From: Sphingobacteriales bacterium
GTDB taxonomy: Bacteria > Bacteroidota > Bacteroidia > AKYH767-A > OLB10
Assembly (NCBI GenBank): GCA_021299095.1
Contig: JAJTFW010000010.1
Span: 38,126-102,125 of the forward strand
DNA: 64,000 nucleotides
Direction of reading: 5' to 3'
The notes beneath the pieces were generated by a model. That model had not been told where the DNA came from. It ran no database searches and worked only from the letters and a program-made list of their open reading frames with translations. The position numbers were made by a program, and so were the translations under genes. Shown here one piece after another: positions 1 to 64,000 of this stretch. How positions within the stretch are numbered: the stretch's first letter is position 1; every line of letters starts with the position of its first letter.

Positions 1-20
1 TTTTTTATGCCTAACTGCGC

Positions 21-28
21 TATATTTG
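21..28 (+). promoter_or_regulatory. Bacteroidota -7 promoter element for murI
   Basis: TATATTTG matches the Bacteroidota -7 consensus TAnnTTTG and ends three bases before the GTG at 32. It overlaps the TTG at 26, so that TTG is unlikely to be translated. Confidence 0.6.
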
Positions 29-31
29 AGT

Positions 32-856
32 GTGCCCAAAGCAATTTCAGTTCGATCCCGCCCGCTGGGAATTTTCGATTCCGGAATAGGCGGACTTACC
101 GTTGCGGATGCTATACGCGAGCGGATGCCTGGTGAACAATTGGTGTATTTCGGCGACACCGCACATTTGCCCTACGGTGACAAATCAGAGGAGTCCATTA
201 AGAAGTGGTCTGTTTGTATTGCGGACTTTCTGTTGGCACAAGGCTGCAAGGCCATTGTAATTGCATGCAACAGTATTTCAGCGGTCGCCTACTCAGCGGT
301 CAAAAAGCGTGTTGGACCTGGTATTCCGGTCATCAACGTAATTGACCCGGTCGTTGGTCACGTTTGCTCAGAAAAGAACTTCAAACACGTCGGTGTCATT
401 GGTACCAAAGCCACGATACGGGCCAATGTGTACGCTGCAAAGCTGAACCGCAAACGTCCCGACATGACCGTATCCTCGCTCGCTACCCCTTTGCTTGCGC
501 CGATGATTGAAGAGGGCTTCTTCAATAACAGTATATCACGCACTATTATTAACGACTACCTTTCAAGGACCAAGCTGAAGAAAATCGATAGTTTGATTCT
601 GGGATGTACGCATTACCCACTCATCCGTCCTGAGATAGATGCCTTTTACAAGGGTAGAATAGAGGTATTTGATGCAGCAGGAATCGTGGCTGATGCCGTT
701 AAAGCCGTACTGGATTCTGAAAACCTGAGCTATTCCGGAAAAAGAAAGCCCCAGCATCACTTTTATGTATCGGAATACACGACAGCCTTCGAAAAGAGCA
801 CACGCATTTTCTTCAAGGGTAAAGTCAGACTTCAGCAGAAAAACCTGTGGCGCTGA
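32..856 (+). CDS. murI: glutamate racemase MurI
   Basis: Converts L-glutamate to D-glutamate in the cytoplasm for peptidoglycan precursor synthesis. The N-terminal GIFDSGIGGLTV motif is the family signature. The two catalytic cysteines lie in IACNS and LGCTHYPL. Many family members have CNT at the first site, so CNS is a mild variant. The length of about 274 residues is normal. I prefer the GTG start at 32 because the alternative TTG at 26 lies inside a TAnnTTTG promoter element, leaving a nearly leaderless message. The gene converges on the ppiD-like gene, with a hairpin between them. Confidence 0.95.
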   Translation: MPKAISVRSRPLGIFDSGIGGLTVADAIRERMPGEQLVYFGDTAHLPYGDKSEESIKKWSVCIADFLLAQGCKAIVIACNSISAVAYSAVKKRVGPGIPVINVIDPVVGHVCSEKNFKHVGVIGTKATIRANVYAAKLNRKRPDMTVSSLATPLLAPMIEEGFFNNSISRTIINDYLSRTKLKKIDSLILGCTHYPLIRPEIDAFYKGRIEVFDAAGIVADAVKAVLDSENLSYSGKRKPQHHFYVSEYTTAFEKSTRIFFKGKVRLQQKNLWR

Positions 857-886
857 AAAAACAAAGGCCCCTTTTACGGAGCCTTT
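853..886 (-). terminator. intrinsic terminator between murI and the ppiD-like gene
   Basis: A 9-bp stem (863-871 with 878-886, one mismatch) encloses a 6-base loop. Read on the minus strand it is followed by a run of T (complement of 855-860), so it mainly serves the leftward operon. Confidence 0.65.
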
Positions 887-916
887 GAAATCAGAATGTG
901 AAGTTCTGTATTTATA

Positions 917-3004
917 TCAGTAGAACTTGTACCGGTTATCTACGATGCCAGCCTTTTCGCGCAGAGCAGATTCAACTTCGTACTGTGACCGGCTTTGTAA
1001 CTGCATCAGCGATTGCTTGACATCGTTCGAAAGATCGGCAGGAGCCTTTACATCAGCCACAGAAACAACCTGCACAACATACACCCCATTCATTCCTTTG
1101 ATCGGAGAAGTGGTTTTACCGGCTCCTACGTTGGTAAGAGCACCCACCAGGTAAGGTTCCATGCCGCTGCTCGGCAAATAAGGTGATGCGAAAAGTACGT
1201 TGTCCGCTGTGAGAACTTGTTGACCGTTTGCAGAAGCCAGTGACTCAAGACTTCCGCCCTTGGACAATTTCGCCTTGATTTGCTCAGCCTTCTTGTCGCG
1301 GCGAACTTCTGCGGTCAATTGATCGCGAACCTGATCCATAGTACCAATGCCTTTTTCACGGCGGTCAACCAACTTGGCAATCACAAACCGGCTTCCGAAC
1401 TCATAGGCCTTCGAAACCGAACCAGGCTCATTGGTGTGTGCCCAACGTACTACTTCGCGGGAGTTTTCCATTCCGGCAAACATGCGGGCATTGGACATGA
1501 TATTGCTTTCGGTCAGTTTGGTGAGCTTTGCTGAAGTAACCCCTGCGTCAAAAGCCTCCGCAGTGGCATTGGCGGCGGCAAATTGGTTGGCCTTCTGATA
1601 AACGGCCTGGTACGTTTTGCTGCTGGGTTCGATTTTCTTCTCCAAATAGGCCACATTGATCTGACGGCTTAGCTTACCCTGGTCAGTGATATGAATAACG
1701 TGAATTCCGAATTGGGTCTCCACCAAGGTGTAATCTCCTTTCTTTCCTTGGAAACAGGCATCGTTGAACGGCTGTACCATCATTCCTGGAGAAAACCATC
1801 CCAAATCTCCGCCCTTACCTTTTGCAACCTGGTCGGTCGAATACTGGTCGCTCAAGGCTTGAAAGGAAGCTCCACCTTCGAGCGCTTTCTTAATACTATC
1901 GGCTTGTGCCAGCACAGCATCTTTTCCGGACGCACCAACCGCAAGCAGTATGTGTGATGCCTTGACTGAATCAGGAATCATTTTCACCGCAGACAACTTG
2001 GCGACTTTATAGGAATTACCTTCTTCGTAAGGACCGTAGGTGAAGCCTACCGCTGACGAAAACATGATGGAATCAAGCATCGGAGAAAGTGTCCCCTTCT
2101 TGTTGAAACTTGAGTTGTAAGAACCATCGCTGTTCAACACGACAAATGCTGAATCTGAAGCAGCGGAACGGAATTCATCCGCCAGTTTGTTGATGGCAAA
2201 TGATGCCGCCTGCCGATCGATATCAGTCGGGGTGATATCAAACATGACATAGTCAACCGTTGCCATAGCCTCCTGCTTATACTTCTTGCTCGTGGCATTG
2301 TACAACGTTTTCAGATCAGCATCGGAAACTTCTATGCTTGAGTCCGAAATGGAAGAATACGGAACCATGACGTAGCGAATATTCATACCCTTGCTACGTC
2401 CCATAAAATCCTGTGCGGCCTCAGCCTTCGAAACGAACACACCGTTGCGGATCAGGTTGCTATACTTCTGCTTGACCCGCTCTTCGCGAATCGCTTTTTC
2501 GAACAACAACCATTGATTACGGGTGCGACCGGTTTGGTCGTTGTCCATATTCTTTAGGAAGTTAGCGACATTGGCCGGGTTGAACGTACCTGTTTTGGGG
2601 TCGGTGAATGCCTGCTTGATCTGTGGATGGGGGTTTTTTCCCTGAACCATATCAACCAACTCAACCGCACTGCACGAAAGGCCAAGCTTTTCGTACTGCG
2701 GCTTAAACACCAACTCCTCTACCAGCTGACCCCAGGTCTGCTCGCGAATCTGATCCATGGTATTCTGGTCGATGTTGTCGCTGTTGGTCTGCATCTTGTA
2801 ATTGTTGGCCTGGACCTCCACTTTCGCTTCGAAATCCATCGCATTGACCTTTGAACCAGCGATTTCACCGGCGGTGATTTCGTTGCTGCTGAACAATCCG
2901 TTCTGCGAAGAGAACAGGTCGCCGAGCAGGAAAGCCAACAAACTGAATCCGACGATTCCGATCAACAAACCGCCTTTACTTCTGATTTTCTCGATTACTG
3001 CCAT
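917..3004 (-). CDS. membrane-anchored peptidyl-prolyl cis-trans isomerase, PpiD/SurA-like
   Basis: Periplasmic folding chaperone/isomerase anchored in the inner membrane, about 695 residues. An N-terminal transmembrane segment lies at about residues 12-28, followed by a SurA_N-like helical region. A parvulin (PpiC) domain spans about 348-443, with KASHILL, GGDLGWF and GIHVIHI motifs, followed by a long C-terminal part. I chose the ATG at 3004 because the protein then begins directly before the membrane anchor; an extension to 3241 would add 79 low-complexity residues and run into the 63-residue gene upstream. A possible -7 element with one mismatch (TATATTCG) lies at 3047-3054. It is the last gene of the coaX-lptC group and is named by domain architecture. 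Confidence 0.9.
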   Translation of the reverse strand: MAVIEKIRSKGGLLIGIVGFSLLAFLLGDLFSSQNGLFSSNEITAGEIAGSKVNAMDFEAKVEVQANNYKMQTNSDNIDQNTMDQIREQTWGQLVEELVFKPQYEKLGLSCSAVELVDMVQGKNPHPQIKQAFTDPKTGTFNPANVANFLKNMDNDQTGRTRNQWLLFEKAIREERVKQKYSNLIRNGVFVSKAEAAQDFMGRSKGMNIRYVMVPYSSISDSSIEVSDADLKTLYNATSKKYKQEAMATVDYVMFDITPTDIDRQAASFAINKLADEFRSAASDSAFVVLNSDGSYNSSFNKKGTLSPMLDSIMFSSAVGFTYGPYEEGNSYKVAKLSAVKMIPDSVKASHILLAVGASGKDAVLAQADSIKKALEGGASFQALSDQYSTDQVAKGKGGDLGWFSPGMMVQPFNDACFQGKKGDYTLVETQFGIHVIHITDQGKLSRQINVAYLEKKIEPSSKTYQAVYQKANQFAAANATAEAFDAGVTSAKLTKLTESNIMSNARMFAGMENSREVVRWAHTNEPGSVSKAYEFGSRFVIAKLVDRREKGIGTMDQVRDQLTAEVRRDKKAEQIKAKLSKGGSLESLASANGQQVLTADNVLFASPYLPSSGMEPYLVGALTNVGAGKTTSPIKGMNGVYVVQVVSVADVKAPADLSNDVKQSLMQLQSRSQYEVESALREKAGIVDNRYKFY

Positions 3005-3117
3005 GATGAACTGGGAATTCTGTAGTGTACAATTGAGTTTGGCCTGCGAATATACGAATGAAAACGGTACGGGGAAAGAGGCGGTTATATGCCTGAATCC
3101 GGACGGGGTAAGCCCCT

Positions 3118-3309
3118 TTAGCGCGATGATCCTCGGCGGGTAATCCTGCGTCGCTGTGAGCGCCGAACGGACCAAAAAATTGACGCTACCCCGGCAAACA
3201 GAAAATACCACCAGGCGGAGGAAAAGCCTTCGGTCAGCCATTTGAAGGCTCCAATGCCTGTACCTGTCAGGACAATGGTAAGCCAGGCAATTTCAAGAAT
3301 CCTGAGCAT
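3118..3309 (-). CDS. small two-helix membrane protein, unknown function
   Basis: A 63-residue protein with two hydrophobic segments (about 5-21 and 30-47) and a very basic tail (RRSQRRRITRRG). The start lies only two bases after the lptC stop codon, which argues for translation from the same mRNA. The size and position fit the small hypothetical membrane proteins often seen downstream of lptC in Bacteroidota. No function can be assigned. Confidence 0.65.
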   Translation of the reverse strand: MLRILEIAWLTIVLTGTGIGAFKWLTEGFSSAWWYFLFAGVASIFWSVRRSQRRRITRRGSSR

Positions 3310-3311
3310 GT

Positions 3312-3866
3312 TCAGTCGGTCAGAGTAATCCTACCCCGCACGTTGAAGATACGGTATCTGCTGAAATCCTGATCCGCCTCAAAGCCTTTTCCAAAAATGA
3401 CCTCTTCGGCCGTGGTGATTTTAACGTCTTCCTCACTTGTCAGCAACTCCTTGCGCTCGTCCCAGATCAGATGCTGGGTATCGAGACGTTCACCCTTTTG
3501 ATTCACCACAACCACATCCTTTCTGGCCTCCCATACTCTTTCGTTTTCGCGATGAAGTGCCCATCCGGCGGTTAGCTGCGATTCAACACGCAGATTTTCG
3601 TCAAAAAACTCAATCCGTATGCCCTCAGGGAGACGGGTAAACACCTGCTCCTTTCTGATTTTCTCGTAGACTGGAGCGTTCACCCGAACGGTAACCTTTC
3701 CCGAGTCACTGTAGAGCGTGGTAAGACCACGGATACGCTCCACGGGAAGGTCTGGATTGGCATCGGCTGTTCCTGGATCAGATCCACCAGAACAAGCCGT
3801 GATGAAAATGGAAATCAATGCTGTAGAAAACAGGCATGCCAGCGTCGATTTGATGCTGGATTTCAT
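3312..3866 (-). CDS. lptC: LPS export ABC transporter periplasmic protein LptC (lipoprotein)
   Basis: LptC accepts lipopolysaccharide from the LptBFG transporter and passes it to LptA across the periplasm. The protein has 184 residues with a lipoprotein signal peptide ending in a lipobox (FITAC). The repeating strands after it (VERIRGLTTLYSDSGKVTVRV, WALHRENERVWEARKDVVVVN) are typical of the LptC/OstA jellyroll. I chose the ATG at 3866 because it overlaps the upstream stop as TGATG, giving coupled translation; an earlier ATG at 3893 lies inside the upstream gene and would add nine residues before the signal peptide. Confidence 0.88.
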   Translation of the reverse strand: MKSSIKSTLACLFSTALISIFITACSGGSDPGTADANPDLPVERIRGLTTLYSDSGKVTVRVNAPVYEKIRKEQVFTRLPEGIRIEFFDENLRVESQLTAGWALHRENERVWEARKDVVVVNQKGERLDTQHLIWDERKELLTSEEDVKITTAEEVIFGKGFEADQDFSRYRIFNVRGRITLTD

Positions 3867-5164
3867 CAGTCGTAGCGACGTTTCTGGAACCAACCTTCGT
3901 TAAATGTGAGTCCAAGTACCAACCGCAGGTAACGCTCGCGAACCAAATTGCTATCGACGGTTCCGCGCTGAAGCGCTTCAATGGCCACATTAAATTGTGA
4001 ATGGAAAGCCTTTCGGAGTGGCAGGCCAAATCCAATGCTTAGACCATATTCGTCTACGTGACGATCGCGCAGAAGGATGTTGGTTCTGGAATGAAATAAA
4101 CCTCCCCGGTAGTGCACTTTCCTGAAATACGCGCTGGCCTTTGCGTCGTTGGTGTATTGAGCACCCACCGAAATTCGGTAACTGCGATCGAGTTGTGGCA
4201 CCGATTCACCGAATTCGGAGTAGGAAGTCCAATCCTGCATCCGATAGTCTGCAGACATCACCCAATGTTCGGCATCGTTCCACTGTATACCGAAACCCAT
4301 CGACAGAGGCAGTGAGATTTCCCCTTGCTGATCCTCGATTGACACGATGGTATCCTTAATGACATCCACCCCGAATGCATTTGTTCTGAAATTATCCCAG
4401 ATCAGGTTGCGTTCGGCATTCGTACTGGTGGCAAGTCCACACGCTGCACCGATAGTGAGTCGCGAATCATTTTTAAGCTTCAACCGCCACATTAGACCTA
4501 AGTCAAAAAGAAATCCGGAGATGGTGGTGCTTTCGATAATTCGTGTATCGAAGAAATTCTCATCGGCATACCGGACAATTCTCGAACGGTCAGTTGTACC
4601 ATAAACATACGAGGTGTTCAGGCCGACAGAAATTGCTGGAGAAACCCGAAAGCCATTGCTGATGAAATACCTGTTGATCCCCCCTGCTCCTGAAAATTCA
4701 GTGGAGAAACTATTTAGTGAATCGACCGGGCTGTTCGAGGTAACGGAGTACCCCGTACCACTATACGGAACAAACCCAAACGCCAGACCCCAGCGATTGC
4801 GTTTAAATGGCAAACCGATTGCAAAATATTCAAGCCTTGCATTCGTAGAAATCGCTTCAACTTCAGATTGTTGCTGTACGATGCGCTCAGCAGAAAGTCC
4901 AAACTCAAAAACCTTGAGCGAATCTCCATCGTAGGTTGCAGGATTGACCAGGTTGAATGCACCTGGCATCTCAGTTGCTACCGCAGTTCCGCCCATAGCC
5001 CGTTGCCAGGCAAATCCATTAAACAGCAATTCACCCGGACCAAAACGAGAGTAAGGCGATATTGTGGTGGTTTGGGCACACGCTATCCCGGACAGAATTG
5101 CAGAAATTCCGCAGACTAAAAGGAGGCGACCGATACGATTAGGGCAAATTCGAAAGGATGGCAT
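3866..5164 (-). CDS. outer-membrane beta-barrel protein of the coaX-lptC locus
   Basis: A 432-residue exported protein. The signal peptide (about 1-31, ending ACAQ) is followed by alternating hydrophobic/polar strands rich in aromatic residues. The opening SPYSRFGPGELLFNGFAWQRAMGG resembles the N-plug of FadL/OmpP1-like barrels seen in Bacteroidota conserved proteins. The first 26 bases overlap coaX and the stop overlaps lptC, so the three genes form one translationally coupled operon. The location next to lptC suggests an envelope role, but no substrate can be named. Confidence 0.8.
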   Translation of the reverse strand: MPSFRICPNRIGRLLLVCGISAILSGIACAQTTTISPYSRFGPGELLFNGFAWQRAMGGTAVATEMPGAFNLVNPATYDGDSLKVFEFGLSAERIVQQQSEVEAISTNARLEYFAIGLPFKRNRWGLAFGFVPYSGTGYSVTSNSPVDSLNSFSTEFSGAGGINRYFISNGFRVSPAISVGLNTSYVYGTTDRSRIVRYADENFFDTRIIESTTISGFLFDLGLMWRLKLKNDSRLTIGAACGLATSTNAERNLIWDNFRTNAFGVDVIKDTIVSIEDQQGEISLPLSMGFGIQWNDAEHWVMSADYRMQDWTSYSEFGESVPQLDRSYRISVGAQYTNDAKASAYFRKVHYRGGLFHSRTNILLRDRHVDEYGLSIGFGLPLRKAFHSQFNVAIEALQRGTVDSNLVRERYLRLVLGLTFNEGWFQKRRYD

Positions 5165-5858
5165 GGAGTCCGTGGAGGGTTAATCCGGGGACGGCAAAGA
5201 TGTCCTTTTGCAGCCGATTTACCAAGGTGTCGGTATCGCCGCCCGTCAGAACCACATGTACGCAGGGATACTCAGCCCGGTAGCGCATGACCATACCAGA
5301 GATTTCTGCGGCAATTCCATTCAGCACTCCGGATCGGATCGAGGTGAACGTGGAGTTTCCTACTAACGGAGACTCTCCCTCTGGCTCGACACGTGGCAGG
5401 GCAGGGCAATAATAATGTAGTGCCTCGAACCGCATTACCAATCCTGGTGCAATGGATCCCCCATGATACCTCCCATCCGATGTAACCAAATCGAACTTCA
5501 GGCACGTTCCGGCATCAATGATGAGAACGTCTTGTTGAGGGTATAGTGAAGCGGCAGCACAGGCGTTCACCAGCCGGTCTTTCCCCAAGGTTGCCGGCGT
5601 GGAATACGCATTGTTGACTGGAAGGGGTGTTTTATCGTCAAACACATGAAAATCAGTGAATGACCGCATGTATTCGACAAGATTTTCGGGCGGGGAAATG
5701 ACCGAAACCAGCATGGATCGACGCAGGTCGAATTGTCCAATCCAAGCGGTCATTTCCCGATCAGACACTACGGGAAAAGAGGCTTGGGCAATCGGCACAG
5801 CATTTTGGTACACTGCCAATTTCACTGCAGTATTTCCTACGTCAACCACCAGATCCAT
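5139..5858 (-). CDS. coaX: type III pantothenate kinase CoaX
   Basis: Phosphorylates pantothenate in the first committed step of coenzyme A synthesis. The 239-residue protein has the ASKHA-fold signatures: DVGNTAVKLAVY at the N-terminus, LGKDRLVNA in the middle, IDAGTCLKFD and the HGGSIAPGL segment. A TAAGTTTG promoter element lies exactly four bases upstream of the ATG, so this is probably the first gene of a leaderless transcript that continues through the barrel protein, lptC and the small membrane protein. Confidence 0.93.
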   Translation of the reverse strand: MDLVVDVGNTAVKLAVYQNAVPIAQASFPVVSDREMTAWIGQFDLRRSMLVSVISPPENLVEYMRSFTDFHVFDDKTPLPVNNAYSTPATLGKDRLVNACAAASLYPQQDVLIIDAGTCLKFDLVTSDGRYHGGSIAPGLVMRFEALHYYCPALPRVEPEGESPLVGNSTFTSIRSGVLNGIAAEISGMVMRYRAEYPCVHVVLTGGDTDTLVNRLQKDIFAVPGLTLHGLHAILSNLP

Positions 5859-5862
5859 CGAA

Positions 5863-5870
5863 CAAACTTA
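5863..5870 (-). promoter_or_regulatory. -7 promoter element for coaX
   Basis: On the minus strand it reads TAAGTTTG, a full TAnnTTTG match, with four bases (ttcg) before the ATG at 5858. Confidence 0.65.
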
Positions 5871-5899
5871 GAACTAATGGGGCGGAACAGGGTCGGCGG

Positions 5900-5929
5900 T
5901 TGGATATTCCGGAAAAAAACCTACTTTTG
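5900..5929 (+). promoter_or_regulatory. promoter of tRNA-Phe
   Basis: TTG at 5900-5902 and TACTTTTG at 5922-5929 are separated by 19 bases. This fits the Bacteroidota -33/-7 layout and ends 12 bases before the mature tRNA 5' end. Confidence 0.6.
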
Positions 5930-5941
5930 CAGGCCATTCTT

Positions 5942-6014
5942 GGTGATGTAGCTCAGTTGGTAGAGCAAAGGACTGAAAATCCTTGTGTCGGCGGTTCGAC
6001 TCCGTCCATCACCA
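5942..6014 (+). tRNA. tRNA-Phe (GAA)
   Basis: A 73-nt cloverleaf. The acceptor stem is GGTGATG (5942-5948) with CATCACC (6007-6013), and the discriminator base is A. The D-loop contains AGCTCAGTTGGTAGAGC, the anticodon GAA is at 5975-5977, and the T-arm contains GGTTCGACTCC. CCA is not encoded. A response-regulator gene starts 25 bases downstream with no terminator between them. Confidence 0.96.
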
Positions 6015-6039
6015 CACCTCTTTCCTGAACGCCCACCGG

Positions 6040-6435
6040 ATGAATCCCGCCCGCTACCGCAGGGTACTCTTAATTGACGATAACGAAATCGACAATTTCA
6101 TCAACGAGCGGATGATTACAGCCAGCCGTTTTTCTGAAACCGTCACGGTAAAAAATTCAACAGACGAAGCAATTGCCTTCCTAGGCTCCATTGAAGACTC
6201 CTCCCAATATCCAGAGGTTATTTTTCTGGATTTGAATATGCCGGTTAAAGACGGATTCGCTTTTCTGGAAGAATACGAGCGACTTCCTGAGCAACTGAGA
6301 ACGAATGCCCGGATTGTAGTGCTATCCTCTTCCATATCTCCTGAGGACATCAACCAAGCATCAACTAACCCCCATGTTCTGAAGTACGTCAATAAGCCAC
6401 TCAGCGAAAAATACCTGAATGCGATTGATTTTTAA
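6040..6435 (+). CDS. single-domain response regulator (CheY-like receiver)
   Basis: A stand-alone receiver of 131 residues with no output domain. It has the acidic pocket LIDDNEIDN, the phospho-acceptor aspartate in FLDLNMPVKDG, the Thr/Ser switch in VLSSS and the conserved lysine in YVNKPLS. I chose the ATG at 6040 because it directly precedes the first receiver strand; the earlier ATG at 5983 lies inside the tRNA. No partner kinase is adjacent. It probably shares its transcript with tRNA-Phe and is followed by a strong hairpin. Confidence 0.88.
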   Translation: MNPARYRRVLLIDDNEIDNFINERMITASRFSETVTVKNSTDEAIAFLGSIEDSSQYPEVIFLDLNMPVKDGFAFLEEYERLPEQLRTNARIVVLSSSISPEDINQASTNPHVLKYVNKPLSEKYLNAIDF

Positions 6436-6452
6436 CGAATCAACTTCAACCG

Positions 6453-6483
6453 AAAAGGGGAGCTTATGGCTCCCCTTTTTTTT
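6453..6483. terminator. bidirectional intrinsic terminator
   Basis: A GGGGAGC/GCTCCCC stem has a 5-base loop, with A-rich sequence on the left and a T-run on the right. It lies between the convergent response-regulator gene and the leftward gene ending at 6500. Confidence 0.8.
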
Positions 6484-6499
6484 GCTGAATGATCTGTAA

Positions 6500-7957
6500 T
6501 CAAGATTTAATGGGATTACTCATCTTCCGGATCACAGCCTCTTCAATCCTGAGATCGGCTAGTACACCGAACACATTTCCTGGCACGGTTGTGAATTCAT
6601 CCCACAACTCCGCAATTCGCTTGACTTTTTTCCTGTAATCTGCGGGCTTCAATGCCGTCTTGATGATCTTGATTGCATGCCGGGCGGGAGCGAAGGCGTC
6701 GTCCTGCTCACGAATTTGGCGCTTGAGGCTGGACAGGATTTGCTGACAGAGGCCGTCCTCTCCGACAATACAGTATTGAAGTGCCTGGAAGACTTTCACA
6801 TCTACATCGGTATGGAGATACTGTTTCAATGACATGCAATTCCGGAGTTCGTTCAGCTTACGGGCAGCACCGCTATAATCACCCTGATAGAACCGAACGG
6901 TAGCGAGGTAGCGAATTACGCTCACATAGTGATACGCTTCTTCGGTTTCGACATCAAAGCTCTTATCCAATTTGTCGGCATAGTAAAGCAGATGATTCAG
7001 GTTGCCATCGATGCGGTATTTGGCGAGCTTGGCACGCAGGAACTGCACCACGAAGAAATTCATAATGTGCTTCCCTGTCATCGAGGGTAGACCCTGATGT
7101 ATTTTCTGGATGTAGTGGTCTGCTTTTACCAGATTCGACGTCCTGACGTAATATTCGAAGCGGAGCAGATCAACTACCCATTTCATGTTCTGGTAAAATG
7201 TATCCATCGGATACCTGTTGAAGATGTCCGATAACTTGTCGAGCGTAAACTCGATCTCCTCTTCACGCGACTTCAACCCTTCTCGGTCTGTAGAAACATT
7301 GCAGTGGTAATAAATCCGGACGATATTGTAGAGCACATACAAACGGTGTGAATCGTACAGTTCGCAGATGTTGCTCAGCTCGCGCTTCATGGCAATGATT
7401 TCATCCAGGTGAGTGGATTCGGCACTTAGTTGATAGGTACCAAGTCGCTTGATGAACCGAAAGAAAATGCCTTCCGCCTTCGACACTGCCAGTGAATACG
7501 CAACATGTCGTTGGTACTTCGAATTATAAAAATCGTAATCCTCCGTATGCAGGTTTAGCTGGGCGAGTGTTTTGTAGACGACGATTAACTCCGCGTTCAG
7601 GTCGTACTCGATCAGTTGCTTTTCAAGTTCACGAAGTGCCCTAACCGAAAAATCACGGTTTCCTCCAAACAAGTGAGCAGGCACCCTTGAGACTTCATCC
7701 ATAAGACCCTGGATTGGATTCTCCACTTTCTTACTCAGTACAGCTGCAATCTTGGAGTTGAGTCGTGATTTGAGCGTATAGTATGCGCTTGGATTGACCT
7801 GCAGCATCTCCATCATTTCGCTATCGTCAATGTCGCGCTTGCGGGTGGTCTCCAGCACGATAAATGGTTTGTTCTTCCGGTTGCCCGATACCTCGGCCAG
7901 CAGTTGCTGGTAGTCGTGTTCGGGAAGCTTCTTGATTGTTTTGCTTAAGGTATCCAT
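6500..7957 (-). CDS. unrecognised helical-repeat cytoplasmic protein
   Basis: A 485-residue protein without signal peptide or membrane segment, dominated by amphipathic helices (for example LNLHTEDYDFYNSKYQRHVAYS and GDYSGAARKLNELRNC), which suggests a TPR/alpha-solenoid scaffold. I do not recognise a family. I chose the ATG at 7957 because the upstream in-frame extension to 8107 looks like untranslated leader (cysteine-rich, no helix pattern). It diverges from the secreted protein at 8219. The function is unknown. Confidence 0.75.
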   Translation of the reverse strand: MDTLSKTIKKLPEHDYQQLLAEVSGNRKNKPFIVLETTRKRDIDDSEMMEMLQVNPSAYYTLKSRLNSKIAAVLSKKVENPIQGLMDEVSRVPAHLFGGNRDFSVRALRELEKQLIEYDLNAELIVVYKTLAQLNLHTEDYDFYNSKYQRHVAYSLAVSKAEGIFFRFIKRLGTYQLSAESTHLDEIIAMKRELSNICELYDSHRLYVLYNIVRIYYHCNVSTDREGLKSREEEIEFTLDKLSDIFNRYPMDTFYQNMKWVVDLLRFEYYVRTSNLVKADHYIQKIHQGLPSMTGKHIMNFFVVQFLRAKLAKYRIDGNLNHLLYYADKLDKSFDVETEEAYHYVSVIRYLATVRFYQGDYSGAARKLNELRNCMSLKQYLHTDVDVKVFQALQYCIVGEDGLCQQILSSLKRQIREQDDAFAPARHAIKIIKTALKPADYRKKVKRIAELWDEFTTVPGNVFGVLADLRIEEAVIRKMSNPIKS

Positions 7958-8218
7958 TGATGTAAATCCAGTTCGGTTTTGGCGCTTGTTACGCAGGTGT
8001 AAGAAAAAGGTTCGGAATGCCTGCATTTTATCTGAAAAACATCCATGGAAACCCCTAAACGGGTTTTGCGTACACAGGAAACATACAGCAAATCGGACGC
8101 CACACATCAGACCGCAAGAATTTTAATAAAAACGAAACCCAATCCGAAAAGCGCGCGTACAAATCTTCAAATCACGCGCCCCGAACGGGTCAATCAAAGC
8201 GAACAAACAACTTATAAC

Positions 8219-8704
8219 ATGTATACTTCCTCACCCACCGCAAGCATGAAAACAATTCGCACCCAGATGATGGCATTGGCCACAGCTATGCTTTTGACAA
8301 TCTCTTCCGCTGTTTCTGCGCAAGACAGTCCGACCCTACAGCGTGAAATTCCCGCTGCTGACAACCAGCCAAAAATGAACATCCACAACTATACCGCTAC
8401 TTATAATAGCGGCAAGGTGTTTGTCAGCTGGACATCGAAGAACGAAACTGCCGATTGCCTTTATATCATCGAGCGATCGAAGGACGGTTACGGCTTTGAA
8501 TCCGTAGGTATTAAGGAAGGCATCGGTTCCGAAATCGAGCTCTACTATTCCTGGATCGACAAAAATCCTCCTGCAGGATTCGCGTATTACCGTGTTAAGA
8601 AAATCACACGCGACGGTACGCAGATGTATAGCGCTGTCAATGCTGTAATCAATCAGTCGACCAACTTCGAGAATTACGCACTCGAACCAGAAGGCCAGAA
8701 GTAA
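8219..8704 (+). CDS. small secreted fibronectin-III-like protein
   Basis: About 161 residues (153 if the ATG at 8246 is used), with a signal peptide ending in SAVSAQ. The mature part (GKVFVSWTSKNETADCLYII, then YYRVKKITRDG) matches the strand pattern of the FN3-like modules common in Bacteroidota secreted proteins. There is no catalytic motif. The gene for the giant PKD protein begins 32 bases downstream without an obvious promoter, so the two are probably co-transcribed. The start codon choice is uncertain. Confidence 0.72.
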   Translation: MYTSSPTASMKTIRTQMMALATAMLLTISSAVSAQDSPTLQREIPAADNQPKMNIHNYTATYNSGKVFVSWTSKNETADCLYIIERSKDGYGFESVGIKEGIGSEIELYYSWIDKNPPAGFAYYRVKKITRDGTQMYSAVNAVINQSTNFENYALEPEGQK

Positions 8705-8736
8705 TTCAACCCGACCACAGACCAAACACCCCCCCT

Positions 8737-11700
8737 ATGTTTCAAAACACGATCCGTAAAAGCGGATGGATCCTTGTGATCCATCTGCTTTTTTTCGTGT
8801 ACTCGGTGAATGGGCAAGCGGCATTCAGTGCGGATAAGCGCAGCGGATGTGCCCCATTGCAGGTCAACTTCACAAACCTGACACCCGGCAACAACTCGTA
8901 CACCTGGAATCTCGGGAATGGCAACCAACCCGTCACTACGAACGCTACGGCCAACTACAGCGTACCCGGCACCTATATTGTCACACTAACTGCGACATCA
9001 GTATCGGGAACAATCAGTGTCGTTACAGACACCATTACCGTACATCCCAAACCAACGGCAGCATTTTCAGTATCACAACTCAGCGGGTGTGTCGGTGCAA
9101 CGGTATTTCAATTTGCAAACTCATCTTCCGGTGCAACAGCGTATATCTGGGATTTTGGTGATGGCACCTCATCATCCGATGTAGACCCTAGCCACACCTA
9201 TAGTCAGCCTGGCACCTACTGTGTCAAACTGATTGCAGAAAGCGGAGCCGGTTGTAGGGATATCCGTATCCAAACCAATTGCATTACAGTTCATGCGCTC
9301 CCAAGCGCAAGCATTGGCATGAGCATGGGAGGCAGTTGCGATTCAAACACAGTATTCCAGTTCACCGGTTCCGGAAGCGGAATCAGCGCCTGGAGCTGGA
9401 ATTTCGGTGACGGATCGACTGCGAACACACAACAAGCAACACACATTTATGGCTCAACAGGATCATTTCCGGTGAGTCTGACTGTAACCAGTACAAATGG
9501 TTGCACAGATACTTTCTTTGCCAATGCGCCAGTTACCATAGGACCTGCATTATCGCCTGTATTCAGTGCAGCAGATAGCAGTGGATGTGCACCATTCACT
9601 ACGCAATTCAGTTGCACTATGCCGGGGACCACAACATGGAGTTGGGATTTTGGCGATGGAAATACATCCACCCTTGCCAATCCACAGCACACCTATGCAA
9701 CTGCGGGTATTTACAGCGTAAGCCTACAGGTGAGTACGACACCCGGATGCAGTGGAACTAGCATTGCCAATCAGCTCATCACGGTACATTCGATTCCAAC
9801 AGTTTCTGTCACCGCAAACCAGGATAGTGGTTGTGCCCCATTCTCAGTCCAATTTCAAAGCAATTCGACCGGATCCACCCAATTCAACTGGGACTTCGGC
9901 AACGGCAGCTCATCAACGCTGAACAACCCGACACATACCTATACACAAAGCGGCACCTTTACCCCTACCCTGACGGTTACATCGGGTGCCGGATGCACTG
10001 CAAGCACAAGCATACAACCCGCCATCAGGGTGTTTTCACCCAAAGCATTTTTCTCTGGCAGTCCGTTAATCGGCTGTCCCGGCATGACAGTGAATTTCCA
10101 ACACACAGCAGCCAGCACGTTTATCGTACAATACGATTGGAATTTCGGCGACGGGAATACCGGATCTGGTCGCAATGTGAGCCACACCTATACCCAGGCT
10201 GGTGTTTATTCGGTATCCCTTATTGTTACAAATAGCTTTGGATGCAAGGACACAGTAATTAAAAACAACTATGTCACTGTTCTGAACCCACAATTGACCA
10301 TTCAGAATCCTGACACCCTGTATGTATGCGAAGACCTGCCGGCCGTATTCAGTGATCCCGGAAATGCAAACATTTCATGGAGCTGGGATTTCGGAAATGG
10401 ATCGACATCCACCAACCAAACCGATGTGACCTTTTATACCCAGCCGGGGTTTTATACTGTAACCCTGCAGACCGTTATGCCCGGTGGTTGCGTTCAAACC
10501 TTTTCGCCATTCGCTATCGTTCGGGTCATTCCATACGACCCGCAGCCCATCCAATTCAGCCACGACAATCCCTGCAAACCCTATACGGTCAGTTTCAACA
10601 ATGCCACACCGGATGTGAACGGATATTCCTGGGATTTCGGTGACGGAAATAGCTCTACGCTCGCCAATCCGACACATTCCTACTATTACCCGGGGACTTA
10701 TGTAGTAACACTTTCCGTATTGGTAGGCGATGGCTGCGTAGGATCGATCTCAACAACGATTACCGTGGGACATCAAAATCCCATTCGGGTCAGTGACAAT
10801 GATATTTGCACCGGCGTCCGAACGAATATTTCCCTGGCAAATCCACTGGAGTTCTCATCAGCTACTTGGTTTTTCGGAGACGGGACATCGGGCACAGGGG
10901 CTTCTGTCTTCCACAACTACACGGACACTGGTGCCTTTGCTATTACATTAATCACGACCGACTTGAACGGATGCATTGATACATTCACCTATGCACCCAT
11001 CAATGTCCACAATCCCATCCCCTTGTTCGGCACTGTTCGCGATGCATGCATCAATTCGGCTGTACAATTCAACAACTTTTCAACTGGCGCCGATAACTAT
11101 GAATGGGAGTTTGGGGATGGTGGCACCGCTAATTCAGTAAATCCGATTCATACCTACACCCAAGCGGGTACGTACTCCGTCACACTTCACGCTACAAGCG
11201 GAACCTGCACGAGTTCACGCACCTGGAACGGCTACATTCACATCCATGCGCCTGAAAGCAGATTTAGCCTTATCGGTGCCGGTCCGTGCCTGCCGGTGAC
11301 TGTGAGCTTTAATGACCAGTCAACAGGCGCAGCATTCTGGAATTGGGAGTTTGGTGATGGAAACTCATCGACTTTGAATTTACCTACGCATGTGTACACC
11401 ACTCCACCTAGCGATTCCATCAGGCTGACCATTACGGATGCCTATGGATGTTCCGATGCCATGGCGATAGCACCATTTCCGGTCTATCAGGCCCAAGCCA
11501 ACGTGGATGACCCTACCGGCTGTATTCCGCATGCTGTACAGTTCACTGACCAATCGCAGCAGGGAATTGCATGGCAGTGGAATTTTGGCGATGGAACATA
11601 TTCGACTTCGCAAAATCCACAGCACACCTATTCCGCCAATGGATACTATACCGTGACTTTGATAGTGGAATTTCCCGGAAACTGCTTCGACACAGTGGTG

Positions 11701-13743
11701 TATACAGATATGATTCATGTGAATACTCCGGTTGCGGCATTTCATGCACCAAACGCGGCAGGATGTTCACCTACCCAAGTCAGTTTCATCAACACGAGCA
11801 GCCAAGCTGATCAATTCAGTTGGAATTTCGGCGATGGTAACACCTCGACTTTAAATAATGCCCAAAACATCTACTACATTCCGGGTACATACACGATTAC
11901 ACTCATTGCTTCGAACAACTACGGATGCGGCGATACGCTCATCAGACCGCAATACGTTAGCATTCCCGGCACATACACCCGATTTGGCATTTCCTCCACA
12001 TCAATTTGCGTTGGCGAACCCGTTTTCTTTAGTGACTCCTCAATCAATGCATCGGTCCATAGTTGGGATTTCGGTGATGGACCCGTTTCTTCCCAAGTTC
12101 AACCGTCACACACCTATGCTCAGGCGGGACAATACACCATTACGCTAATTACATGGGATAGCACTGGCTGCAGTTCGGCATACACCTATCCGCAGCCGAT
12201 TACCGTACACCCGAAGCCCGATGCTCTGGCAACTATAAATGACAGTGCATTTTGTACTTATGAGCCAGTTGCGTTTGTGAACGAATCGCAAGGTGGCTTC
12301 GCCTACAACTGGCAATTCGGCGACGGAACGAGCTCGAACATGTTTTCACCGGATCATCTTTACACGAACTCCGGCGTTTACACACCCGTACTAGAAGTCA
12401 TCACGGACATGGGTTGTAAAGACACTTTTGTGTTCTCGTCACCTGTAGAAATCCTTATGACTCCCAATGCAGGATTTACAGTCCCTGCACAAAAGCTGTG
12501 TCCAGGATCCGTGTTACAGATGAACAACACCTCTTCAGCACTGGATTCACCCGTATTCCTTTGGAATTTCGGCTTCACCACAAGTACCCAGATACACCCA
12601 ACAATCACGGTAGTACCCGGCACGCACGATATAACACTTTTCGTTTCAAACGCCAATGGCTGTAAGGACACGCTGTTTGTCGCATCGTCCGTTGAAGTAT
12701 ATGACACCCTTCCGCCTAATGCAGATCCGGTTGCTACTGCGACCGTTCAAGATGATGAGCATGTTGAAGTCATTTGGATGAATAGCAGCGCTAGCGATCT
12801 CAAAACATATCGGCTTTATCGACTTGACGCCACAATCAATCAGTGGGTGCTGATCCATGAGGATACATCCGCCACACCTGCATCAGTAAACCAGACAAGT
12901 CGCTTTACAGATAGCGGATTGAACACCTTGGAAAAGAGCTATAGTTACAAGTTACAGACCATCGATGTATGCGGTTATGCATTACCGCTAGATAGCCTCA
13001 TCGCATATACTACCATGAACGTAACGACAGCGGTCAACGGAACAATTGTTACGGTGAGCTGGACTCCCTACGAAGGCTGCGATTTCAACGAATACAGAAT
13101 TTACCGTAAGGAAAATGCCTTCAGTCAGTCCTTGGCTATCGCCACCGTACCACGCAACCAGTTGAGCTTCCTTGATACGACCATCCGATGCCCATATCCT
13201 TACGAATACCGCATTGAAGCCTTGGCATTGTGCGGAAGGGCATACACCTCATTCAGTGACACCAGTACAGCATTACCGGAGAACACTCTGGCAGACCAGG
13301 TCGCCGAAATAAAAAGGACTACCGTAGTCGATAACTCGAATGTATTGACCGAATGGCTTGAACCCATGTTAGCGCCCGAACGGGTTATTGAATACCAAAT
13401 TTTGCGATCGGTTGATGGCGGAACATATACCTACCTGGCAACCGTTCCTGCCGGAGTTCATTCTTTTCTGGACGAGGACACAGATGTTCAGCAGAAGCAG
13501 TACAATTACCTGATTCTTCCTGTAAACGACTGCTACTTGACAGGCATGCAAAGCAACGAAGGCTCCAGCATACTTGTGAAAGGCACTTGGAAAGATTACA
13601 AAACCACCCTGAACTGGAACCCATACATGCGATGGGATGCCGGGGTGAACCACTACCGCATTGAACGGGAAGAAAGCCCCGGAAACTGGATTTTTATCGG
13701 AGACACCAATCCAGGTACTACCGTTATCGAAATCAACGAGTAA
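8737..13743 (+). CDS. giant secreted PKD-repeat protein, C-terminus apparently truncated
   Basis: A 1668-residue exported protein. The signal peptide (about 1-27) is followed by 16 PKD-type repeats, each carrying a W-x-FGDG-like core and a later Y-x-V-T-L strand. Most repeats begin near a GC(A/P) cysteine and contain a second cysteine, suggesting one disulfide per repeat. From about residue 1325 onward several FN3-like modules follow. Large Bacteroidota proteins of this design usually finish with a type IX secretion sorting domain; here the reading frame stops inside an FN3-like module (LNWNPYMRWDAGV). A fresh promoter-like TACCTTTA for the histidine kinase follows 19 bases later. The likely role is surface adhesion. 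Confidence 0.88.
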   Translation: MFQNTIRKSGWILVIHLLFFVYSVNGQAAFSADKRSGCAPLQVNFTNLTPGNNSYTWNLGNGNQPVTTNATANYSVPGTYIVTLTATSVSGTISVVTDTITVHPKPTAAFSVSQLSGCVGATVFQFANSSSGATAYIWDFGDGTSSSDVDPSHTYSQPGTYCVKLIAESGAGCRDIRIQTNCITVHALPSASIGMSMGGSCDSNTVFQFTGSGSGISAWSWNFGDGSTANTQQATHIYGSTGSFPVSLTVTSTNGCTDTFFANAPVTIGPALSPVFSAADSSGCAPFTTQFSCTMPGTTTWSWDFGDGNTSTLANPQHTYATAGIYSVSLQVSTTPGCSGTSIANQLITVHSIPTVSVTANQDSGCAPFSVQFQSNSTGSTQFNWDFGNGSSSTLNNPTHTYTQSGTFTPTLTVTSGAGCTASTSIQPAIRVFSPKAFFSGSPLIGCPGMTVNFQHTAASTFIVQYDWNFGDGNTGSGRNVSHTYTQAGVYSVSLIVTNSFGCKDTVIKNNYVTVLNPQLTIQNPDTLYVCEDLPAVFSDPGNANISWSWDFGNGSTSTNQTDVTFYTQPGFYTVTLQTVMPGGCVQTFSPFAIVRVIPYDPQPIQFSHDNPCKPYTVSFNNATPDVNGYSWDFGDGNSSTLANPTHSYYYPGTYVVTLSVLVGDGCVGSISTTITVGHQNPIRVSDNDICTGVRTNISLANPLEFSSATWFFGDGTSGTGASVFHNYTDTGAFAITLITTDLNGCIDTFTYAPINVHNPIPLFGTVRDACINSAVQFNNFSTGADNYEWEFGDGGTANSVNPIHTYTQAGTYSVTLHATSGTCTSSRTWNGYIHIHAPESRFSLIGAGPCLPVTVSFNDQSTGAAFWNWEFGDGNSSTLNLPTHVYTTPPSDSIRLTITDAYGCSDAMAIAPFPVYQAQANVDDPTGCIPHAVQFTDQSQQGIAWQWNFGDGTYSTSQNPQHTYSANGYYTVTLIVEFPGNCFDTVVYTDMIHVNTPVAAFHAPNAAGCSPTQVSFINTSSQADQFSWNFGDGNTSTLNNAQNIYYIPGTYTITLIASNNYGCGDTLIRPQYVSIPGTYTRFGISSTSICVGEPVFFSDSSINASVHSWDFGDGPVSSQVQPSHTYAQAGQYTITLITWDSTGCSSAYTYPQPITVHPKPDALATINDSAFCTYEPVAFVNESQGGFAYNWQFGDGTSSNMFSPDHLYTNSGVYTPVLEVITDMGCKDTFVFSSPVEILMTPNAGFTVPAQKLCPGSVLQMNNTSSALDSPVFLWNFGFTTSTQIHPTITVVPGTHDITLFVSNANGCKDTLFVASSVEVYDTLPPNADPVATATVQDDEHVEVIWMNSSASDLKTYRLYRLDATINQWVLIHEDTSATPASVNQTSRFTDSGLNTLEKSYSYKLQTIDVCGYALPLDSLIAYTTMNVTTAVNGTIVTVSWTPYEGCDFNEYRIYRKENAFSQSLAIATVPRNQLSFLDTTIRCPYPYEYRIEALALCGRAYTSFSDTSTALPENTLADQVAEIKRTTVVDNSNVLTEWLEPMLAPERVIEYQILRSVDGGTYTYLATVPAGVHSFLDEDTDVQQKQYNYLILPVNDCYLTGMQSNEGSSILVKGTWKDYKTTLNWNPYMRWDAGVNHYRIEREESPGNWIFIGDTNPGTTVIEINE
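8890..12660 (+). repeat. array of 16 PKD-encoding repeats
   Basis: Sixteen units of about 230-250 bases each encode a variant of W(D/N)FGDG followed about 15-20 residues later by a Y-x-x-x-G-x-Y-x-V-x-L strand. The units are diverged at DNA level, so this is an old domain array and not a recent tandem duplication. The last unit has lost the FGDG core (FGFTTS). Confidence 0.85.
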
Positions 13744-13762
13744 GATCACTCCCCGTTTGGCT

Positions 13763-13770
13763 TACCTTTA
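13763..13770 (+). promoter_or_regulatory. -7-like element for the histidine kinase
   Basis: TACCTTTA differs from TAnnTTTG only in the last base and lies 13 bases upstream of the ATG at 13784. Confidence 0.45.
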
Positions 13771-13783
13771 CAGGAAACAAGGT

Positions 13784-14749
13784 ATGGCCAGACCGCTTCT
13801 ACTTTTTTATGTACTTGTTGTGTATGTCATCATGCAATTCAGCTGGTGGGCTTACATGATCATAGACCTCAACAAAGAGGTTATCGGAACCCGATTGGAA
13901 GTCACTTCCCTTCTTGGGTTGGATGAGACGGCAACACTGGCACAATCTGCGGCATACAATGAAATTCTGCAGAAAAAGGTCCGCATGGTGTACGGAGAAG
14001 GCGTAGTATTCTTAGGACTGCTCATTTTCGGTATGTACAAAATCAGGATTGCATTCCGAAATGAATTCCGCCTTGCACAACAACAGAAAAATTTTCTGCT
14101 TTCAATCACTCACGAATTCAAATCGCCCTTGGCTGCCGTGAAGTTGAACCTGCAAACGCTTCAACGGCGAAAATTAGAACCTGAACAAGAACAGCGCCTG
14201 CTTGGCAGCTCTATTCAGGAAACGGAGAGGATCCACGAGCTTGTTGAAAACATTCTACTTGCTGCAAGACTGGAGAACAGCCAACAGCATTTCCAACTTG
14301 AACCAATACAACTCGACGAGGTGGTTGATGGCACCATTGCCGGCTTCCAAGAACATGCAGGAAGGGATGTGAAACTGACCAGCACAATTCAAGCCGGCTT
14401 AAAAATCAACGGAGACCGCCTGGTGTTTCACTCCCTGGTACTCAACCTGCTCGAAAACGCAGTGAAATATGCCCCGGGAAGCCCGGTCAATGTATCTCTT
14501 GAACGCTCTGGAAACGATGCCCTACTGACCATATCGGATTGGGGAAAGGGTATTCCCGAGGCCGAACGAAAGCGCATATTCAGTAAATTTTACCGCATTG
14601 GTAACGAAGACACACGCCTGACCAAGGGAACCGGACTCGGCCTTTTCAATGTCAGACATATCGCTATCCTGCACAAAGGAAATGTAACCGTTCGGGATAA
14701 TCGCCCTCAAGGAGCTGTTTTTGAAGTCAGAATACCCTTAATTGCATAG
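13784..14749 (+). CDS. membrane sensor histidine kinase
   Basis: A 321-residue kinase. Transmembrane segments at about 4-26 and 66-85 enclose a short periplasmic sensor loop. The HisKA domain has the phospho-histidine in SITHEFKSPLAAVK, and the HATPase domain has N (NLLENAVKYA), G1 (DWGKGIP), F (IFSKFYR) and G2 (GTGLGLFNV) boxes. I chose the ATG at 13784 directly before the first membrane helix; the in-frame ATG at 13661 lies within the PKD gene. No response regulator is adjacent, so its partner must be encoded elsewhere. The sensed signal cannot be told from sequence. Confidence 0.9.
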   Translation: MARPLLLFYVLVVYVIMQFSWWAYMIIDLNKEVIGTRLEVTSLLGLDETATLAQSAAYNEILQKKVRMVYGEGVVFLGLLIFGMYKIRIAFRNEFRLAQQQKNFLLSITHEFKSPLAAVKLNLQTLQRRKLEPEQEQRLLGSSIQETERIHELVENILLAARLENSQQHFQLEPIQLDEVVDGTIAGFQEHAGRDVKLTSTIQAGLKINGDRLVFHSLVLNLLENAVKYAPGSPVNVSLERSGNDALLTISDWGKGIPEAERKRIFSKFYRIGNEDTRLTKGTGLGLFNVRHIAILHKGNVTVRDNRPQGAVFEVRIPLIA

Positions 14750-14767
14750 GGCTCCGCGTGTAAAACC

Positions 14768-14775
14768 TACCTTTG
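14768..14775 (+). promoter_or_regulatory. -7 promoter element for gpmI
   Basis: TACCTTTG is a full TAnnTTTG match, 14 bases before the ATG at 14790. Confidence 0.6.
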
Positions 14776-14789
14776 CCAATAATTTTTTC

Positions 14790-16310
14790 ATGAAATCCGT
14801 TTCGAAAGTAGCGCTCATCATACTCGATGGCTGGGGAATCGCCCCGGATGGAAACGGAAATGCAGTTTCACTGGCGGCAACTCCGGTGATGAACGATTTA
14901 TTGCAACGATACCCATCATCACGTTTGAGCACTTCTGGTGAAGATGTTGGCTTGCCGCCAGGACAAATGGGCAATTCGGAAGTGGGACACCTCAACCTCG
15001 GTGCCGGTAGAGTTGTATGGCAAGAACTGGCGAACATCAACCGCAGTATCCGCAGCGGCGAGTTTGCATCCAAACCGGAAATCCGAGTTGCACTTGATCA
15101 CGTAAAAAACCATGGTGGCACCCTTCACCTCATGGGCTTGGTATCGGATGGAGGTGTGCACTCGCATTTCGACCACCTTGTTTCTTTGTGCCACCTAGCC
15201 AAGGAAGCCGGAATAGAAGGATTTCAGGTACATGCGTTTACAGATGGCAGAGATACCGACCCACGAAGTGGATTGAACTTCATCGAAACACTTCTTGCCG
15301 ACTTGGACTCAATCGGTGGAAAACTTGCAACGGTTGTTGGAAGATACTATGCCATGGATCGTGATAAACGCTGGGAACGGATCAAGATCGCCTACGATGC
15401 ATTGGTAAATGGAACAGGTGAGGCTGTAACCAATCCTGTTTCCGCAATGAAAGCATCCTATTCCGCGGGAATCACAGATGAATTCATCCTTCCGAAAATC
15501 ATTGAAGGGTCCAAGCGGATCCAGGAAGGAGATACCGTGATCTGCTTCAACTTCAGGACCGACCGCTGCCGCGAAATCACCGAGGTTCTTACCCAGCAGG
15601 ACATGCCTGAATTGGGTATGATAAAAATGAACCTCCACTATGTTACGATGACCCGTTACGATGACCGGTTCAAGAACGTGCACATAGTATTCGAAAAAGA
15701 CAATCTGAGCGACACGATAGGTGAGGTTATTTCAAAACATAACCTATCGCAGCATCGAATTGCTGAAACAGAGAAGTACCCGCACGTCACGTTTTTCTTC
15801 AGTGGAGGCCGCGAGGAGCCTTTCCCAGGTGAATCCAGGACAATGATCCCCTCACCGAAAGTAGCTACCTACGACCTGCAGCCTGAGATGAGCGCACATG
15901 GAGTTTGCCAAGACGCTACGCAGATCATGCGTGAACAAAGCCCCGACTTCATTTGTTTGAATTTCGCCAATGCAGATATGGTCGGACATACCGGTAGCTT
16001 GGGCGCGGCAATCAAAGCCATTGAAACGGTTGACAACTGCCTCGGACAACTGATCGACTGTGGACTCCCCCTTGGATACATTTTCATTGTTCTTGCTGAT
16101 CACGGCAATGCCGAATTCATGATCAACAATGATGGAACACCCAATACCGCACATACCATCAACGCCGTACCCTGCGTTCTTGTTGGCTCCGGCACCAAAA
16201 ACTACAGCATTAAGGATGGCCGTCTCGCAGACATCGCCCCTACCATTCTCGACCTCCTCGGTATTGCCAAGCCCGACTCCATGACGGGATTGACCTTGCT
16301 ACGAAGCTGA
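14790..16310 (+). CDS. gpmI: 2,3-bisphosphoglycerate-independent phosphoglycerate mutase
   Basis: Interconverts 3- and 2-phosphoglycerate in glycolysis and gluconeogenesis. The protein has 506 residues, normal for the family, and belongs to the alkaline-phosphatase superfamily. The metal site begins at ILDGWG. The catalytic serine lies in GQMGNSEVGHLNLGAGR. FTDGRDTDPRSG, NADMVGHTG and ADHGNAE supply further metal and substrate ligands. I chose the ATG at 14790, which follows a full promoter element and starts immediately before the first strand. The barrel protein gene follows after 7 bases. Confidence 0.96.
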   Translation: MKSVSKVALIILDGWGIAPDGNGNAVSLAATPVMNDLLQRYPSSRLSTSGEDVGLPPGQMGNSEVGHLNLGAGRVVWQELANINRSIRSGEFASKPEIRVALDHVKNHGGTLHLMGLVSDGGVHSHFDHLVSLCHLAKEAGIEGFQVHAFTDGRDTDPRSGLNFIETLLADLDSIGGKLATVVGRYYAMDRDKRWERIKIAYDALVNGTGEAVTNPVSAMKASYSAGITDEFILPKIIEGSKRIQEGDTVICFNFRTDRCREITEVLTQQDMPELGMIKMNLHYVTMTRYDDRFKNVHIVFEKDNLSDTIGEVISKHNLSQHRIAETEKYPHVTFFFSGGREEPFPGESRTMIPSPKVATYDLQPEMSAHGVCQDATQIMREQSPDFICLNFANADMVGHTGSLGAAIKAIETVDNCLGQLIDCGLPLGYIFIVLADHGNAEFMINNDGTPNTAHTINAVPCVLVGSGTKNYSIKDGRLADIAPTILDLLGIAKPDSMTGLTLLRS

Positions 16311-16317
16311 TTTCACC

Positions 16318-17205
16318 ATGTTCAAATTCATAACCTACACGATATCCCTCGCCGTCATACTGGCTGCCACAACAACTACAGACGCTCAAACCCGGCTCGG
16401 AATCTTCGCGGGCGGCGGTTTCGATTGGTATTATGGAGACATGAATGACCGGGTGATCTCGCATCCGGATTTGATCAAGAACTACTGGACAGCAGGACTA
16501 CTCTATCGGCCGGGAGACCGCATTCATTTCGGATTGTCGTATGCAAAAGGAAACCTGACCAGCGCAGACTCCTTGGCTGTACAGGATTTCCAGAAACGCC
16601 GAAACTTGCATTTTCAGACCGAAATTGAGCAAGCATCTTTTCACATCAATTACCGTCCGCTCCGAAACGCACGACGGGCTATACCCTACTTCATTGCGGG
16701 TATCAGTTATTTCCGTTTCGACCCGGTAGCAGAGTACGGAGGACAGGAAATCCGACTTCAACCTTTGGGGACCGAAGGGCAATACATAGATGGATCGGAC
16801 AATCCAGAGCCCTATAAACTATACCGACTCTCTGCCCCTCTGGGAATCGGAGTCGAAGTTCCCTTGAGTTGCTCATTCGCATTGCGCATCGAGGCCATCA
16901 ATCACCTCACCTTTTTTGATTTTCTGGATGATCTGAGTACCGACTATGCCGACTCTACTGCACTGCTAGCCACACAAAACGGACCTTTGGCTTTTGAACT
17001 GGCATCGAATCTTCCGGATGGTTATCCTGCAACAGGATTCAAACGGGGAAACGAAGAGAACAACGACACGTATTTCTTCTTCGGAGCCACCTTGTTATAC
17101 ACTCCATGCTGGAAAGGTTCTTCCACAGGCAGAGGTCCGGGGCCTGACGGACCGGCTCGACTAGGCAGAAAAAAACGAAAGAATACTTGTCCAGCTTACC
17201 AGTAA
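16318..17205 (+). CDS. outer-membrane beta-barrel protein (DUF6089-like)
   Basis: A 295-residue exported protein. The signal peptide ends near TTDAQT, followed by GIFAGGGFDWYYGDM, a glycine/aromatic opening common to Bacteroidota outer-membrane beta-barrel proteins, and alternating strands (LGIGVEVPLSCSFALRIEA). The C-terminal tail is basic and proline/glycine rich (GRGPGPDGPARLGRKKRK) and probably lies outside the barrel. It is probably co-transcribed with gpmI. The function is unknown. Confidence 0.75.
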   Translation: MFKFITYTISLAVILAATTTTDAQTRLGIFAGGGFDWYYGDMNDRVISHPDLIKNYWTAGLLYRPGDRIHFGLSYAKGNLTSADSLAVQDFQKRRNLHFQTEIEQASFHINYRPLRNARRAIPYFIAGISYFRFDPVAEYGGQEIRLQPLGTEGQYIDGSDNPEPYKLYRLSAPLGIGVEVPLSCSFALRIEAINHLTFFDFLDDLSTDYADSTALLATQNGPLAFELASNLPDGYPATGFKRGNEENNDTYFFFGATLLYTPCWKGSSTGRGPGPDGPARLGRKKRKNTCPAYQ

Positions 17206-17233
17206 ACGATGTGCAGCAGGGCTTTGCATTCCC

Positions 17234-17241
17234 TACTTTTA
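17234..17241 (+). promoter_or_regulatory. -7-like element for mfd
   Basis: TACTTTTA (TAnnTTTG with a last-base change) lies 19 bases before the GTG start at 17261. Confidence 0.45.
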
Positions 17242-17260
17242 CGCGCCTGCACCCATCTGC

Positions 17261-20200
17261 GTGGACTTAAATCAACTCCTTGACACGTTCGCTGCCCACC
17301 CCTCTCTGAGGCAACTGGAGCAGGCACTCCGCAGCAGAAATGAACATAGAATCCACATTGACGGCCTTAGTGGATCCTCTGGTGCCGTTTGCTGCGCTGC
17401 ATTAATCAGAAATATGCCCCACCCGGCGCTCTTCATATTCGGAGACCGGGAAGAGGCAGCATACTTTCAAAATGATTTAGAAAACCTACTGGGTAGCCAG
17501 AAGGCCTTACTTTTTCCAGCCTCATACAAAAAACCCTACCAACTCGATCAGCATGACAAAGGCATGATCCTGCAGCGGGCGGAAGTCCTGTCCAGAATCA
17601 ACCGGACGCGCGACCGCTTCATTATCATTGCTACAGCCGAATCGATCCATGAACGCGTTGTCACTGGAAGCACCCTTGAACGCAACACCCTCGATTTACG
17701 CACAGACAGTGTGCTCGACACTGCCTTCATGTTGGAGTTCCTGCAGGAGAATGCGTTCGAACAAACCGACTTCGTATATGAACCTGGTCAATTCGCAATT
17801 CGGGGTGGAATCGTCGACATCTACAGTTTCGCAAATGACCTGCCCTACCGCATCGAACTTGCAGGAAACCGCATCCATTCGATGCGGACCTTCGATCCTT
17901 CCACCCAGTTGAGCGAGCAGATGATGGGAACAATCACCATCATTCCGAACATCCAAACAGGTCTTATCCGTGAGGCTCATCAATCATTTCTCGATTTCAT
18001 CCCTTCCGATACCATCATTTACATACGCGACTACCGCTACTGTATTGATAGCATCCGGAGTTCACTTAACACCGCAAGAGAAAAATTCGGTGATGAAATA
18101 AAAGCAGGCGTCGATCAGAATGTTTACCCGATCAAGGATTTGTTTGACCAGACTGAAACCATTGAGGACAAGTTAAACGCGCACTGTATTGTCGAACTAG
18201 GCACGAAAGGTGTATCTGATGCAGGACGAAAGCTGACTTTCAACGCGAAGCCGCAGCCACATTTCAATAAGAATTTCAACCTCTTGCTAGAGGATCTTTA
18301 CGCAAACCAGGACAAGAAAATTACGAACGTCCTTTTTGCCGAATCTGCGCGTCAATCGGAGCGCCTGTACAGCATCCTCGAAGACATGCCACGTCCGGAA
18401 AACCGGAAAGGAAGCAGCCTTCTATTCCATACGATGAATACGGCCTTGCACCAGGGTTTCATCGACGAAGACCTCCGTATTGCCTGCTACACCGACCATC
18501 AGATTTTCGACCGGTATCACCGCTTCAAGCTCAAGAAAAACTACAGTAAGAGTGAAGCTATCACCCTCAAAGAAATCCAAAGCCTCAAACCTGGCGATTT
18601 TATAACGCACATCGATCATGGTGTTGGCCGGTTCGGTGGCCTTGAGACCCTTGATGTAAACGGCAGGAAACAGGAAGCTATACGACTTGTATACAAGGAC
18701 AACGACATCCTATATATCAGTATCCACTCGTTGCACCGAATCACCCGGTTTGCGGGTAAAGAGGGTTCTGTTCCGAGCCTCAACAAGCTTGGCAGCACGG
18801 CCTGGACGAATCTCAAACAGAAAACGAAGAAAAAGGTCAAGGACATCGCCAAAGACCTTATTGACCTGTATGCTAAACGTAGAGCTCAGCGCGGGCACGC
18901 CTTTGCCAAGGACAGCTATTTGCAGACAGAACTTGAAGCCTCGTTCATGTACGAGGATACTCCTGACCAGGTAAAAAGCACCCGTGATGTGAAGCGGGAC
19001 ATGGAGAAAGACTACCCGATGGACAGGTTGATTTGTGGTGATGTCGGGTTCGGCAAGACAGAAATCGCGGTTCGTGCAGCTTATAAAGCGGCAGCCGATG
19101 GGAAACAGGTGGCCATACTCGTTCCAACTACAATTTTGGCACTGCAGCATTTCCGCACATTCAGTGAACGCTTAAAAGAATTCCCTTGCCGAATCGACTA
19201 CCTGAACCGATTCAAAAGTGCGGCAAAACAACAAGAGACTCTCAAAGCACTTGCGGAAGGGAAAATCGATATCATTATCGGCACCCATAGAATACTCAGC
19301 AAAGACATCCGCTTCAAGGATTTGGGACTGATGATCATCGATGAAGAACAGAAATTCGGTGTTGCATCCAAGGAGAAACTGAAATCACTTCGTGTAAACG
19401 TCGACACCCTGACCTTGACCGCTACACCGATTCCCCGTACGCTTCAATTTTCCCTTATGGGCGCACGGGATCTCAGCATTATCAATACTCCGCCTCCGAA
19501 CCGCTTTCCGGTAACCACTGAGCTGCATGTATTCAATGATGCACTGATCCGAGATGCAATCCTGTATGAGATATCTCGCGGAGGACAGGTTTTCTTTGTA
19601 CATAACCGCGTGCAGGACATTCACGAAATTGAAGCGTTAATCGGCAGGCTATGCCCCGGCGTTCGAACCGGAGTGGGTCACGGACAAATGGATGGTGACA
19701 AATTGGAAGACGTTCTGGTACGGTTCATTGAAGGCGAAATTGACGTATTGATTGCAACTACCATTATTGAATCGGGGCTGGATATCAGCAATGCAAATAC
19801 CATCATTATCAACAATGCGCATTACTTCGGCTTGAGCGACCTCCACCAGATGCGCGGAAGGGTCGGACGTTCAAACCGAAAGGCCTTTTGCTATCTTCTT
19901 TCACCTCCGCTTACCGTACTAACACCTGAAGCCAGGCAGCGCCTAAAAGCCATTGAAGAGCATGCCGACCTGGGTAGTGGATTCCAAGTGGCGATGCGGG
20001 ATCTGGATATACGCGGGGCTGGCAACCTGTTGGGAGGAGAACAAAGCGGATTCATATCGGAAGTCGGTTTTGAGATGTACCACAAGATCCTTGACGAAGC
20101 CATCCGTGAATTGAAGGAGAGTGATTACAAAGACCTGTTTGAACAGGAAGAAACGACCGAATACGTACGGGATTGCCAGATCGATACCGATATGGAAATG

Positions 20201-20620
20201 CGTATTCCCGAGGACTATGTGTCCAACATTGCTGAACGGCTTGCATTGTACCGCGAACTGGACGAAAGCGAAACTGAGGAGCAGCTGGCCAAATTTGAAT
20301 CCCGCCTGCGGGACCGTTTCGGACCCGTCCCATCACAGGTCGACGAACTGATGAGCACTATCCGATTACGCTGGACAGCACGGAAACTTGGATTCGAGAA
20401 AATCGTGTTGAAGAATAGGTCACTGAGGGCTTATTTCATTCCCAACCAGGACTCAGCCTATTTCCAAAGCCAACTTTTCAGCGGCATCCTGAAGTTTGTG
20501 CAGCAGCATGCGCGGTCTTGCAAAATGAAAGAAGACAAGGGCAAACTCAGCCTGACACTGACTCCGGTCAGCAGCATCGCTGAGGCAGAACGTCAGCTTG
20601 CACTCATGCTAGGCTCCTAA
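17261..20620 (+). CDS. mfd: transcription-repair coupling factor Mfd
   Basis: Removes RNA polymerase stalled at DNA lesions and recruits the UvrAB excision machinery. The 1119-residue protein shows an N-terminal UvrB-like region (about 1-330) and a CarD-like RNA polymerase interaction domain (about 443-500, with ITHIDHGVGRFGG). A superfamily-2 translocase follows, with Walker A GDVGFGKTE at about 594, DEEQKFG, TATPIPRTL and the RGRVGRS motif VI. It ends in a C-terminal TRCF domain. The start is a GTG. No repair genes are adjacent. Confidence 0.96.
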   Translation: MDLNQLLDTFAAHPSLRQLEQALRSRNEHRIHIDGLSGSSGAVCCAALIRNMPHPALFIFGDREEAAYFQNDLENLLGSQKALLFPASYKKPYQLDQHDKGMILQRAEVLSRINRTRDRFIIIATAESIHERVVTGSTLERNTLDLRTDSVLDTAFMLEFLQENAFEQTDFVYEPGQFAIRGGIVDIYSFANDLPYRIELAGNRIHSMRTFDPSTQLSEQMMGTITIIPNIQTGLIREAHQSFLDFIPSDTIIYIRDYRYCIDSIRSSLNTAREKFGDEIKAGVDQNVYPIKDLFDQTETIEDKLNAHCIVELGTKGVSDAGRKLTFNAKPQPHFNKNFNLLLEDLYANQDKKITNVLFAESARQSERLYSILEDMPRPENRKGSSLLFHTMNTALHQGFIDEDLRIACYTDHQIFDRYHRFKLKKNYSKSEAITLKEIQSLKPGDFITHIDHGVGRFGGLETLDVNGRKQEAIRLVYKDNDILYISIHSLHRITRFAGKEGSVPSLNKLGSTAWTNLKQKTKKKVKDIAKDLIDLYAKRRAQRGHAFAKDSYLQTELEASFMYEDTPDQVKSTRDVKRDMEKDYPMDRLICGDVGFGKTEIAVRAAYKAAADGKQVAILVPTTILALQHFRTFSERLKEFPCRIDYLNRFKSAAKQQETLKALAEGKIDIIIGTHRILSKDIRFKDLGLMIIDEEQKFGVASKEKLKSLRVNVDTLTLTATPIPRTLQFSLMGARDLSIINTPPPNRFPVTTELHVFNDALIRDAILYEISRGGQVFFVHNRVQDIHEIEALIGRLCPGVRTGVGHGQMDGDKLEDVLVRFIEGEIDVLIATTIIESGLDISNANTIIINNAHYFGLSDLHQMRGRVGRSNRKAFCYLLSPPLTVLTPEARQRLKAIEEHADLGSGFQVAMRDLDIRGAGNLLGGEQSGFISEVGFEMYHKILDEAIRELKESDYKDLFEQEETTEYVRDCQIDTDMEMRIPEDYVSNIAERLALYRELDESETEEQLAKFESRLRDRFGPVPSQVDELMSTIRLRWTARKLGFEKIVLKNRSLRAYFIPNQDSAYFQSQLFSGILKFVQQHARSCKMKEDKGKLSLTLTPVSSIAEAERQLALMLGS

Positions 20621-20748
20621 GCCCATACCGGTCATGTTTCCGGGTATTGTCATCGAAGCAGAAGGGCTGACCCAGTCATATAATCTATTCGCCAAAAAAG
20701 TCATGCCTTCAATAGCATCTCGAAAGAACTTGCTTAAAAATTAAAGCC

Positions 20749-20844
20749 ATGAAAACAATCTCCATCGCCATTGTTTGCCTCGGCATCATCTGCGTGTTCT
20801 GGCAGCAGTTCCTTGAAGTGAAATCCCGGAAATCCGGATCCTGA
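20749..20844 (+). CDS. 31-residue single-helix microprotein
   Basis: An ATG-to-TGA reading frame of 31 residues: a hydrophobic helix (ISIAIVCLGIICVFW) and a basic tail ending KSRKSGS. It shares the SIAIVC segment, length, helix position and basic tail with the microprotein at 21494-21592 on the other side of the SET-domain gene. That similarity is the main reason to call it. No clear TAnnTTTG element lies just upstream. The function is unknown. Confidence 0.5.
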   Translation: MKTISIAIVCLGIICVFWQQFLEVKSRKSGS

Positions 20845-20875
20845 GCAGGCATAAGGGTAACTGGATGCGGGGAGC

Positions 20876-20883
20876 TATCTTTG
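20876..20883 (+). promoter_or_regulatory. -7 promoter element for the SET-domain gene
   Basis: TATCTTTG is a full match to TAnnTTTG. It lies eight bases before the ATG at 20892 and downstream of the alternative ATG at 20865, which it therefore rules against. Confidence 0.6.
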
Positions 20884-20891
20884 CGCCCCCT

Positions 20892-21410
20892 ATGAGCAGC
20901 TTCCCTTTCGCAAAAACCCCCGACAAAGACTGGTCCGATAGCGTTCGGATTAAACGCAGCCAACTCCCCAAAGCAGGAAAAGGTCTCTTTGCAAAGCGTG
21001 AATTCAAACGCGGTGATATCGTGTGCGAATACGAAGGGGAAATTGTACCCTGGTCCGAATGCGAACGGCGCTCCGATGAAGGACACGAAGGTTATGTCGT
21101 TTTCATAACGAAAAACCGCTGTGTTGATGCATTTTTCACACCTTGGGCTCCGGGTCGATTTGCCAATGACGCCCGTGGCATTGGCCGGGTAAGTGGCTTG
21201 CGTAACAACGCGCATTATGAAATCCAGACCCGCAAAGGAGAAAAACGGGTCTTCATCGTCGCCACAAGGACCATTGAGCCTAGTCAAGAAATATTCGTGC
21301 ATTATGGTGACGACTACTGGCGCTACCTTTCCAATACCCGTGAGTTGTTTTTGAAACTAGAGCGGGAGAAAAGACAGAAAAGAACCGCTAAGAAAGCTCG
21401 GCGCAACTAA
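20892..21410 (+). CDS. SET-domain protein (putative protein lysine methyltransferase)
   Basis: A 172-residue protein that is almost entirely a SET domain, the fold that transfers methyl groups from S-adenosylmethionine to lysine side chains. Visible motifs are GKGLFAKREFKRGDIVCEYEGE (the GxG strand), RFANDARG in the place of the RFxNH motif, NNAHYEI, and the C-terminal EIFVHYGDDYW (the catalytic-tyrosine region). No pre- or post-SET cysteine clusters are present. The tail is strongly basic (EKRQKRTAKKARRN), possibly for nucleic-acid or ribosome contact. Small SET proteins occur in scattered bacteria; the substrate is unknown. It lies between two related microproteins. Confidence 0.82.
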   Translation: MSSFPFAKTPDKDWSDSVRIKRSQLPKAGKGLFAKREFKRGDIVCEYEGEIVPWSECERRSDEGHEGYVVFITKNRCVDAFFTPWAPGRFANDARGIGRVSGLRNNAHYEIQTRKGEKRVFIVATRTIEPSQEIFVHYGDDYWRYLSNTRELFLKLEREKRQKRTAKKARRN

Positions 21411-21493
21411 CGGTCACCTGTTGAAATCCGTGATGGAGATTTAATTATCACATAACACGGGCACGCGAACTTTGCATCAAAGAAAATCGCGTT

Positions 21494-21592
21494 ATGTTCA
21501 ACCTGTCCATTGCCATTGTGTGCGTCACCCTCTCCCTTGTATTACTCAGCCAAATCAGCGACTCCCTATCGGCCAGACGCCGGAACCGCTGA
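21494..21592 (+). CDS. 32-residue single-helix microprotein
   Basis: ATG-to-TGA frame of 32 residues: a hydrophobic helix (LSIAIVCVTLSLVLLS) and an arginine-rich tail (SARRRNR). It resembles the 31-residue microprotein at 20749. A weak -7-like GAACTTTG sits at 21467-21474 and an intrinsic terminator follows at 21624, so the frame may form its own short transcription unit. No function can be assigned. Confidence 0.5.
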   Translation: MFNLSIAIVCVTLSLVLLSQISDSLSARRRNR

Positions 21593-21623
21593 ACCGAATC
21601 CGATCGAACCATTTTTAGAGCGT

Positions 21624-21650
21624 ATCCCCCGAAAGGGGGATTTCTTTTTT
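21624..21650 (+). terminator. intrinsic terminator upstream of the DUF4476 gene
   Basis: ATCCCCC-GAAA-GGGGGAT forms a perfect 7-bp stem with a GNRA-type tetraloop, followed by a T-rich run. Confidence 0.85.
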
Positions 21651-21662
21651 AATACACCCCGA

Positions 21663-21678
21663 TGGCACAATCCTTGGA
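21663..21678 (+). promoter_or_regulatory. near-consensus sigma-54-like -24/-12 sequence
   Basis: TGGCACAATCCTTGGA fits TGGCACRNNNNTTGCW at every defined base except one: the -12 GC dinucleotide reads GG. It lies between the upstream terminator and the Shine-Dalgarno site of the DUF4476 gene, where no TAnnTTTG element exists. Transcription would start near 21690. The mismatch is at an important position, so this remains a hypothesis. Confidence 0.35.
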
Positions 21679-21700
21679 ATTGCTCCGTGTAGAAACCAAT

Positions 21701-21707
21701 AGGAGGG
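21701..21707 (+). promoter_or_regulatory. strong Shine-Dalgarno site of the DUF4476 gene
   Basis: AGGAGGG lies about seven bases before the ATG at 21714. I see no comparable site before the other genes here, most of which have no recognisable Shine-Dalgarno sequence. Confidence 0.8.
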
Positions 21708-21713
21708 CAAACA

Positions 21714-22424
21714 ATGAAAAACTACATCTACACCTTCGCATTCAGCGTAATCTTCAGTACGATCGTTCACGCTGACCCCTACGCATCCCGGTTGAGGGTA
21801 CGCGACATCGACAACAGGCCCATTCGCGTACAAATAGACCGGGGCCCAATCATTACCGATCCCCGTAGCGCTGTCATTGAATACATCAGCCCTGGGCAAC
21901 ACCAGATTACCGTATGGATCAAAGGGAATTACAGAAATCCCCACGCATACAGGTTGGTGCACACCGGATCCATTCAGATTCCTGCCGGAAGTGATGTCAG
22001 AGCAATTCTTGGCCGCAACAACCGAGTGAGGATCCACGACATACAGCCATTCGTTTACCCCATGGCAGGGACTCCGTTCGCAAGCACGGTTTACACATAC
22101 CCTGTAAACGGACACTGTGGAACCTATGGACCCACCGGCATGGACGAAGACCGCTTCAGACATGTTTTGGCAGCCATGGATCATGCTGGATTTGAAAGCA
22201 CACGCCTGCAGGTGGCCCGGCAGGCTATTCAGTCCTCCGGAATCATCCGAACAGCCCAAATCCGGGAGATATTGATCCGATTGGACTTCGAAAGCAGCAG
22301 GCTCAACCTCGCCCGAATGGCTTACCCATATGCGGCGGACCAGGACAATTACTACAGCCTTTTCGACCTGTTCCAGTTTGATTCCAGTATTCGCGAATTG
22401 AGCCACATGATGACCGGATCTTAA
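21714..22424 (+). CDS. secreted DUF4476-domain protein
   Basis: A 236-residue exported protein. The signal peptide ends at VHADP, followed by an N-terminal strand-rich region (about 20-105, PEGA-like: SPGQHQITVWIKG). A C-terminal DUF4476-type helical domain follows at about 145-233, with repeated F-(E/D)-S-(T/S)-R-L units (FESTRLQVAR, FESSRLNLAR) and NYYSLFDLFQFDSSIREL. It lies between two intrinsic terminators and has a strong Shine-Dalgarno and a sigma-54-like upstream sequence, so it is probably expressed as an independent unit. The domain's function is not known. Confidence 0.85.
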   Translation: MKNYIYTFAFSVIFSTIVHADPYASRLRVRDIDNRPIRVQIDRGPIITDPRSAVIEYISPGQHQITVWIKGNYRNPHAYRLVHTGSIQIPAGSDVRAILGRNNRVRIHDIQPFVYPMAGTPFASTVYTYPVNGHCGTYGPTGMDEDRFRHVLAAMDHAGFESTRLQVARQAIQSSGIIRTAQIREILIRLDFESSRLNLARMAYPYAADQDNYYSLFDLFQFDSSIRELSHMMTGS

Positions 22425-22453
22425 CAGCACTTCATCATCCATGCACTTAACCT

Positions 22454-22479
22454 AACCGGCCCCGTAAGGCCGGTTTTTT
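22454..22479 (+). terminator. intrinsic terminator downstream of the DUF4476 gene
   Basis: AACCGGCC and GGCCGGTT form an 8-bp perfect stem with a 6-base loop, followed by a T-run. Confidence 0.85.
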
Positions 22480-22587
22480 CATGTACTGATGGTACCAAAA
22501 GGTCAGCAGATTGTCCTTTTGCGCCGATGTCCTGAAACCATTTGATTTTTCACGCACATAGGAAGCCGAAAACCAGCTCAAAACTCC

Positions 22588-22595
22588 TATTTTTG
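22588..22595 (+). promoter_or_regulatory. -7 promoter element for korAB
   Basis: TATTTTTG matches TAnnTTTG fully and leaves a leader of about 30 bases before the korA ATG at 22630. Confidence 0.6.
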
Positions 22596-22629
22596 CACCT
22601 TCGAAAAGTGACCCATTCCTTTATTTATC

Positions 22630-24471
22630 ATGGCTGAACAACAACAGGTCCTCGAGCGCGTAATTATCAAGTTCGCAGGCGATTCAGGTGACGGTATGCA
22701 GCTTACCGGCACACAGTTTACGAATACCGCTGCCTTACTCGGAAACGACCTCAGTACTTTCCCCGACTTCCCGGCTGAAATCCGTGCCCCGCAAGGAACG
22801 ATTCCCGGCGTATCCGGCTATCAACTCCACTTTGGCTCTGTCAATATTTTCACTCCTGGTGATGCTTGTGATGTGTTGGTGGTGATGAATGCAGCAGCAT
22901 TGAAAGCCAACCTTCGCAACCTTCAAAAAGGCGGAACCATCATTGCCAATACCGATGGTTTTGACCCAAAAAACCTTAGGCTTGCCAATTACCCTGATGG
23001 TGTGAATCCGCTTCACGATGGTTCGCTCGAAGGTTTCCGTCTCATTACCATGGACGTGACCAAGATGACCCGAGCCGCACTCAGCGACAGTGGACTTGGT
23101 GTGAAGGAAATCGACCGCGCCAAAAACATGTTCGTTCTGGGCTTCCTGTATTGGATGTACAACCGCGACATGGCCCACACGGAAAAGTTCCTCGTAGAAA
23201 AATTCTCTAAGAAGCCCGAGATTTTAGAAGCCAACATGAAGGTTCTGAAGGCTGGCTACAATTTCGGCGAGACCAGTGAAACCGTTGGCGTCCGCTACCG
23301 GGTTCTTCCGGCTCCGATGCCGGCGGGTACCTACCGCAACATCATGGGAAATCAGGCTACGGCCATCGGACTGGTAGCGGCTTCCCAGAAATGTGGACTG
23401 GATCTTTTTCTCGGCTCCTACCCCATTACCCCTGCCTCTGATATTCTGCATGAATTATCGAAATACAAGAATTTCGGTGTTCACACCTACCAGGCTGAGG
23501 ACGAAATCGCCGCAATTTGTGCTGTAATCGGTGCCGCGTTCGGTGGAAAATTGGCCATAACCACTTCATCGGGACCCGGAATCGCCTTGAAGGGAGAAGC
23601 TATGGGCTTAGGTATTATGCTCGAACTCCCGATGGTTATCATCAACGTACAGCGGGGAGGTCCCTCGACCGGATTGCCTACCAAAACAGAACAAAGCGAT
23701 TTGTTTCAGGCCATGTATGGCCGCAATGGTGAGGCTCCCATGCCGGTTATTGCCGCTAAGTCACCTGCCGATTGCTTCGATACCATCTATGAAGCCTGCC
23801 GCATTGCGGTTGAGTTTATGACACCGGTGATGTTCCTCAGTGATGGATACATTGCCAATGGTTCTGAGCCCTGGCGCTTCCCTCAGTCGGGAGACCTGAC
23901 TGCGTTCAAAGGCAACTTCATCACCGAGAGCAACGGAGACAAATTCCTTCCCTACAAGCGTGATGAGAAGTTGTCGCGTCCATGGGCAATTCCCGGAACC
24001 AAGGGACTTGAACATCGTATCGGAGGACTTGAAAAACAACACGAAACAGGTAACATCAGCTACGATCCGGAAAACCATGAATTCATGGTTCGTATGCGGG
24101 AAGCCAAGGTTGCTAAAGTGGCCGATTATATTCCTACACAGACCATCGACAACGGAAATGAAAAGGGGAAACTTCTGGTTGTCGGCTGGGGATCAACCTA
24201 CGGTGCAATCAAAGCTGCAGTAAAAGAAGCCCGCGCCAAAGGACTGGATGTAAGCCATGCTCATCTACGCTACATCAACCCCTTCCCGAAAAACCTTGGC
24301 GAACTCTTGTACAACTTCGACAAAGTACTTGTGCCGGAAATGAACACAGGACAGTTGAATTCCATCCTGCGCGACAAATTCATGATTCCGTCCATCGGAC
24401 TGAATAAAATCAAAGGCCTTCCCTTCTCGACATCAGAAATCCTGGCGAAAATCGAAGAGCTGAGCAAATAA
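22630..24471 (+). CDS. korA: 2-oxoacid:ferredoxin oxidoreductase, fused gamma-alpha subunit
   Basis: Forms with KorB a CoA-dependent enzyme that oxidatively decarboxylates a 2-oxoacid, most likely 2-oxoglutarate, passing electrons to ferredoxin. The 613-residue protein joins a gamma domain (about 1-190, with the [11 protein letters not shown] signature) to an alpha domain with [13 protein letters not shown] and the conserved [18 protein letters not shown] and [10 protein letters not shown] segments. It starts 30 bases after a promoter element and lies 39 bases before korB. Substrate specificity (2-oxoglutarate rather than another oxoacid) is inferred from the fused architecture. Confidence 0.92.
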
Positions 24472-24510
24472 CACAACCATTCACAGTATCCCCAACAATA
24501 CCAGTAGATC

Positions 24511-25551
24511 ATGTCAGTTGCAACGAACTCATCAGAAGCCGCAGCCTACACCAGCAAAGACCTTGTCACCGACCAGGAAGTCAGATGGTGTCCGGGATGT
24601 GGCGATTACTCCATCCTGAAGCAGGTTCAGACCGTCGTTCCTGAACTGGGCATTCCCCGGGAGGATATTGTTTTTATTTCCGGTATCGGTTGCTCCTCGC
24701 GTTTCCCTTATTACATGGAAACTTTCGGGATGCACAGTATTCACGGCCGAGCAGCAGCCATTGTCAGTGGTTTGAAGAGTGTACGTCCGGAATTGAGTGT
24801 CTGGATGGTCAGCGGCGACGGGGACTCGCTCTCCATCGGCGGCAACCATTTCATCCATTTGCTACGCAGAAACTTCGATGTGAATCTGCTGTTGTTCAAC
24901 AATGAGATCTACGGCCTAACCAAGGGGCAGTACTCACCTACTTCAGAAGAAGGCAAGGTGACCAAATCAACCCCGATGGGATCAGTCGACCATCCTTTCA
25001 ATCCGATTGCACTGGCCTTGGGAGCGGATGGCACTTTCGTTGCACGGTCGATGGACCGCGATCCTGTTCACCTGAAAGAAATGCTGCGCCGTTCGAATGC
25101 CCACAAGGGTACATCGTTCCTTGAAATCTATCAGAACTGCAACGTATTTAATGACGGAGCATTTGAAGTATTCACGGAAAAATCGAGCAAGAAAGAAGAG
25201 ACCCTTTTCGTAGAACATGGCAAGCCATTGGTCTTCGGGCAGAACTCCGATAAGGGAGTCAAGCTTGACGGATTCAAACCGGTGGTTGTTGATTTGAATG
25301 ATGGACAAAACAGCGCGAATGACTTGTGGATCCACGATGAACGTGATCGTGTGAAGGCAGGAATTCTTTCACGCTTCTTCGATCGTGCTCAACCGGGGGC
25401 GACCCACTTCCCACGTCCGTTTGGCGTATTCTATGTTGAAGACCGGGCATGCTATGAGACCGGACTCAAAGCACAGATTGAGACGGCAAAAAGCAAAAAG
25501 GCCGACCTCGACGCACTTCTGAAGGGTCGTGAAACATGGGTTATCGGCTAA
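24511..25551 (+). CDS. korB: 2-oxoacid:ferredoxin oxidoreductase beta subunit
   Basis: The thiamine-diphosphate-binding partner of KorA, 346 residues. WCPGCGDYSIL and GIGCSSRFPYY carry cysteines expected to hold an iron-sulfur cluster. GDGDSLSIGGNHFIHLLRRN with FNNEIYGLTKGQYSPTS is the TPP/magnesium motif. This pair can replace or supplement the 2-oxoglutarate dehydrogenase complex, linking the TCA cycle to ferredoxin. A palindromic terminator follows. Confidence 0.93.
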   Translation: MSVATNSSEAAAYTSKDLVTDQEVRWCPGCGDYSILKQVQTVVPELGIPREDIVFISGIGCSSRFPYYMETFGMHSIHGRAAAIVSGLKSVRPELSVWMVSGDGDSLSIGGNHFIHLLRRNFDVNLLLFNNEIYGLTKGQYSPTSEEGKVTKSTPMGSVDHPFNPIALALGADGTFVARSMDRDPVHLKEMLRRSNAHKGTSFLEIYQNCNVFNDGAFEVFTEKSSKKEETLFVEHGKPLVFGQNSDKGVKLDGFKPVVVDLNDGQNSANDLWIHDERDRVKAGILSRFFDRAQPGATHFPRPFGVFYVEDRACYETGLKAQIETAKSKKADLDALLKGRETWVIG

Positions 25552-25570
25552 TTAGCTCAATACCTATAAC

Positions 25571-25600
25571 AAAAACAGGCGCCGATCGGCGCCTGTTTTT
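25571..25600. terminator. perfect palindromic bidirectional terminator between korB and nadE
   Basis: The 30-base segment is its own reverse complement: five A, a GC-rich core (CAGGCGCCGATCGGCGCCTG) and five T. It can terminate the convergent korB and nadE transcripts equally. Confidence 0.88.
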
Positions 25601-25616
25601 GTTTCGAATCAATAGA

Positions 25617-27266
25617 TCAGATTTTTTTTCGGGCAACCAATGGCATTCGTCGCCCACTGCCAAAGGCTTTGGAGGAAACACGCAAAATGGGAGCGAACTG
25701 ATGTCTTTTCCATTCATTCGAATCGACCATACGCACAATTCGACGAACGAGTTGTTCGTCAAAGCCCTGAAAAACCAAAGAACCAATGTTCCGCTTTTCA
25801 ATCAAATATGATTTCAAAATTCGATCAAGAACCTCGTAGTCGGGAAGAGAATCACTATCGAATTGCCCGGGCCTGAGCTCGGCTGAGGGTGCTTTATGAA
25901 TACTGTTTTCAGGTATTCGTATTTGCGCGCGATTGATGTGATCCGCGAGTGCATAGACCTCCGTTTTAAAACAATCACCTATGACCGACAGACCTCCGCA
26001 CATATCACCGTACAGCGTTCCATACCCAACAGCAAGTTCGCTCTTATTGGATGTGTTCAACAGAATATACCCGTGCTTGTTGCTGATGCCCATCAAGAGG
26101 AGCCCTCTGATGCGAGCCTGTATATTTTCTTCTGCAATACCGAAATCGGTTCCTATGAACGAAGGCTTGAGCGTTTCCAACAAAGAATCATACGCTGATT
26201 GAATGGACATGACCTCGTGTTTACAGCCCAGGTTGTGTACGAGATCAAGGGCGTCTTGCACGGAGTGGGGACTTGAAAATGCCGAAGGCATTAACACAGC
26301 ATGAACATTCTCGGCTCCCAAGGCATCTGCTGCCAAGGTCAATACGACTGCCGAGTCAATTCCACCAGAGAGACCTACCAGGGCCTTGCGGAATCCCATC
26401 TTCCGGAAATAACCACCAATACCCATCAATAAGGCCTGGTGGAGGGATTCGATATCCGGAGTGGTTGCATGCACATTGCCCTTGGCCGCACCAATGCCCT
26501 TCGGAGTTCCCGGCTGAAAATCTACACAGACCAGATCCTCTGCAAATGGACGAAGGCGGTGTACCAATTCACCCTGGGAATCATACACCAGTGAGGCGCC
26601 ATCAAAAAGTATATCGGATTGTGCACCTACGCAATTCACATACACCAGTGGCAGAGAGAAACTTTTGACATTCTTGCTTAGGATACGCATGCGCTCCTGT
26701 TCGTGACCGATCGCAAATGGTGAAGCTGCGATATTTATCATCAACTCAGGATCCTGGCGAATAAGCTCCTTCATCGGCCAGAATGTGTACAGGGGATCCT
26801 CCTCCATATTCCACAAATCCTCACAGATAGTCAGAGCAATTTTGATTCCTGCAACTGTGATGCACTCGAAAGAACGATTCGGCTCGAACCAGCGGTATTC
26901 ATCAAACACATCGTATGTTGGAAGCAGCGTTTTCGCTACTGTATGCGAAATGCTACCACTTTGCAACACCACGGCTGCATTGAAAAAATCCTTCCCGTTT
27001 CGGCCGGGATTGCGGACAGGACTACCGAGAATGACCGAAATACCTGCTGTTTCCTCAGCGATTCGCTTTAAGGCCTGCTCGCAAGAATCCACGAAACCTT
27101 CCTGTTCGATGAGATCGAGGGGTGGGTATCCACACAAACACAATTCAGGAAAGACAACCAAGTCTGCACCCAGACCTTTGGCCTCATGGCAGCGTTCGAT
27201 GATTATGCCCGCATTTCCGTCAATGTCCCCAATCAGGGGATCGAACTGTGCGAGTGCGATTCTCAT
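25617..27266 (-). CDS. nadE: glutamine-dependent NAD+ synthetase
   Basis: Makes NAD+ from deamido-NAD+, ATP and glutamine. The 549-residue two-domain enzyme has an N-terminal nitrilase-fold glutaminase with the catalytic triad E41 (FPELCL), K112 (AKTLLPTYDV) and C148 (LTICEDLW). A C-terminal synthetase domain has the PP-loop SGGIDS at about 300-305. The coding region ends just inside a bidirectional terminator. It lies close to the PorT-like and gldB genes; nadE-gldB proximity is also known in Flavobacterium. Confidence 0.95.
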   Translation of the reverse strand: MRIALAQFDPLIGDIDGNAGIIIERCHEAKGLGADLVVFPELCLCGYPPLDLIEQEGFVDSCEQALKRIAEETAGISVILGSPVRNPGRNGKDFFNAAVVLQSGSISHTVAKTLLPTYDVFDEYRWFEPNRSFECITVAGIKIALTICEDLWNMEEDPLYTFWPMKELIRQDPELMINIAASPFAIGHEQERMRILSKNVKSFSLPLVYVNCVGAQSDILFDGASLVYDSQGELVHRLRPFAEDLVCVDFQPGTPKGIGAAKGNVHATTPDIESLHQALLMGIGGYFRKMGFRKALVGLSGGIDSAVVLTLAADALGAENVHAVLMPSAFSSPHSVQDALDLVHNLGCKHEVMSIQSAYDSLLETLKPSFIGTDFGIAEENIQARIRGLLLMGISNKHGYILLNTSNKSELAVGYGTLYGDMCGGLSVIGDCFKTEVYALADHINRAQIRIPENSIHKAPSAELRPGQFDSDSLPDYEVLDRILKSYLIEKRNIGSLVFQGFDEQLVRRIVRMVDSNEWKRHQFAPILRVSSKAFGSGRRMPLVARKKI

Positions 27267-27327
27267 CTTCAGCGTTTAATCAGGTGTATCCCACGCAACT
27301 CATTGCAAGCTGTGGAATCAAACCAGT

Positions 27328-27987
27328 TCAAAACAACACACCTGCGTGAATACCGAGGTAATTGGATACTCCTTTAATCTTCGCATCCGAGGGCTGAACT
27401 TCTGAGAACTTCTTATCGAACACATTTAAAAATCCATTGTTGAATTCGAGACCGACAAAGGCGACAGTAGTTCCGCTGATCGTATACTCTATTCCCGAAC
27501 CGATAATCATGTTCATGTTGAAGGCATTCGCATAGTCCATGAAATCGTTGTCGCCATCGATTTCGTTTGAACTTTCAGCACGAATCAGGTAACCAGGCGA
27601 TACACCGAACTGACCATAAACGCGGATTTTTCCGAATGGATTCGTCAACATTTTCAACGTAAGGGGAATCTCTACGTATTGAAGCTTGATGTCAAACTCA
27701 TTGTTCACCCCGGCAGGCAATGTCACCTCGTCAGTGTACTTAAGATTACCTCCGCGGTATTGAATCTGCAAACCGGTAGCAAAAGAGTAATTCTCCTGAA
27801 ATCGGATTTCCGTCTGAATGCCATATCCAAAACCGATTCGGGATCCATCGCGGGTGATTTCCTTGGCATCGGGCTTGATCCAGGCCATACTTGGCAGAAC
27901 CTTTAGTCCGAAATGGAATTTCTGATCCTGGGCGCTACCTGAATGGAAGGCAAACAGGAAAACAAGTACTGGTGCGAGTAAGCGCAT
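27328..27987 (-). CDS. PorT-family outer-membrane beta-barrel protein
   Basis: A 219-residue exported barrel protein: signal peptide (LLAPVLVFLFAFHSGSAQ), then KFHFGLKVLPSMAWIKPDA and FGYGIQTEIRFQENYSFATGLQIQYRGG, typical of the PF13568-like barrels called PorT family in Bacteroidota. This family is broad and not all members take part in type IX secretion. I chose the ATG at 27987 immediately before the signal peptide. It diverges from gldB with only 22 bases between the two start codons, so the two promoters must overlap the opposing genes. Confidence 0.8.
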   Translation of the reverse strand: MRLLAPVLVFLFAFHSGSAQDQKFHFGLKVLPSMAWIKPDAKEITRDGSRIGFGYGIQTEIRFQENYSFATGLQIQYRGGNLKYTDEVTLPAGVNNEFDIKLQYVEIPLTLKMLTNPFGKIRVYGQFGVSPGYLIRAESSNEIDGDNDFMDYANAFNMNMIIGSGIEYTISGTTVAFVGLEFNNGFLNVFDKKFSEVQPSDAKIKGVSNYLGIHAGVLF

Positions 27988-27992
27988 ATCCT

Positions 27993-28000
27993 TATTTTTA
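27993..28000 (+). promoter_or_regulatory. -7-like element for gldB in a 22-base divergent gap
   Basis: TATTTTTA is one base from TAnnTTTG and nine bases before the gldB ATG. A minus-strand TATCATTG at 28008-28015, also one mismatch, could serve the PorT-like gene and overlaps the gldB start codon. Confidence 0.4.
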
Positions 28001-28009
28001 TACCCTACA

Positions 28010-29074
28010 ATGATAGGGAAAACCCGCCAATCGCTACTTGTCTTTCTATCGATGCTGCTGGTATCATGCAGTACCGATCCGGCTGAGAAGGACAGGCCAG
28101 AATCCATTCCGCTTCGCGAAACGGATTCTGTAAAAGCAGTTCATATTAACCGTTTCGATTCGGACATGCGGGCTCTTGGCACATCGCCCACCGCCGCAGA
28201 CGTATCTCGGCTCAGGCAAAAGCACGGGCGTTTCTTTGAGTTGTGGTGTGGACAGCTTGCCGGAATCACATCACCACTTGATACTGCTCCCAGCAATGCC
28301 GAAATCGCCTACAACTTATCCCAATACCTTTCTGATGAGTATATCCGTTCACTGATGCACGATTGCGACAGTGCATTCAAAGACATAGCATGGCTGGAAG
28401 AAAGACTAGCGCCAGTCATGGACCGGTATGAAAGAGGATTCCCTGGCCAGATCATTCCTGGCATCATAACCTTCGTTGAACCATTCAATTACAAGGTCAT
28501 GGCTATGGATAGTTCGGCCGGTATCGGACTACACTACTACCTGGGTAGTGAGTACAAATACTATCCCTCCCTTCAACTTCCACAATACATGGTTCGGAAA
28601 ATGGACCGCGAATACATGGTTCATGATTTGGTCAAAGGCTGGCTTGACAGTGAATATCTGGACGATTCGGCACAAAACAGCTGCCTGTCGCAAATGATTT
28701 ACCAGGGGAAAATCATGTATACCATGGATATGCTGGACCCTACAATGCACGACACCATCAAAACCGGATTTTCGGAAGAGCAATACACCTGGGCACTGAA
28801 CAATGAATATGACCTCTGGGCGTTTTTTGTGGGACAGAAATTGTTGTACAATACAAATCCAAAGGTTTACCTCAAGTATATCCACGATGGAAATACAACC
28901 AGTGGTTTCCCGAAACAAGCGCCTGCCAGACTTGGACCATTCATCGGATGGAAAATCGTTCGAGCCTACATGAAGAATCACCCCGAAATGAATCTGAAGG
29001 AACTTTTTGCAAAGCGAAACGCGCAAAGCATACTACTCGAATCGGGTTACCAACCTGAGAAAAACAAGGACTGA
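28010..29074 (+). CDS. gldB: GldB-like gliding motility lipoprotein
   Basis: A 354-residue lipoprotein (signal peptide with lipobox LLVSC) resembling GldB, required for gliding in Flavobacterium. Supporting features are the opening HINRFDSDMRAL, the GLHYYLGSEYKYYPSLQLPQYM region, HDLVKGWL and the C-terminal PARLGPFIGWKIVRAYM. The nadE neighbourhood agrees with the known gldB context. The small gldC gene that usually accompanies gldB is not downstream; a metallo-hydrolase gene begins one base after the stop. The exact function of GldB is unsettled. Confidence 0.82.
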   Translation: MIGKTRQSLLVFLSMLLVSCSTDPAEKDRPESIPLRETDSVKAVHINRFDSDMRALGTSPTAADVSRLRQKHGRFFELWCGQLAGITSPLDTAPSNAEIAYNLSQYLSDEYIRSLMHDCDSAFKDIAWLEERLAPVMDRYERGFPGQIIPGIITFVEPFNYKVMAMDSSAGIGLHYYLGSEYKYYPSLQLPQYMVRKMDREYMVHDLVKGWLDSEYLDDSAQNSCLSQMIYQGKIMYTMDMLDPTMHDTIKTGFSEEQYTWALNNEYDLWAFFVGQKLLYNTNPKVYLKYIHDGNTTSGFPKQAPARLGPFIGWKIVRAYMKNHPEMNLKELFAKRNAQSILLESGYQPEKNKD

Positions 29075-29075
29075 C

Positions 29076-29711
29076 GTGAGAATCGAGCGATTCACTTTCA
29101 ACCCATTCCAGGAGAACACCTATCTGCTTATTGCATCCGATGGCAGTTGTGCAATCGTTGATCCAGGCTGCTATGGGCAGTACGAGTGCGATGCCTTGTC
29201 AAAATACATCGAATCGAACGGGTTACGTACAGAGCGACTACTGCATACACATTGTCACCTGGATCATATGTTCGGCAACCGCTACATTGCCGAACGCTAT
29301 AACCTGACTCCCGAGCATCATCCGCTCGAAACTGATATTCTATCGGCAGCTGTAGAAACCGGAATGAGATTCGGACTTCCGGTAGACGCTTCCCCCGAGG
29401 GAAATCCGTGTCTACTGGATGGGATATTCGTTCAATTGGGTGATCTGCAACTGGAAATCCTCCATACCCCGGGGCACAGCCCAGGCAGTGTGTGTTTTTA
29501 CCATTCAGAAAGTGGCCAGCTCATTGGCGGGGATGTCCTTTTCAGAGAGAGTATCGGGCGCAGTGACCTGCCTGGAGGGAACCACCAGGTCCTATTGAAA
29601 TCGATCCGCGACAGGTTATTCACCCTACCTGAAAATACCGTTGTATTTCCAGGCCACGGAGAAAGCACAACCATCGGATACGAGATCCGGAATAATCCAT
29701 TTCTGCAATGA
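29076..29711 (+). CDS. metallo-beta-lactamase-fold hydrolase (glyoxalase II-like)
   Basis: A 211-residue soluble zinc hydrolase. The metal-binding signature HTHCHLDH is present, with a further His in TPGHSPGSVCF, an Asp in IGGDVLF and a final His in FPGHGES. The size and pattern match the hydroxyacylglutathione hydrolase-like subgroup, but the substrate may differ. I chose the GTG at 29076, one base after the gldB stop, because the protein then begins at the first strand of the fold (RIERFTFNPFQENTYLL). It overlaps the next gene by four bases (ATGA). Confidence 0.87.
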   Translation: MRIERFTFNPFQENTYLLIASDGSCAIVDPGCYGQYECDALSKYIESNGLRTERLLHTHCHLDHMFGNRYIAERYNLTPEHHPLETDILSAAVETGMRFGLPVDASPEGNPCLLDGIFVQLGDLQLEILHTPGHSPGSVCFYHSESGQLIGGDVLFRESIGRSDLPGGNHQVLLKSIRDRLFTLPENTVVFPGHGESTTIGYEIRNNPFLQ

Positions 29712-31210
29712 GTCGAAACAGAATACCGCTCTTTTGTCTGACTGCACTGGTTGCACTTGCATCAACAGGCTTGCTGAATGCTCAAACTGTGACCATGAGT
29801 GCCCTGAACATCGATCGTGATGGAGCAGAATACGCCAAGGTACTGGGAGCAGGAGGAAGCGGCGCATATGTCCAGCTCAGCAACCTTCCAATCGATAACG
29901 AGCGCGCGCGCACCGGACTTCGGATGCGGAAAAATGAAATCGCCTACTTTGATTCGAAACTGGAAGTGAAATGGAAACAAGCCCAGATGGCCAAGCCCTC
30001 GGCGGGAGATCCTGACCAGTTATTCGTATTCAGGAACCATCTGATTTCCGTCACCCGTATCATTTCCAAACCTGAGTCTGAAATCAGGCTTTACATCCAG
30101 GCCTTCGACAGCAGTGGCAAAGAACTCTTGGCTGAACGACTTGCCTACGCCGGCAGTTACCAGCGAGGATCCTCCATCGGTGCAACACGCAGCCTGCTCA
30201 GTCCGGACAAAAACGGTGTTGCCTTGGTCATTATTGAGCGCAATGGAGAATCGGCCTGGAGCCATCAGGTCAACTTGGATTCACTACTAAGGCCAGTCGA
30301 TCAGGCAAAACTGGCCTTCAAAACGACATCACCCGAATCCCGCTTTCCGGAATCGGGCTTACTCGACGATGGTCGCACCTATTTTATTGAGCAGGCACCG
30401 CTGGATGAACCAGCACGACGCGACGAGCCTTTTTTATCCTTCACCCTCCATTTGCAACAGACGGGAAGTCCGGCATTTAAGCGAATCCCGTTGAACGGCT
30501 CCGACCGCCCGATGCGTGAAATCGGGATGACATTCGACAAAGCCAACCAAAAAATCATCCTCACCGGATTCCATGTTGACAAAACTTCATTCTCAGGAGT
30601 TGGATTGCTCTACTGCACAACCGGCATATCCGATAGCTCCACCTCAAGCATCCTTTCGGCTCCGATCGATGCAGAGGCGCACCGCAAACTCATCGGACGC
30701 AGAAATACAGGCGGAGGATTAGGCATTGAAGAGTATCCCATCCAACGCATTATTGCAAGAAGTGATGGAGGCGCCGTAATCATCGCTGAAGCCATTTATC
30801 TCAGTGAATACAGTTTCTATGATTATTTCACCCAGACCTACAACCGGCGGATTGAGTACCACTTTGACAACCTCATCCTTTTATCGGTTGATGCGGCAGG
30901 TAACACCGACTGGTTGCATGTGATTGAAAAAGATCAGCGCTCCATGGACGATGCGGGGATGTATTCCTCATTCATTCCTTATGTCATGCCTGAAGAGCTG
31001 GTTATTGCTTTCGGAAATGGAACAGGAAAAACAGACAATCTCAATTTACTCCGGTACAATCCGGATGGAAACGCAATGTCATTGCGCGCCCGAACCGGAG
31101 GCGAACAGTTGAGCATCCTGCCCAGATTCGGCAAGCAAGTGGACGGCGGCACGCTGATTATGCCGGTTGTTTCCAGAAAACGTTTATTCCTGGCTAAGCT
31201 TAGTTTCTAG
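29708..31210 (+). CDS. secreted protein of unknown function
   Basis: A 500-residue exported protein with a signal peptide ending LLNAQT. The mature part has many short beta strands separated by turns, resembling a beta-propeller-like or repeated-strand layout (for example LYIQAFDSSGKELL, ILTGFHVDKTSFSGVGLL). I do not recognise a family and see no catalytic motif or sorting domain. Its ATG overlaps the hydrolase stop, so it belongs to the gldB transcript and may share an envelope role. Confidence 0.8.
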   Translation: MSRNRIPLFCLTALVALASTGLLNAQTVTMSALNIDRDGAEYAKVLGAGGSGAYVQLSNLPIDNERARTGLRMRKNEIAYFDSKLEVKWKQAQMAKPSAGDPDQLFVFRNHLISVTRIISKPESEIRLYIQAFDSSGKELLAERLAYAGSYQRGSSIGATRSLLSPDKNGVALVIIERNGESAWSHQVNLDSLLRPVDQAKLAFKTTSPESRFPESGLLDDGRTYFIEQAPLDEPARRDEPFLSFTLHLQQTGSPAFKRIPLNGSDRPMREIGMTFDKANQKIILTGFHVDKTSFSGVGLLYCTTGISDSSTSSILSAPIDAEAHRKLIGRRNTGGGLGIEEYPIQRIIARSDGGAVIIAEAIYLSEYSFYDYFTQTYNRRIEYHFDNLILLSVDAAGNTDWLHVIEKDQRSMDDAGMYSSFIPYVMPEELVIAFGNGTGKTDNLNLLRYNPDGNAMSLRARTGGEQLSILPRFGKQVDGGTLIMPVVSRKRLFLAKLSF

Positions 31211-31282
31211 TCCGCTGGAATTCAATCGGTTGAAAATCAGTACATAAGTATACCCTAAAGACTGATTTTAACTCGTAGTGCC

Positions 31283-31290
31283 TATTTTAG
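31283..31290 (+). promoter_or_regulatory. -7-like element for the desaturase
   Basis: TATTTTAG, one base from TAnnTTTG, lies nine bases before the ATG at 31300. Confidence 0.45.
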
Positions 31291-31299
31291 CCACTAGCT

Positions 31300-32376
31300 A
31301 TGTCAAAAGTCACCTTCAACAACCGCAATAGTCCCTTCTTCGATGCACTCAAGGCAAGAATTGATGCCTACTTCGAAGAGAACCGCATCAAGCCGACCGG
31401 AAATATTGCCCTTTATTCAAAAACGGCCATTCTGCTTACAGCTGCTGTACTGATTTACTGCCTACTGGTATTTGCCAACCTACCAGTTTGGGCCGCATTG
31501 ACCGGCTGCGCCCTGATGGGACTGGCCTTTGCGAGCATCGGATTCAACGTGATGCACGACGGAGCGCATGGATCCTATTCCGATAACAAAGCGGTGAACG
31601 CCCTGATGTCCTGGTCCCTGAACTTGATGGGCGGGTCGAGTTTTATGTGGAAAATCAAGCACAACCACGTACACCATTCATTCACCAACATTGATGGCAT
31701 TGATGATGACATCGACATCCGCCCTTTCATGCGCGTGAACGAGCATCAGGAGCGGTATTGGTTTCACCGATTCCAGCATGTGTATTGGGTATTACTCTAT
31801 GGCGCTTCCTATGCGATGTGGATTTACTGGATGGACTTCCAAAAGTACTTCACCAATCGGGTCGGGCCTACGCCTATTCGGAAGATGAAAACACGTGATC
31901 ACATCGGGTTCTGGTTTTCCAAACTACTTTATCTCTGTCTATTCATCGTACTGCCTGTGTTTTTCAAAGGATGGGTGGCCACTTTGGTGGGCTACTCCGT
32001 GATTCTATTCGTTACCGGATTGACGATTGCCGTCGTCTTTCAGTTGGCTCACGTGGTTGAGGATACAGCCTTCCCGATGCCTGATTCGAATACAAACAAA
32101 ATCGAACAGGAGTGGGCCATGCACCAGGTTCGTACCACAGCTAATTTTGCAACGAGGAACCGCGTTGTGAGCTGGTTTATGGGAGGCCTAAACTTTCAGG
32201 TAGAGCACCACCTCTTCCCTAAAATCAGTCACATCCATTATCCGGCCATCAGTAAACTGGTTCGTGAAACCTGTCAGGAGTTCAACATCCGCTACATTGA
32301 GTACCCATCGGTGCTTTCAGCAATTGCAGCGCACGTTCGCCACCTGAAAGAACTCGGTCGGCCGCAAGTGGCATAA
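31300..32376 (+). CDS. membrane fatty acid desaturase
   Basis: A di-iron desaturase of 358 residues that introduces a double bond into acyl chains at the cytoplasmic membrane. The three histidine boxes are present: HDGAH, HNHVHH and QVEHH (QVEHHLFPKISH). The last, QxxHH, is typical of the linoleoyl-CoA/front-end desaturase group, although no cytochrome b5 domain is attached. About four membrane helices surround the boxes. It converges on the polyprenyl synthase gene. The position of the double bond cannot be inferred. Confidence 0.9.
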   Translation: MSKVTFNNRNSPFFDALKARIDAYFEENRIKPTGNIALYSKTAILLTAAVLIYCLLVFANLPVWAALTGCALMGLAFASIGFNVMHDGAHGSYSDNKAVNALMSWSLNLMGGSSFMWKIKHNHVHHSFTNIDGIDDDIDIRPFMRVNEHQERYWFHRFQHVYWVLLYGASYAMWIYWMDFQKYFTNRVGPTPIRKMKTRDHIGFWFSKLLYLCLFIVLPVFFKGWVATLVGYSVILFVTGLTIAVVFQLAHVVEDTAFPMPDSNTNKIEQEWAMHQVRTTANFATRNRVVSWFMGGLNFQVEHHLFPKISHIHYPAISKLVRETCQEFNIRYIEYPSVLSAIAAHVRHLKELGRPQVA

Positions 32377-32387
32377 AAAGAATCGGT

Positions 32388-33371
32388 TCAGTTTTCCCGG
32401 GCCATTAAAAAATCGGCCAACTCCCTCAGCGGCAGCTTCTTCTCCGCCTGGATGTCCACTGCATTCAAGTCCTGGAGTGCCTTGCTGTACAACTGTTCCA
32501 TTTTGGTTAAGGCCTGTTCGCGCACACCAAGGGTATTGTAAAGCTGTGTTACCGCCTGCACTTTCTCGCCAGTATCATAGCTACCCTCCTCCTGGCTTAG
32601 CCAATGGTTGAGTGACGAGGCCTCGTGTCCCGTGGCGGATGACAAAGCGGTCAACAGTAAAAAAGTCTTTTTATTGGCAAGGATATCCCCGCCCGCCTGC
32701 TTACCAAACTTGGCCTGATCGGCATACACGTCCAATATATCATCCTGCAGCTGAAAGGCGACCCCCAGATTCACCCCGAAATCGTAGAGGTGATTCACGG
32801 CTTCCTTTGAGGCTCCGGAGAGCGTTGCACCAATGGCCAGGCTACCGCCCAACAATACGGCTGTTTTCAGTCGTATCATATCCAGATAACGATCAATGCT
32901 GACCTCCTCCTCCGTCTGAAAATCCATATCATACTGCTGACCCTCACAGACCTCGAGCGCGGTTTGAAGAAAAACTTCCATAGCCACTGCATGATTCTCA
33001 CCCTTGCAAGCCATCAGCAACTGAACCGACTTCACAAACATGGCATCACCGGAAAGTATCGCGATGTCGGATGACCACCGCTCATGCACTGTGGGATTAC
33101 CACGGCGCAAGGGTGCCTTGTCCATGATATCGTCGTGAAGTAAAGTGAAGTTGTGAAACACCTCCACAGCAAGGGCTGCAGGCATCAGATCGGATGGCTT
33201 TCGCCCGAACATTTGTCCTGCCATCAATACAAGGACGGGGCGCATGCGCTTTCCTCCCAAGCCAAGCATGTAGCGAATCGGCTCGTACAAACGGACCGGA
33301 CTTTGAGGAAATTCAAGTTCGGATAGCGCGGACTCTACTTCCTGCTGCAGTTCAGCTACTGACTGGTTCAT
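32388..33371 (-). CDS. trans-polyprenyl diphosphate synthase
   Basis: Condenses isopentenyl diphosphate with allylic diphosphates. The 327-residue all-helical enzyme has both aspartate-rich motifs: first LLHDDIMDKAPLRRG and second QLQDDILDVYAD, plus GKRMRP for substrate phosphate binding. Chain length (farnesyl/geranylgeranyl versus the octaprenyl needed for quinones) cannot be decided by eye. The start overlaps the upstream epimerase stop by four bases. Confidence 0.92.
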   Translation of the reverse strand: MNQSVAELQQEVESALSELEFPQSPVRLYEPIRYMLGLGGKRMRPVLVLMAGQMFGRKPSDLMPAALAVEVFHNFTLLHDDIMDKAPLRRGNPTVHERWSSDIAILSGDAMFVKSVQLLMACKGENHAVAMEVFLQTALEVCEGQQYDMDFQTEEEVSIDRYLDMIRLKTAVLLGGSLAIGATLSGASKEAVNHLYDFGVNLGVAFQLQDDILDVYADQAKFGKQAGGDILANKKTFLLLTALSSATGHEASSLNHWLSQEEGSYDTGEKVQAVTQLYNTLGVREQALTKMEQLYSKALQDLNAVDIQAEKKLPLRELADFLMAREN

Positions 33372-34315
33372 AAGAAAGGAACTGCCTGACGGGCCTCAAG
33401 CAGCCTGCGAATACCATCATCAATCGAGGTCATTTTCCGATCAAGCAGGTGACGCATGACGGAAATATCCGGACAGCGACGGGTCATATCTCCTTCTTTC
33501 AAGGCAGGCAAAAAGACGATTTGGGAGGAGGATCCGGTAATCTCTATAATCCGCTTTGCGAGGTCGAGAACCGAAATTTCAAAATCGCTTCCGATGTTGG
33601 CCACATCATTCACGCAGCGGTTCTCATAAAATGCGTTTAGTGTGGCATCGACGTTATCATCGATGTAACAAAACGTCCTTGTCTGACTACCATCACCGTA
33701 AATGGTGATGTCGTTACCGGCCAAAGCCGCATCCACAAAGCGTGACATCACGAAGTCGCTGCTTTGCTTGGGACCATATGTATTGAAAAAGCGGAAAATG
33801 GTATACTCTAGTCCAAATTCCTGATAATAGGCACGGAGATAGGCCTCTCCTACGTTCTTGACGATAGCGTAAGGAAGACGGGAATTCAAGGGTGTTGTAT
33901 GTTCGTTTTGCGGAAACTCAACCGGCTCTCCGTAGACTTCGGAACTGGATGAGAAATAGACACGACGCACGCCGGTATTCTTGGATAAATCGAGCACATT
34001 CCGGATTCCGTTGAGGTCATCAAGTACCATCATCGGATTGGCGAGAGTCCGCTTCACACCAACCGTGGCAGCATAGTGGAACACGTAATCGAAGGAGAAG
34101 GTGCAAAACACGGTGGATATGTCGGCGAAGGCGTTCACATCAGCCTTAATAAACCTAACGTTATCGTGGATGGATACAGGAAGCTTGGATTTGGATCCTG
34201 TTTGAAGATTATCCACCACCACAACGAGGTTTTCGGGGTTGTCAGCCAAGCGTTGGGCCAGACAACTCGCGACAAAACCAGCTCCACCGGTAACCAGGAT
34301 TCGACGTTGCATCAT
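33368..34315 (-). CDS. NAD-dependent epimerase/dehydratase of the extended SDR family
   Basis: A nucleotide-sugar-modifying enzyme of 315 residues. The Rossmann motif is TGGAGFVAS, with Ala where most members have the third glycine. The active site shows SSSEVYGEP and the YAIVK (YxxxK) pair, then RFFNTYGP and FCYIDD, as in UDP-glucuronate decarboxylases and UDP-glucose 4-epimerases. The start may be 34315 or 34312. It has its own promoter and runs into the polyprenyl synthase gene. The exact reaction is unresolved. Confidence 0.87.
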   Translation of the reverse strand: MMQRRILVTGGAGFVASCLAQRLADNPENLVVVVDNLQTGSKSKLPVSIHDNVRFIKADVNAFADISTVFCTFSFDYVFHYAATVGVKRTLANPMMVLDDLNGIRNVLDLSKNTGVRRVYFSSSSEVYGEPVEFPQNEHTTPLNSRLPYAIVKNVGEAYLRAYYQEFGLEYTIFRFFNTYGPKQSSDFVMSRFVDAALAGNDITIYGDGSQTRTFCYIDDNVDATLNAFYENRCVNDVANIGSDFEISVLDLAKRIIEITGSSSQIVFLPALKEGDMTRRCPDISVMRHLLDRKMTSIDDGIRRLLEARQAVPFL

Positions 34316-34361
34316 TTTGAAATTGGAACCTTCAAGGTCATTCCCGAAGACACTTCACTAA

Positions 34362-34369
34362 CAAAGTTA
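34362..34369 (-). promoter_or_regulatory. -7 promoter element for the epimerase gene
   Basis: It reads TAACTTTG on the minus strand, a full TAnnTTTG match, with a leader of about 46 bases. Confidence 0.55.
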
Positions 34370-34422
34370 CGATAAACCGGGTATTCTGGCAACGCTTTTC
34401 AGCGGGAAATGACATTGAGGAA

Positions 34423-35286
34423 TCATTCACTTAAAATGGATCTCAGGTAATTCCCGTAACCGCTTTTTACCAGCGGACCCGCAAGAGCTTCCAGTCCTTC
34501 GTGACCAATGTACCCCATACGGAAGGCGACCTCCTCAATACAACCGATTTTCAGCCCCTGTCGCTCCTCGATGACTTGAACAAACTGGGCTGCCTGCATC
34601 AAAGAGCCGAAAGTGCCCGTATCGAGCCAGGCCGTACCCTTGTCGAGAATACCAACCTTCAATTTACCGGCCGAGAGATAGACCTTGTTGACATCCGTAA
34701 TTTCGAGTTCACCACGGGGACTGGGCTTAAGTGTGGAGGCAATAGACACCACATCATTGTCATAAAAATAAAGGCCGGGCACTGCATAACTCGATTTCGG
34801 ATGCAGGGGTTTTTCCTCAATACTGATAACCTGATTCTCCTTGTTGAATTCAACAACACCGTAGCGCTCCGGGTCGGAAACGTGATAGGCAAATACAACA
34901 CCACCCAGGGGATCGACATTCCCCTGCAGCAATTGCTGGAGACCTGTTCCATAAAAAATATTGTCCCCCAAAATGAGTGCGACTTTATCCGACCCGATAA
35001 AATCTTTCCCGATGATAAACGCCTCAGCAAGACCATTCGGTTCAGGCTGGACGGCGTAGGAAAACGAACAACCCAAGGAGCGCCCATCGCCAAGTAAGCG
35101 TTGAAACACTTCCTGATCGTGAGGAGTCGTGATAATCAGGATTTCACGGATTCCCGCCATCATCAGTACGCTGAGCGGATAATAAATCATCGGCTTGTCG
35201 TAAACGGGCATCAGCTGTTTACTCACGGCGATGGTTAGGGGATGCAGTCGGGTTCCTGACCCGCCGGCAAGAATGATACCTTTCAT
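34423..35286 (-). CDS. rmlA: glucose-1-phosphate thymidylyltransferase
   Basis: Makes dTDP-glucose from glucose 1-phosphate and dTTP, the first step toward dTDP-rhamnose and related sugars. The 287-residue protein has the nucleotidyltransferase signature [13 protein letters not shown] at the N-terminus, [15 protein letters not shown] and EEKPLHPKS. The other rml genes (B, C, D) are not in this window. The ATG overlaps the stop of the RND exporter upstream (ATGA), an unusual partner. Confidence 0.93.
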
Positions 35287-37742
35287 GATTTTGGAGTGGT
35301 ATAATCGGAAGAGGATGAGCTCGGTAAGGCCTGCCCATGTGAAGGATCAAGTGACGAACCGCCCGATTCACCGTCCTCCTCTTCATCGTCAGTTTCAAAG
35401 ATCGGCTCGGACAAGAATGCCTTAGTGGTCAGACGCCGCTCAAGGCTGATGAGGAACGCGGGAAGGAGGGTCAGGTTGGCCACCATGGCGAGCAAAAGGG
35501 TTATGCTCAGCAGTTTGCCCAGTGAGGCGGTACCACCAAAACCGGAAGCAGCAAAAATCAGAAAGCCAAAATAAAGGATAACAGCGGTATAGATCATGCT
35601 GACACCGGTTTCGCGGATAGTAAGCGTAACGGCTTTGGATATACTCAATACCGGATTTACACGCATTTCATGCCGATACTTCGTAAGGAAATAAATGGTC
35701 TGATCGGAAGCGATTCCGAAGGCGATACTAAAAATAAGGATGGTCGAAGGTTTAAGCGGTATATTGAAGAATCCCATGAGTCCGGCTGTGATGACCAGAG
35801 GAACAATACTGGGTAAAATCGAAATCAGGATCATGCGCACTGACATGAACAACATCACCATGATCAGAGAAATCAGAAAAATGGCCAACACGATACTTTC
35901 TACGAGATTGCTGAAGAGGTAATCGTTGCCTTTGAGGAAAATCAGGCTATTTCCAGTGACCTGGGTTTCAAAACGGTCCGGTGGAAAGATGGAATCGATT
36001 CGTGGGCGCAGCTCGGTAATCAACGTTGCCATACGTTCCGAGCCTACATCGGCCATCTGAACACTCACGCGTGTTCGTTGTCGTGTGCTATCAAGAAAAC
36101 TGCGGAACATTTGACCTTTTACTTCGCCAGAATAGGCCGAAAGCTCGGCAAGTTGCAGTGCTCCCGGAAGGATATAAAATCGGGGCTCACCGCCCTGGTA
36201 TGCCTGGTAGCTGAATTTAACTCCGTCAACCACCGAAAGTGAGCGGGCAAACTCCGGATATTTCGACAACATTTTTTGAAGTCGATTTATTTTCTGAAGC
36301 GTTGCCAATTTCATAGCAGCACCAGGCTCTTTGGCATCAATAAACAACTCAAGAGGCAAGACACCCTTGAATTCCGATTCGAAAAACTTCATGTCACGGT
36401 ACACCGGATCATCTTCGGGGAGGTCGTCGACCACATATCCAACAGTGCTTAACAGTGTGATACCATAAATACTTATGCCGACCAGAACAATCACTATGGC
36501 GTAAATGAGTCGCGTGTGCTTATGGATCCAACGCTCAGCACGCTCCAATACCGCTGTAATGCGTGGCGCCTGTAAGTGGCGTGTATGTTTCGGGTCCGGC
36601 GGTGACAAATAGCTGAAAATGGCCGGAACCAGCACCAACGAAATCATCCAAGTGGACATCACATTGACGGCTGCTACAAGCCCGAACTCCATCAGCAGGA
36701 GACTTCCTGTAAAGTACAACACGCCGAAGCCAATGGCAGTGGTTACGTTCGCCAGGAATGTGGTAGGGCCGATTCTCCTGATCATCCTTACCAGCGCCGT
36801 AGCTTGCTGGCCATGGCGGCTGAATTCCGTTTGGTATTTATTCAGGAAAAAAATCGTGTTGGGGATACCGATAACGATGATAAGTGGTGGAATCAATCCA
36901 CTGAGAACCGTGATTTTGTACCCAAACAACGCGATAGTTCCCACAGACCATACCACCGAAACACAAACGACCACCAGTGAAAAGAATACCGCCTGAAAGG
37001 ATCGAAAAAAAATAAAAAGCACAACCGCAGTCACGAGAATCGCTAGCCCCATAAACAACTGCATTTCTCGAACTACCTTGGAAGTGATTTCGGTTCGGAT
37101 GTAAGGCATTCCACTTAGATGAATGGAAATGCCATGCTGTTCACCGAAGGCCAAGGCCCTTTCCTTAATATCACGAACGACGGCTATACGGCTCTTGGTA
37201 TTGAGCTTGGCTTTATCGAAAGTGACCGCCATTAGCGTTGCACCGGTAGCGCTATTCTGAATAAATCCTTCGTAAAACGGCAAGGCGCTAAGGACCTGGC
37301 GCAGGCTATCCATCTCAGCCTGAGACCTGACTTCGCCCTTGACCACCGGTAGGACATCAAAACTTCGCAGACTATCGTTGCGTTGTACGGTGTAGAGCGA
37401 TGCGTTTGAAATCACCGCTTCGATGCCATCGATTTTGGAGATTTCATCACCCAGCTTGCGCCAGGCATTAAATTTGGCAACCTCGAAAAAAGTTGAATCA
37501 CGAAGTCCGATGACCAGGACACTTCCATCTTCGCCAAAGGTTTTTTTGAATTCCTGATACGCCCGGTAGTCGGGGTCGCTTTCAGGGAGGACCTTGGCAA
37601 AATCGTAGGATAGCTGGATACGTGTGGCCTGATAGCCGAAAAAAACAGTCAATAGACCCAGCAGTACGAGCAGCGGCAAACGCTGCCTGACAACGAAACG
37701 CGATAACCAGTTAAACACGAGGGTAAAAATAGCCATTGCCAT
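35283..37742 (-). CDS. RND-superfamily (MMPL-type) membrane exporter
   Basis: An inner-membrane transporter of about 819 residues with two homologous halves. Each half has a single helix, a large periplasmic loop and about five further helices. Typical sequences are [19 protein letters not shown] after the first helix and [19 protein letters not shown] in the second half. [15 protein letters not shown] and [17 protein letters not shown] are the paired sterol-sensing-like/RND motifs. The tail is acidic and serine-rich. The start may be 37742 or 37736. Relatives export lipids or hopanoids; the substrate here is unknown. Confidence 0.9.
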
Positions 37743-37789
37743 TGAAGGTTGGGACCCGCACACATTCCTTTCTCTCTGTTCCTTTCAGC

Positions 37790-37797
37790 TATTTTTA
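37790..37797 (+). promoter_or_regulatory. -7-like element for the radical SAM gene
   Basis: TATTTTTA lies exactly four bases before the ATG at 37802, one mismatch from TAnnTTTG. Confidence 0.5.
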
Positions 37798-37801
37798 CGA
37801 C

Positions 37802-38824
37802 ATGAACAGAAACCTCCGCGATACACTCGGAATGCTGAGTAAGGCCACGCCGTCGCGGTTAGCGAATCTGATTTCTGTTGTGGCATCCTATTATCTGGCC
37901 CGATTGACAGGGAAACCTGTGCATTGGGGTCTACCTGTAGCCCTATCCATTGAGCCCACAACCTCTTGCAACCTTCGCTGTCCCGAATGCCCTAGCGGCC
38001 TGCGCTCATTTACCAGACCGATCGGAATGCTTGACCCAGCATCATTGGAAACTTTGCTGAAGGAAATTGGTCCCAGCCTGTGGTACATGAATTTCTATTT
38101 CCAGGGCGAGCCTTACCTCCATCCTGAATTCACCCACCTGGTCCAATTAGCCAACAGCCATGGGGTTTATACAGCCACATCCACCAATGCCCACTACCTC
38201 AACCCGGAGAATGCGCGCAAAACAGTGGAGTCAGGCCTGGATCGGCTTATCATATCGATTGACGGAACCACACAGGAAGTTTACGAGCAATACCGGATTG
38301 GAGGGCAACTCACTAAAGTTTTGGACGGAACCCGAACCATCGTTGAGTGGAAACGCAAACTAAAATCGTCAACTCCACACATCATTTTCCAATTTCTGGT
38401 TGTTGCACCAAACGAGCACCAGATGCAGGATGTGCACAAATTGGCGACCGAACTGGGTGTGGATGAGGTCGCCTTCAAGACCGCCCAAGTGTACGATTTC
38501 GAAAATGGCAATCCCCTGATTCCAAAAGACGGTCGCTATGCCCGTTACCAACAGGGCGAGGATGGCAAATGGTCGATCCGAAACAGGCTCCTGAACCATT
38601 GCTGGAAGCTTTGGCACAGCTGTGTAATCACCTGGGACGGCACAGTTGTACCTTGCTGTTTCGACAAAGATGCCGAACATCCCATGGGCAATGTCAAAGA
38701 CCAAAACTTTAGAGCGGTTTGGGAAAGCAATGCCTATACTGCTTTCCGTCAAACTGTCCTTCGCTCGCGTAGCGAAATAGAAATGTGCAAGAACTGTACA
38801 GAGGGAACGAAGGTATGGGGTTGA
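37802..38824 (+). CDS. radical SAM/SPASM-domain protein
   Basis: A 340-residue iron-sulfur enzyme. The radical SAM cluster motif CNLRCPEC follows SIEPTTS. YFQGEPYLHP and ISIDGTTQEVYEQYR are core-barrel motifs. A C-terminal SPASM-like region has cysteines in NHCWKLWHSC, VPCCFD and CKNCTEG for an auxiliary cluster. I chose the ATG at 37802 because it lies four bases after a promoter element; the longer frame to 37736 crosses that promoter. No precursor peptide or partner enzyme is nearby, so the substrate cannot be inferred. Confidence 0.9.
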   Translation: MNRNLRDTLGMLSKATPSRLANLISVVASYYLARLTGKPVHWGLPVALSIEPTTSCNLRCPECPSGLRSFTRPIGMLDPASLETLLKEIGPSLWYMNFYFQGEPYLHPEFTHLVQLANSHGVYTATSTNAHYLNPENARKTVESGLDRLIISIDGTTQEVYEQYRIGGQLTKVLDGTRTIVEWKRKLKSSTPHIIFQFLVVAPNEHQMQDVHKLATELGVDEVAFKTAQVYDFENGNPLIPKDGRYARYQQGEDGKWSIRNRLLNHCWKLWHSCVITWDGTVVPCCFDKDAEHPMGNVKDQNFRAVWESNAYTAFRQTVLRSRSEIEMCKNCTEGTKVWG

Positions 38825-38974
38825 TTTTTAACGAAACCCCAGAATAAATTTGGAAAAAAACAGACTGGTTCTTGCAAATTAAATTCTAAACCGACACCAA
38901 ACAGCAATTTTCCCTTTATGTTGCTTCGTTCATCAACCAGAAGGAAGTAATGTTACAACCTTAATTCATTGGAT

Positions 38975-40294
38975 TTAGGCATGTGCCTGTGAACGGCTTT
39001 CCCTAGCCTCACGCATAATCTCCTCTACGTCCTCCACTTCCAAGGGAATGGAGGCCATCAAATCGACCGGATCCTTTGAGGTGACGAGTATATCGTTTTC
39101 GAGGCGGATTCCTAGTCCTTCCTCCGGGATATAGATTCCTGGTTCGCAAGTGAAGACCATACCTGCTTGCATGGGCAAATAGCGATCTCCGATATCGTGC
39201 ACGTCGAGACCCAGAAAGTGCGAAGTGCCGTGCATGAAATACTTTTTATAGAGCGGAGCATCGGGGTTTTGCTTTTTCACCTCATCGCGACTCAACAGTC
39301 CCAGACCGATCAACTCCTCCTCCATCACCTTACCCACTTCCACGTGATAAGCCTCTATGGTATTACCCGGACGCAACATGTGTGTGGCCGCCTTCATCAC
39401 ACGAAGTACGGCGTTGTACACATCACGCTGTCGCTCGGTGAATTGCCCACTGACCGGAACACAGCGCGTCAAATCAGCAGCATAATTCGCGTACTCGGCG
39501 CCAAAGTCCAACAAAATCACATCGCCATCCTTGCATTCGCGGTTGTTGTCGTTATAATGCAGAATGCATGCACTGGGCCCGCTGGCAATAATCGGGGTGT
39601 ATGCATGCCCGGTAGCACGTTTACGAATGAACTCGTGGGTGATTTCGGCCTCAATTTCATACTCCATCACACCTGGCTTAACAAAACGAAGCACACGACG
39701 AAATGCCTTTTCAGTAATATCCATCGCCTTCTGCATCAGCTTGATTTCAATATCATGCTTGATGGATCGCAGAGCCGCCATATGGGGTCCTGAGCGCTCG
39801 AAGGAATGGCCTGTAAGCCTTGACTGAAGATCGCGTGCGAAGCGAAGTTCACGGTAAGGCACATCCGATACGAAACGATCGTTTTCATTCAAGTTTACAT
39901 AAACCGTGGAGCAATGGTTCAGCAGCATCGGCACTATGCTGTCGTAATCTTCCAGCCATAAAACCGTACGGATTCCAGATGCGGCCCGGGCTTCCTCCTT
40001 GGTGTATTTGTGACCTTCCCACACAGCGATGTGCTCGTTGGTCTTACGGACAAATAAAATCTCCCTATAGCGGGGCAGCGGAGCATCAGGGAATAAAACC
40101 AAAATCGTTTTTTCCTGATCGATTCCAGACAGATAAAACAGATCCGACTGCTGGCGAAAAAGAAAGTTGGCATCCCCATTCCTTGGCATTTCATCGTTCG
40201 AATTGAAAAAGGCGATAGAACCGGGTTTCATACGGGCGCAAAAGCGTTCGCGGTTATGGGTAAACAAGGCAGCGTCGATTGGAGCGTATTTCAT
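38975..40294 (-). CDS. pepP: Xaa-Pro aminopeptidase (aminopeptidase P)
   Basis: Cytoplasmic metallo-peptidase that removes N-terminal residues preceding proline. The 439-residue protein has an N-terminal AMP_N domain (about 1-150) and a C-terminal creatinase/M24 domain. The metal ligands are visible: two Asp in LLDFGAEYANYAADLTRC, His in MHGTSHFLGLDVHD, and Glu residues in TCEPGIYI and IRLENDI. A -7-like element lies 28 bases upstream. It is monocistronic and diverges from the sdh operon. Confidence 0.94.
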   Translation of the reverse strand: MKYAPIDAALFTHNRERFCARMKPGSIAFFNSNDEMPRNGDANFLFRQQSDLFYLSGIDQEKTILVLFPDAPLPRYREILFVRKTNEHIAVWEGHKYTKEEARAASGIRTVLWLEDYDSIVPMLLNHCSTVYVNLNENDRFVSDVPYRELRFARDLQSRLTGHSFERSGPHMAALRSIKHDIEIKLMQKAMDITEKAFRRVLRFVKPGVMEYEIEAEITHEFIRKRATGHAYTPIIASGPSACILHYNDNNRECKDGDVILLDFGAEYANYAADLTRCVPVSGQFTERQRDVYNAVLRVMKAATHMLRPGNTIEAYHVEVGKVMEEELIGLGLLSRDEVKKQNPDAPLYKKYFMHGTSHFLGLDVHDIGDRYLPMQAGMVFTCEPGIYIPEEGLGIRLENDILVTSKDPVDLMASIPLEVEDVEEIMREARESRSQAHA

Positions 40295-40322
40295 GGCTGA
40301 GGATTTATGTTGTCAATCACTA

Positions 40323-40330
40323 CGAAGGTA
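40323..40330 (-). promoter_or_regulatory. -7-like element for pepP
   Basis: It reads TACCTTCG on the minus strand, one mismatch from TAnnTTTG, 28 bases from the start codon. Confidence 0.4.
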
Positions 40331-40455
40331 GGCAATCAACTCGCGGCGACAAGAAATCGCAGGCCTTGGGAAGGGTCAGGGCCCGCAGAAACCCTATTCG
40401 CCAGCGTTCCAATCAGGTCCCTGATTTTCAATTTATTGAAAAGTGCAGCGCTCGG

Positions 40456-40485
40456 TTGCAGAAAGGGCTGTTCCGATTACATTTG
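40456..40485 (+). promoter_or_regulatory. promoter of the sdhCAB operon
   Basis: TTG (40456-40458), a 19-base spacer and TACATTTG (40478-40485) reproduce the spacing of the tRNA-Phe promoter. The leader to sdhC is about 45 bases. Confidence 0.6.
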
Positions 40486-40530
40486 TGCCACCTTGCGAAA
40501 ACCCTCAAGCACCCGTACACCCCTATTCCC

Positions 40531-41237
40531 ATGACGAGTTTCTTCGAGTTTCTAAATTCTTCCGTTGGCAGAAAATGGCTGATGGCCCTTACCGGGCTGT
40601 TTCTATGCATCTTCCTGGTTGTCCATGTATCCGGTAATCTTCAATTGTTCAAGGACGACAATGGAATGTCCTTCAACCAGTACTCGGTTTTCATGACCAC
40701 TTTCACACCAATCAAAGTGGTCTCTTACCTCCTGTACGCTACTGTGATTGTGCACGCCATCAATGGTTTTTACCTGATGGGCAGGAACCGTAAAGCCAGA
40801 CCCGTGGCCTATGCCTCCACATGGCCAATTTTTGGTATAACTACAAGTTTGGTAGCATTGACTGGAAGACCTATGTTGTTGAAGCCAGCACCGGAAAACT
40901 GGTGACCGAAGACACCATTCCTGCAGCTGAAGCACTTGCACAAAACCTGCAGCCTGTTACCATGGAATACATGGGGAACAACATCATCATTTGCAAAGAC
41001 CTGTACAGCGTAGTAGCCGAAGCGTTCAAATCGCCGGCCCTCTCAGCCTTTTATATTTTAAGCATGGCGGCTTTGTCCTACCATTTGTTGCATGGGTTTC
41101 AGAGTGCTTTCCATACACTGGGGCTACGGAGAAAACGCTACGAAACCCTAATCCGGACAGCTGGCTTAGCGGTATTTGGTGTGATCATACCGGCCCTATT
41201 CGCTGCAATGCCAATCTATTTCCTCTTTGTCAAGTAA
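40531..41237 (+). pseudogene. sdhC: succinate dehydrogenase cytochrome b subunit, interrupted by an internal deletion with frame change
   Basis: SdhC anchors the succinate dehydrogenase/fumarate reductase complex and binds haem b and quinone. The first frame (40531-40905) encodes the normal N-terminus: helix 1 (FLCIFLVVHVSGNLQLF), helix 2 (VVSYLLYATVIVHAINGFYLM) and RNRKARPVAYA. The rest continues in another frame from 40818: HMANFWYNYKFG, the soluble loop, YILSMAALSYHLLHGFQSAF and the last helix [19 protein letters not shown]. From memory of the family, about 28 residues containing most of one membrane helix should lie between YA and HMANFW. Around 40815-40818 that stretch is missing and the frame is lost. 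sdhA and sdhB are intact, so an assembly error is possible. Confidence 0.8.
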
Positions 41238-41250
41238 TCCTATCGTCTCC

Positions 41251-43164
41251 ATGAAGCTCGATTCCAAGATACCTGCAGGACCACTTGCCGAAAAGTGGGA
41301 CCGCCATAAGTTCAATTGCAAACTGGTTAACCCGGCCAACAAACGCAAGTACGATGTCATCATTGTCGGTACAGGTCTAGCCGGTGCGTCGGCCGCTGCT
41401 TCACTGGCCGAACTCGGGTACAATGTAAAGACCTTTTGCTTTCAGGACTCACCCCGTCGTGCGCACAGTATCGCGGCACAAGGAGGAATCAATGCAGCCA
41501 AGAATTACAGAAACGACGGTGACAGCGTTTACCGGCTTTTCTACGATACGATTAAAGGTGGCGACTACCGTGCGCGCGAGGCAAATGTTCACCGCCTGGC
41601 ACAGGTCAGTGTAAACATCATCGACCAATGCGTTGCTCAAGGTGTACCCTTCGCCCGTGAGTATGGCGGCTTACTTGACAACCGCTCGTTTGGTGGTGCA
41701 CAGGTGTCGCGTACGTTTTATGCCAAAGGGCAGACAGGCCAGCAATTGTTGCTCGGCGCCTACTCCGCCATGAACAGGCAGATTGGCGAGGGTAAGATCA
41801 AGAGCTATACCCGTCACGAAATGTTGGAGTTGGTCATGATTGACGGACAGGCGCGCGGAATCATTGCACGCGATATGGTCACGGGTGAGATTGAACGACA
41901 CAGTGCGCATGCCGTAGTTTTGGCGACTGGTGGATACGGAAACGTTTTTTATCTGACCACTTACGCTCGTGGAAGTAACACCACAGCCATTTGGAGAGCG
42001 CACAAAAAAGGCGCCTTCTTCGGCAATCCCTGTTTCACACAAATCCATCCGACTTGCATTCCCGTCTCGGGCGATCATCAGTCTAAATTGACACTCATGT
42101 CGGAGTCGCTGCGAAACGACGGAAGGATTTGGGTACCGAAGCAGAAAGGTGATCCGCGTAAGCCACAGGATATTCCAGAAGAGGATCGTGATTATTACCT
42201 GGAGCGCCGATACCCTTCATTCGGAAACCTGGTACCCCGCGACATTGCTTCGCGTGCCGCCAAGGATATGTGTGACAAAGGCTTCGGAGTCGGAAAAACC
42301 GGACTTGCGGTTTACCTCGACTTCAGTGATGCCATAAACCGGATGGGTGCAAAAACCGTTGAATCCAAATACGGCAACCTTTTCGATATGTACAAGCAGA
42401 TCACCGGTGAGGATCCCTACACGACGCCGATGATGATTTACCCTGCAGTACACTATACCATGGGAGGACTTTGGGTGGATTACAACCTGATGACCACGAT
42501 TCCCGGACTCTACGCATGTGGGGAGGCTAACTTCAGTGACCACGGTGCCAACCGCCTGGGGGCATCCGCATTGATGCAAGGCCTGGCAGATGGCTATTTC
42601 GTGCTCCCCTACACCATCGGAGATTACCTGGCCGGAGAGGAGCGCAAGGCCATCCCAAATGATACCCCTGAATTCATGGAGGCGGAGGCAGCTGTGAAAG
42701 AACGACTTGCTGCGCTGCTTGCCATCCGTGGCAATAAGACCGTACACGAGTATCACCGCGAACTCGGACTCATCATGTGGAATTACTGCGGTATGGCCCG
42801 CAATGAATCCGGTTTGAACGAGGGAATCGAGAAAATCAGAAGCCTGAAAAAAGACTTTTGGAACAACCTGCTGGTCCCTGGCGGCAGTGCCGAACTCAAC
42901 CAGAATCTCGAAAAAGCGGGTCGCGTTGCTGACCTGATCGAGCTCGGCGAACTGATGATGGTGGACGCTCTTGACCGGAAGGAAAGCTGCGGAGGACATT
43001 TCCGCGAGGAATACCAGACTCCCGAAAACGAAGCCTTGCGTGATGACGAAAACTATGCTTACGTAGCTGCCTGGGAATACAAAGGACAAGACCAACCGCA
43101 TCAACTTCACAAAGAGGATCTGGTTTTCGAAAATGTGAAACCCAGCCAACGTTCTTACAAGTAA
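41251..43164 (+). CDS. sdhA: succinate dehydrogenase/fumarate reductase flavoprotein subunit
   Basis: Catalytic subunit with covalently bound FAD that interconverts succinate and fumarate. The 637-residue protein has the dinucleotide motif [19 protein letters not shown], the FAD-histidine region [11 protein letters not shown], and a substrate site in [18 protein letters not shown] and [27 protein letters not shown] are further family motifs. The architecture matches the long FrdA-like type found with the dihaem SdhC. It starts 13 bases after the sdhC frame ends and 47 bases before sdhB. Confidence 0.95.
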
Positions 43165-43211
43165 AACCAACCCATTAACACCCATCGCCGTCGGCGAAAC
43201 ATCATACGACC

Positions 43212-43970
43212 ATGAGCGGAACCATGAACCTGACACTGAAGGTGTGGAGGCAAAAAAATGCAACCACCGGAGGCTCTTTCGAAACCTATGCGGCGCGCAA
43301 CATCAGCCCCGACATGTCCTTTCTTGAGATGCTCGATGTGGTAAACGAAGACCTCATCAAAGGCGGAAAAGAACCCATTGCATTTGATCACGATTGCCGT
43401 GAAGGTATTTGCGGAATGTGCAGCATGTACATCAACGGCCGGGCTCATGGTCCTGTAAAAGGGGTCACGACCTGCCAGTTACATATGCGAAGCTTCAATA
43501 GCGGAGAGACGATCACCATCGAACCCTGGCGTGCTGCCGCATTTCCTGTAATTCGCGATCTGGTCGTTGACCGTAGATCATTTGACAAGATTCAGCAGGC
43601 CGGTGGATTTGTTTCAGTAAATACAGGAGCCGCTCCTGATGCCAATAGTATTCCGGTTCCGAAGGCGAATGCCGATGAAGCCTTCAATTCTGCAGCTTGT
43701 ATCGGATGCGGAGCCTGTGTAGCCGCATGCACCAACAGCTCAGCGATGCTGTTCCTGTCGGCCAAAGTCTCTCAATACGCATTGCTCCCCCAAGGGCATG
43801 TAGAAGCAAAGCGCCGCGTTGCAAACATGTTAAAAGCGCATGATGAGGCAGGTTTTGGATCCTGTACCAATACGGAAGCCTGCGAAGCCGAATGCCCCAA
43901 GGGGATTTCGGTCAGTAACATCGGTCGATTGAACGCCGAATTTGCTGGAGCACTCTTCAGTGGCGAGTAA
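43212..43970 (+). CDS. sdhB: succinate dehydrogenase/fumarate reductase iron-sulfur subunit
   Basis: Electron-transfer subunit linking the flavin to the membrane quinone site. The 252-residue protein has [2Fe-2S] cysteines in [15 protein letters not shown] and VTTCQ. Two further sets, [11 protein letters not shown] and [14 protein letters not shown], bind the [4Fe-4S] and [3Fe-4S] clusters. The start could also be the ATG at 43224. No terminator hairpin is evident downstream before the Kazal gene. Confidence 0.95.
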
Positions 43971-44040
43971 ATCGAGGTTTGTGTAAACCCCGGTTTAAAA
44001 CACCCGAATCAGGGCGGTGGAAACGGGAACCATTCCTGTG

Positions 44041-44048
44041 TACCTTAG
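44041..44048 (+). promoter_or_regulatory. -7-like element for the Kazal protein gene
   Basis: TACCTTAG, one mismatch from TAnnTTTG, lies six bases before the ATG at 44055. Confidence 0.45.
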
Positions 44049-44054
44049 CAAAGC

Positions 44055-44612
44055 ATGAACCGGTTTTCCATACCCCTATGCTTTTTCGCCTTGATGTACC
44101 TGCTTTCGGGATCGGTCAGTCGTTTACACGCACAGCCCTTCCCATTTTGTAATCCCTGCAAAGACACTACCAAGATTGAAAACGTTTTTTTCTCGTGCTT
44201 CCAGGATTATAATCCAGTTTGCGCCTGCGACGGGAAGACCTACCGTAACGATTGCTTTGCAATAAATAAATACAACTTCTATCCTTGCGGATATTACAGT
44301 GGCATCTGTGGAAGTTTCGACATTGATTTGCAACCCTCGTTGATTGACCCCTTGGAGAATACAATTAACATCAAGGCCTTCATGAACAGCACTGGGTACT
44401 TAAGCGTGAATGTTTTCAACGCATATGGCCGTATCCAATACCAGAATGTTTTTCCGATGGCCCAGAATGTTTTTCCAGGCCCGTCACTAGGCCCTTACAA
44501 TTCCATTTCGATCGATGTAGCTGCCTGGAATCAGGGTTTGTATCTGATCGAGGCCATTTATCAAGGTGAACGAAAGGTGTTGAAGATTCTGAAACCCAGT
44601 TCCTTGTTCTAA
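44055..44612 (+). CDS. secreted Kazal-domain protein with a type IX secretion-like C-terminal domain
   Basis: A 185-residue exported protein. The signal peptide ends around LHAQP. A compact cysteine-rich Kazal-like domain follows (about 30-92: VCACDGKTYRNDCFA, then C..YYSGICG), the fold of serine-protease inhibitors. The C-terminal about 75 residues (LSVNVFNAYGRIQYQ, then WNQGLYLIEAIYQGERKVLKIL) resemble a type A sorting domain of the type IX secretion system. An in-frame 21-base duplication gives QNVFPMAQNVFP inside that domain. It is probably a surface or released protease inhibitor; the target protease is unknown. The stop codon directly abuts the stop of the converging gene. Confidence 0.8.
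   Translation: MNRFSIPLCFFALMYLLSGSVSRLHAQPFPFCNPCKDTTKIENVFFSCFQDYNPVCACDGKTYRNDCFAINKYNFYPCGYYSGICGSFDIDLQPSLIDPLENTINIKAFMNSTGYLSVNVFNAYGRIQYQNVFPMAQNVFPGPSLGPYNSISIDVAAWNQGLYLIEAIYQGERKVLKILKPSSLF
44441..44476 (+). repeat. short direct repeat with a 21-base period in the Kazal gene
   Basis: The 15-mer ccagaatgtttttcc occurs at 44441-44455 and 44462-44476, giving a seven-residue in-frame duplication in the C-terminal domain. Confidence 0.9.
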
Positions 44613-45197
44613 TCAGATTAAGGAATTATAGCCCTTGCAGGCCTCCTGAAGTTCAGGAAAAAACCTTCTGAATTCCCCTTCAAATTCCTGATAATATTCC
44701 TGTAAAAACTGATGTGCATGTTCCATGCCGGAACTAAAACGGGTACGTTTAGACAACCCACACAAAGCCTTCTCGATTCCCGTGATGCTTGCATAGGAAA
44801 CGAGCCAGTTTTGAGACTCCATGTATGACAGCATGTACATGGTCCGCTCGGGGAGATGTTGACGGTTGTTGTTCATCAGGCTATAGGACGAACTGGCAAA
44901 GTCAGTCAGCGGCTGATGGTGATACATGGACCAGTCGCGGGCAAGAAAATGATCGAAATAGACATCGGCAATAACAGAAGCGTACTTACCATACACCGTC
45001 CGTAGCCGTTTCTTACTCTCCTCCACTATCGGGTGGGCATCAGTAAATGCATCGATATGGCGGTGTAATCGAATACCCTCCAGGACGTTCCCAGTATAGC
45101 GTTCGATCTCCCGACCCTTGACATGATCGGCGATGAAATTCCCGATGCTCAACTCCGGGTGATCAGCAGAGAGGTAAAGGTGAGCCAGATAGTTCAC
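44613..45197 (-). CDS. ACP phosphodiesterase (AcpH family)
   Basis: A 194-residue protein resembling acyl-carrier-protein phosphodiesterases, which remove the 4'-phosphopantetheine arm from ACP. Typical motifs are MNYLAHLYLS at the start, GNFIADHVKG, RLHRHIDAFTD and a DVYFDHFLARDW segment carrying metal-binding His/Asp residues. The start is a GTG. It follows gcvP by 36 bases and may share its transcript. The biochemical role in Bacteroidota is inferred from family membership only. Confidence 0.87.
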   Translation of the reverse strand: MNYLAHLYLSADHPELSIGNFIADHVKGREIERYTGNVLEGIRLHRHIDAFTDAHPIVEESKKRLRTVYGKYASVIADVYFDHFLARDWSMYHHQPLTDFASSSYSLMNNNRQHLPERTMYMLSYMESQNWLVSYASITGIEKALCGLSKRTRFSSGMEHAHQFLQEYYQEFEGEFRRFFPELQEACKGYNSLI

Positions 45198-45233
45198 GAC
45201 CGCACTGGTTTATCTCCCGAGATACACCGGTAA

Positions 45234-48113
45234 TCAGGCGTGCGCAGGTTCCTCGGTAACGTATGTGCTGATATCGGGACAGGAACAAACCAGATTCCTG
45301 TCACCGTAGGCATTATCGACCCGCTTGACCGATGGCCAGAATTTATTGCCCTCGAGCCAAGACACAGGCCATGCAGCCTGCTGACGAGAATACGCATGCG
45401 ACCAGTGGTCGGCTGTCAATTCCTGAACTGTATGCGGAGCATTCACCAGAACATTGTCTGTACGGTCAGCACGACCTTCTTCCAGGGCACGAATTTCATC
45501 ACGGATTGAAATCATGGCGTCGCAAAAACGATCTAACTCTGCACGCGATTCACTTTCAGTCGGCTCAACCATCAGCGTTCCTGCAACTGGGAAAGCGACA
45601 GTGGGTGCGTGGAATCCGTAATCCATCAGACGCTTGGCGATATCGGTCACCTCGATGCCGGCGCTCTGTTTGAATGCACGACAATCGAGAATCATTTCAT
45701 GAGCCACCGTACCGCTGGAACCTACATACAGGATTGGATAATGCTCCTGCAGGCGATGCTTCATGTAATTCGCATTGAGGATGGCATACTCGGTAGAACG
45801 CGTGATTCCTTCGGCACCAAGCATACGGATGTAACCATAACTGATCAGCAGAATCAATGCAGAACCCCAAGGAGCAGCACTCACGGCTGTGCCTTGCCGA
45901 TTATCTGACACAGACACCAAGGGATGGTTTGAAAGATAAGGAGCCAGATGCGCGGCTACGCCGATAGGACCCATTCCAGGCCCGCCACCGCCGTGTGGTA
46001 TCGCAAAAGTCTTGTGAAGATTCAGATGGCATACATCCGCACCGATCATTCCGGGGCTGGTCAATCCAACCTGAGCGTTCATATTTGCACCGTCCATATA
46101 CACCTGACCACCGTATTCATGTACGATACGGGTAAGTTCCCGGATTCCCTCTTCAAACACACCATGTGTACTTGGGTAAGTCACCATGACCGCAGCGAGG
46201 TTATCGCGGTGTTGCTCCGCCTTGGCTTTGAGGTCGGCAAGATCGACGTTACCCTGGTCGTCGCATTTTACGACAACCACATTCCAGCCGGCCATGACCG
46301 CACTTGCAGGATTGGTTCCGTGCGCACTTTGAGGAATCAGGCAAATATTACGGTGGCCCTCCCCTTTTGATGCCAGATAGCCACGAATAGCCATGAGTCC
46401 GGCATATTCGCCCTGGGCACCGGAGTTTGGTTGAAGCGATACAGCAGCAAAACCAGTCACCTCACAGAGGTATTGCTCGAGATCACTGATAATGCGGGAG
46501 TAGCCTTTCGCCTGCTCACGGGGAGCAAACGGGTGCATGCGGTTCCATTCAGGCCAGCTCAGCGGGATCATTTCGCTGCTCGCATTGAGTTTCATAGTAC
46601 ATGAACCCAACGCAATCATGGAATAGTTGAGTGAAAGATCCTTGCTCTCGAGTCTGTGGATATACCGCAGCATATCGGTTTCACTGCGGTATGCATTGAA
46701 CACCGGATGGGTAAGATATGAGGAAGTACGAGCCAATTTACCGGAAATCGGTGAGCTCAATGTGCTGGGCTTTTCAGGATTTGCTTTACCCGTGGCCTTA
46801 GCAAATACCATTAATATGCCATCGACATCCGCAGCGGAGGTCGTCTCATCCGTATTGATCACAACGATACCATCACCTGCATAACGGAAGTTCATACCTG
46901 CTTCTTCGGCAAGGGAACGGAGCTTCATTTCTATTGAAGAAGCATTTACAGCAACGGCATCGAAAAAGGTCTGGTGCAGCGGATTCAATCCGAGCTTCTG
47001 TAGCCCTGCAGCCAGTGCCAGTGTTCGCTGGTGGGTGTTATTGGCAATGGTCCTGATTCCATCGGCACCGTGGTAAACGGCATACATGGAAGCCATCACC
47101 GCCAACAGTACCTGAGCTGTGCAAATATTGGAAGTGGCTTTGTCCCGCTTGATGTGCTGTTCACGCGTCTGTAAAGCCATACGCAGTGCCGTTTTACCCG
47201 AAGCATCGATGCTCACGCCGATAATCCTTCCGGGTATATCGCGCTTGTATGCTTCGCGTGTTGCAAAATACGCTGCATGCGGTCCGCCATATCCCATCGG
47301 AACTCCGAAACGCTGTGTGGAGCCCACTACCACATCAGCACCCCATTCTCCCGGAGGTGTGAGCAGGGCAAGTGATAGTATATCCGCAGCGACTACCACC
47401 CGAACACCCATGGCATTGCATCTGGCCGTGAATCCGGAGTAGTCCGTCACACAACCTGTGGCCCCGGGCAACTGTAGCAGAGCACCGAAACACCCCTCGG
47501 GAAGTTTGTTTTCGTCTGGTATTCCAAACACCAGCTCGATGCCAAGCGGCTCAGAGCGCGTTTTGAGAACATCAATGGTTTGAGGGAAGGTATCGGCCGC
47601 GACAAAGAAACGAATCAACCCGGCCTTTTCCTGTTCCTTGCTGCGCGTATGGAACAGCATGGTCATGGCTTCCGCTGCAGCTGTAGACTCATCGAGGAGA
47701 GAGGCATTGGCAAGCTCCATGCCGGTAAGGTCACACACCATCGTTTGGAAATTGAGCAGCGCTTCCAAACGCCCCTGCGCAATCTCAGCCTGATAGGGTG
47801 TATAGGCTGTGTACCAACCTGGATTTTCAAAAATGTTGCGCAATATCACACCTGGTGTGATCGTATCGTAATAACCCAAACCGATATAGGATCTGAACAC
47901 CTGGTTACCAGCAGAAATGCTTCGCAATTCCTCCAGGTAGGCCGCCTCGGATATGGCAGACGGAATGTTCAAGGATTTACGGATCCGGATATCGGCGGGA
48001 ATCGTTTTTTCGACGAGTGTTTGCAGGGAAGGCTCTCCCATTGCAAGCAGCATTTCGGAGGTTTCATGGGCGTCCGGACCAATGTGTCGGCCGGAAAAAG
48101 GAATGGTTGACAT
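45234..48113 (-). CDS. gcvP: glycine dehydrogenase (decarboxylating), P-protein
   Basis: PLP-dependent P-protein of the glycine cleavage system: decarboxylates glycine and transfers aminomethyl to the H-protein lipoyl arm. The 959-residue single-chain form joins two aminotransferase-fold halves. The PLP lysine lies in [17 protein letters not shown] chose the ATG at 48113, which gives the normal N-terminus ([11 protein letters not shown]); the extension to 48215 has no homologous look. A TAATTTCG element on the minus strand (48134-48141) may be its promoter. gcvT and gcvH are not in the window. Confidence 0.95.
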
Positions 48114-48224
48114 GGCTCTTTTCAGGAATGAAGCGAAATTACGAAACACAGGGCTTCCTCGCAGGGAAGATATCCGGTATTTAAGGGGCTCAAACTGGTT
48201 GCATGACACATACATTGCAATGAT

Positions 48225-48232
48225 TACCTTTG
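48225..48232 (+). promoter_or_regulatory. -7 promoter element for the gene at 48236
   Basis: TACCTTTG, a full TAnnTTTG match, lies three bases before the tandem ATGATG at 48236. It includes the alternative TTG at 48230, arguing against that start. Confidence 0.6.
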
Positions 48233-48235
48233 GAT

Positions 48236-48859
48236 ATGATGCGATTCCTACGACTGCTCAGCTTCACCCTGCTCCTGCTTAACGGCAACACGACTCTCCA
48301 CGCACAACACAACATGTTGATGCTGAATGGCCGAAAGGTGAGTATGACCGAATACAGGATAACCGGGGATGAAATCAAATACAGCATTGTAAGTGAAAAA
48401 CACACCCGCCATCGCAGTGCTGATCGCTATGATGTGTTCTCCATCACCGCTCCGGATGGAAAAGAAACCATCCTTTACAGCCCAATCGATAGCCTTGACT
48501 TTAGCATTGAGGAGGCCCGTCAGTTCATTTCCGGAGAACAAGCCGGCCGAAGCTACCACATGCGAAAAGGCCGAACCGAGGTATTGTCGGCCGCCGTTGG
48601 TATCGGCTCCGGTTTTCTGGGCTTCTACTCCCTACCGGTTCCGATGATTTATAGCGTCATTGTAGGCCGGTTTAATCCCTCTCATCTACGGGTGCCCGAG
48701 GGAGTCGATCCGGAAGTACGAACCACGGAGGCCTACCGCATGGGATACGATAAGGGAGTCAGAAACTTGCGTATACAACGCGCCATGAAGTGGGGTTATA
48801 TTGGATTGGGTGCAGGACTAACCGGGCTCCTGATCTACGGCATTTCGCAACACGATTAA
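48236..48859 (+). CDS. exported membrane protein of unknown function
   Basis: About 207 residues: signal peptide ([18 protein letters not shown]), then a small strand-rich domain ([43 protein letters not shown]). Two hydrophobic segments follow ([24 protein letters not shown] and [18 protein letters not shown]), with a polar stretch between them. The start is 48236 or 48239. I do not recognise the family. The UbiA-like gene starts 19 bases downstream. Confidence 0.75.
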
Positions 48860-48878
48860 TTTCTTTAACCTCTACAGG

Positions 48879-49634
48879 GTGTCATTCCCAACGCGGTGGA
48901 AATCGGCCTTCTACACCGCCGCTGCGGCCTTCGCGTGGTGTTTTGGCGACCCGTTTTCGTCTGTTGAAGCACCTTGGATGCTTGCTGTGTCGCTAGGTCT
49001 GATGACCTTCACTGTATACATGCCCATCCGAAAATCGCCCTGGAGTTATTTACCGGGACTGGCTTGCTTTGCAATGGCTTTTAGCCAAACCATGTTCCCC
49101 GACATGCTTACCCGGCTGCTTACTCTGCTTGCTGCATCAGCCTGTTGCTTTCTTTACATGGGGTATTACCCCGGATTTTTGAACCCGCTTCCAAAGGCGC
49201 ATTCCCTTTCACGATTACTCATCCTCAAAAATGTATCCATTGCTCTCGCCTGGACCCTGGCCACCATCTTTATCGTTACGCCCTTCCCTCCAATAGGTTG
49301 GGCGATACATCGGTTTTTATTCGTGTTCGGCTTGAGTCTTGCCGCTGATTTACGGGACATAAAACGCGACCAAGGTTTGGGGATTACAACTGTTGCATCG
49401 CTACTTGGACACGACAAAACAAAATGGCTTGCGGCCGTGATTGTCTTTACTTCGAGCTTGACCTTACTCACACTTGATGAACCTTTTAGTGCTGGCCTGC
49501 TTTGGGCAAGTCTGGCTTCGTTCATCTGTGGAGTCATCGTCCTTTGTTTACGCCAATCCATACCGGAACAGCGTTTCGGCCCGTTGATTGATGGCTTGAT
49601 GGTATTCACCGCAGTGGGGACAATGCTCTTTTAG
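48879..49634 (+). CDS. divergent UbiA-like membrane prenyltransferase homologue
   Basis: A 251-residue protein with about eight membrane helices. The loop FGLSLAADLRDIKRDQGLGIT matches the second aspartate motif of UbiA-type prenyltransferases, which bind a prenyl diphosphate through magnesium. The first motif (NDxxDxxxD) is not visible where it should be, in the N-terminal third. It may be a reduced or inactive family member. The start is a GTG at 48879. A partner prenyl-diphosphate synthase is encoded about 15 kb away. Confidence 0.65.
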   Translation: MSFPTRWKSAFYTAAAAFAWCFGDPFSSVEAPWMLAVSLGLMTFTVYMPIRKSPWSYLPGLACFAMAFSQTMFPDMLTRLLTLLAASACCFLYMGYYPGFLNPLPKAHSLSRLLILKNVSIALAWTLATIFIVTPFPPIGWAIHRFLFVFGLSLAADLRDIKRDQGLGITTVASLLGHDKTKWLAAVIVFTSSLTLLTLDEPFSAGLLWASLASFICGVIVLCLRQSIPEQRFGPLIDGLMVFTAVGTMLF

Positions 49635-49662
49635 CTTGACCGAGCTTTTCCATCAAGCCCCG

Positions 49663-49670
49663 TACCTTTG
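49663..49670 (+). promoter_or_regulatory. -7 promoter element for the barrel protein at 49682
   Basis: TACCTTTG, a full TAnnTTTG match, lies 11 bases before the ATG. Confidence 0.6.
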
Positions 49671-49681
49671 GTCAGATTAAC

Positions 49682-50356
49682 ATGAGAACCCTGCTACTCT
49701 GCGCTATCATCATGTCGGCCACTCCGGCATTTGTTTCAGCACAAACGCAAGAGGATCGGAAATGGAATCCGTTTTTCAACCTTGACCAATATGCCTCGTT
49801 TATCGGCAAGCGTGGAGCGGATGTATGGGGGTTTAGAACCGGAATCGAATGGAACAAAACCTGGCGCTTTGGTGCAGGATACAACAAACTGAGCTCTGAC
49901 ATCATCGAAGAGAAAGCCCTCCCGGCAACCGAACGCCCATTCTCGGACCAGGACACAGTAAAAGCACAACTATTCTTCAATTTCTACCCTGTAATGGGTG
50001 AGGCCATTTTTTTTCGCAAGGACCCCTGGCAAGCCAGTGCAGTGTTCCTGATGGGCTATGGCCAATCCTATTTCTCCTATTACGACCGGGATAATATCAG
50101 ACGCCCCTTGTACAAACGTGGAGTGTTCGGTATGCAGCCCGGCTGCAATGTTCAGTATAAACTAATCCGCTGGGTTGGCTTGACAGCAGGCCTGGGGTAT
50201 CGGTTCATGTTGATCAATAATCCCGAAATCGAAACCCGATTGGACTCACCTGTTCTCTCCCTGGGCGTTCGCGTGTTTCTGGGCGAAATATGGAAGAGCA
50301 TCCGCGGAAAAGAAGTCGGCGATTCGGTTGGACCCGGCAGAGGCAACAATCCCTGA
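49682..50356 (+). CDS. small outer-membrane beta-barrel protein
   Basis: A 224-residue exported protein. The signal peptide ends FVSAQT. The mature part has short alternating strands rich in aromatics (WGFRTGIEWNKTWRFGAGYNKL, AQLFFNFYPVMGEAIFF, VGLTAGLGYRFMLI) and ends in a barrel-like VLSLGVRVFLGEIW followed by a polar tail. No family or function is recognised beyond the fold. Confidence 0.75.
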   Translation: MRTLLLCAIIMSATPAFVSAQTQEDRKWNPFFNLDQYASFIGKRGADVWGFRTGIEWNKTWRFGAGYNKLSSDIIEEKALPATERPFSDQDTVKAQLFFNFYPVMGEAIFFRKDPWQASAVFLMGYGQSYFSYYDRDNIRRPLYKRGVFGMQPGCNVQYKLIRWVGLTAGLGYRFMLINNPEIETRLDSPVLSLGVRVFLGEIWKSIRGKEVGDSVGPGRGNNP

Positions 50357-50357
50357 C

Positions 50358-50365
50358 TATCTTTG
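50358..50365 (+). promoter_or_regulatory. -7 promoter element for the dCMP deaminase gene
   Basis: TATCTTTG, a full match, lies exactly four bases (ttcg) before the ATG at 50370 and overlaps the final base of the TGA codon region of the preceding gene. Confidence 0.65.
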
Positions 50366-50369
50366 TTCG

Positions 50370-50831
50370 ATGAGTAAAATCAGCTTCGACCAGCTTTACA
50401 TGGAACTGGCCGGCAACTTGGCCTTGAAATCCCACTGCGTAAAAATGAAAGTTGGAGCCGTCATTGCCAAAGACACCCGGATCGTTTCGCTCGGATACAA
50501 CGGACCTCCTGCCGGAACACACAATTGCGACGAGGAATGGCCAGAAACCGGATGTCCGAGAGACCGCAAAGGAGGTTGCTCGTTGGCATTGCATGCAGAG
50601 GCGAATGCCATTCTTTATGCAGCTAAAACCCAGCTGACCCTTGACAATTCCACACTCTACGTCACACTTGCCCCTTGCCTGCCCTGTGCACGTATCATTT
50701 ATACTTCGGGGATAAAGAAAGTTATTTTCCGGGATTCCTACGCAGCATATAAAGGCATTGACGTAGAAGAAGGTGTAGATTTCCTCAAGCGCTTCGGCGT
50801 TGAAGTGAACCAGTACGAAACGGCTCAGTAA
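50370..50831 (+). CDS. deoxycytidylate (dCMP) deaminase
   Basis: Converts dCMP to dUMP, feeding thymidylate synthesis. The 153-residue protein is of the zinc-dependent cytidine-deaminase fold: KMKVGAVIAKD, the catalytic LHAEANAI (HAE) and the zinc-binding LAPCLPCARI (PCxxC). The conserved loop NGPPAGTHNCDEEWPETGCPR is typical of bacterial dCMP deaminases with an extra zinc site. I chose the ATG at 50370, four bases after the promoter element. The S41 protease gene follows 9 bases later. Confidence 0.93.
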   Translation: MSKISFDQLYMELAGNLALKSHCVKMKVGAVIAKDTRIVSLGYNGPPAGTHNCDEEWPETGCPRDRKGGCSLALHAEANAILYAAKTQLTLDNSTLYVTLAPCLPCARIIYTSGIKKVIFRDSYAAYKGIDVEEGVDFLKRFGVEVNQYETAQ

Positions 50832-50840
50832 CCCCCACCC

Positions 50841-52418
50841 ATGAGCGCACCTTCCAATCGTGTCTTTTTACCGCTACTACTGGGACTATCCCTTGCTTTG
50901 GGTGTTTTTTTAGGCAACAGACTGGGTCCAGTGCCTGAACGCAGTGAAGCCTCCGAAAAACTCAAACTGGTGCTAGATTACATCCGCCAGGACTACGTCG
51001 ACACGGTTTCAGGAGATGAACTTGTAGAGAATAGCATCACGGCATTGCTGGAGCAACTTGATCCACATTCAGCCTATATTCCTGCCGAAGAACTGCAATC
51101 GGTGAATGAATCACTCGAGGGAAACTTTGAAGGAATCGGAATCGAATTCCACATTCAGCGAGATACCATCGTTGTGGTTGCCGCACTTTCGGGTGGACCC
51201 AGCGAGCGTGCAGGACTTCGCGCAGGCGATCGTTTGGTCAAGGTGAATGATAAATCCGTGACTGGCCCTCAAATCAACAACGAGTTCGTGCAAAAAACAC
51301 TGCGGGGAAAAGGCGGTACAACCGTAAACGTTGGGATACTTCGGCGTGGATCCGACAAGGTCCGGAAGTTTATGATCGTTCGCGGAAAGATTCCACTGAA
51401 CAGCGTCGAAATCGCATACATGCTTGATGCAAAAACAGGATTGATCAAAATCAATCGGTTCAGCGCAACGACCTACGATGAAACGGTTAAAGCACTTCAG
51501 GACCTTCGCGGGCAAGGTATGCAGCGGCTGATTCTTGACCTGAGGGGTAATCCGGGCGGATTCCTCGATGCAGCTACCGAACTTTGCGATGAACTGCTTG
51601 AAGACAAGCGACTGGTTGTGTACACACAGGGAAAAGCCCGATCAAGAGCTGAATACCGCACCAAACGTACCGGCCTGTTTGAAGAGGGTCCGCTTGCTGT
51701 CTTGATTGACGAAGGCTCCGCATCGGCCTCGGAAATTCTTGCCGGTGCAATCCAGGACTGGGATCGCGGAATGATTATCGGGCGACGCTCATTTGGCAAG
51801 GGCCTGGTCCAGGAGCAAACTGAACTACCCGATGGTTCAGCCATCCGGCTTACCATTGCACGTTACTATACACCCAGCGGTCGTTGTATTCAAAAACCAT
51901 ATTCCGATGGCGCTGATGCATACGAGGAGGAGTTATCTAACCGCATGGCCCACGGGGAGTTCATTCACGCCGACAGCACACGCACCAACGATTCGTTGCG
52001 TTACAAAACCCACGGAGGCCGAACGGTTTTCGGTGGAGGTGGCATCATGCCTGATCATTTTGTTTCGATGGACACCAGCCATTATAGTGAATACCTCCAG
52101 AAACTCTATTCAGAAGGTGTCATCAGTTCGTTTTGCTATGCCTACGTCGACGAAGAGCGAGAAGGTTTACGCAATTACAAAAACGCAGGGGAATTCAAAA
52201 AATCCTTTGAGATTGACGATGCATTCCTAAAGCGCTTCTTGGCCTTTGCCGAAAAAGAGGGCGTACCCACCGATCAAAAGGGACTTGCAATATCCGATTC
52301 ATTCCTTCGAACACAAGTGAAATCCGGAATTGCCCGCCTGCTTTGGCAAAACACCGGAATGTATCCGATCCTCCTGGAGCAAGACCCGTTCGTACTTGAA
52401 GCACTCAAGCATTTATAG
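50841..52418 (+). CDS. C-terminal processing peptidase, S41 family
   Basis: A 525-residue periplasmic serine protease of the CtpA/Prc type. An N-terminal membrane-anchor or uncleaved signal (LPLLLGLSLALGVFLG) precedes a PDZ domain (about 85-170, NFEGIGIEFHIQRDT and GGPSERAGLRAGDRL). The protease core has the catalytic serine in DEGSASASEILAGA (about 294) and the lysine in RSFGKGLVQ (about 319). The C-terminal about 150 residues are helical and typical of the Bacteroidota branch. It is probably co-transcribed with the dCMP deaminase. Confidence 0.92.
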   Translation: MSAPSNRVFLPLLLGLSLALGVFLGNRLGPVPERSEASEKLKLVLDYIRQDYVDTVSGDELVENSITALLEQLDPHSAYIPAEELQSVNESLEGNFEGIGIEFHIQRDTIVVVAALSGGPSERAGLRAGDRLVKVNDKSVTGPQINNEFVQKTLRGKGGTTVNVGILRRGSDKVRKFMIVRGKIPLNSVEIAYMLDAKTGLIKINRFSATTYDETVKALQDLRGQGMQRLILDLRGNPGGFLDAATELCDELLEDKRLVVYTQGKARSRAEYRTKRTGLFEEGPLAVLIDEGSASASEILAGAIQDWDRGMIIGRRSFGKGLVQEQTELPDGSAIRLTIARYYTPSGRCIQKPYSDGADAYEEELSNRMAHGEFIHADSTRTNDSLRYKTHGGRTVFGGGGIMPDHFVSMDTSHYSEYLQKLYSEGVISSFCYAYVDEEREGLRNYKNAGEFKKSFEIDDAFLKRFLAFAEKEGVPTDQKGLAISDSFLRTQVKSGIARLLWQNTGMYPILLEQDPFVLEALKHL

Positions 52419-53862
52419 TGGACATTTCCTAAGGTTCGAGCCGCTCTTGTTGGTGGCCTGTACGCTTCTAAGCCGCATACCATTTTTATTCGATGGATAT
52501 GGTTCCGAAGAAGACGCTTGGGCGCTTGCATTGGTTGCAGAGCGAATAGCAACTACCGGCCACTACGAAGTTTCCCGCCTGCCTGGGCATCCTGTCCAGG
52601 AAATCGTATTTGCCTTGCTGAGTTCGTGGGGATCATTCATGTTCAATCTGACCACAGCCCTTATCAGTACCGTTGGTGTGTGGGCATTTTATCGGATTGT
52701 CCGAATCATGAACAGACCAATTGCATTTTGGTCCGGAATTGCCTTGGCAGCGACCCCAATCGTATTTATACACTCAACGAATTCGATGGATTATACCTGG
52801 GGAATGTCACTATTAATCTGTGCAACACTGGCCCTCATTTCCAACAGGATCCTGCTGTGCGGTATTCTAGTCGGAATTGCAACCGGCTGCAGAATCACCT
52901 CGCTCGCCAGTTTAGTACCCATGATCGCATATCTCTTATTTCTTGACTCAACATCGTCCGGTATAAGATCATCTATTAAACTTTGTTGCTGTGCGCTCGC
53001 ATCCACTTTGTTGGTATTTACACCGGTGTTGGCGGAATATGGCACCTCGTTCTTCACTTTTTACGAGCATTTCCCGATTCCTCATTGGACAAAAAATCTC
53101 TATAAAGGAACTCTGGGTGTTTGGGGATTGCCAGCCCTTGTAACTTTTACAATCGCATCAACCATTCAAGCAGCACAACTCCGAAGGAATTGGGGAAACC
53201 TTCAGCGGGAACAGAAAGCCTTTGCCGGACTTAGCGCAGGTATGGTGATTTTAATGGCTTTGGTATTTTTCAGGCTCCCGCTCAAGTCTGCCTTTCTTGT
53301 ACCTGCAGTACCCTTTACCATCGTGCTTGCGGGCTTCTTTTTTTCGGGCAAGCAGTTTCATGTCCTAACAGGTTCATTGCTGGCCGGATGTTTCGTGCTT
53401 GGGGTCAATCTTGCCGAAGCACACAGAGGATCAGCCCTGAGTGCACTGGCTGTAGAGTACAAGATTGCAGGTCACAGGGTCGCACTGGATCCCCTGTACG
53501 GACTAGTGACGGCAGATCGCAGTAAGCGCATCCAACGAACCGAATTCGCTGAATCGGTGGTAGCACAGTGTGAATTGATTAGACAACCTTCCGCAATCTT
53601 GTGCGGATGGTGGCTCGCTGATATTCTGGTCTTATCCAAACAGTATCCAGCGAATTCCGATGTCATTTACCTACACTACATCAGTCCAATGCAACTGAAT
53701 AGCCTGAAAACAAGAAATATCCGCATCTTTTACCTCGAGGACCAAGCCGAGTACAACGATCTGCGGTTTGACAGCGCGTTTACAAAAAACAACGCATTAC
53801 CATTCACATCCCTGCATCAAATCCCGCCGGATTCAAATGCCAGTACCTTCTCCCTCCAGTGA
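52330..53862 (+). CDS. multi-pass membrane protein resembling GT-C glycosyltransferases
   Basis: A protein of about 470-510 residues with roughly ten membrane helices. The first helix (LLLVACTLLSRIPFLF) is followed by GYGSEEDAWALALVAERIATTGHYEVSRLPGHPVQEI. Its acidic pair and R-x-PGHP loop resemble the first lumenal loop of GT-C enzymes such as the PMT/ArnT class, which use lipid-linked sugars. The start is uncertain: the only in-frame ATG is at 52330, inside the S41 gene (89-base overlap), and TTG at 52447 is an alternative. It overlaps the converging thioesterase gene by 46 bases. Confidence 0.7.
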   Translation: MPACFGKTPECIRSSWSKTRSYLKHSSIYSGHFLRFEPLLLVACTLLSRIPFLFDGYGSEEDAWALALVAERIATTGHYEVSRLPGHPVQEIVFALLSSWGSFMFNLTTALISTVGVWAFYRIVRIMNRPIAFWSGIALAATPIVFIHSTNSMDYTWGMSLLICATLALISNRILLCGILVGIATGCRITSLASLVPMIAYLLFLDSTSSGIRSSIKLCCCALASTLLVFTPVLAEYGTSFFTFYEHFPIPHWTKNLYKGTLGVWGLPALVTFTIASTIQAAQLRRNWGNLQREQKAFAGLSAGMVILMALVFFRLPLKSAFLVPAVPFTIVLAGFFFSGKQFHVLTGSLLAGCFVLGVNLAEAHRGSALSALAVEYKIAGHRVALDPLYGLVTADRSKRIQRTEFAESVVAQCELIRQPSAILCGWWLADILVLSKQYPANSDVIYLHYISPMQLNSLKTRNIRIFYLEDQAEYNDLRFDSAFTKNNALPFTSLHQIPPDSNASTFSLQ

Positions 53863-54254
53863 GCAGGCATTGCAATGCTGACACCCTGTTCGTAATCGAA
53901 ACAGACCTGTACGGATTTACCTGTGGCAGCGATATGAGGCTCACCATCACGTCTGCGGGCAACAATCCTATACTCCATTTCAAAACTGCTGTTTCCCAAC
54001 CGGGAAACCCTGCAGTCGACTTCAACTTGCTCACTAAGTAAAAGGGGGCGCTTGTAATCGATTTCGATCCGGGCCAGAATGATTCCCTGGCGATTCCAGT
54101 TCAATTCAGTTCCAAGGAGGGTGTTAAAATAATGGACGCGTGCCAATTCGAAGAAGGAAAGATGGTTGGCATTGTTCACATGACCCATAGCGTCAATATC
54201 CTTGAACCGGAGCTGTACTTGAACCCTACTCCTGAATTGACTCTCAATTTGCAT
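53817..54254 (-). CDS. acyl-CoA thioesterase, 4HBT hotdog fold
   Basis: A 145-residue hotdog-fold thioesterase. The motif FKDIDAMGHVNNANHLSFFELARVHYF carries the catalytic Asp equivalent and the central helix of the 4-hydroxybenzoyl-CoA thioesterase/YbgC-like group. A promoter element TAAATTTG lies exactly four bases upstream, so translation probably starts at the mRNA end. Its substrate acyl-CoA is unknown. The 3' end overlaps the membrane protein gene. Confidence 0.9.
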   Translation of the reverse strand: MQIESQFRSRVQVQLRFKDIDAMGHVNNANHLSFFELARVHYFNTLLGTELNWNRQGIILARIEIDYKRPLLLSEQVEVDCRVSRLGNSSFEMEYRIVARRRDGEPHIAATGKSVQVCFDYEQGVSIAMPAHWREKVLAFESGGI

Positions 54255-54258
54255 GACC

Positions 54259-54266
54259 CAAATTTA
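54259..54266 (-). promoter_or_regulatory. -7 promoter element for the thioesterase
   Basis: It reads TAAATTTG on the minus strand, a full match, with four bases (ggtc) before the ATG at 54254. Confidence 0.65.
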
Positions 54267-54290
54267 CTGAATCCCTCCGGCCGATTCGCT

Positions 54291-54298
54291 TACCTTTG
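54291..54298 (+). promoter_or_regulatory. -7 promoter element for the glycosyltransferase at 54305
   Basis: TACCTTTG, a full match, lies six bases before the GTG at 54305 and covers the alternative TTG at 54296. Confidence 0.6.
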
Positions 54299-54304
54299 CA
54301 TCAC

Positions 54305-55474
54305 GTGGAAAAACCAGGCTTATTATTCCTGACCTCGAGATTCCCCTATCCATTGGAAAAGGGCGATAAACTCAGGGCATACCACCTGATCAAGTCCCTG
54401 AGCCAGGATTTTTCAATCCACCTGTTTAGCCTTTCTCAGTCAGCACCGGCCCAGAACAGCATCAACGAACTAGAGCAGTATTGTAAATCCATTCGCACCG
54501 TTGTTGTTCCGCGGTGGAAATCCGGTTACAATATGTTGCGTCAACCAAGCCTACCCTTTCAAGTTGCGTATTTTACCGACTCAGCAGCAAAAAGAGAACT
54601 GAATGATTTTACGGCAACTTGTAAACCACAATACATACTTTGTCATCTCATCCGAATGGCTGAATACGCGAAAGGGATTGAGGGTACCAAAGCAATAGAT
54701 TACATGGATGCCTTTTCAACCGGCATGCACCGTTACGCGGAACGATGCAACCCAATGCTTAAACCCTTCGCAAGAATTGAAGCATCGCGACTCGATGTGT
54801 ACGAAGCGAAGGTGTTCGATTGGTTCAAAGCACATTTCATCATTTCGGAACAAGACCGCAATTTGATTCCACATGCCGAGAGGCATAAAATCGACATTGT
54901 CCGTAACGGAGTTGACACTACTTTCTTTCATCCGTCTGAATCGGAAAGACAATTCGACTTGCTCTTCAATGGACACATGGCCTATCCACCGAACATTGCC
55001 AGCGCTGAGTATGCTGCTCGAGAGATACTGCCCCTCGTACGGAAAAAGAGGCCTGAAACCTCATTGCTGATTGCAGGGGCCGAACCCGGTAAGCGCATCC
55101 AGAGCCTAAGCGGACAAGGTGTGACGGTAAAGGGGTGGATGGATGATGTACGGGAGGCCTTTAATACTTCGCGGATTCTTCTCGCTCCCATGCTCATCAG
55201 CATTGGATTACAAAACAAGATTTTGCAGGCAATGGCCATGCGCATTCCCTGTGTGGTGAGTACGATGGCCAACAATGCACTCGGAGCCAGACCCGATGAA
55301 GAAGTACTGGTAGCGAATTCGCCCGAAGAGTATGCACATAAAATTGAATTGTTGCTTGAAGATGACGCGCTGTACAAGCGTATAGCAGAAGCTGGTTACC
55401 AATATGTACTGAAACATTTCAGCTGGGAGGAAGAGGCGAAAAAAATTAAAAATAGTCTCTTGAACTTCAGCTGA
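54305..55474 (+). CDS. glycosyltransferase group 1 (GT-B fold)
   Basis: A 389-residue glycosyltransferase resembling the sugar transferases with the opening LFLTSRFPYPLEKGDKLRAYHL, found in exopolysaccharide loci. The N-terminal acceptor domain is followed by the donor domain with IVRNGVDTTFF, LLFNGHMAYPPN, SLLIAGAEPG, VTVKGWMDD and the glutamine/lysine-containing LISIGLQNKILQAMAMRIPCV. I chose the GTG at 54305 because of the promoter element six bases upstream. It converges on the hybrid kinase gene with an 8-base overlap. Donor and acceptor sugars are unknown. Confidence 0.9.
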   Translation: MEKPGLLFLTSRFPYPLEKGDKLRAYHLIKSLSQDFSIHLFSLSQSAPAQNSINELEQYCKSIRTVVVPRWKSGYNMLRQPSLPFQVAYFTDSAAKRELNDFTATCKPQYILCHLIRMAEYAKGIEGTKAIDYMDAFSTGMHRYAERCNPMLKPFARIEASRLDVYEAKVFDWFKAHFIISEQDRNLIPHAERHKIDIVRNGVDTTFFHPSESERQFDLLFNGHMAYPPNIASAEYAAREILPLVRKKRPETSLLIAGAEPGKRIQSLSGQGVTVKGWMDDVREAFNTSRILLAPMLISIGLQNKILQAMAMRIPCVVSTMANNALGARPDEEVLVANSPEEYAHKIELLLEDDALYKRIAEAGYQYVLKHFSWEEEAKKIKNSLLNFS

Positions 55475-57830
55475 CTTTTTGTTTAAGCAAACGTGCCATC
55501 TCTTCGCTGAATTGCCTACTGACTTGACGAATTACAACATTCAACTGCTCGAGATCTGCACACAACTCCTCGTTGGTTCGCTTACGCTCCTTGAAGTATT
55601 CAATATTCCGAATCGTTTCCTTTAACGATATTATTCCTGAACCATCCAGCGTTGGTCTGATTTTGTGTGCCAACTCTGATACCGATTTCAGGTCGCCGGC
55701 GGCGTATTGACCTAACATGGCATCAACAGTCGAGGGTACAGTTTCGTTAAATATCTCCAGCATCCGTAAGATAAAATCCCGATTGGAGTCCACATCGTAT
55801 GTCAAACCCGACAATTCGTAAAGTGGGCTTGAAATTGGTCTGCTTTTGATTTCTGAGGGAACCCGCCTGGCGGGTCGACTAACGCCAGCTTTCCCTCCGG
55901 GATTCACGCAGGATATCATTTTCCTGAACAGGCTATCTTCCTTGAATGGTTTCACCAGGCAATCATTCATTCCGCCTGCTATGCATTTCCTACGCATAAT
56001 CCGTGAAGTATTCGCCGTGACTGCCAGAATCGGAATCTGGCTTTTTTTTAAATCAGCCAATGATCGAATATGCCTTGTCGTTTCAATACCATCCATACCG
56101 GGCATTTGAATATCCATTAAAATAATATCAAAATCGGATTGCTGGAATATATCAATGGCCTCTTGACCAGAAATTGCTGTTTTAACCTGCATGTGCCAGC
56201 CTTTCAGCATGGCCTCTGTAACAAACAGGTTCACTTTGTTGTCATCGACTACAAGTACACGAATTGTTGATGGATCGGTAGCGCTTGTGAAGGATTTACT
56301 TGCACGATCTGTTCGATTTCCGGCTTTGGGATAACGCAACTCGAATATGAAAGTACTGCCTTTATCCGGTGAGCTATCAACACGGATACTTCCACCTTGC
56401 TTTTCAACCAGACTCTTGCTGATAGCAAGTCCGAGCCCAAGACCACCATTTCCGAATTCAGACGTATTCACTTGTGTGAAACTCTCAAAAATCCGATTGT
56501 GCATGTGCGCTGGAATGCCGATTCCGGTATCTGTAACGCTGAATTGCATCAAAACCGAATCCGGACCATCAACCAAAACAGATTGTTTTAGCACAACGCT
56601 TCCTTTTTCGGTAAACTTGACTGCATTACTCAGCAGATTCAGTAAAATCTGACTGAGTCGATGCGGATCACCCAAAACGAGAGGCGCAGGCTCATGTCCC
56701 TCCCAGAGATGTTTTATGGATAATCCCTTTTCCTGAGCACGAAAAACCTGTAGTTGAAGGCTACTATCGGCGACTTTAAATGGATCAAAAACCGACTCCT
56801 CAAATGAATATTCGCCACTTTGCCAACGTGCGAAATCAAGCAAGTCGTTGATAATCACCAGCAAGTTACCAGCCGCTTCATTCATCACTTCGATGTACTC
56901 GCGTTGAATTCCATTGAGCTGAGTCTTCCTGAGTAGTCGAATGATTCCGAGGATGCCATTGAGTGGTGTTCTTAACTCATGACTGATATTGGCTAAAAAA
57001 GCCTCTTTGGTTTTGACAGACTCCTGCAATTCAGCCTCCTTCTGACGCAGACTGGCCAATAGAATCTCACGTTCTGTCACGTCCTGACAACTCCCGATAA
57101 GGACCGGAGTATTGCTTTCGGAATCTATGACGATTTTTGAATGTGCCTCTATGTGCCTTACTTCACCGGATGGAAGAATAATACGATACCGTATTGCCCA
57201 TGGGGGATTTTCCGGCTTCATTAAGGCGAATGTCTCCTCTACCGATGGTTTATCCTCCGGATGCAGTAGCGTGTAAAACAAGTCCAAATCCGGTTTTCGG
57301 CTTTGATCGACACCGAATATGGCGAACATTCCCACGGACCATTCAATTTGGCCGGTATTGAATGATAAACGATAACTACCGGTTCGGCTCAGCAATTGAG
57401 CCTCATTCAATCGTCGTTCGCTCTCGCTCAGTTGTTGCTCCTTGTTTCGAAGCGCTGTAATATCAATTCCGTGGCCGATCAGGTAATCGATTTCCCCTAC
57501 CTGAGAGATTACAGGAAATAAACGGCGTGAGTAATACCTGATCTCACCGGAGTCGGTTTCCAGACACTCCTCCCATTCGAACATCCTGCGCTCGGCAATG
57601 GCCCGTTGGAGGTATGCATTTCTGGCTTGTGCAACTTGCGGGGGTCGACCCTTCAACTCACAATAATCAAACACTGTTTTCCCAATCATCCACTCACGGA
57701 TCTGGTTGTCTTTTATGGCGAATTGGTTCAAATAAACGTATCGCCCTTCCGTATCAAGTACGACCACATCTCCCTGAAGGTTCTCAAGGACACCCCGATA
57801 GAATTCAAGTTTTCCGGGCAATTCCATCAC
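55467..57830 (-). CDS. soluble hybrid histidine kinase (PAS-PAS-HisKA-HATPase-REC-HPt)
   Basis: A 787-residue cytoplasmic phosphorelay protein without membrane helices. Two PAS domains (about 10-128 and 140-255) are followed by HisKA with the phospho-His at about 284 (NISHELRTPLNG). The HATPase domain runs to about 495, with LLSNAVKFTEKG, DTGIGIP and GLGLGLAIS. A receiver (about 523-635) has Asp at about 573 (LMDIQMPGMDG), and a C-terminal HPt domain has His at about 722 (ELAHKIRP). Its gene follows the sigma-54 regulator by three bases, so the relay probably ends on that protein's receiver. Confidence 0.93.
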   Translation of the reverse strand: MMELPGKLEFYRGVLENLQGDVVVLDTEGRYVYLNQFAIKDNQIREWMIGKTVFDYCELKGRPPQVAQARNAYLQRAIAERRMFEWEECLETDSGEIRYYSRRLFPVISQVGEIDYLIGHGIDITALRNKEQQLSESERRLNEAQLLSRTGSYRLSFNTGQIEWSVGMFAIFGVDQSRKPDLDLFYTLLHPEDKPSVEETFALMKPENPPWAIRYRIILPSGEVRHIEAHSKIVIDSESNTPVLIGSCQDVTEREILLASLRQKEAELQESVKTKEAFLANISHELRTPLNGILGIIRLLRKTQLNGIQREYIEVMNEAAGNLLVIINDLLDFARWQSGEYSFEESVFDPFKVADSSLQLQVFRAQEKGLSIKHLWEGHEPAPLVLGDPHRLSQILLNLLSNAVKFTEKGSVVLKQSVLVDGPDSVLMQFSVTDTGIGIPAHMHNRIFESFTQVNTSEFGNGGLGLGLAISKSLVEKQGGSIRVDSSPDKGSTFIFELRYPKAGNRTDRASKSFTSATDPSTIRVLVVDDNKVNLFVTEAMLKGWHMQVKTAISGQEAIDIFQQSDFDIILMDIQMPGMDGIETTRHIRSLADLKKSQIPILAVTANTSRIMRRKCIAGGMNDCLVKPFKEDSLFRKMISCVNPGGKAGVSRPARRVPSEIKSRPISSPLYELSGLTYDVDSNRDFILRMLEIFNETVPSTVDAMLGQYAAGDLKSVSELAHKIRPTLDGSGIISLKETIRNIEYFKERKRTNEELCADLEQLNVVIRQVSRQFSEEMARLLKQKVS

Positions 57831-57833
57831 GAA

Positions 57834-59207
57834 TCAAATCTCACCGTCTTTGATCATTTTATAAATGGTCGACTTACCTATATCTAGCCGGCTGGCCGCC
57901 TCGATGACATTGTGATCGAAACGGTCGAGGTAATGACGAACAATGATTCGTTCATACTCGCGCAAGGTCAAATCCTGATCCAGTAAATCCTCGGGGGTTC
58001 TGGATGCTGTAAAAGAGATTTCTGATGCCTCAATGCGGTCGCTATCTGACATGACGGCTGCAAGTTCAACAACTGCCTTTAGTTCCCTTACATTTCCCGG
58101 ATACCGGTATTGCATCAGTTTTTCTTTTGCTTCCGAACTGAATTGTTTTTTGCCGAGTTTGTTGCTGTGAGCAAACTGATCCAGAAAATGCTTTGCGAGT
58201 AAGAGCTTATCATTTCCACGATCTTTCAGAGCCGGCAGGTGAATCGGGAGTCCGAGCAACCTGTAGAATAAATCTTCACGGAACCTGCCGTGTTTCACCT
58301 CGGTCGATAACTCCTTGTGTGATGCGGTAATCACGCGCACATCGACAGTTCTTCGTTGACTGGAACCAAGTCTAACGACCTCTCGTTCCTGAATGGCACG
58401 TAACAATTTAACCTGAATGGCAAGCGGCACATCGGCAATCTCATCTAAAAACAATGTGCCACCATCCGCCTCCTCGAAGCGACCCGTACGTGACTGCGAA
58501 GCTCCGGTGAAGGAACCTTTTTCATGACCGAACAATTCACTCTCAACAAGATCAACCGGTATGGCAGCAAGGTTTACGGCTACAAACGGATGTGCAGATC
58601 GCGAGGAATTGTAGTGAATGGCACGCGCCACAAGCTCTTTACCTGTACCCGTTTCGCCACTCAGTGATACATTGATTGAAGTAGCAGCCGCCTTAGCAAT
58701 CAGATGGTAAACCGATTTGATGGACTCACAATTTCCAATGATCAGATTCTTGAACTCATATTGCGAGTTTACCTGACTTCTAAGCTGTTCAAGTTCAGAA
58801 CGGAGCACGACTTGTGTTCGGACATTGTTGATGGCATTCCACAAGCGTTCGCGCGTTTCTTCATTTTTAACCAAGTAATCATACACACCCTGCCGTAACA
58901 GTTCCAAGGCCGTATGCACATCTTCCTGACCCGAAATCACAATCAAGGCCGAATCCGAAGCCAATGCTTTGATCTTCTTGATCAGTTGTTGCCCGTCTAG
59001 ATCGGGTAGGCGGTAATCGATTGTGATAGCATCCGGTGTTTCTTGCTCCAGTGCTAAGAGGACCTCAGAAGCCGATTCGAATCCACGAACTGAATTATCG
59101 GGATTAAGGCTCAGGTGATGCGTCAACAACTCCCGATACCAGGCATCATCTTCTACTACGAAAATGTTCAATTTGGAACTTTGGCTTTTGCGCCTGATTT
59201 CAGCCAT
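57834..59207 (-). CDS. sigma-54-dependent response regulator (NtrC family)
   Basis: A 457-residue activator: receiver (phospho-Asp at about 64 in TIDYRLPDLDG), AAA+ domain with Walker A GETGTGKE (about 184-191), and GSFTGASQ in the position of the sigma-54 contact loop GAFTGA. Walker B is GGTLFLDEI. A Fis-type helix-turn-helix closes the protein (VIEAASRLDIGKSTIYKMI). The Ser for Ala change in the GAFTGA loop is tolerated in some activators. It precedes the hybrid kinase gene in a two-gene operon. Confidence 0.94.
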   Translation of the reverse strand: MAEIRRKSQSSKLNIFVVEDDAWYRELLTHHLSLNPDNSVRGFESASEVLLALEQETPDAITIDYRLPDLDGQQLIKKIKALASDSALIVISGQEDVHTALELLRQGVYDYLVKNEETRERLWNAINNVRTQVVLRSELEQLRSQVNSQYEFKNLIIGNCESIKSVYHLIAKAAATSINVSLSGETGTGKELVARAIHYNSSRSAHPFVAVNLAAIPVDLVESELFGHEKGSFTGASQSRTGRFEEADGGTLFLDEIADVPLAIQVKLLRAIQEREVVRLGSSQRRTVDVRVITASHKELSTEVKHGRFREDLFYRLLGLPIHLPALKDRGNDKLLLAKHFLDQFAHSNKLGKKQFSSEAKEKLMQYRYPGNVRELKAVVELAAVMSDSDRIEASEISFTASRTPEDLLDQDLTLREYERIIVRHYLDRFDHNVIEAASRLDIGKSTIYKMIKDGEI

Positions 59208-59211
59208 GCTT

Positions 59212-59219
59212 CAAAGATA
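59212..59219 (-). promoter_or_regulatory. -7 promoter element for the sigma-54 activator gene
   Basis: It reads TATCTTTG on the minus strand, a full match, four bases (aagc) before the ATG at 59207. Confidence 0.65.
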
Positions 59220-59271
59220 CGGACGGAGCCGGCTAAATGCGCCGGTGGAGTGCAAGCCACCCTGAAAGGAT

Positions 59272-59279
59272 TAGTTTTG
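59272..59279 (+). promoter_or_regulatory. -7 promoter element for the MFS gene
   Basis: TAGTTTTG, a full TAnnTTTG match, lies exactly four bases (tccg) before the GTG start at 59284. Confidence 0.65.
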
Positions 59280-59283
59280 TCCG

Positions 59284-60510
59284 GTGGAAATACCCAAACA
59301 GGATCCCTACGCAGCACTCCGGCACCGGGACTTCCGGTTTTTTCTTGCAGGAAAATTTCTGCTCACCGTCGCATTGCAAATGCAGGCGACCGTAGCTGCT
59401 TGGTTGATTTACCAGCAAACCAAGGATCCACTTTCACTGGGCCTGATTGGACTGAGCGAGGCGGTACCTGCGCTGGGCCTTGCCTTACCAGGCGGTATCC
59501 TGGCCGACCGTTTCGACAGACGGATGATCATGCTGGCGAGTAGCACATTGATGCTAACGGCATCGCTGGCATTCGTGTATTTCATCTTGGGAGGCAGTGC
59601 TTTACTTAGTGCCTGGCCTGCATACATGCTAATTTTTGTCATCGGGTTGGCACGCGGACTTTTCGTTCCAGCACAATCGGCTCTTTGGGGAAAACTATTG
59701 CCCTCCACGCACTATGTGAACGGCTCAGTTTGGAACAGCAGCCTGTGGCAGATTGGAGCAGTTAGTGGACCCGCCGTGGGTGGATTGTGCTATGCCTGGA
59801 TTGGCGCTGGTCACACCATGATTTTGGTTTGCCTGTTGATAGGCCTTGCTCTGTTGTCATACATGGCAATGAACGGCAGAAAAACAGAACGCTCATCGAA
59901 GGCGGAAAGCGTCATGGAATCATTAGAGAGTGGACTCCGCTTTTTCTTCGGACACAAACTCCTGCTCTCAGCTGTTACGTTGGATCTTGTTGCGGTATTG
60001 TTCGGCGGAGCGGTTGCACTTCTGCCAGCATTTGCAGATGAAGTGTTGCATTGCGGCCCTGAAGGATTGGGGTATCTGCGCGCGGCACCGGCACTTGGTG
60101 CTGTAATGATGGGGCTTTATCTCGCGTTCAGACCACCAGCCAAGAAGGCGGGTATACTAATGATGTGGTGTATCGCCGGTTTCGGATGTTGCATGATAGG
60201 TTTCGCCCTTTCAGAGGCATTTTGGCTTTCCATGGCCTTGCTAGTCATGTCGGGTATGTTTGATAACGTCAGTGTCATCATCCGTAGTACGATTCTTCAA
60301 TCCCATACGCCTGACGAAATGCGCGGCAGGGTTTCGGCTGTCAACAGTTTGTTTGTCGGCTCCTCAAATGAAATCGGGGCATTTGAATCGGGGCTCGCTG
60401 CAAAACTTTTCGGATTGGTCCCATCGGTCGTTGGCGGAGGAATCATTACCATCGCCTCTGTGATCATCACTTCACGGCTTTCACCAAGCCTGCGTAAGCT
60501 GAACCTCTAA
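59284..60510 (+). CDS. MFS exporter (MFS_3/EntS-like)
   Basis: A 408-residue, 12-helix inner-membrane transporter of the major facilitator superfamily. The cytoplasmic loop GGILADRFDRRMIM after helix 2 is the GxLaDRxxRr signature, and the opening YAALRHRDFRFFLAGKFL is typical of the MFS_3 group, which includes siderophore exporters. The start codon is GTG. No siderophore or drug-resistance genes are adjacent, so the substrate is unknown. It diverges from the sigma-54 activator gene. Confidence 0.9.
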   Translation: MEIPKQDPYAALRHRDFRFFLAGKFLLTVALQMQATVAAWLIYQQTKDPLSLGLIGLSEAVPALGLALPGGILADRFDRRMIMLASSTLMLTASLAFVYFILGGSALLSAWPAYMLIFVIGLARGLFVPAQSALWGKLLPSTHYVNGSVWNSSLWQIGAVSGPAVGGLCYAWIGAGHTMILVCLLIGLALLSYMAMNGRKTERSSKAESVMESLESGLRFFFGHKLLLSAVTLDLVAVLFGGAVALLPAFADEVLHCGPEGLGYLRAAPALGAVMMGLYLAFRPPAKKAGILMMWCIAGFGCCMIGFALSEAFWLSMALLVMSGMFDNVSVIIRSTILQSHTPDEMRGRVSAVNSLFVGSSNEIGAFESGLAAKLFGLVPSVVGGGIITIASVIITSRLSPSLRKLNL

Positions 60511-60519
60511 GTGGGCTTT

Positions 60520-61005
60520 TTAATAAAACAATCCCCAGTCGTCGCGAATATCAGTGCTACGGTCGAAGCCAGCTACCCAGGCAACGAATAAGTACCTGAA
60601 CTCGTCCATTTCTTCACGCAGCAACCGAACATAACTCTCGTCACAAAAACCGAGCATACGCAAACCTGCCGACTGGGAGATGATGTTACGCGCGGAAATC
60701 TTGATCTGTACAGCATTTTCCATGCGCATGGTGTAAAGTGAAGTCCCCTCTGCAGCCGCAATGCGTGCCGCAATGAATCCTGCATCACCCAGCATGATTT
60801 CTCGGTAGTGCGAAGCCAAATCGTCACGCTCGGGAAATGTACCCACCAAGGCGTTAATCAATTGGTATATCGATCTGGCCTTACGCATCAAGGGCATCGC
60901 TGTAATACGGGCACGCTCGCGCTCAATATCGCGCAAGGCTTCGCGTCTCACACCATCCTCTTCTCCCAGAGAACCCAAAAAGAAATCATCAGAATCAAAA
61001 TTCAT
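60520..61005 (-). CDS. conserved-looking helical protein of unknown function
   Basis: A 161-residue cytoplasmic protein, acidic at the N-terminus (MNFDSDDFFLGSLGEEDG) and otherwise predicted helical (EALRDIERERARI, LLREEMDEFRYLFVAWVAGF). I see no signal peptide, membrane helix or known motif. It converges on the MFS gene with nine bases between stops. I do not recognise a family. Confidence 0.75.
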   Translation of the reverse strand: MNFDSDDFFLGSLGEEDGVRREALRDIERERARITAMPLMRKARSIYQLINALVGTFPERDDLASHYREIMLGDAGFIAARIAAAEGTSLYTMRMENAVQIKISARNIISQSAGLRMLGFCDESYVRLLREEMDEFRYLFVAWVAGFDRSTDIRDDWGLFY

Positions 61006-61239
61006 TCCCTAAAATGGCTTTCTATCAAAGGTATGGCCGTGACCAATATGAGTCAAGTAAAATTGTCCAGCGCCACGTTGAGCGTAACAATGGATTGAAA
61101 CGGAAAAATGCTGTACACCAGCAGAATGGACGGTATTACCAGCCTGAATAGCAAGTATTTAAGCGACAGACAGAAGCAGGCTCCACAAGGGCAAACTGCC
61201 CAATAAACAGTACCTTTGCAGCCCTGAATCCCATTGATT
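61006..61239. other. intergenic region upstream of secA
   Basis: About 234 bases between divergent genes. The only sequence I can interpret is the secA promoter element at 61211-61218. No hairpin, repeat or convincing small coding frame is evident. Confidence 0.5.
61211..61218 (+). promoter_or_regulatory. -7 promoter element for secA
   Basis: TACCTTTG, a full match, lies 21 bases before the ATG at 61240. Confidence 0.6.
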
Positions 61240-64000
61240 ATGCTCGATTTTGTCAATAAACTGATCCGTTCCATGGTGGGCAGCAAGGCCGACCGCGACC
61301 TGAAGGAAATTGGCCCCTATGCGGAGAAGATCAACTCTGTATATGCCAGTTTGCATACGCTGTCAAATGATGAATTGCGTGGAATGACGCATGCGTTTCG
61401 CAAGCGCATCAACGAAGCCATCGCCGAAACAGAGGATCAAATGGCTCAGCTAAATGCACAAGCCGAATCGGATCCAGACATGGATCTACAGGAAAAAGAA
61501 CAGATTTTCTCCCAGGTCGATACCCTCAAGAAGGAACGCAATGCCCAAATAGAAACTGTTTTACTCGAATTGTTACCCGAGGCATTTGCAGTTGTAAAAG
61601 AAGCCGCAAGGCGTTTCAAAGAAGTAGGAGACCAAAGTCTGATTGCAGAGGAGCACGACCGGTCCATTGCCGCACGAAAGAACCATGTGGTCATCAACGG
61701 AGAACAGGCTACCTACAAGAAGTCCTGGAATGCAGCAGGAAATGAAGTCACCTGGGACATGTTGCATTATGATGTACAGCTCATTGGAGGTACAGTACTT
61801 CATCAAGGAAAAATTGCGGAAATGGCAACCGGAGAAGGAAAAACCTTGGTTGGCACCCTACCGATTTATCTAAACGCGCTGGCTGGACGCGGAGTGCACG
61901 TAGTTACCGTCAACGATTACCTCGCAAAACGCGACTCCGAATGGAACGGTCCGATTTTCGAATTTCTAGGCCTTAGCGTCGACTGCATCGATAAACATGC
62001 CCCCAACTCACCCGAGCGCAGAAGGGCCTATCTCGCCGACATTACCTACGGGACCAACAACGAATTCGGATTCGACTACTTGCGCGATAACATGGCGCGG
62101 AGTCCGGAGGACATGGTACAGCGTGAACACCACTACGCAATTGTGGACGAAGTAGATTCGGTGTTGATTGATGATGCCAGAACGCCCCTCATCATCTCCG
62201 GGCCAACACCCAAAGGTCACGACCAGGAATTCCATGCCCTAAAGCCTAAGGTTGAATTGCTCGTCAATGCGCAGCGCAACTACGTCAACACTTTGATTTC
62301 CGATGCCAAGAAAAACATCGAAAACAAAGACAAGCAGGATGAGACAGGACTTGCCTTGCTTCGGGCACACCGTGGAATGCCCAAGCACAGGGCACTGATC
62401 AAATTTCTGAGTGAGCCTGGTGTAAAAACCCTTCTTCAGAAAACCGAAAACCAATACATGGCCGAACAGGGCCGTTTGATGCGCGAGAAAGTGGATCCAG
62501 AGTTGTTTTTCATTATCGATGAGCGCAATCACAGCATCGAATTGACAGAAAAGGGCATCGATCTCATTTCGAACAACGTTTCCGATCCCCATTTCTTTGA
62601 ATTGCCCGATGTCGGTTCGGTGATGGCCGACATTGAACGCAGTGGATCGAGTGCTGAGGAAAAAGCGTCGAAAAAAGACGAACTACTCCGCGACTTCTCG
62701 ATCAAAGGTGAACGCATCCACACGATCAACCAATTGTTGCGTGCCTACACCCTGTATGAGAAAGATGTGGAATACATCATACAGGAAAGTAAAATCAAGA
62801 TTGTTGATGAGCAGACCGGCCGTGTGCTGGAAGGCAGAAGATACTCGGATGGACTTCACCAAGCCATTGAGGCGAAAGAGAATGTGAAGGTTGAGGCTGC
62901 GACTCAAACGTACGCCACCATCACGCTTCAGAATTACTTTAGGATGTATCACAAGCTGGCCGGCATGACCGGAACAGCCGAAACGGAAGCAGGGGAATTC
63001 TGGGAAATCTACAAACTGGATGTGGTTGTGATTCCAACCCACCGAAAAATCCAGCGGAAAGATGAAGAGGACCTGGTGTATAAGACAGTCCGCGAGAAGT
63101 TCAATGCTGTTATTGATGAAATTCAAAAACTGACCCAGGCCGGCAGACCGGTACTCGTTGGAACAACATCAGTCGAAATTTCCGAACTGCTGAGCAGAAT
63201 GCTGAAGCAGCGCAGTGTCACACACAATGTACTTAACGCGAAGCAACACCAACGCGAAGCCGAAATCGTAGCACAAGCCGGACAACGCGGCGCTGTAACG
63301 ATTGCCACCAACATGGCTGGTCGCGGCACCGACATCAAGTTGGGGCCCGGCGTCAAAGAGGCAGGAGGACTTGCCATCATCGGTACTGAGCGGCACGAGT
63401 CACGGCGTGTCGACCGTCAGTTGCGGGGACGTTCCGGTCGTCAAGGCGACCCTGGATCATCTCAGTTCTTCGTATCACTTGAAGACAACCTCATGCGCCT
63501 GTTCGGTTCCGAACGGATCGCCAGCCTAATGGACCGTATGGGTCTGAAGGAAGGTGAAGTTATCCAGCACAGCATGATTACACGCAGCATCGAGCGTGCG
63601 CAGCGCAAGGTGGAGGAAAACCATTTCGGTACACGGAAGCGGCTCCTCGAATACGACGACGTGATGAATGCTCAGCGAGAAGTCATTTACAAAAAGAGAA
63701 GGCATGCCCTGTATGGAGAACGACTCGCGCTCGACTTGCAGAACATGTTGTATGACATGTCCGAGCAACTGGTCGTACAGCATCAGGAAACCCGCGATTT
63801 TGAAGAATTCAATCTTGACTTGATTCGCACCTTCGCAGTAGAAAGTCCTTTAACGCAGGAGGAATTCCTTGGCTCCAAGACCGAAGTGCTCGCCACCGAC
63901 TGTTTCAATGCACTCGACACGCACTACAAACAGAAAACACGTACGGTTGCCGATGGGGCTTTCCCTGTGGTAAAGCAAGTGTTCGAACAGCAAGGGCAGC
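61240..64000 (+). CDS. secA: preprotein translocase ATPase SecA (partial, runs off the window)
   Basis: Motor of the Sec export pathway, driving preproteins through SecYEG. The first 920 codons are present and open to the window end; Bacteroidota SecA proteins are about 1100 residues. Motifs: [13 protein letters not shown] (Walker A, about 197-205), [28 protein letters not shown] and [20 protein letters not shown] (DEAD-like box). Farther on are [28 protein letters not shown] and [14 protein letters not shown]. The first about 150 residues include an acidic, glutamine-rich insert typical of this phylum. Confidence 0.96.

Follow-up and report, generated by a model that had tools for sequence, protein, structure and literature searches.

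Loss of 82 Nucleotides with a Frame Change in sdhC of a Sphingobacteriales Draft Genome, Probably a Defect of the Assembly

The sdhC-sdhA-sdhB operon and the junction in sdhC

We analyzed a 64,000-nt stretch (the window) of contig C47 from the draft genome of a Sphingobacteriales bacterium; coordinates are those of the window unless a contig is named. Two congeners that carry sdhC, G003 (JAGOJO010000109.1) and G002 (CAIXTT010000249.1), served as references. On its plus strand the window holds an operon in the order sdhC-sdhA-sdhB, with sdhC divided between two reading frames.

40531..40815, plus strand: first part of sdhC, 95 codons encoding the N-terminus, the first two membrane helices and two conserved His residues; 83% identity to congener residues 1–94
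40816..40817, plus strand: junction, 2 nt replacing codons 96–123; net loss of 82 nt relative to both congeners
40816..40905, plus strand: out-of-frame continuation of the first frame past the junction, 29 codons and then TGA
40818..41237 (stop included), plus strand: second part of sdhC in the other frame, from His124, with the last two membrane helices; 67–68% identity to congener
41251..43164, plus strand: sdhA, intact; NF005749, 1198.8 bits, positions 5–641 of 641
43212..43970, plus strand: sdhB, intact; NF005746, 418.2 bits, positions 1–246 of 250

The first frame of sdhC runs from ATG at 40531 to GCC at 40813–40815 (Ala95) and encodes a sequence that begins with MTSFFEFLNSS and ends in NRKARPVAYA; the 29 codons that follow the junction are unrelated to SdhC and end at TGA 40903–40905. 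Homology resumes in the second frame with CAC (His) at 40818, followed by ATG at 40821, and this frame closes with a stop at 41235–41237. The original prediction, that a segment had been lost together with a change of frame at a junction within 40815–40818, thus agrees with the end of the Ala95 codon at 40815 and the return of homology at 40818. Neither part of sdhC contains an internal stop codon, and no run of N was found at the junction.

Both parts match TIGR02046, the SdhC b558 family that anchors the type-B succinate:menaquinone reductase of Bacteroidota, and they do so at different profile positions, 1–86 for the first part (67.8 bits) and 134–209 for the second (51.6 bits), so that no single continuous frame reaches the curated cut-off of 96 bits. 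The congener residues aligned to the two parts are 1–96 and 122–262. The locus resembles the family in its gene order, in the presence of sdhA and sdhB in the operon and in its conserved His residues; it differs in the absence of codons 96–123 and the change of frame, with the result that no one frame encodes the protein. The flanking subunits, also predicted to be intact, match their families end to end. A literature search on the b558 anchor returned nothing useful.

Elsewhere in the window, positions 8737–13743 encode a 1668-aa protein consisting largely of about 15 PKD domains, and positions 17261–20620 encode an Mfd-type transcription-repair coupling factor of 1119 aa. A congener open reading frame aligns with this Mfd-type gene in two parts that lie in the same frame; the interval separating the parts is about 600 nt here versus about 100 nt in the congener.

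Size and content of the lost segment

Arg90 and His124 are separated by 33 residues (99 nt) in the two congeners with the gene and in most relatives, and by 17 nt here, which sets the net loss at 82 nt (1 modulo 3): the 28 codons 96–123 are gone and 2 nt are left in their place. About 28 residues and about 85 bases, with a remainder of 1 on division by three, had been expected; the first and last figures are exact and the second is close. On an AlphaFold model of the intact congener SdhC (mean pLDDT 85), the lost part corresponds to the loop 90–107 and to residues 108–123 of helix 108–134, the third membrane helix. Most of one transmembrane helix is therefore missing, as had been proposed, and without the first 16 residues of this predicted helix the five helices of the SdhC b558 family are not complete. 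In an alignment of 18 relatives, the invariant residues W105, S107, M110, L113 and G114 fall within the loss, and H124 is retained in the other frame. His32, His75, His124 and His212/215 (alignment numbering) are all present, divided between the two frames; the conserved His residues of SdhC presumably bind heme.

The gene is intact in both of these congeners as well as in about 45 other relatives, and no short or split form was found among the relatives inspected. G001, a draft of the same genus rated 97% complete, has no match to sdhC or to an SDH-type sdhA; these genes are probably missing from the bin, and their absence was not counted as evidence.

The genome under study comprises 2.51 Mb in 93 contigs and is rated 96% complete and 1.4% contaminated. 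We searched all of it for a second sdhC with the intact congener protein, for a stray copy of the missing segment with the junction-flanking DNA and the congener protein, and for a second succinate dehydrogenase, and none of these was found. The sole other match to Succ_DH_flav_C, on contig C81, was rejected as a second enzyme of this kind, being weak and likely an L-aspartate oxidase.

Signs of older decay were sought in the remainder of sdhC and in sdhA and sdhB. None was seen: the sequence is otherwise clean, and most differences between sdhC and the congener gene are third-position changes (counts for codon positions 1/2/3: 16/6/53 and 40/16/90). In-frame stops within matches were discarded as a signal of decay because they were mostly shadow frames on the opposite strand.

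Frame changes across the draft genome

We compared 971 kb of this genome with 941 kb of G003, searching the proteins of each against the DNA of the other and inspecting the sequences at break sites by eye. With this genome as the target, 5 of the 176 orthologue pairs showed a frame change inside the gene, and every one was a net loss (about 37–169 nt).

sdhC, contig C47: −82 nt
oligopeptide-type ABC binding protein, contig C38 at about 985: −83 nt, by eye in two bites
tsaD, contig C59 at about 13257: −169 nt
lpxC-fabZ fusion, contig C61 at about 4370: −38 nt
small unknown gene, contig C61 at about 1914: −37 nt

With G003 as the target, no frame-changing loss of 30–200 nt was found in 203 pairs; there were two one-base frame changes and one apparent change of −533 where two long open frames overlap. 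When sdhC is left out, the excess over this control is modest, 4/175 versus 0/203, with a one-sided chance of about 0.05 by hand calculation. The broken copies of tsaD (TIGR03723) and lpxC-fabZ (NF009667) are the only ones in the whole genome, and both genes are normally essential.

A codon-model scan was also run on this genome and G003. Under a strict penalty it missed sdhC and tsaD, and under a loose penalty most of its calls were ordinary gene overlaps; we kept a candidate only if the family evidence for it was clear. The scan together with family searches added three genes on C38: clpB (at about 13490), with a frame change and profile positions 315–366 absent; rlpA, with profile positions 34–44 absent; and murQ, with a small frame break. 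The first 20 kb of C38 hold four lesions, at about 985, 13491, 17983 and 19271 (ABC binding protein, clpB, rlpA and murQ), and this contig looks especially unreliable; C38 and C61 may be low-coverage contigs. Across the 117-kb contig C47, which carries sdhC, no further break was found. The remaining sequence of the other broken genes looks well preserved, and neither a shared motif nor an obvious repeat was seen at the break junctions.

A run of 23 N at C47:38103–38125, directly before window position 1 and between an OmpH/Skp-like gene and murI, indicates that the draft was scaffolded. It is the only N run in the 971 kb, and none lies inside a gene where gap sizes could be calibrated; the length of the 23-N gap was rejected as a gauge of gap bias because the gap is intergenic and thus uninformative.

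Origin of the loss in sdhC

Taken together, these data point to the 82-nt loss being a defect of the draft assembly and not biology, to which we assign a probability of about 0.79. Of the two origins originally put forward, a broken anchor or an assembly dropout, the survey favors the second, with recurrent net losses in this genome and none of that size in the reverse comparison. An assembly error is likely because similar losses break other genes, including the single-copy tsaD and lpxC-fabZ, and a cell with all these genes broken is not expected to live. Accordingly, the bases were most likely lost in assembly rather than in the cell. A short stretch was probably dropped when two pieces were joined, with no gap mark left. 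By extension from the other contigs, we infer that sdhC shares its cause with the other lesions. These losses in unrelated genes exceed those of the control genome but cluster on C38 and C61, with four other lesions on the former and two on the latter, while C47 is otherwise free of breaks; the loss in sdhC could therefore have a separate cause. Cooley and Wright (2024, PMC11017572) documented false pseudogenes made by assembly in bacterial genomes and implicated the assembler, the platform and the coverage; their study did not cover metagenome-assembled genomes. The present draft is similar in that several normally selected genes appear broken; it differs in that the lesions are losses of about 37–169 nt, whereas those in the isolate genomes were frameshifts and internal stops.

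A real and recent deletion of 82 nt, affecting the sequenced cells or a fraction of the population, would leave SdhC without its third helix and the succinate dehydrogenase without a working anchor. The clean junction in a long contig with no other breaks, the normal coding sequence on both flanks and the lack of a second succinate dehydrogenase are all in keeping with such an event, and in certain conditions some bacteria tolerate the loss of this enzyme. The locus does resemble a pseudogene formed by a clean internal deletion with a frame change. However, neither sdhC nor sdhA and sdhB show further decay, the gene is intact in both congeners holding it and in all other relatives inspected, and similar losses affect tsaD and lpxC-fabZ, single-copy genes that no viable cell should lack. 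We consider a real deletion unlikely.

Much less probable is a working SdhC in two pieces or shortened, in which translation would restart at ATG 40821 and helices 1–2 and 4–5 would assemble without helix 3. This ATG is in frame with the second part, opens it and lies inside the first reading frame, and each half keeps its conserved His residues; yet no relative has such a form, five invariant residues and most of a membrane helix are lost, and with one helix fewer the second half would sit in the membrane with inverted topology. We likewise give little credence to the organism living with a split SdhC that lacks the third helix, its succinate dehydrogenase still working or acting as a detached soluble enzyme. 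Repair during reading, by frameshift, bypass or splicing, can be practically dismissed even though the frame resumes at the homologous point, since codons are missing rather than added, recoding cannot supply 28 residues that the genome does not encode, and the search for another copy of them found none. Unless the assembly is in error, the missing bases already contradict such a repair.

If the loss were real, it would exemplify a respiratory complex that lacks a membrane helix. We favor instead the assembly defect, under which the sdhC of the organism itself is very probably normal. The finding calls for caution, in that this draft, with ratings of 96% completeness and 1.4% contamination, still has within-gene losses with a frame change in several genes, and any other gene found broken in it needs to be compared with reads before it is interpreted.
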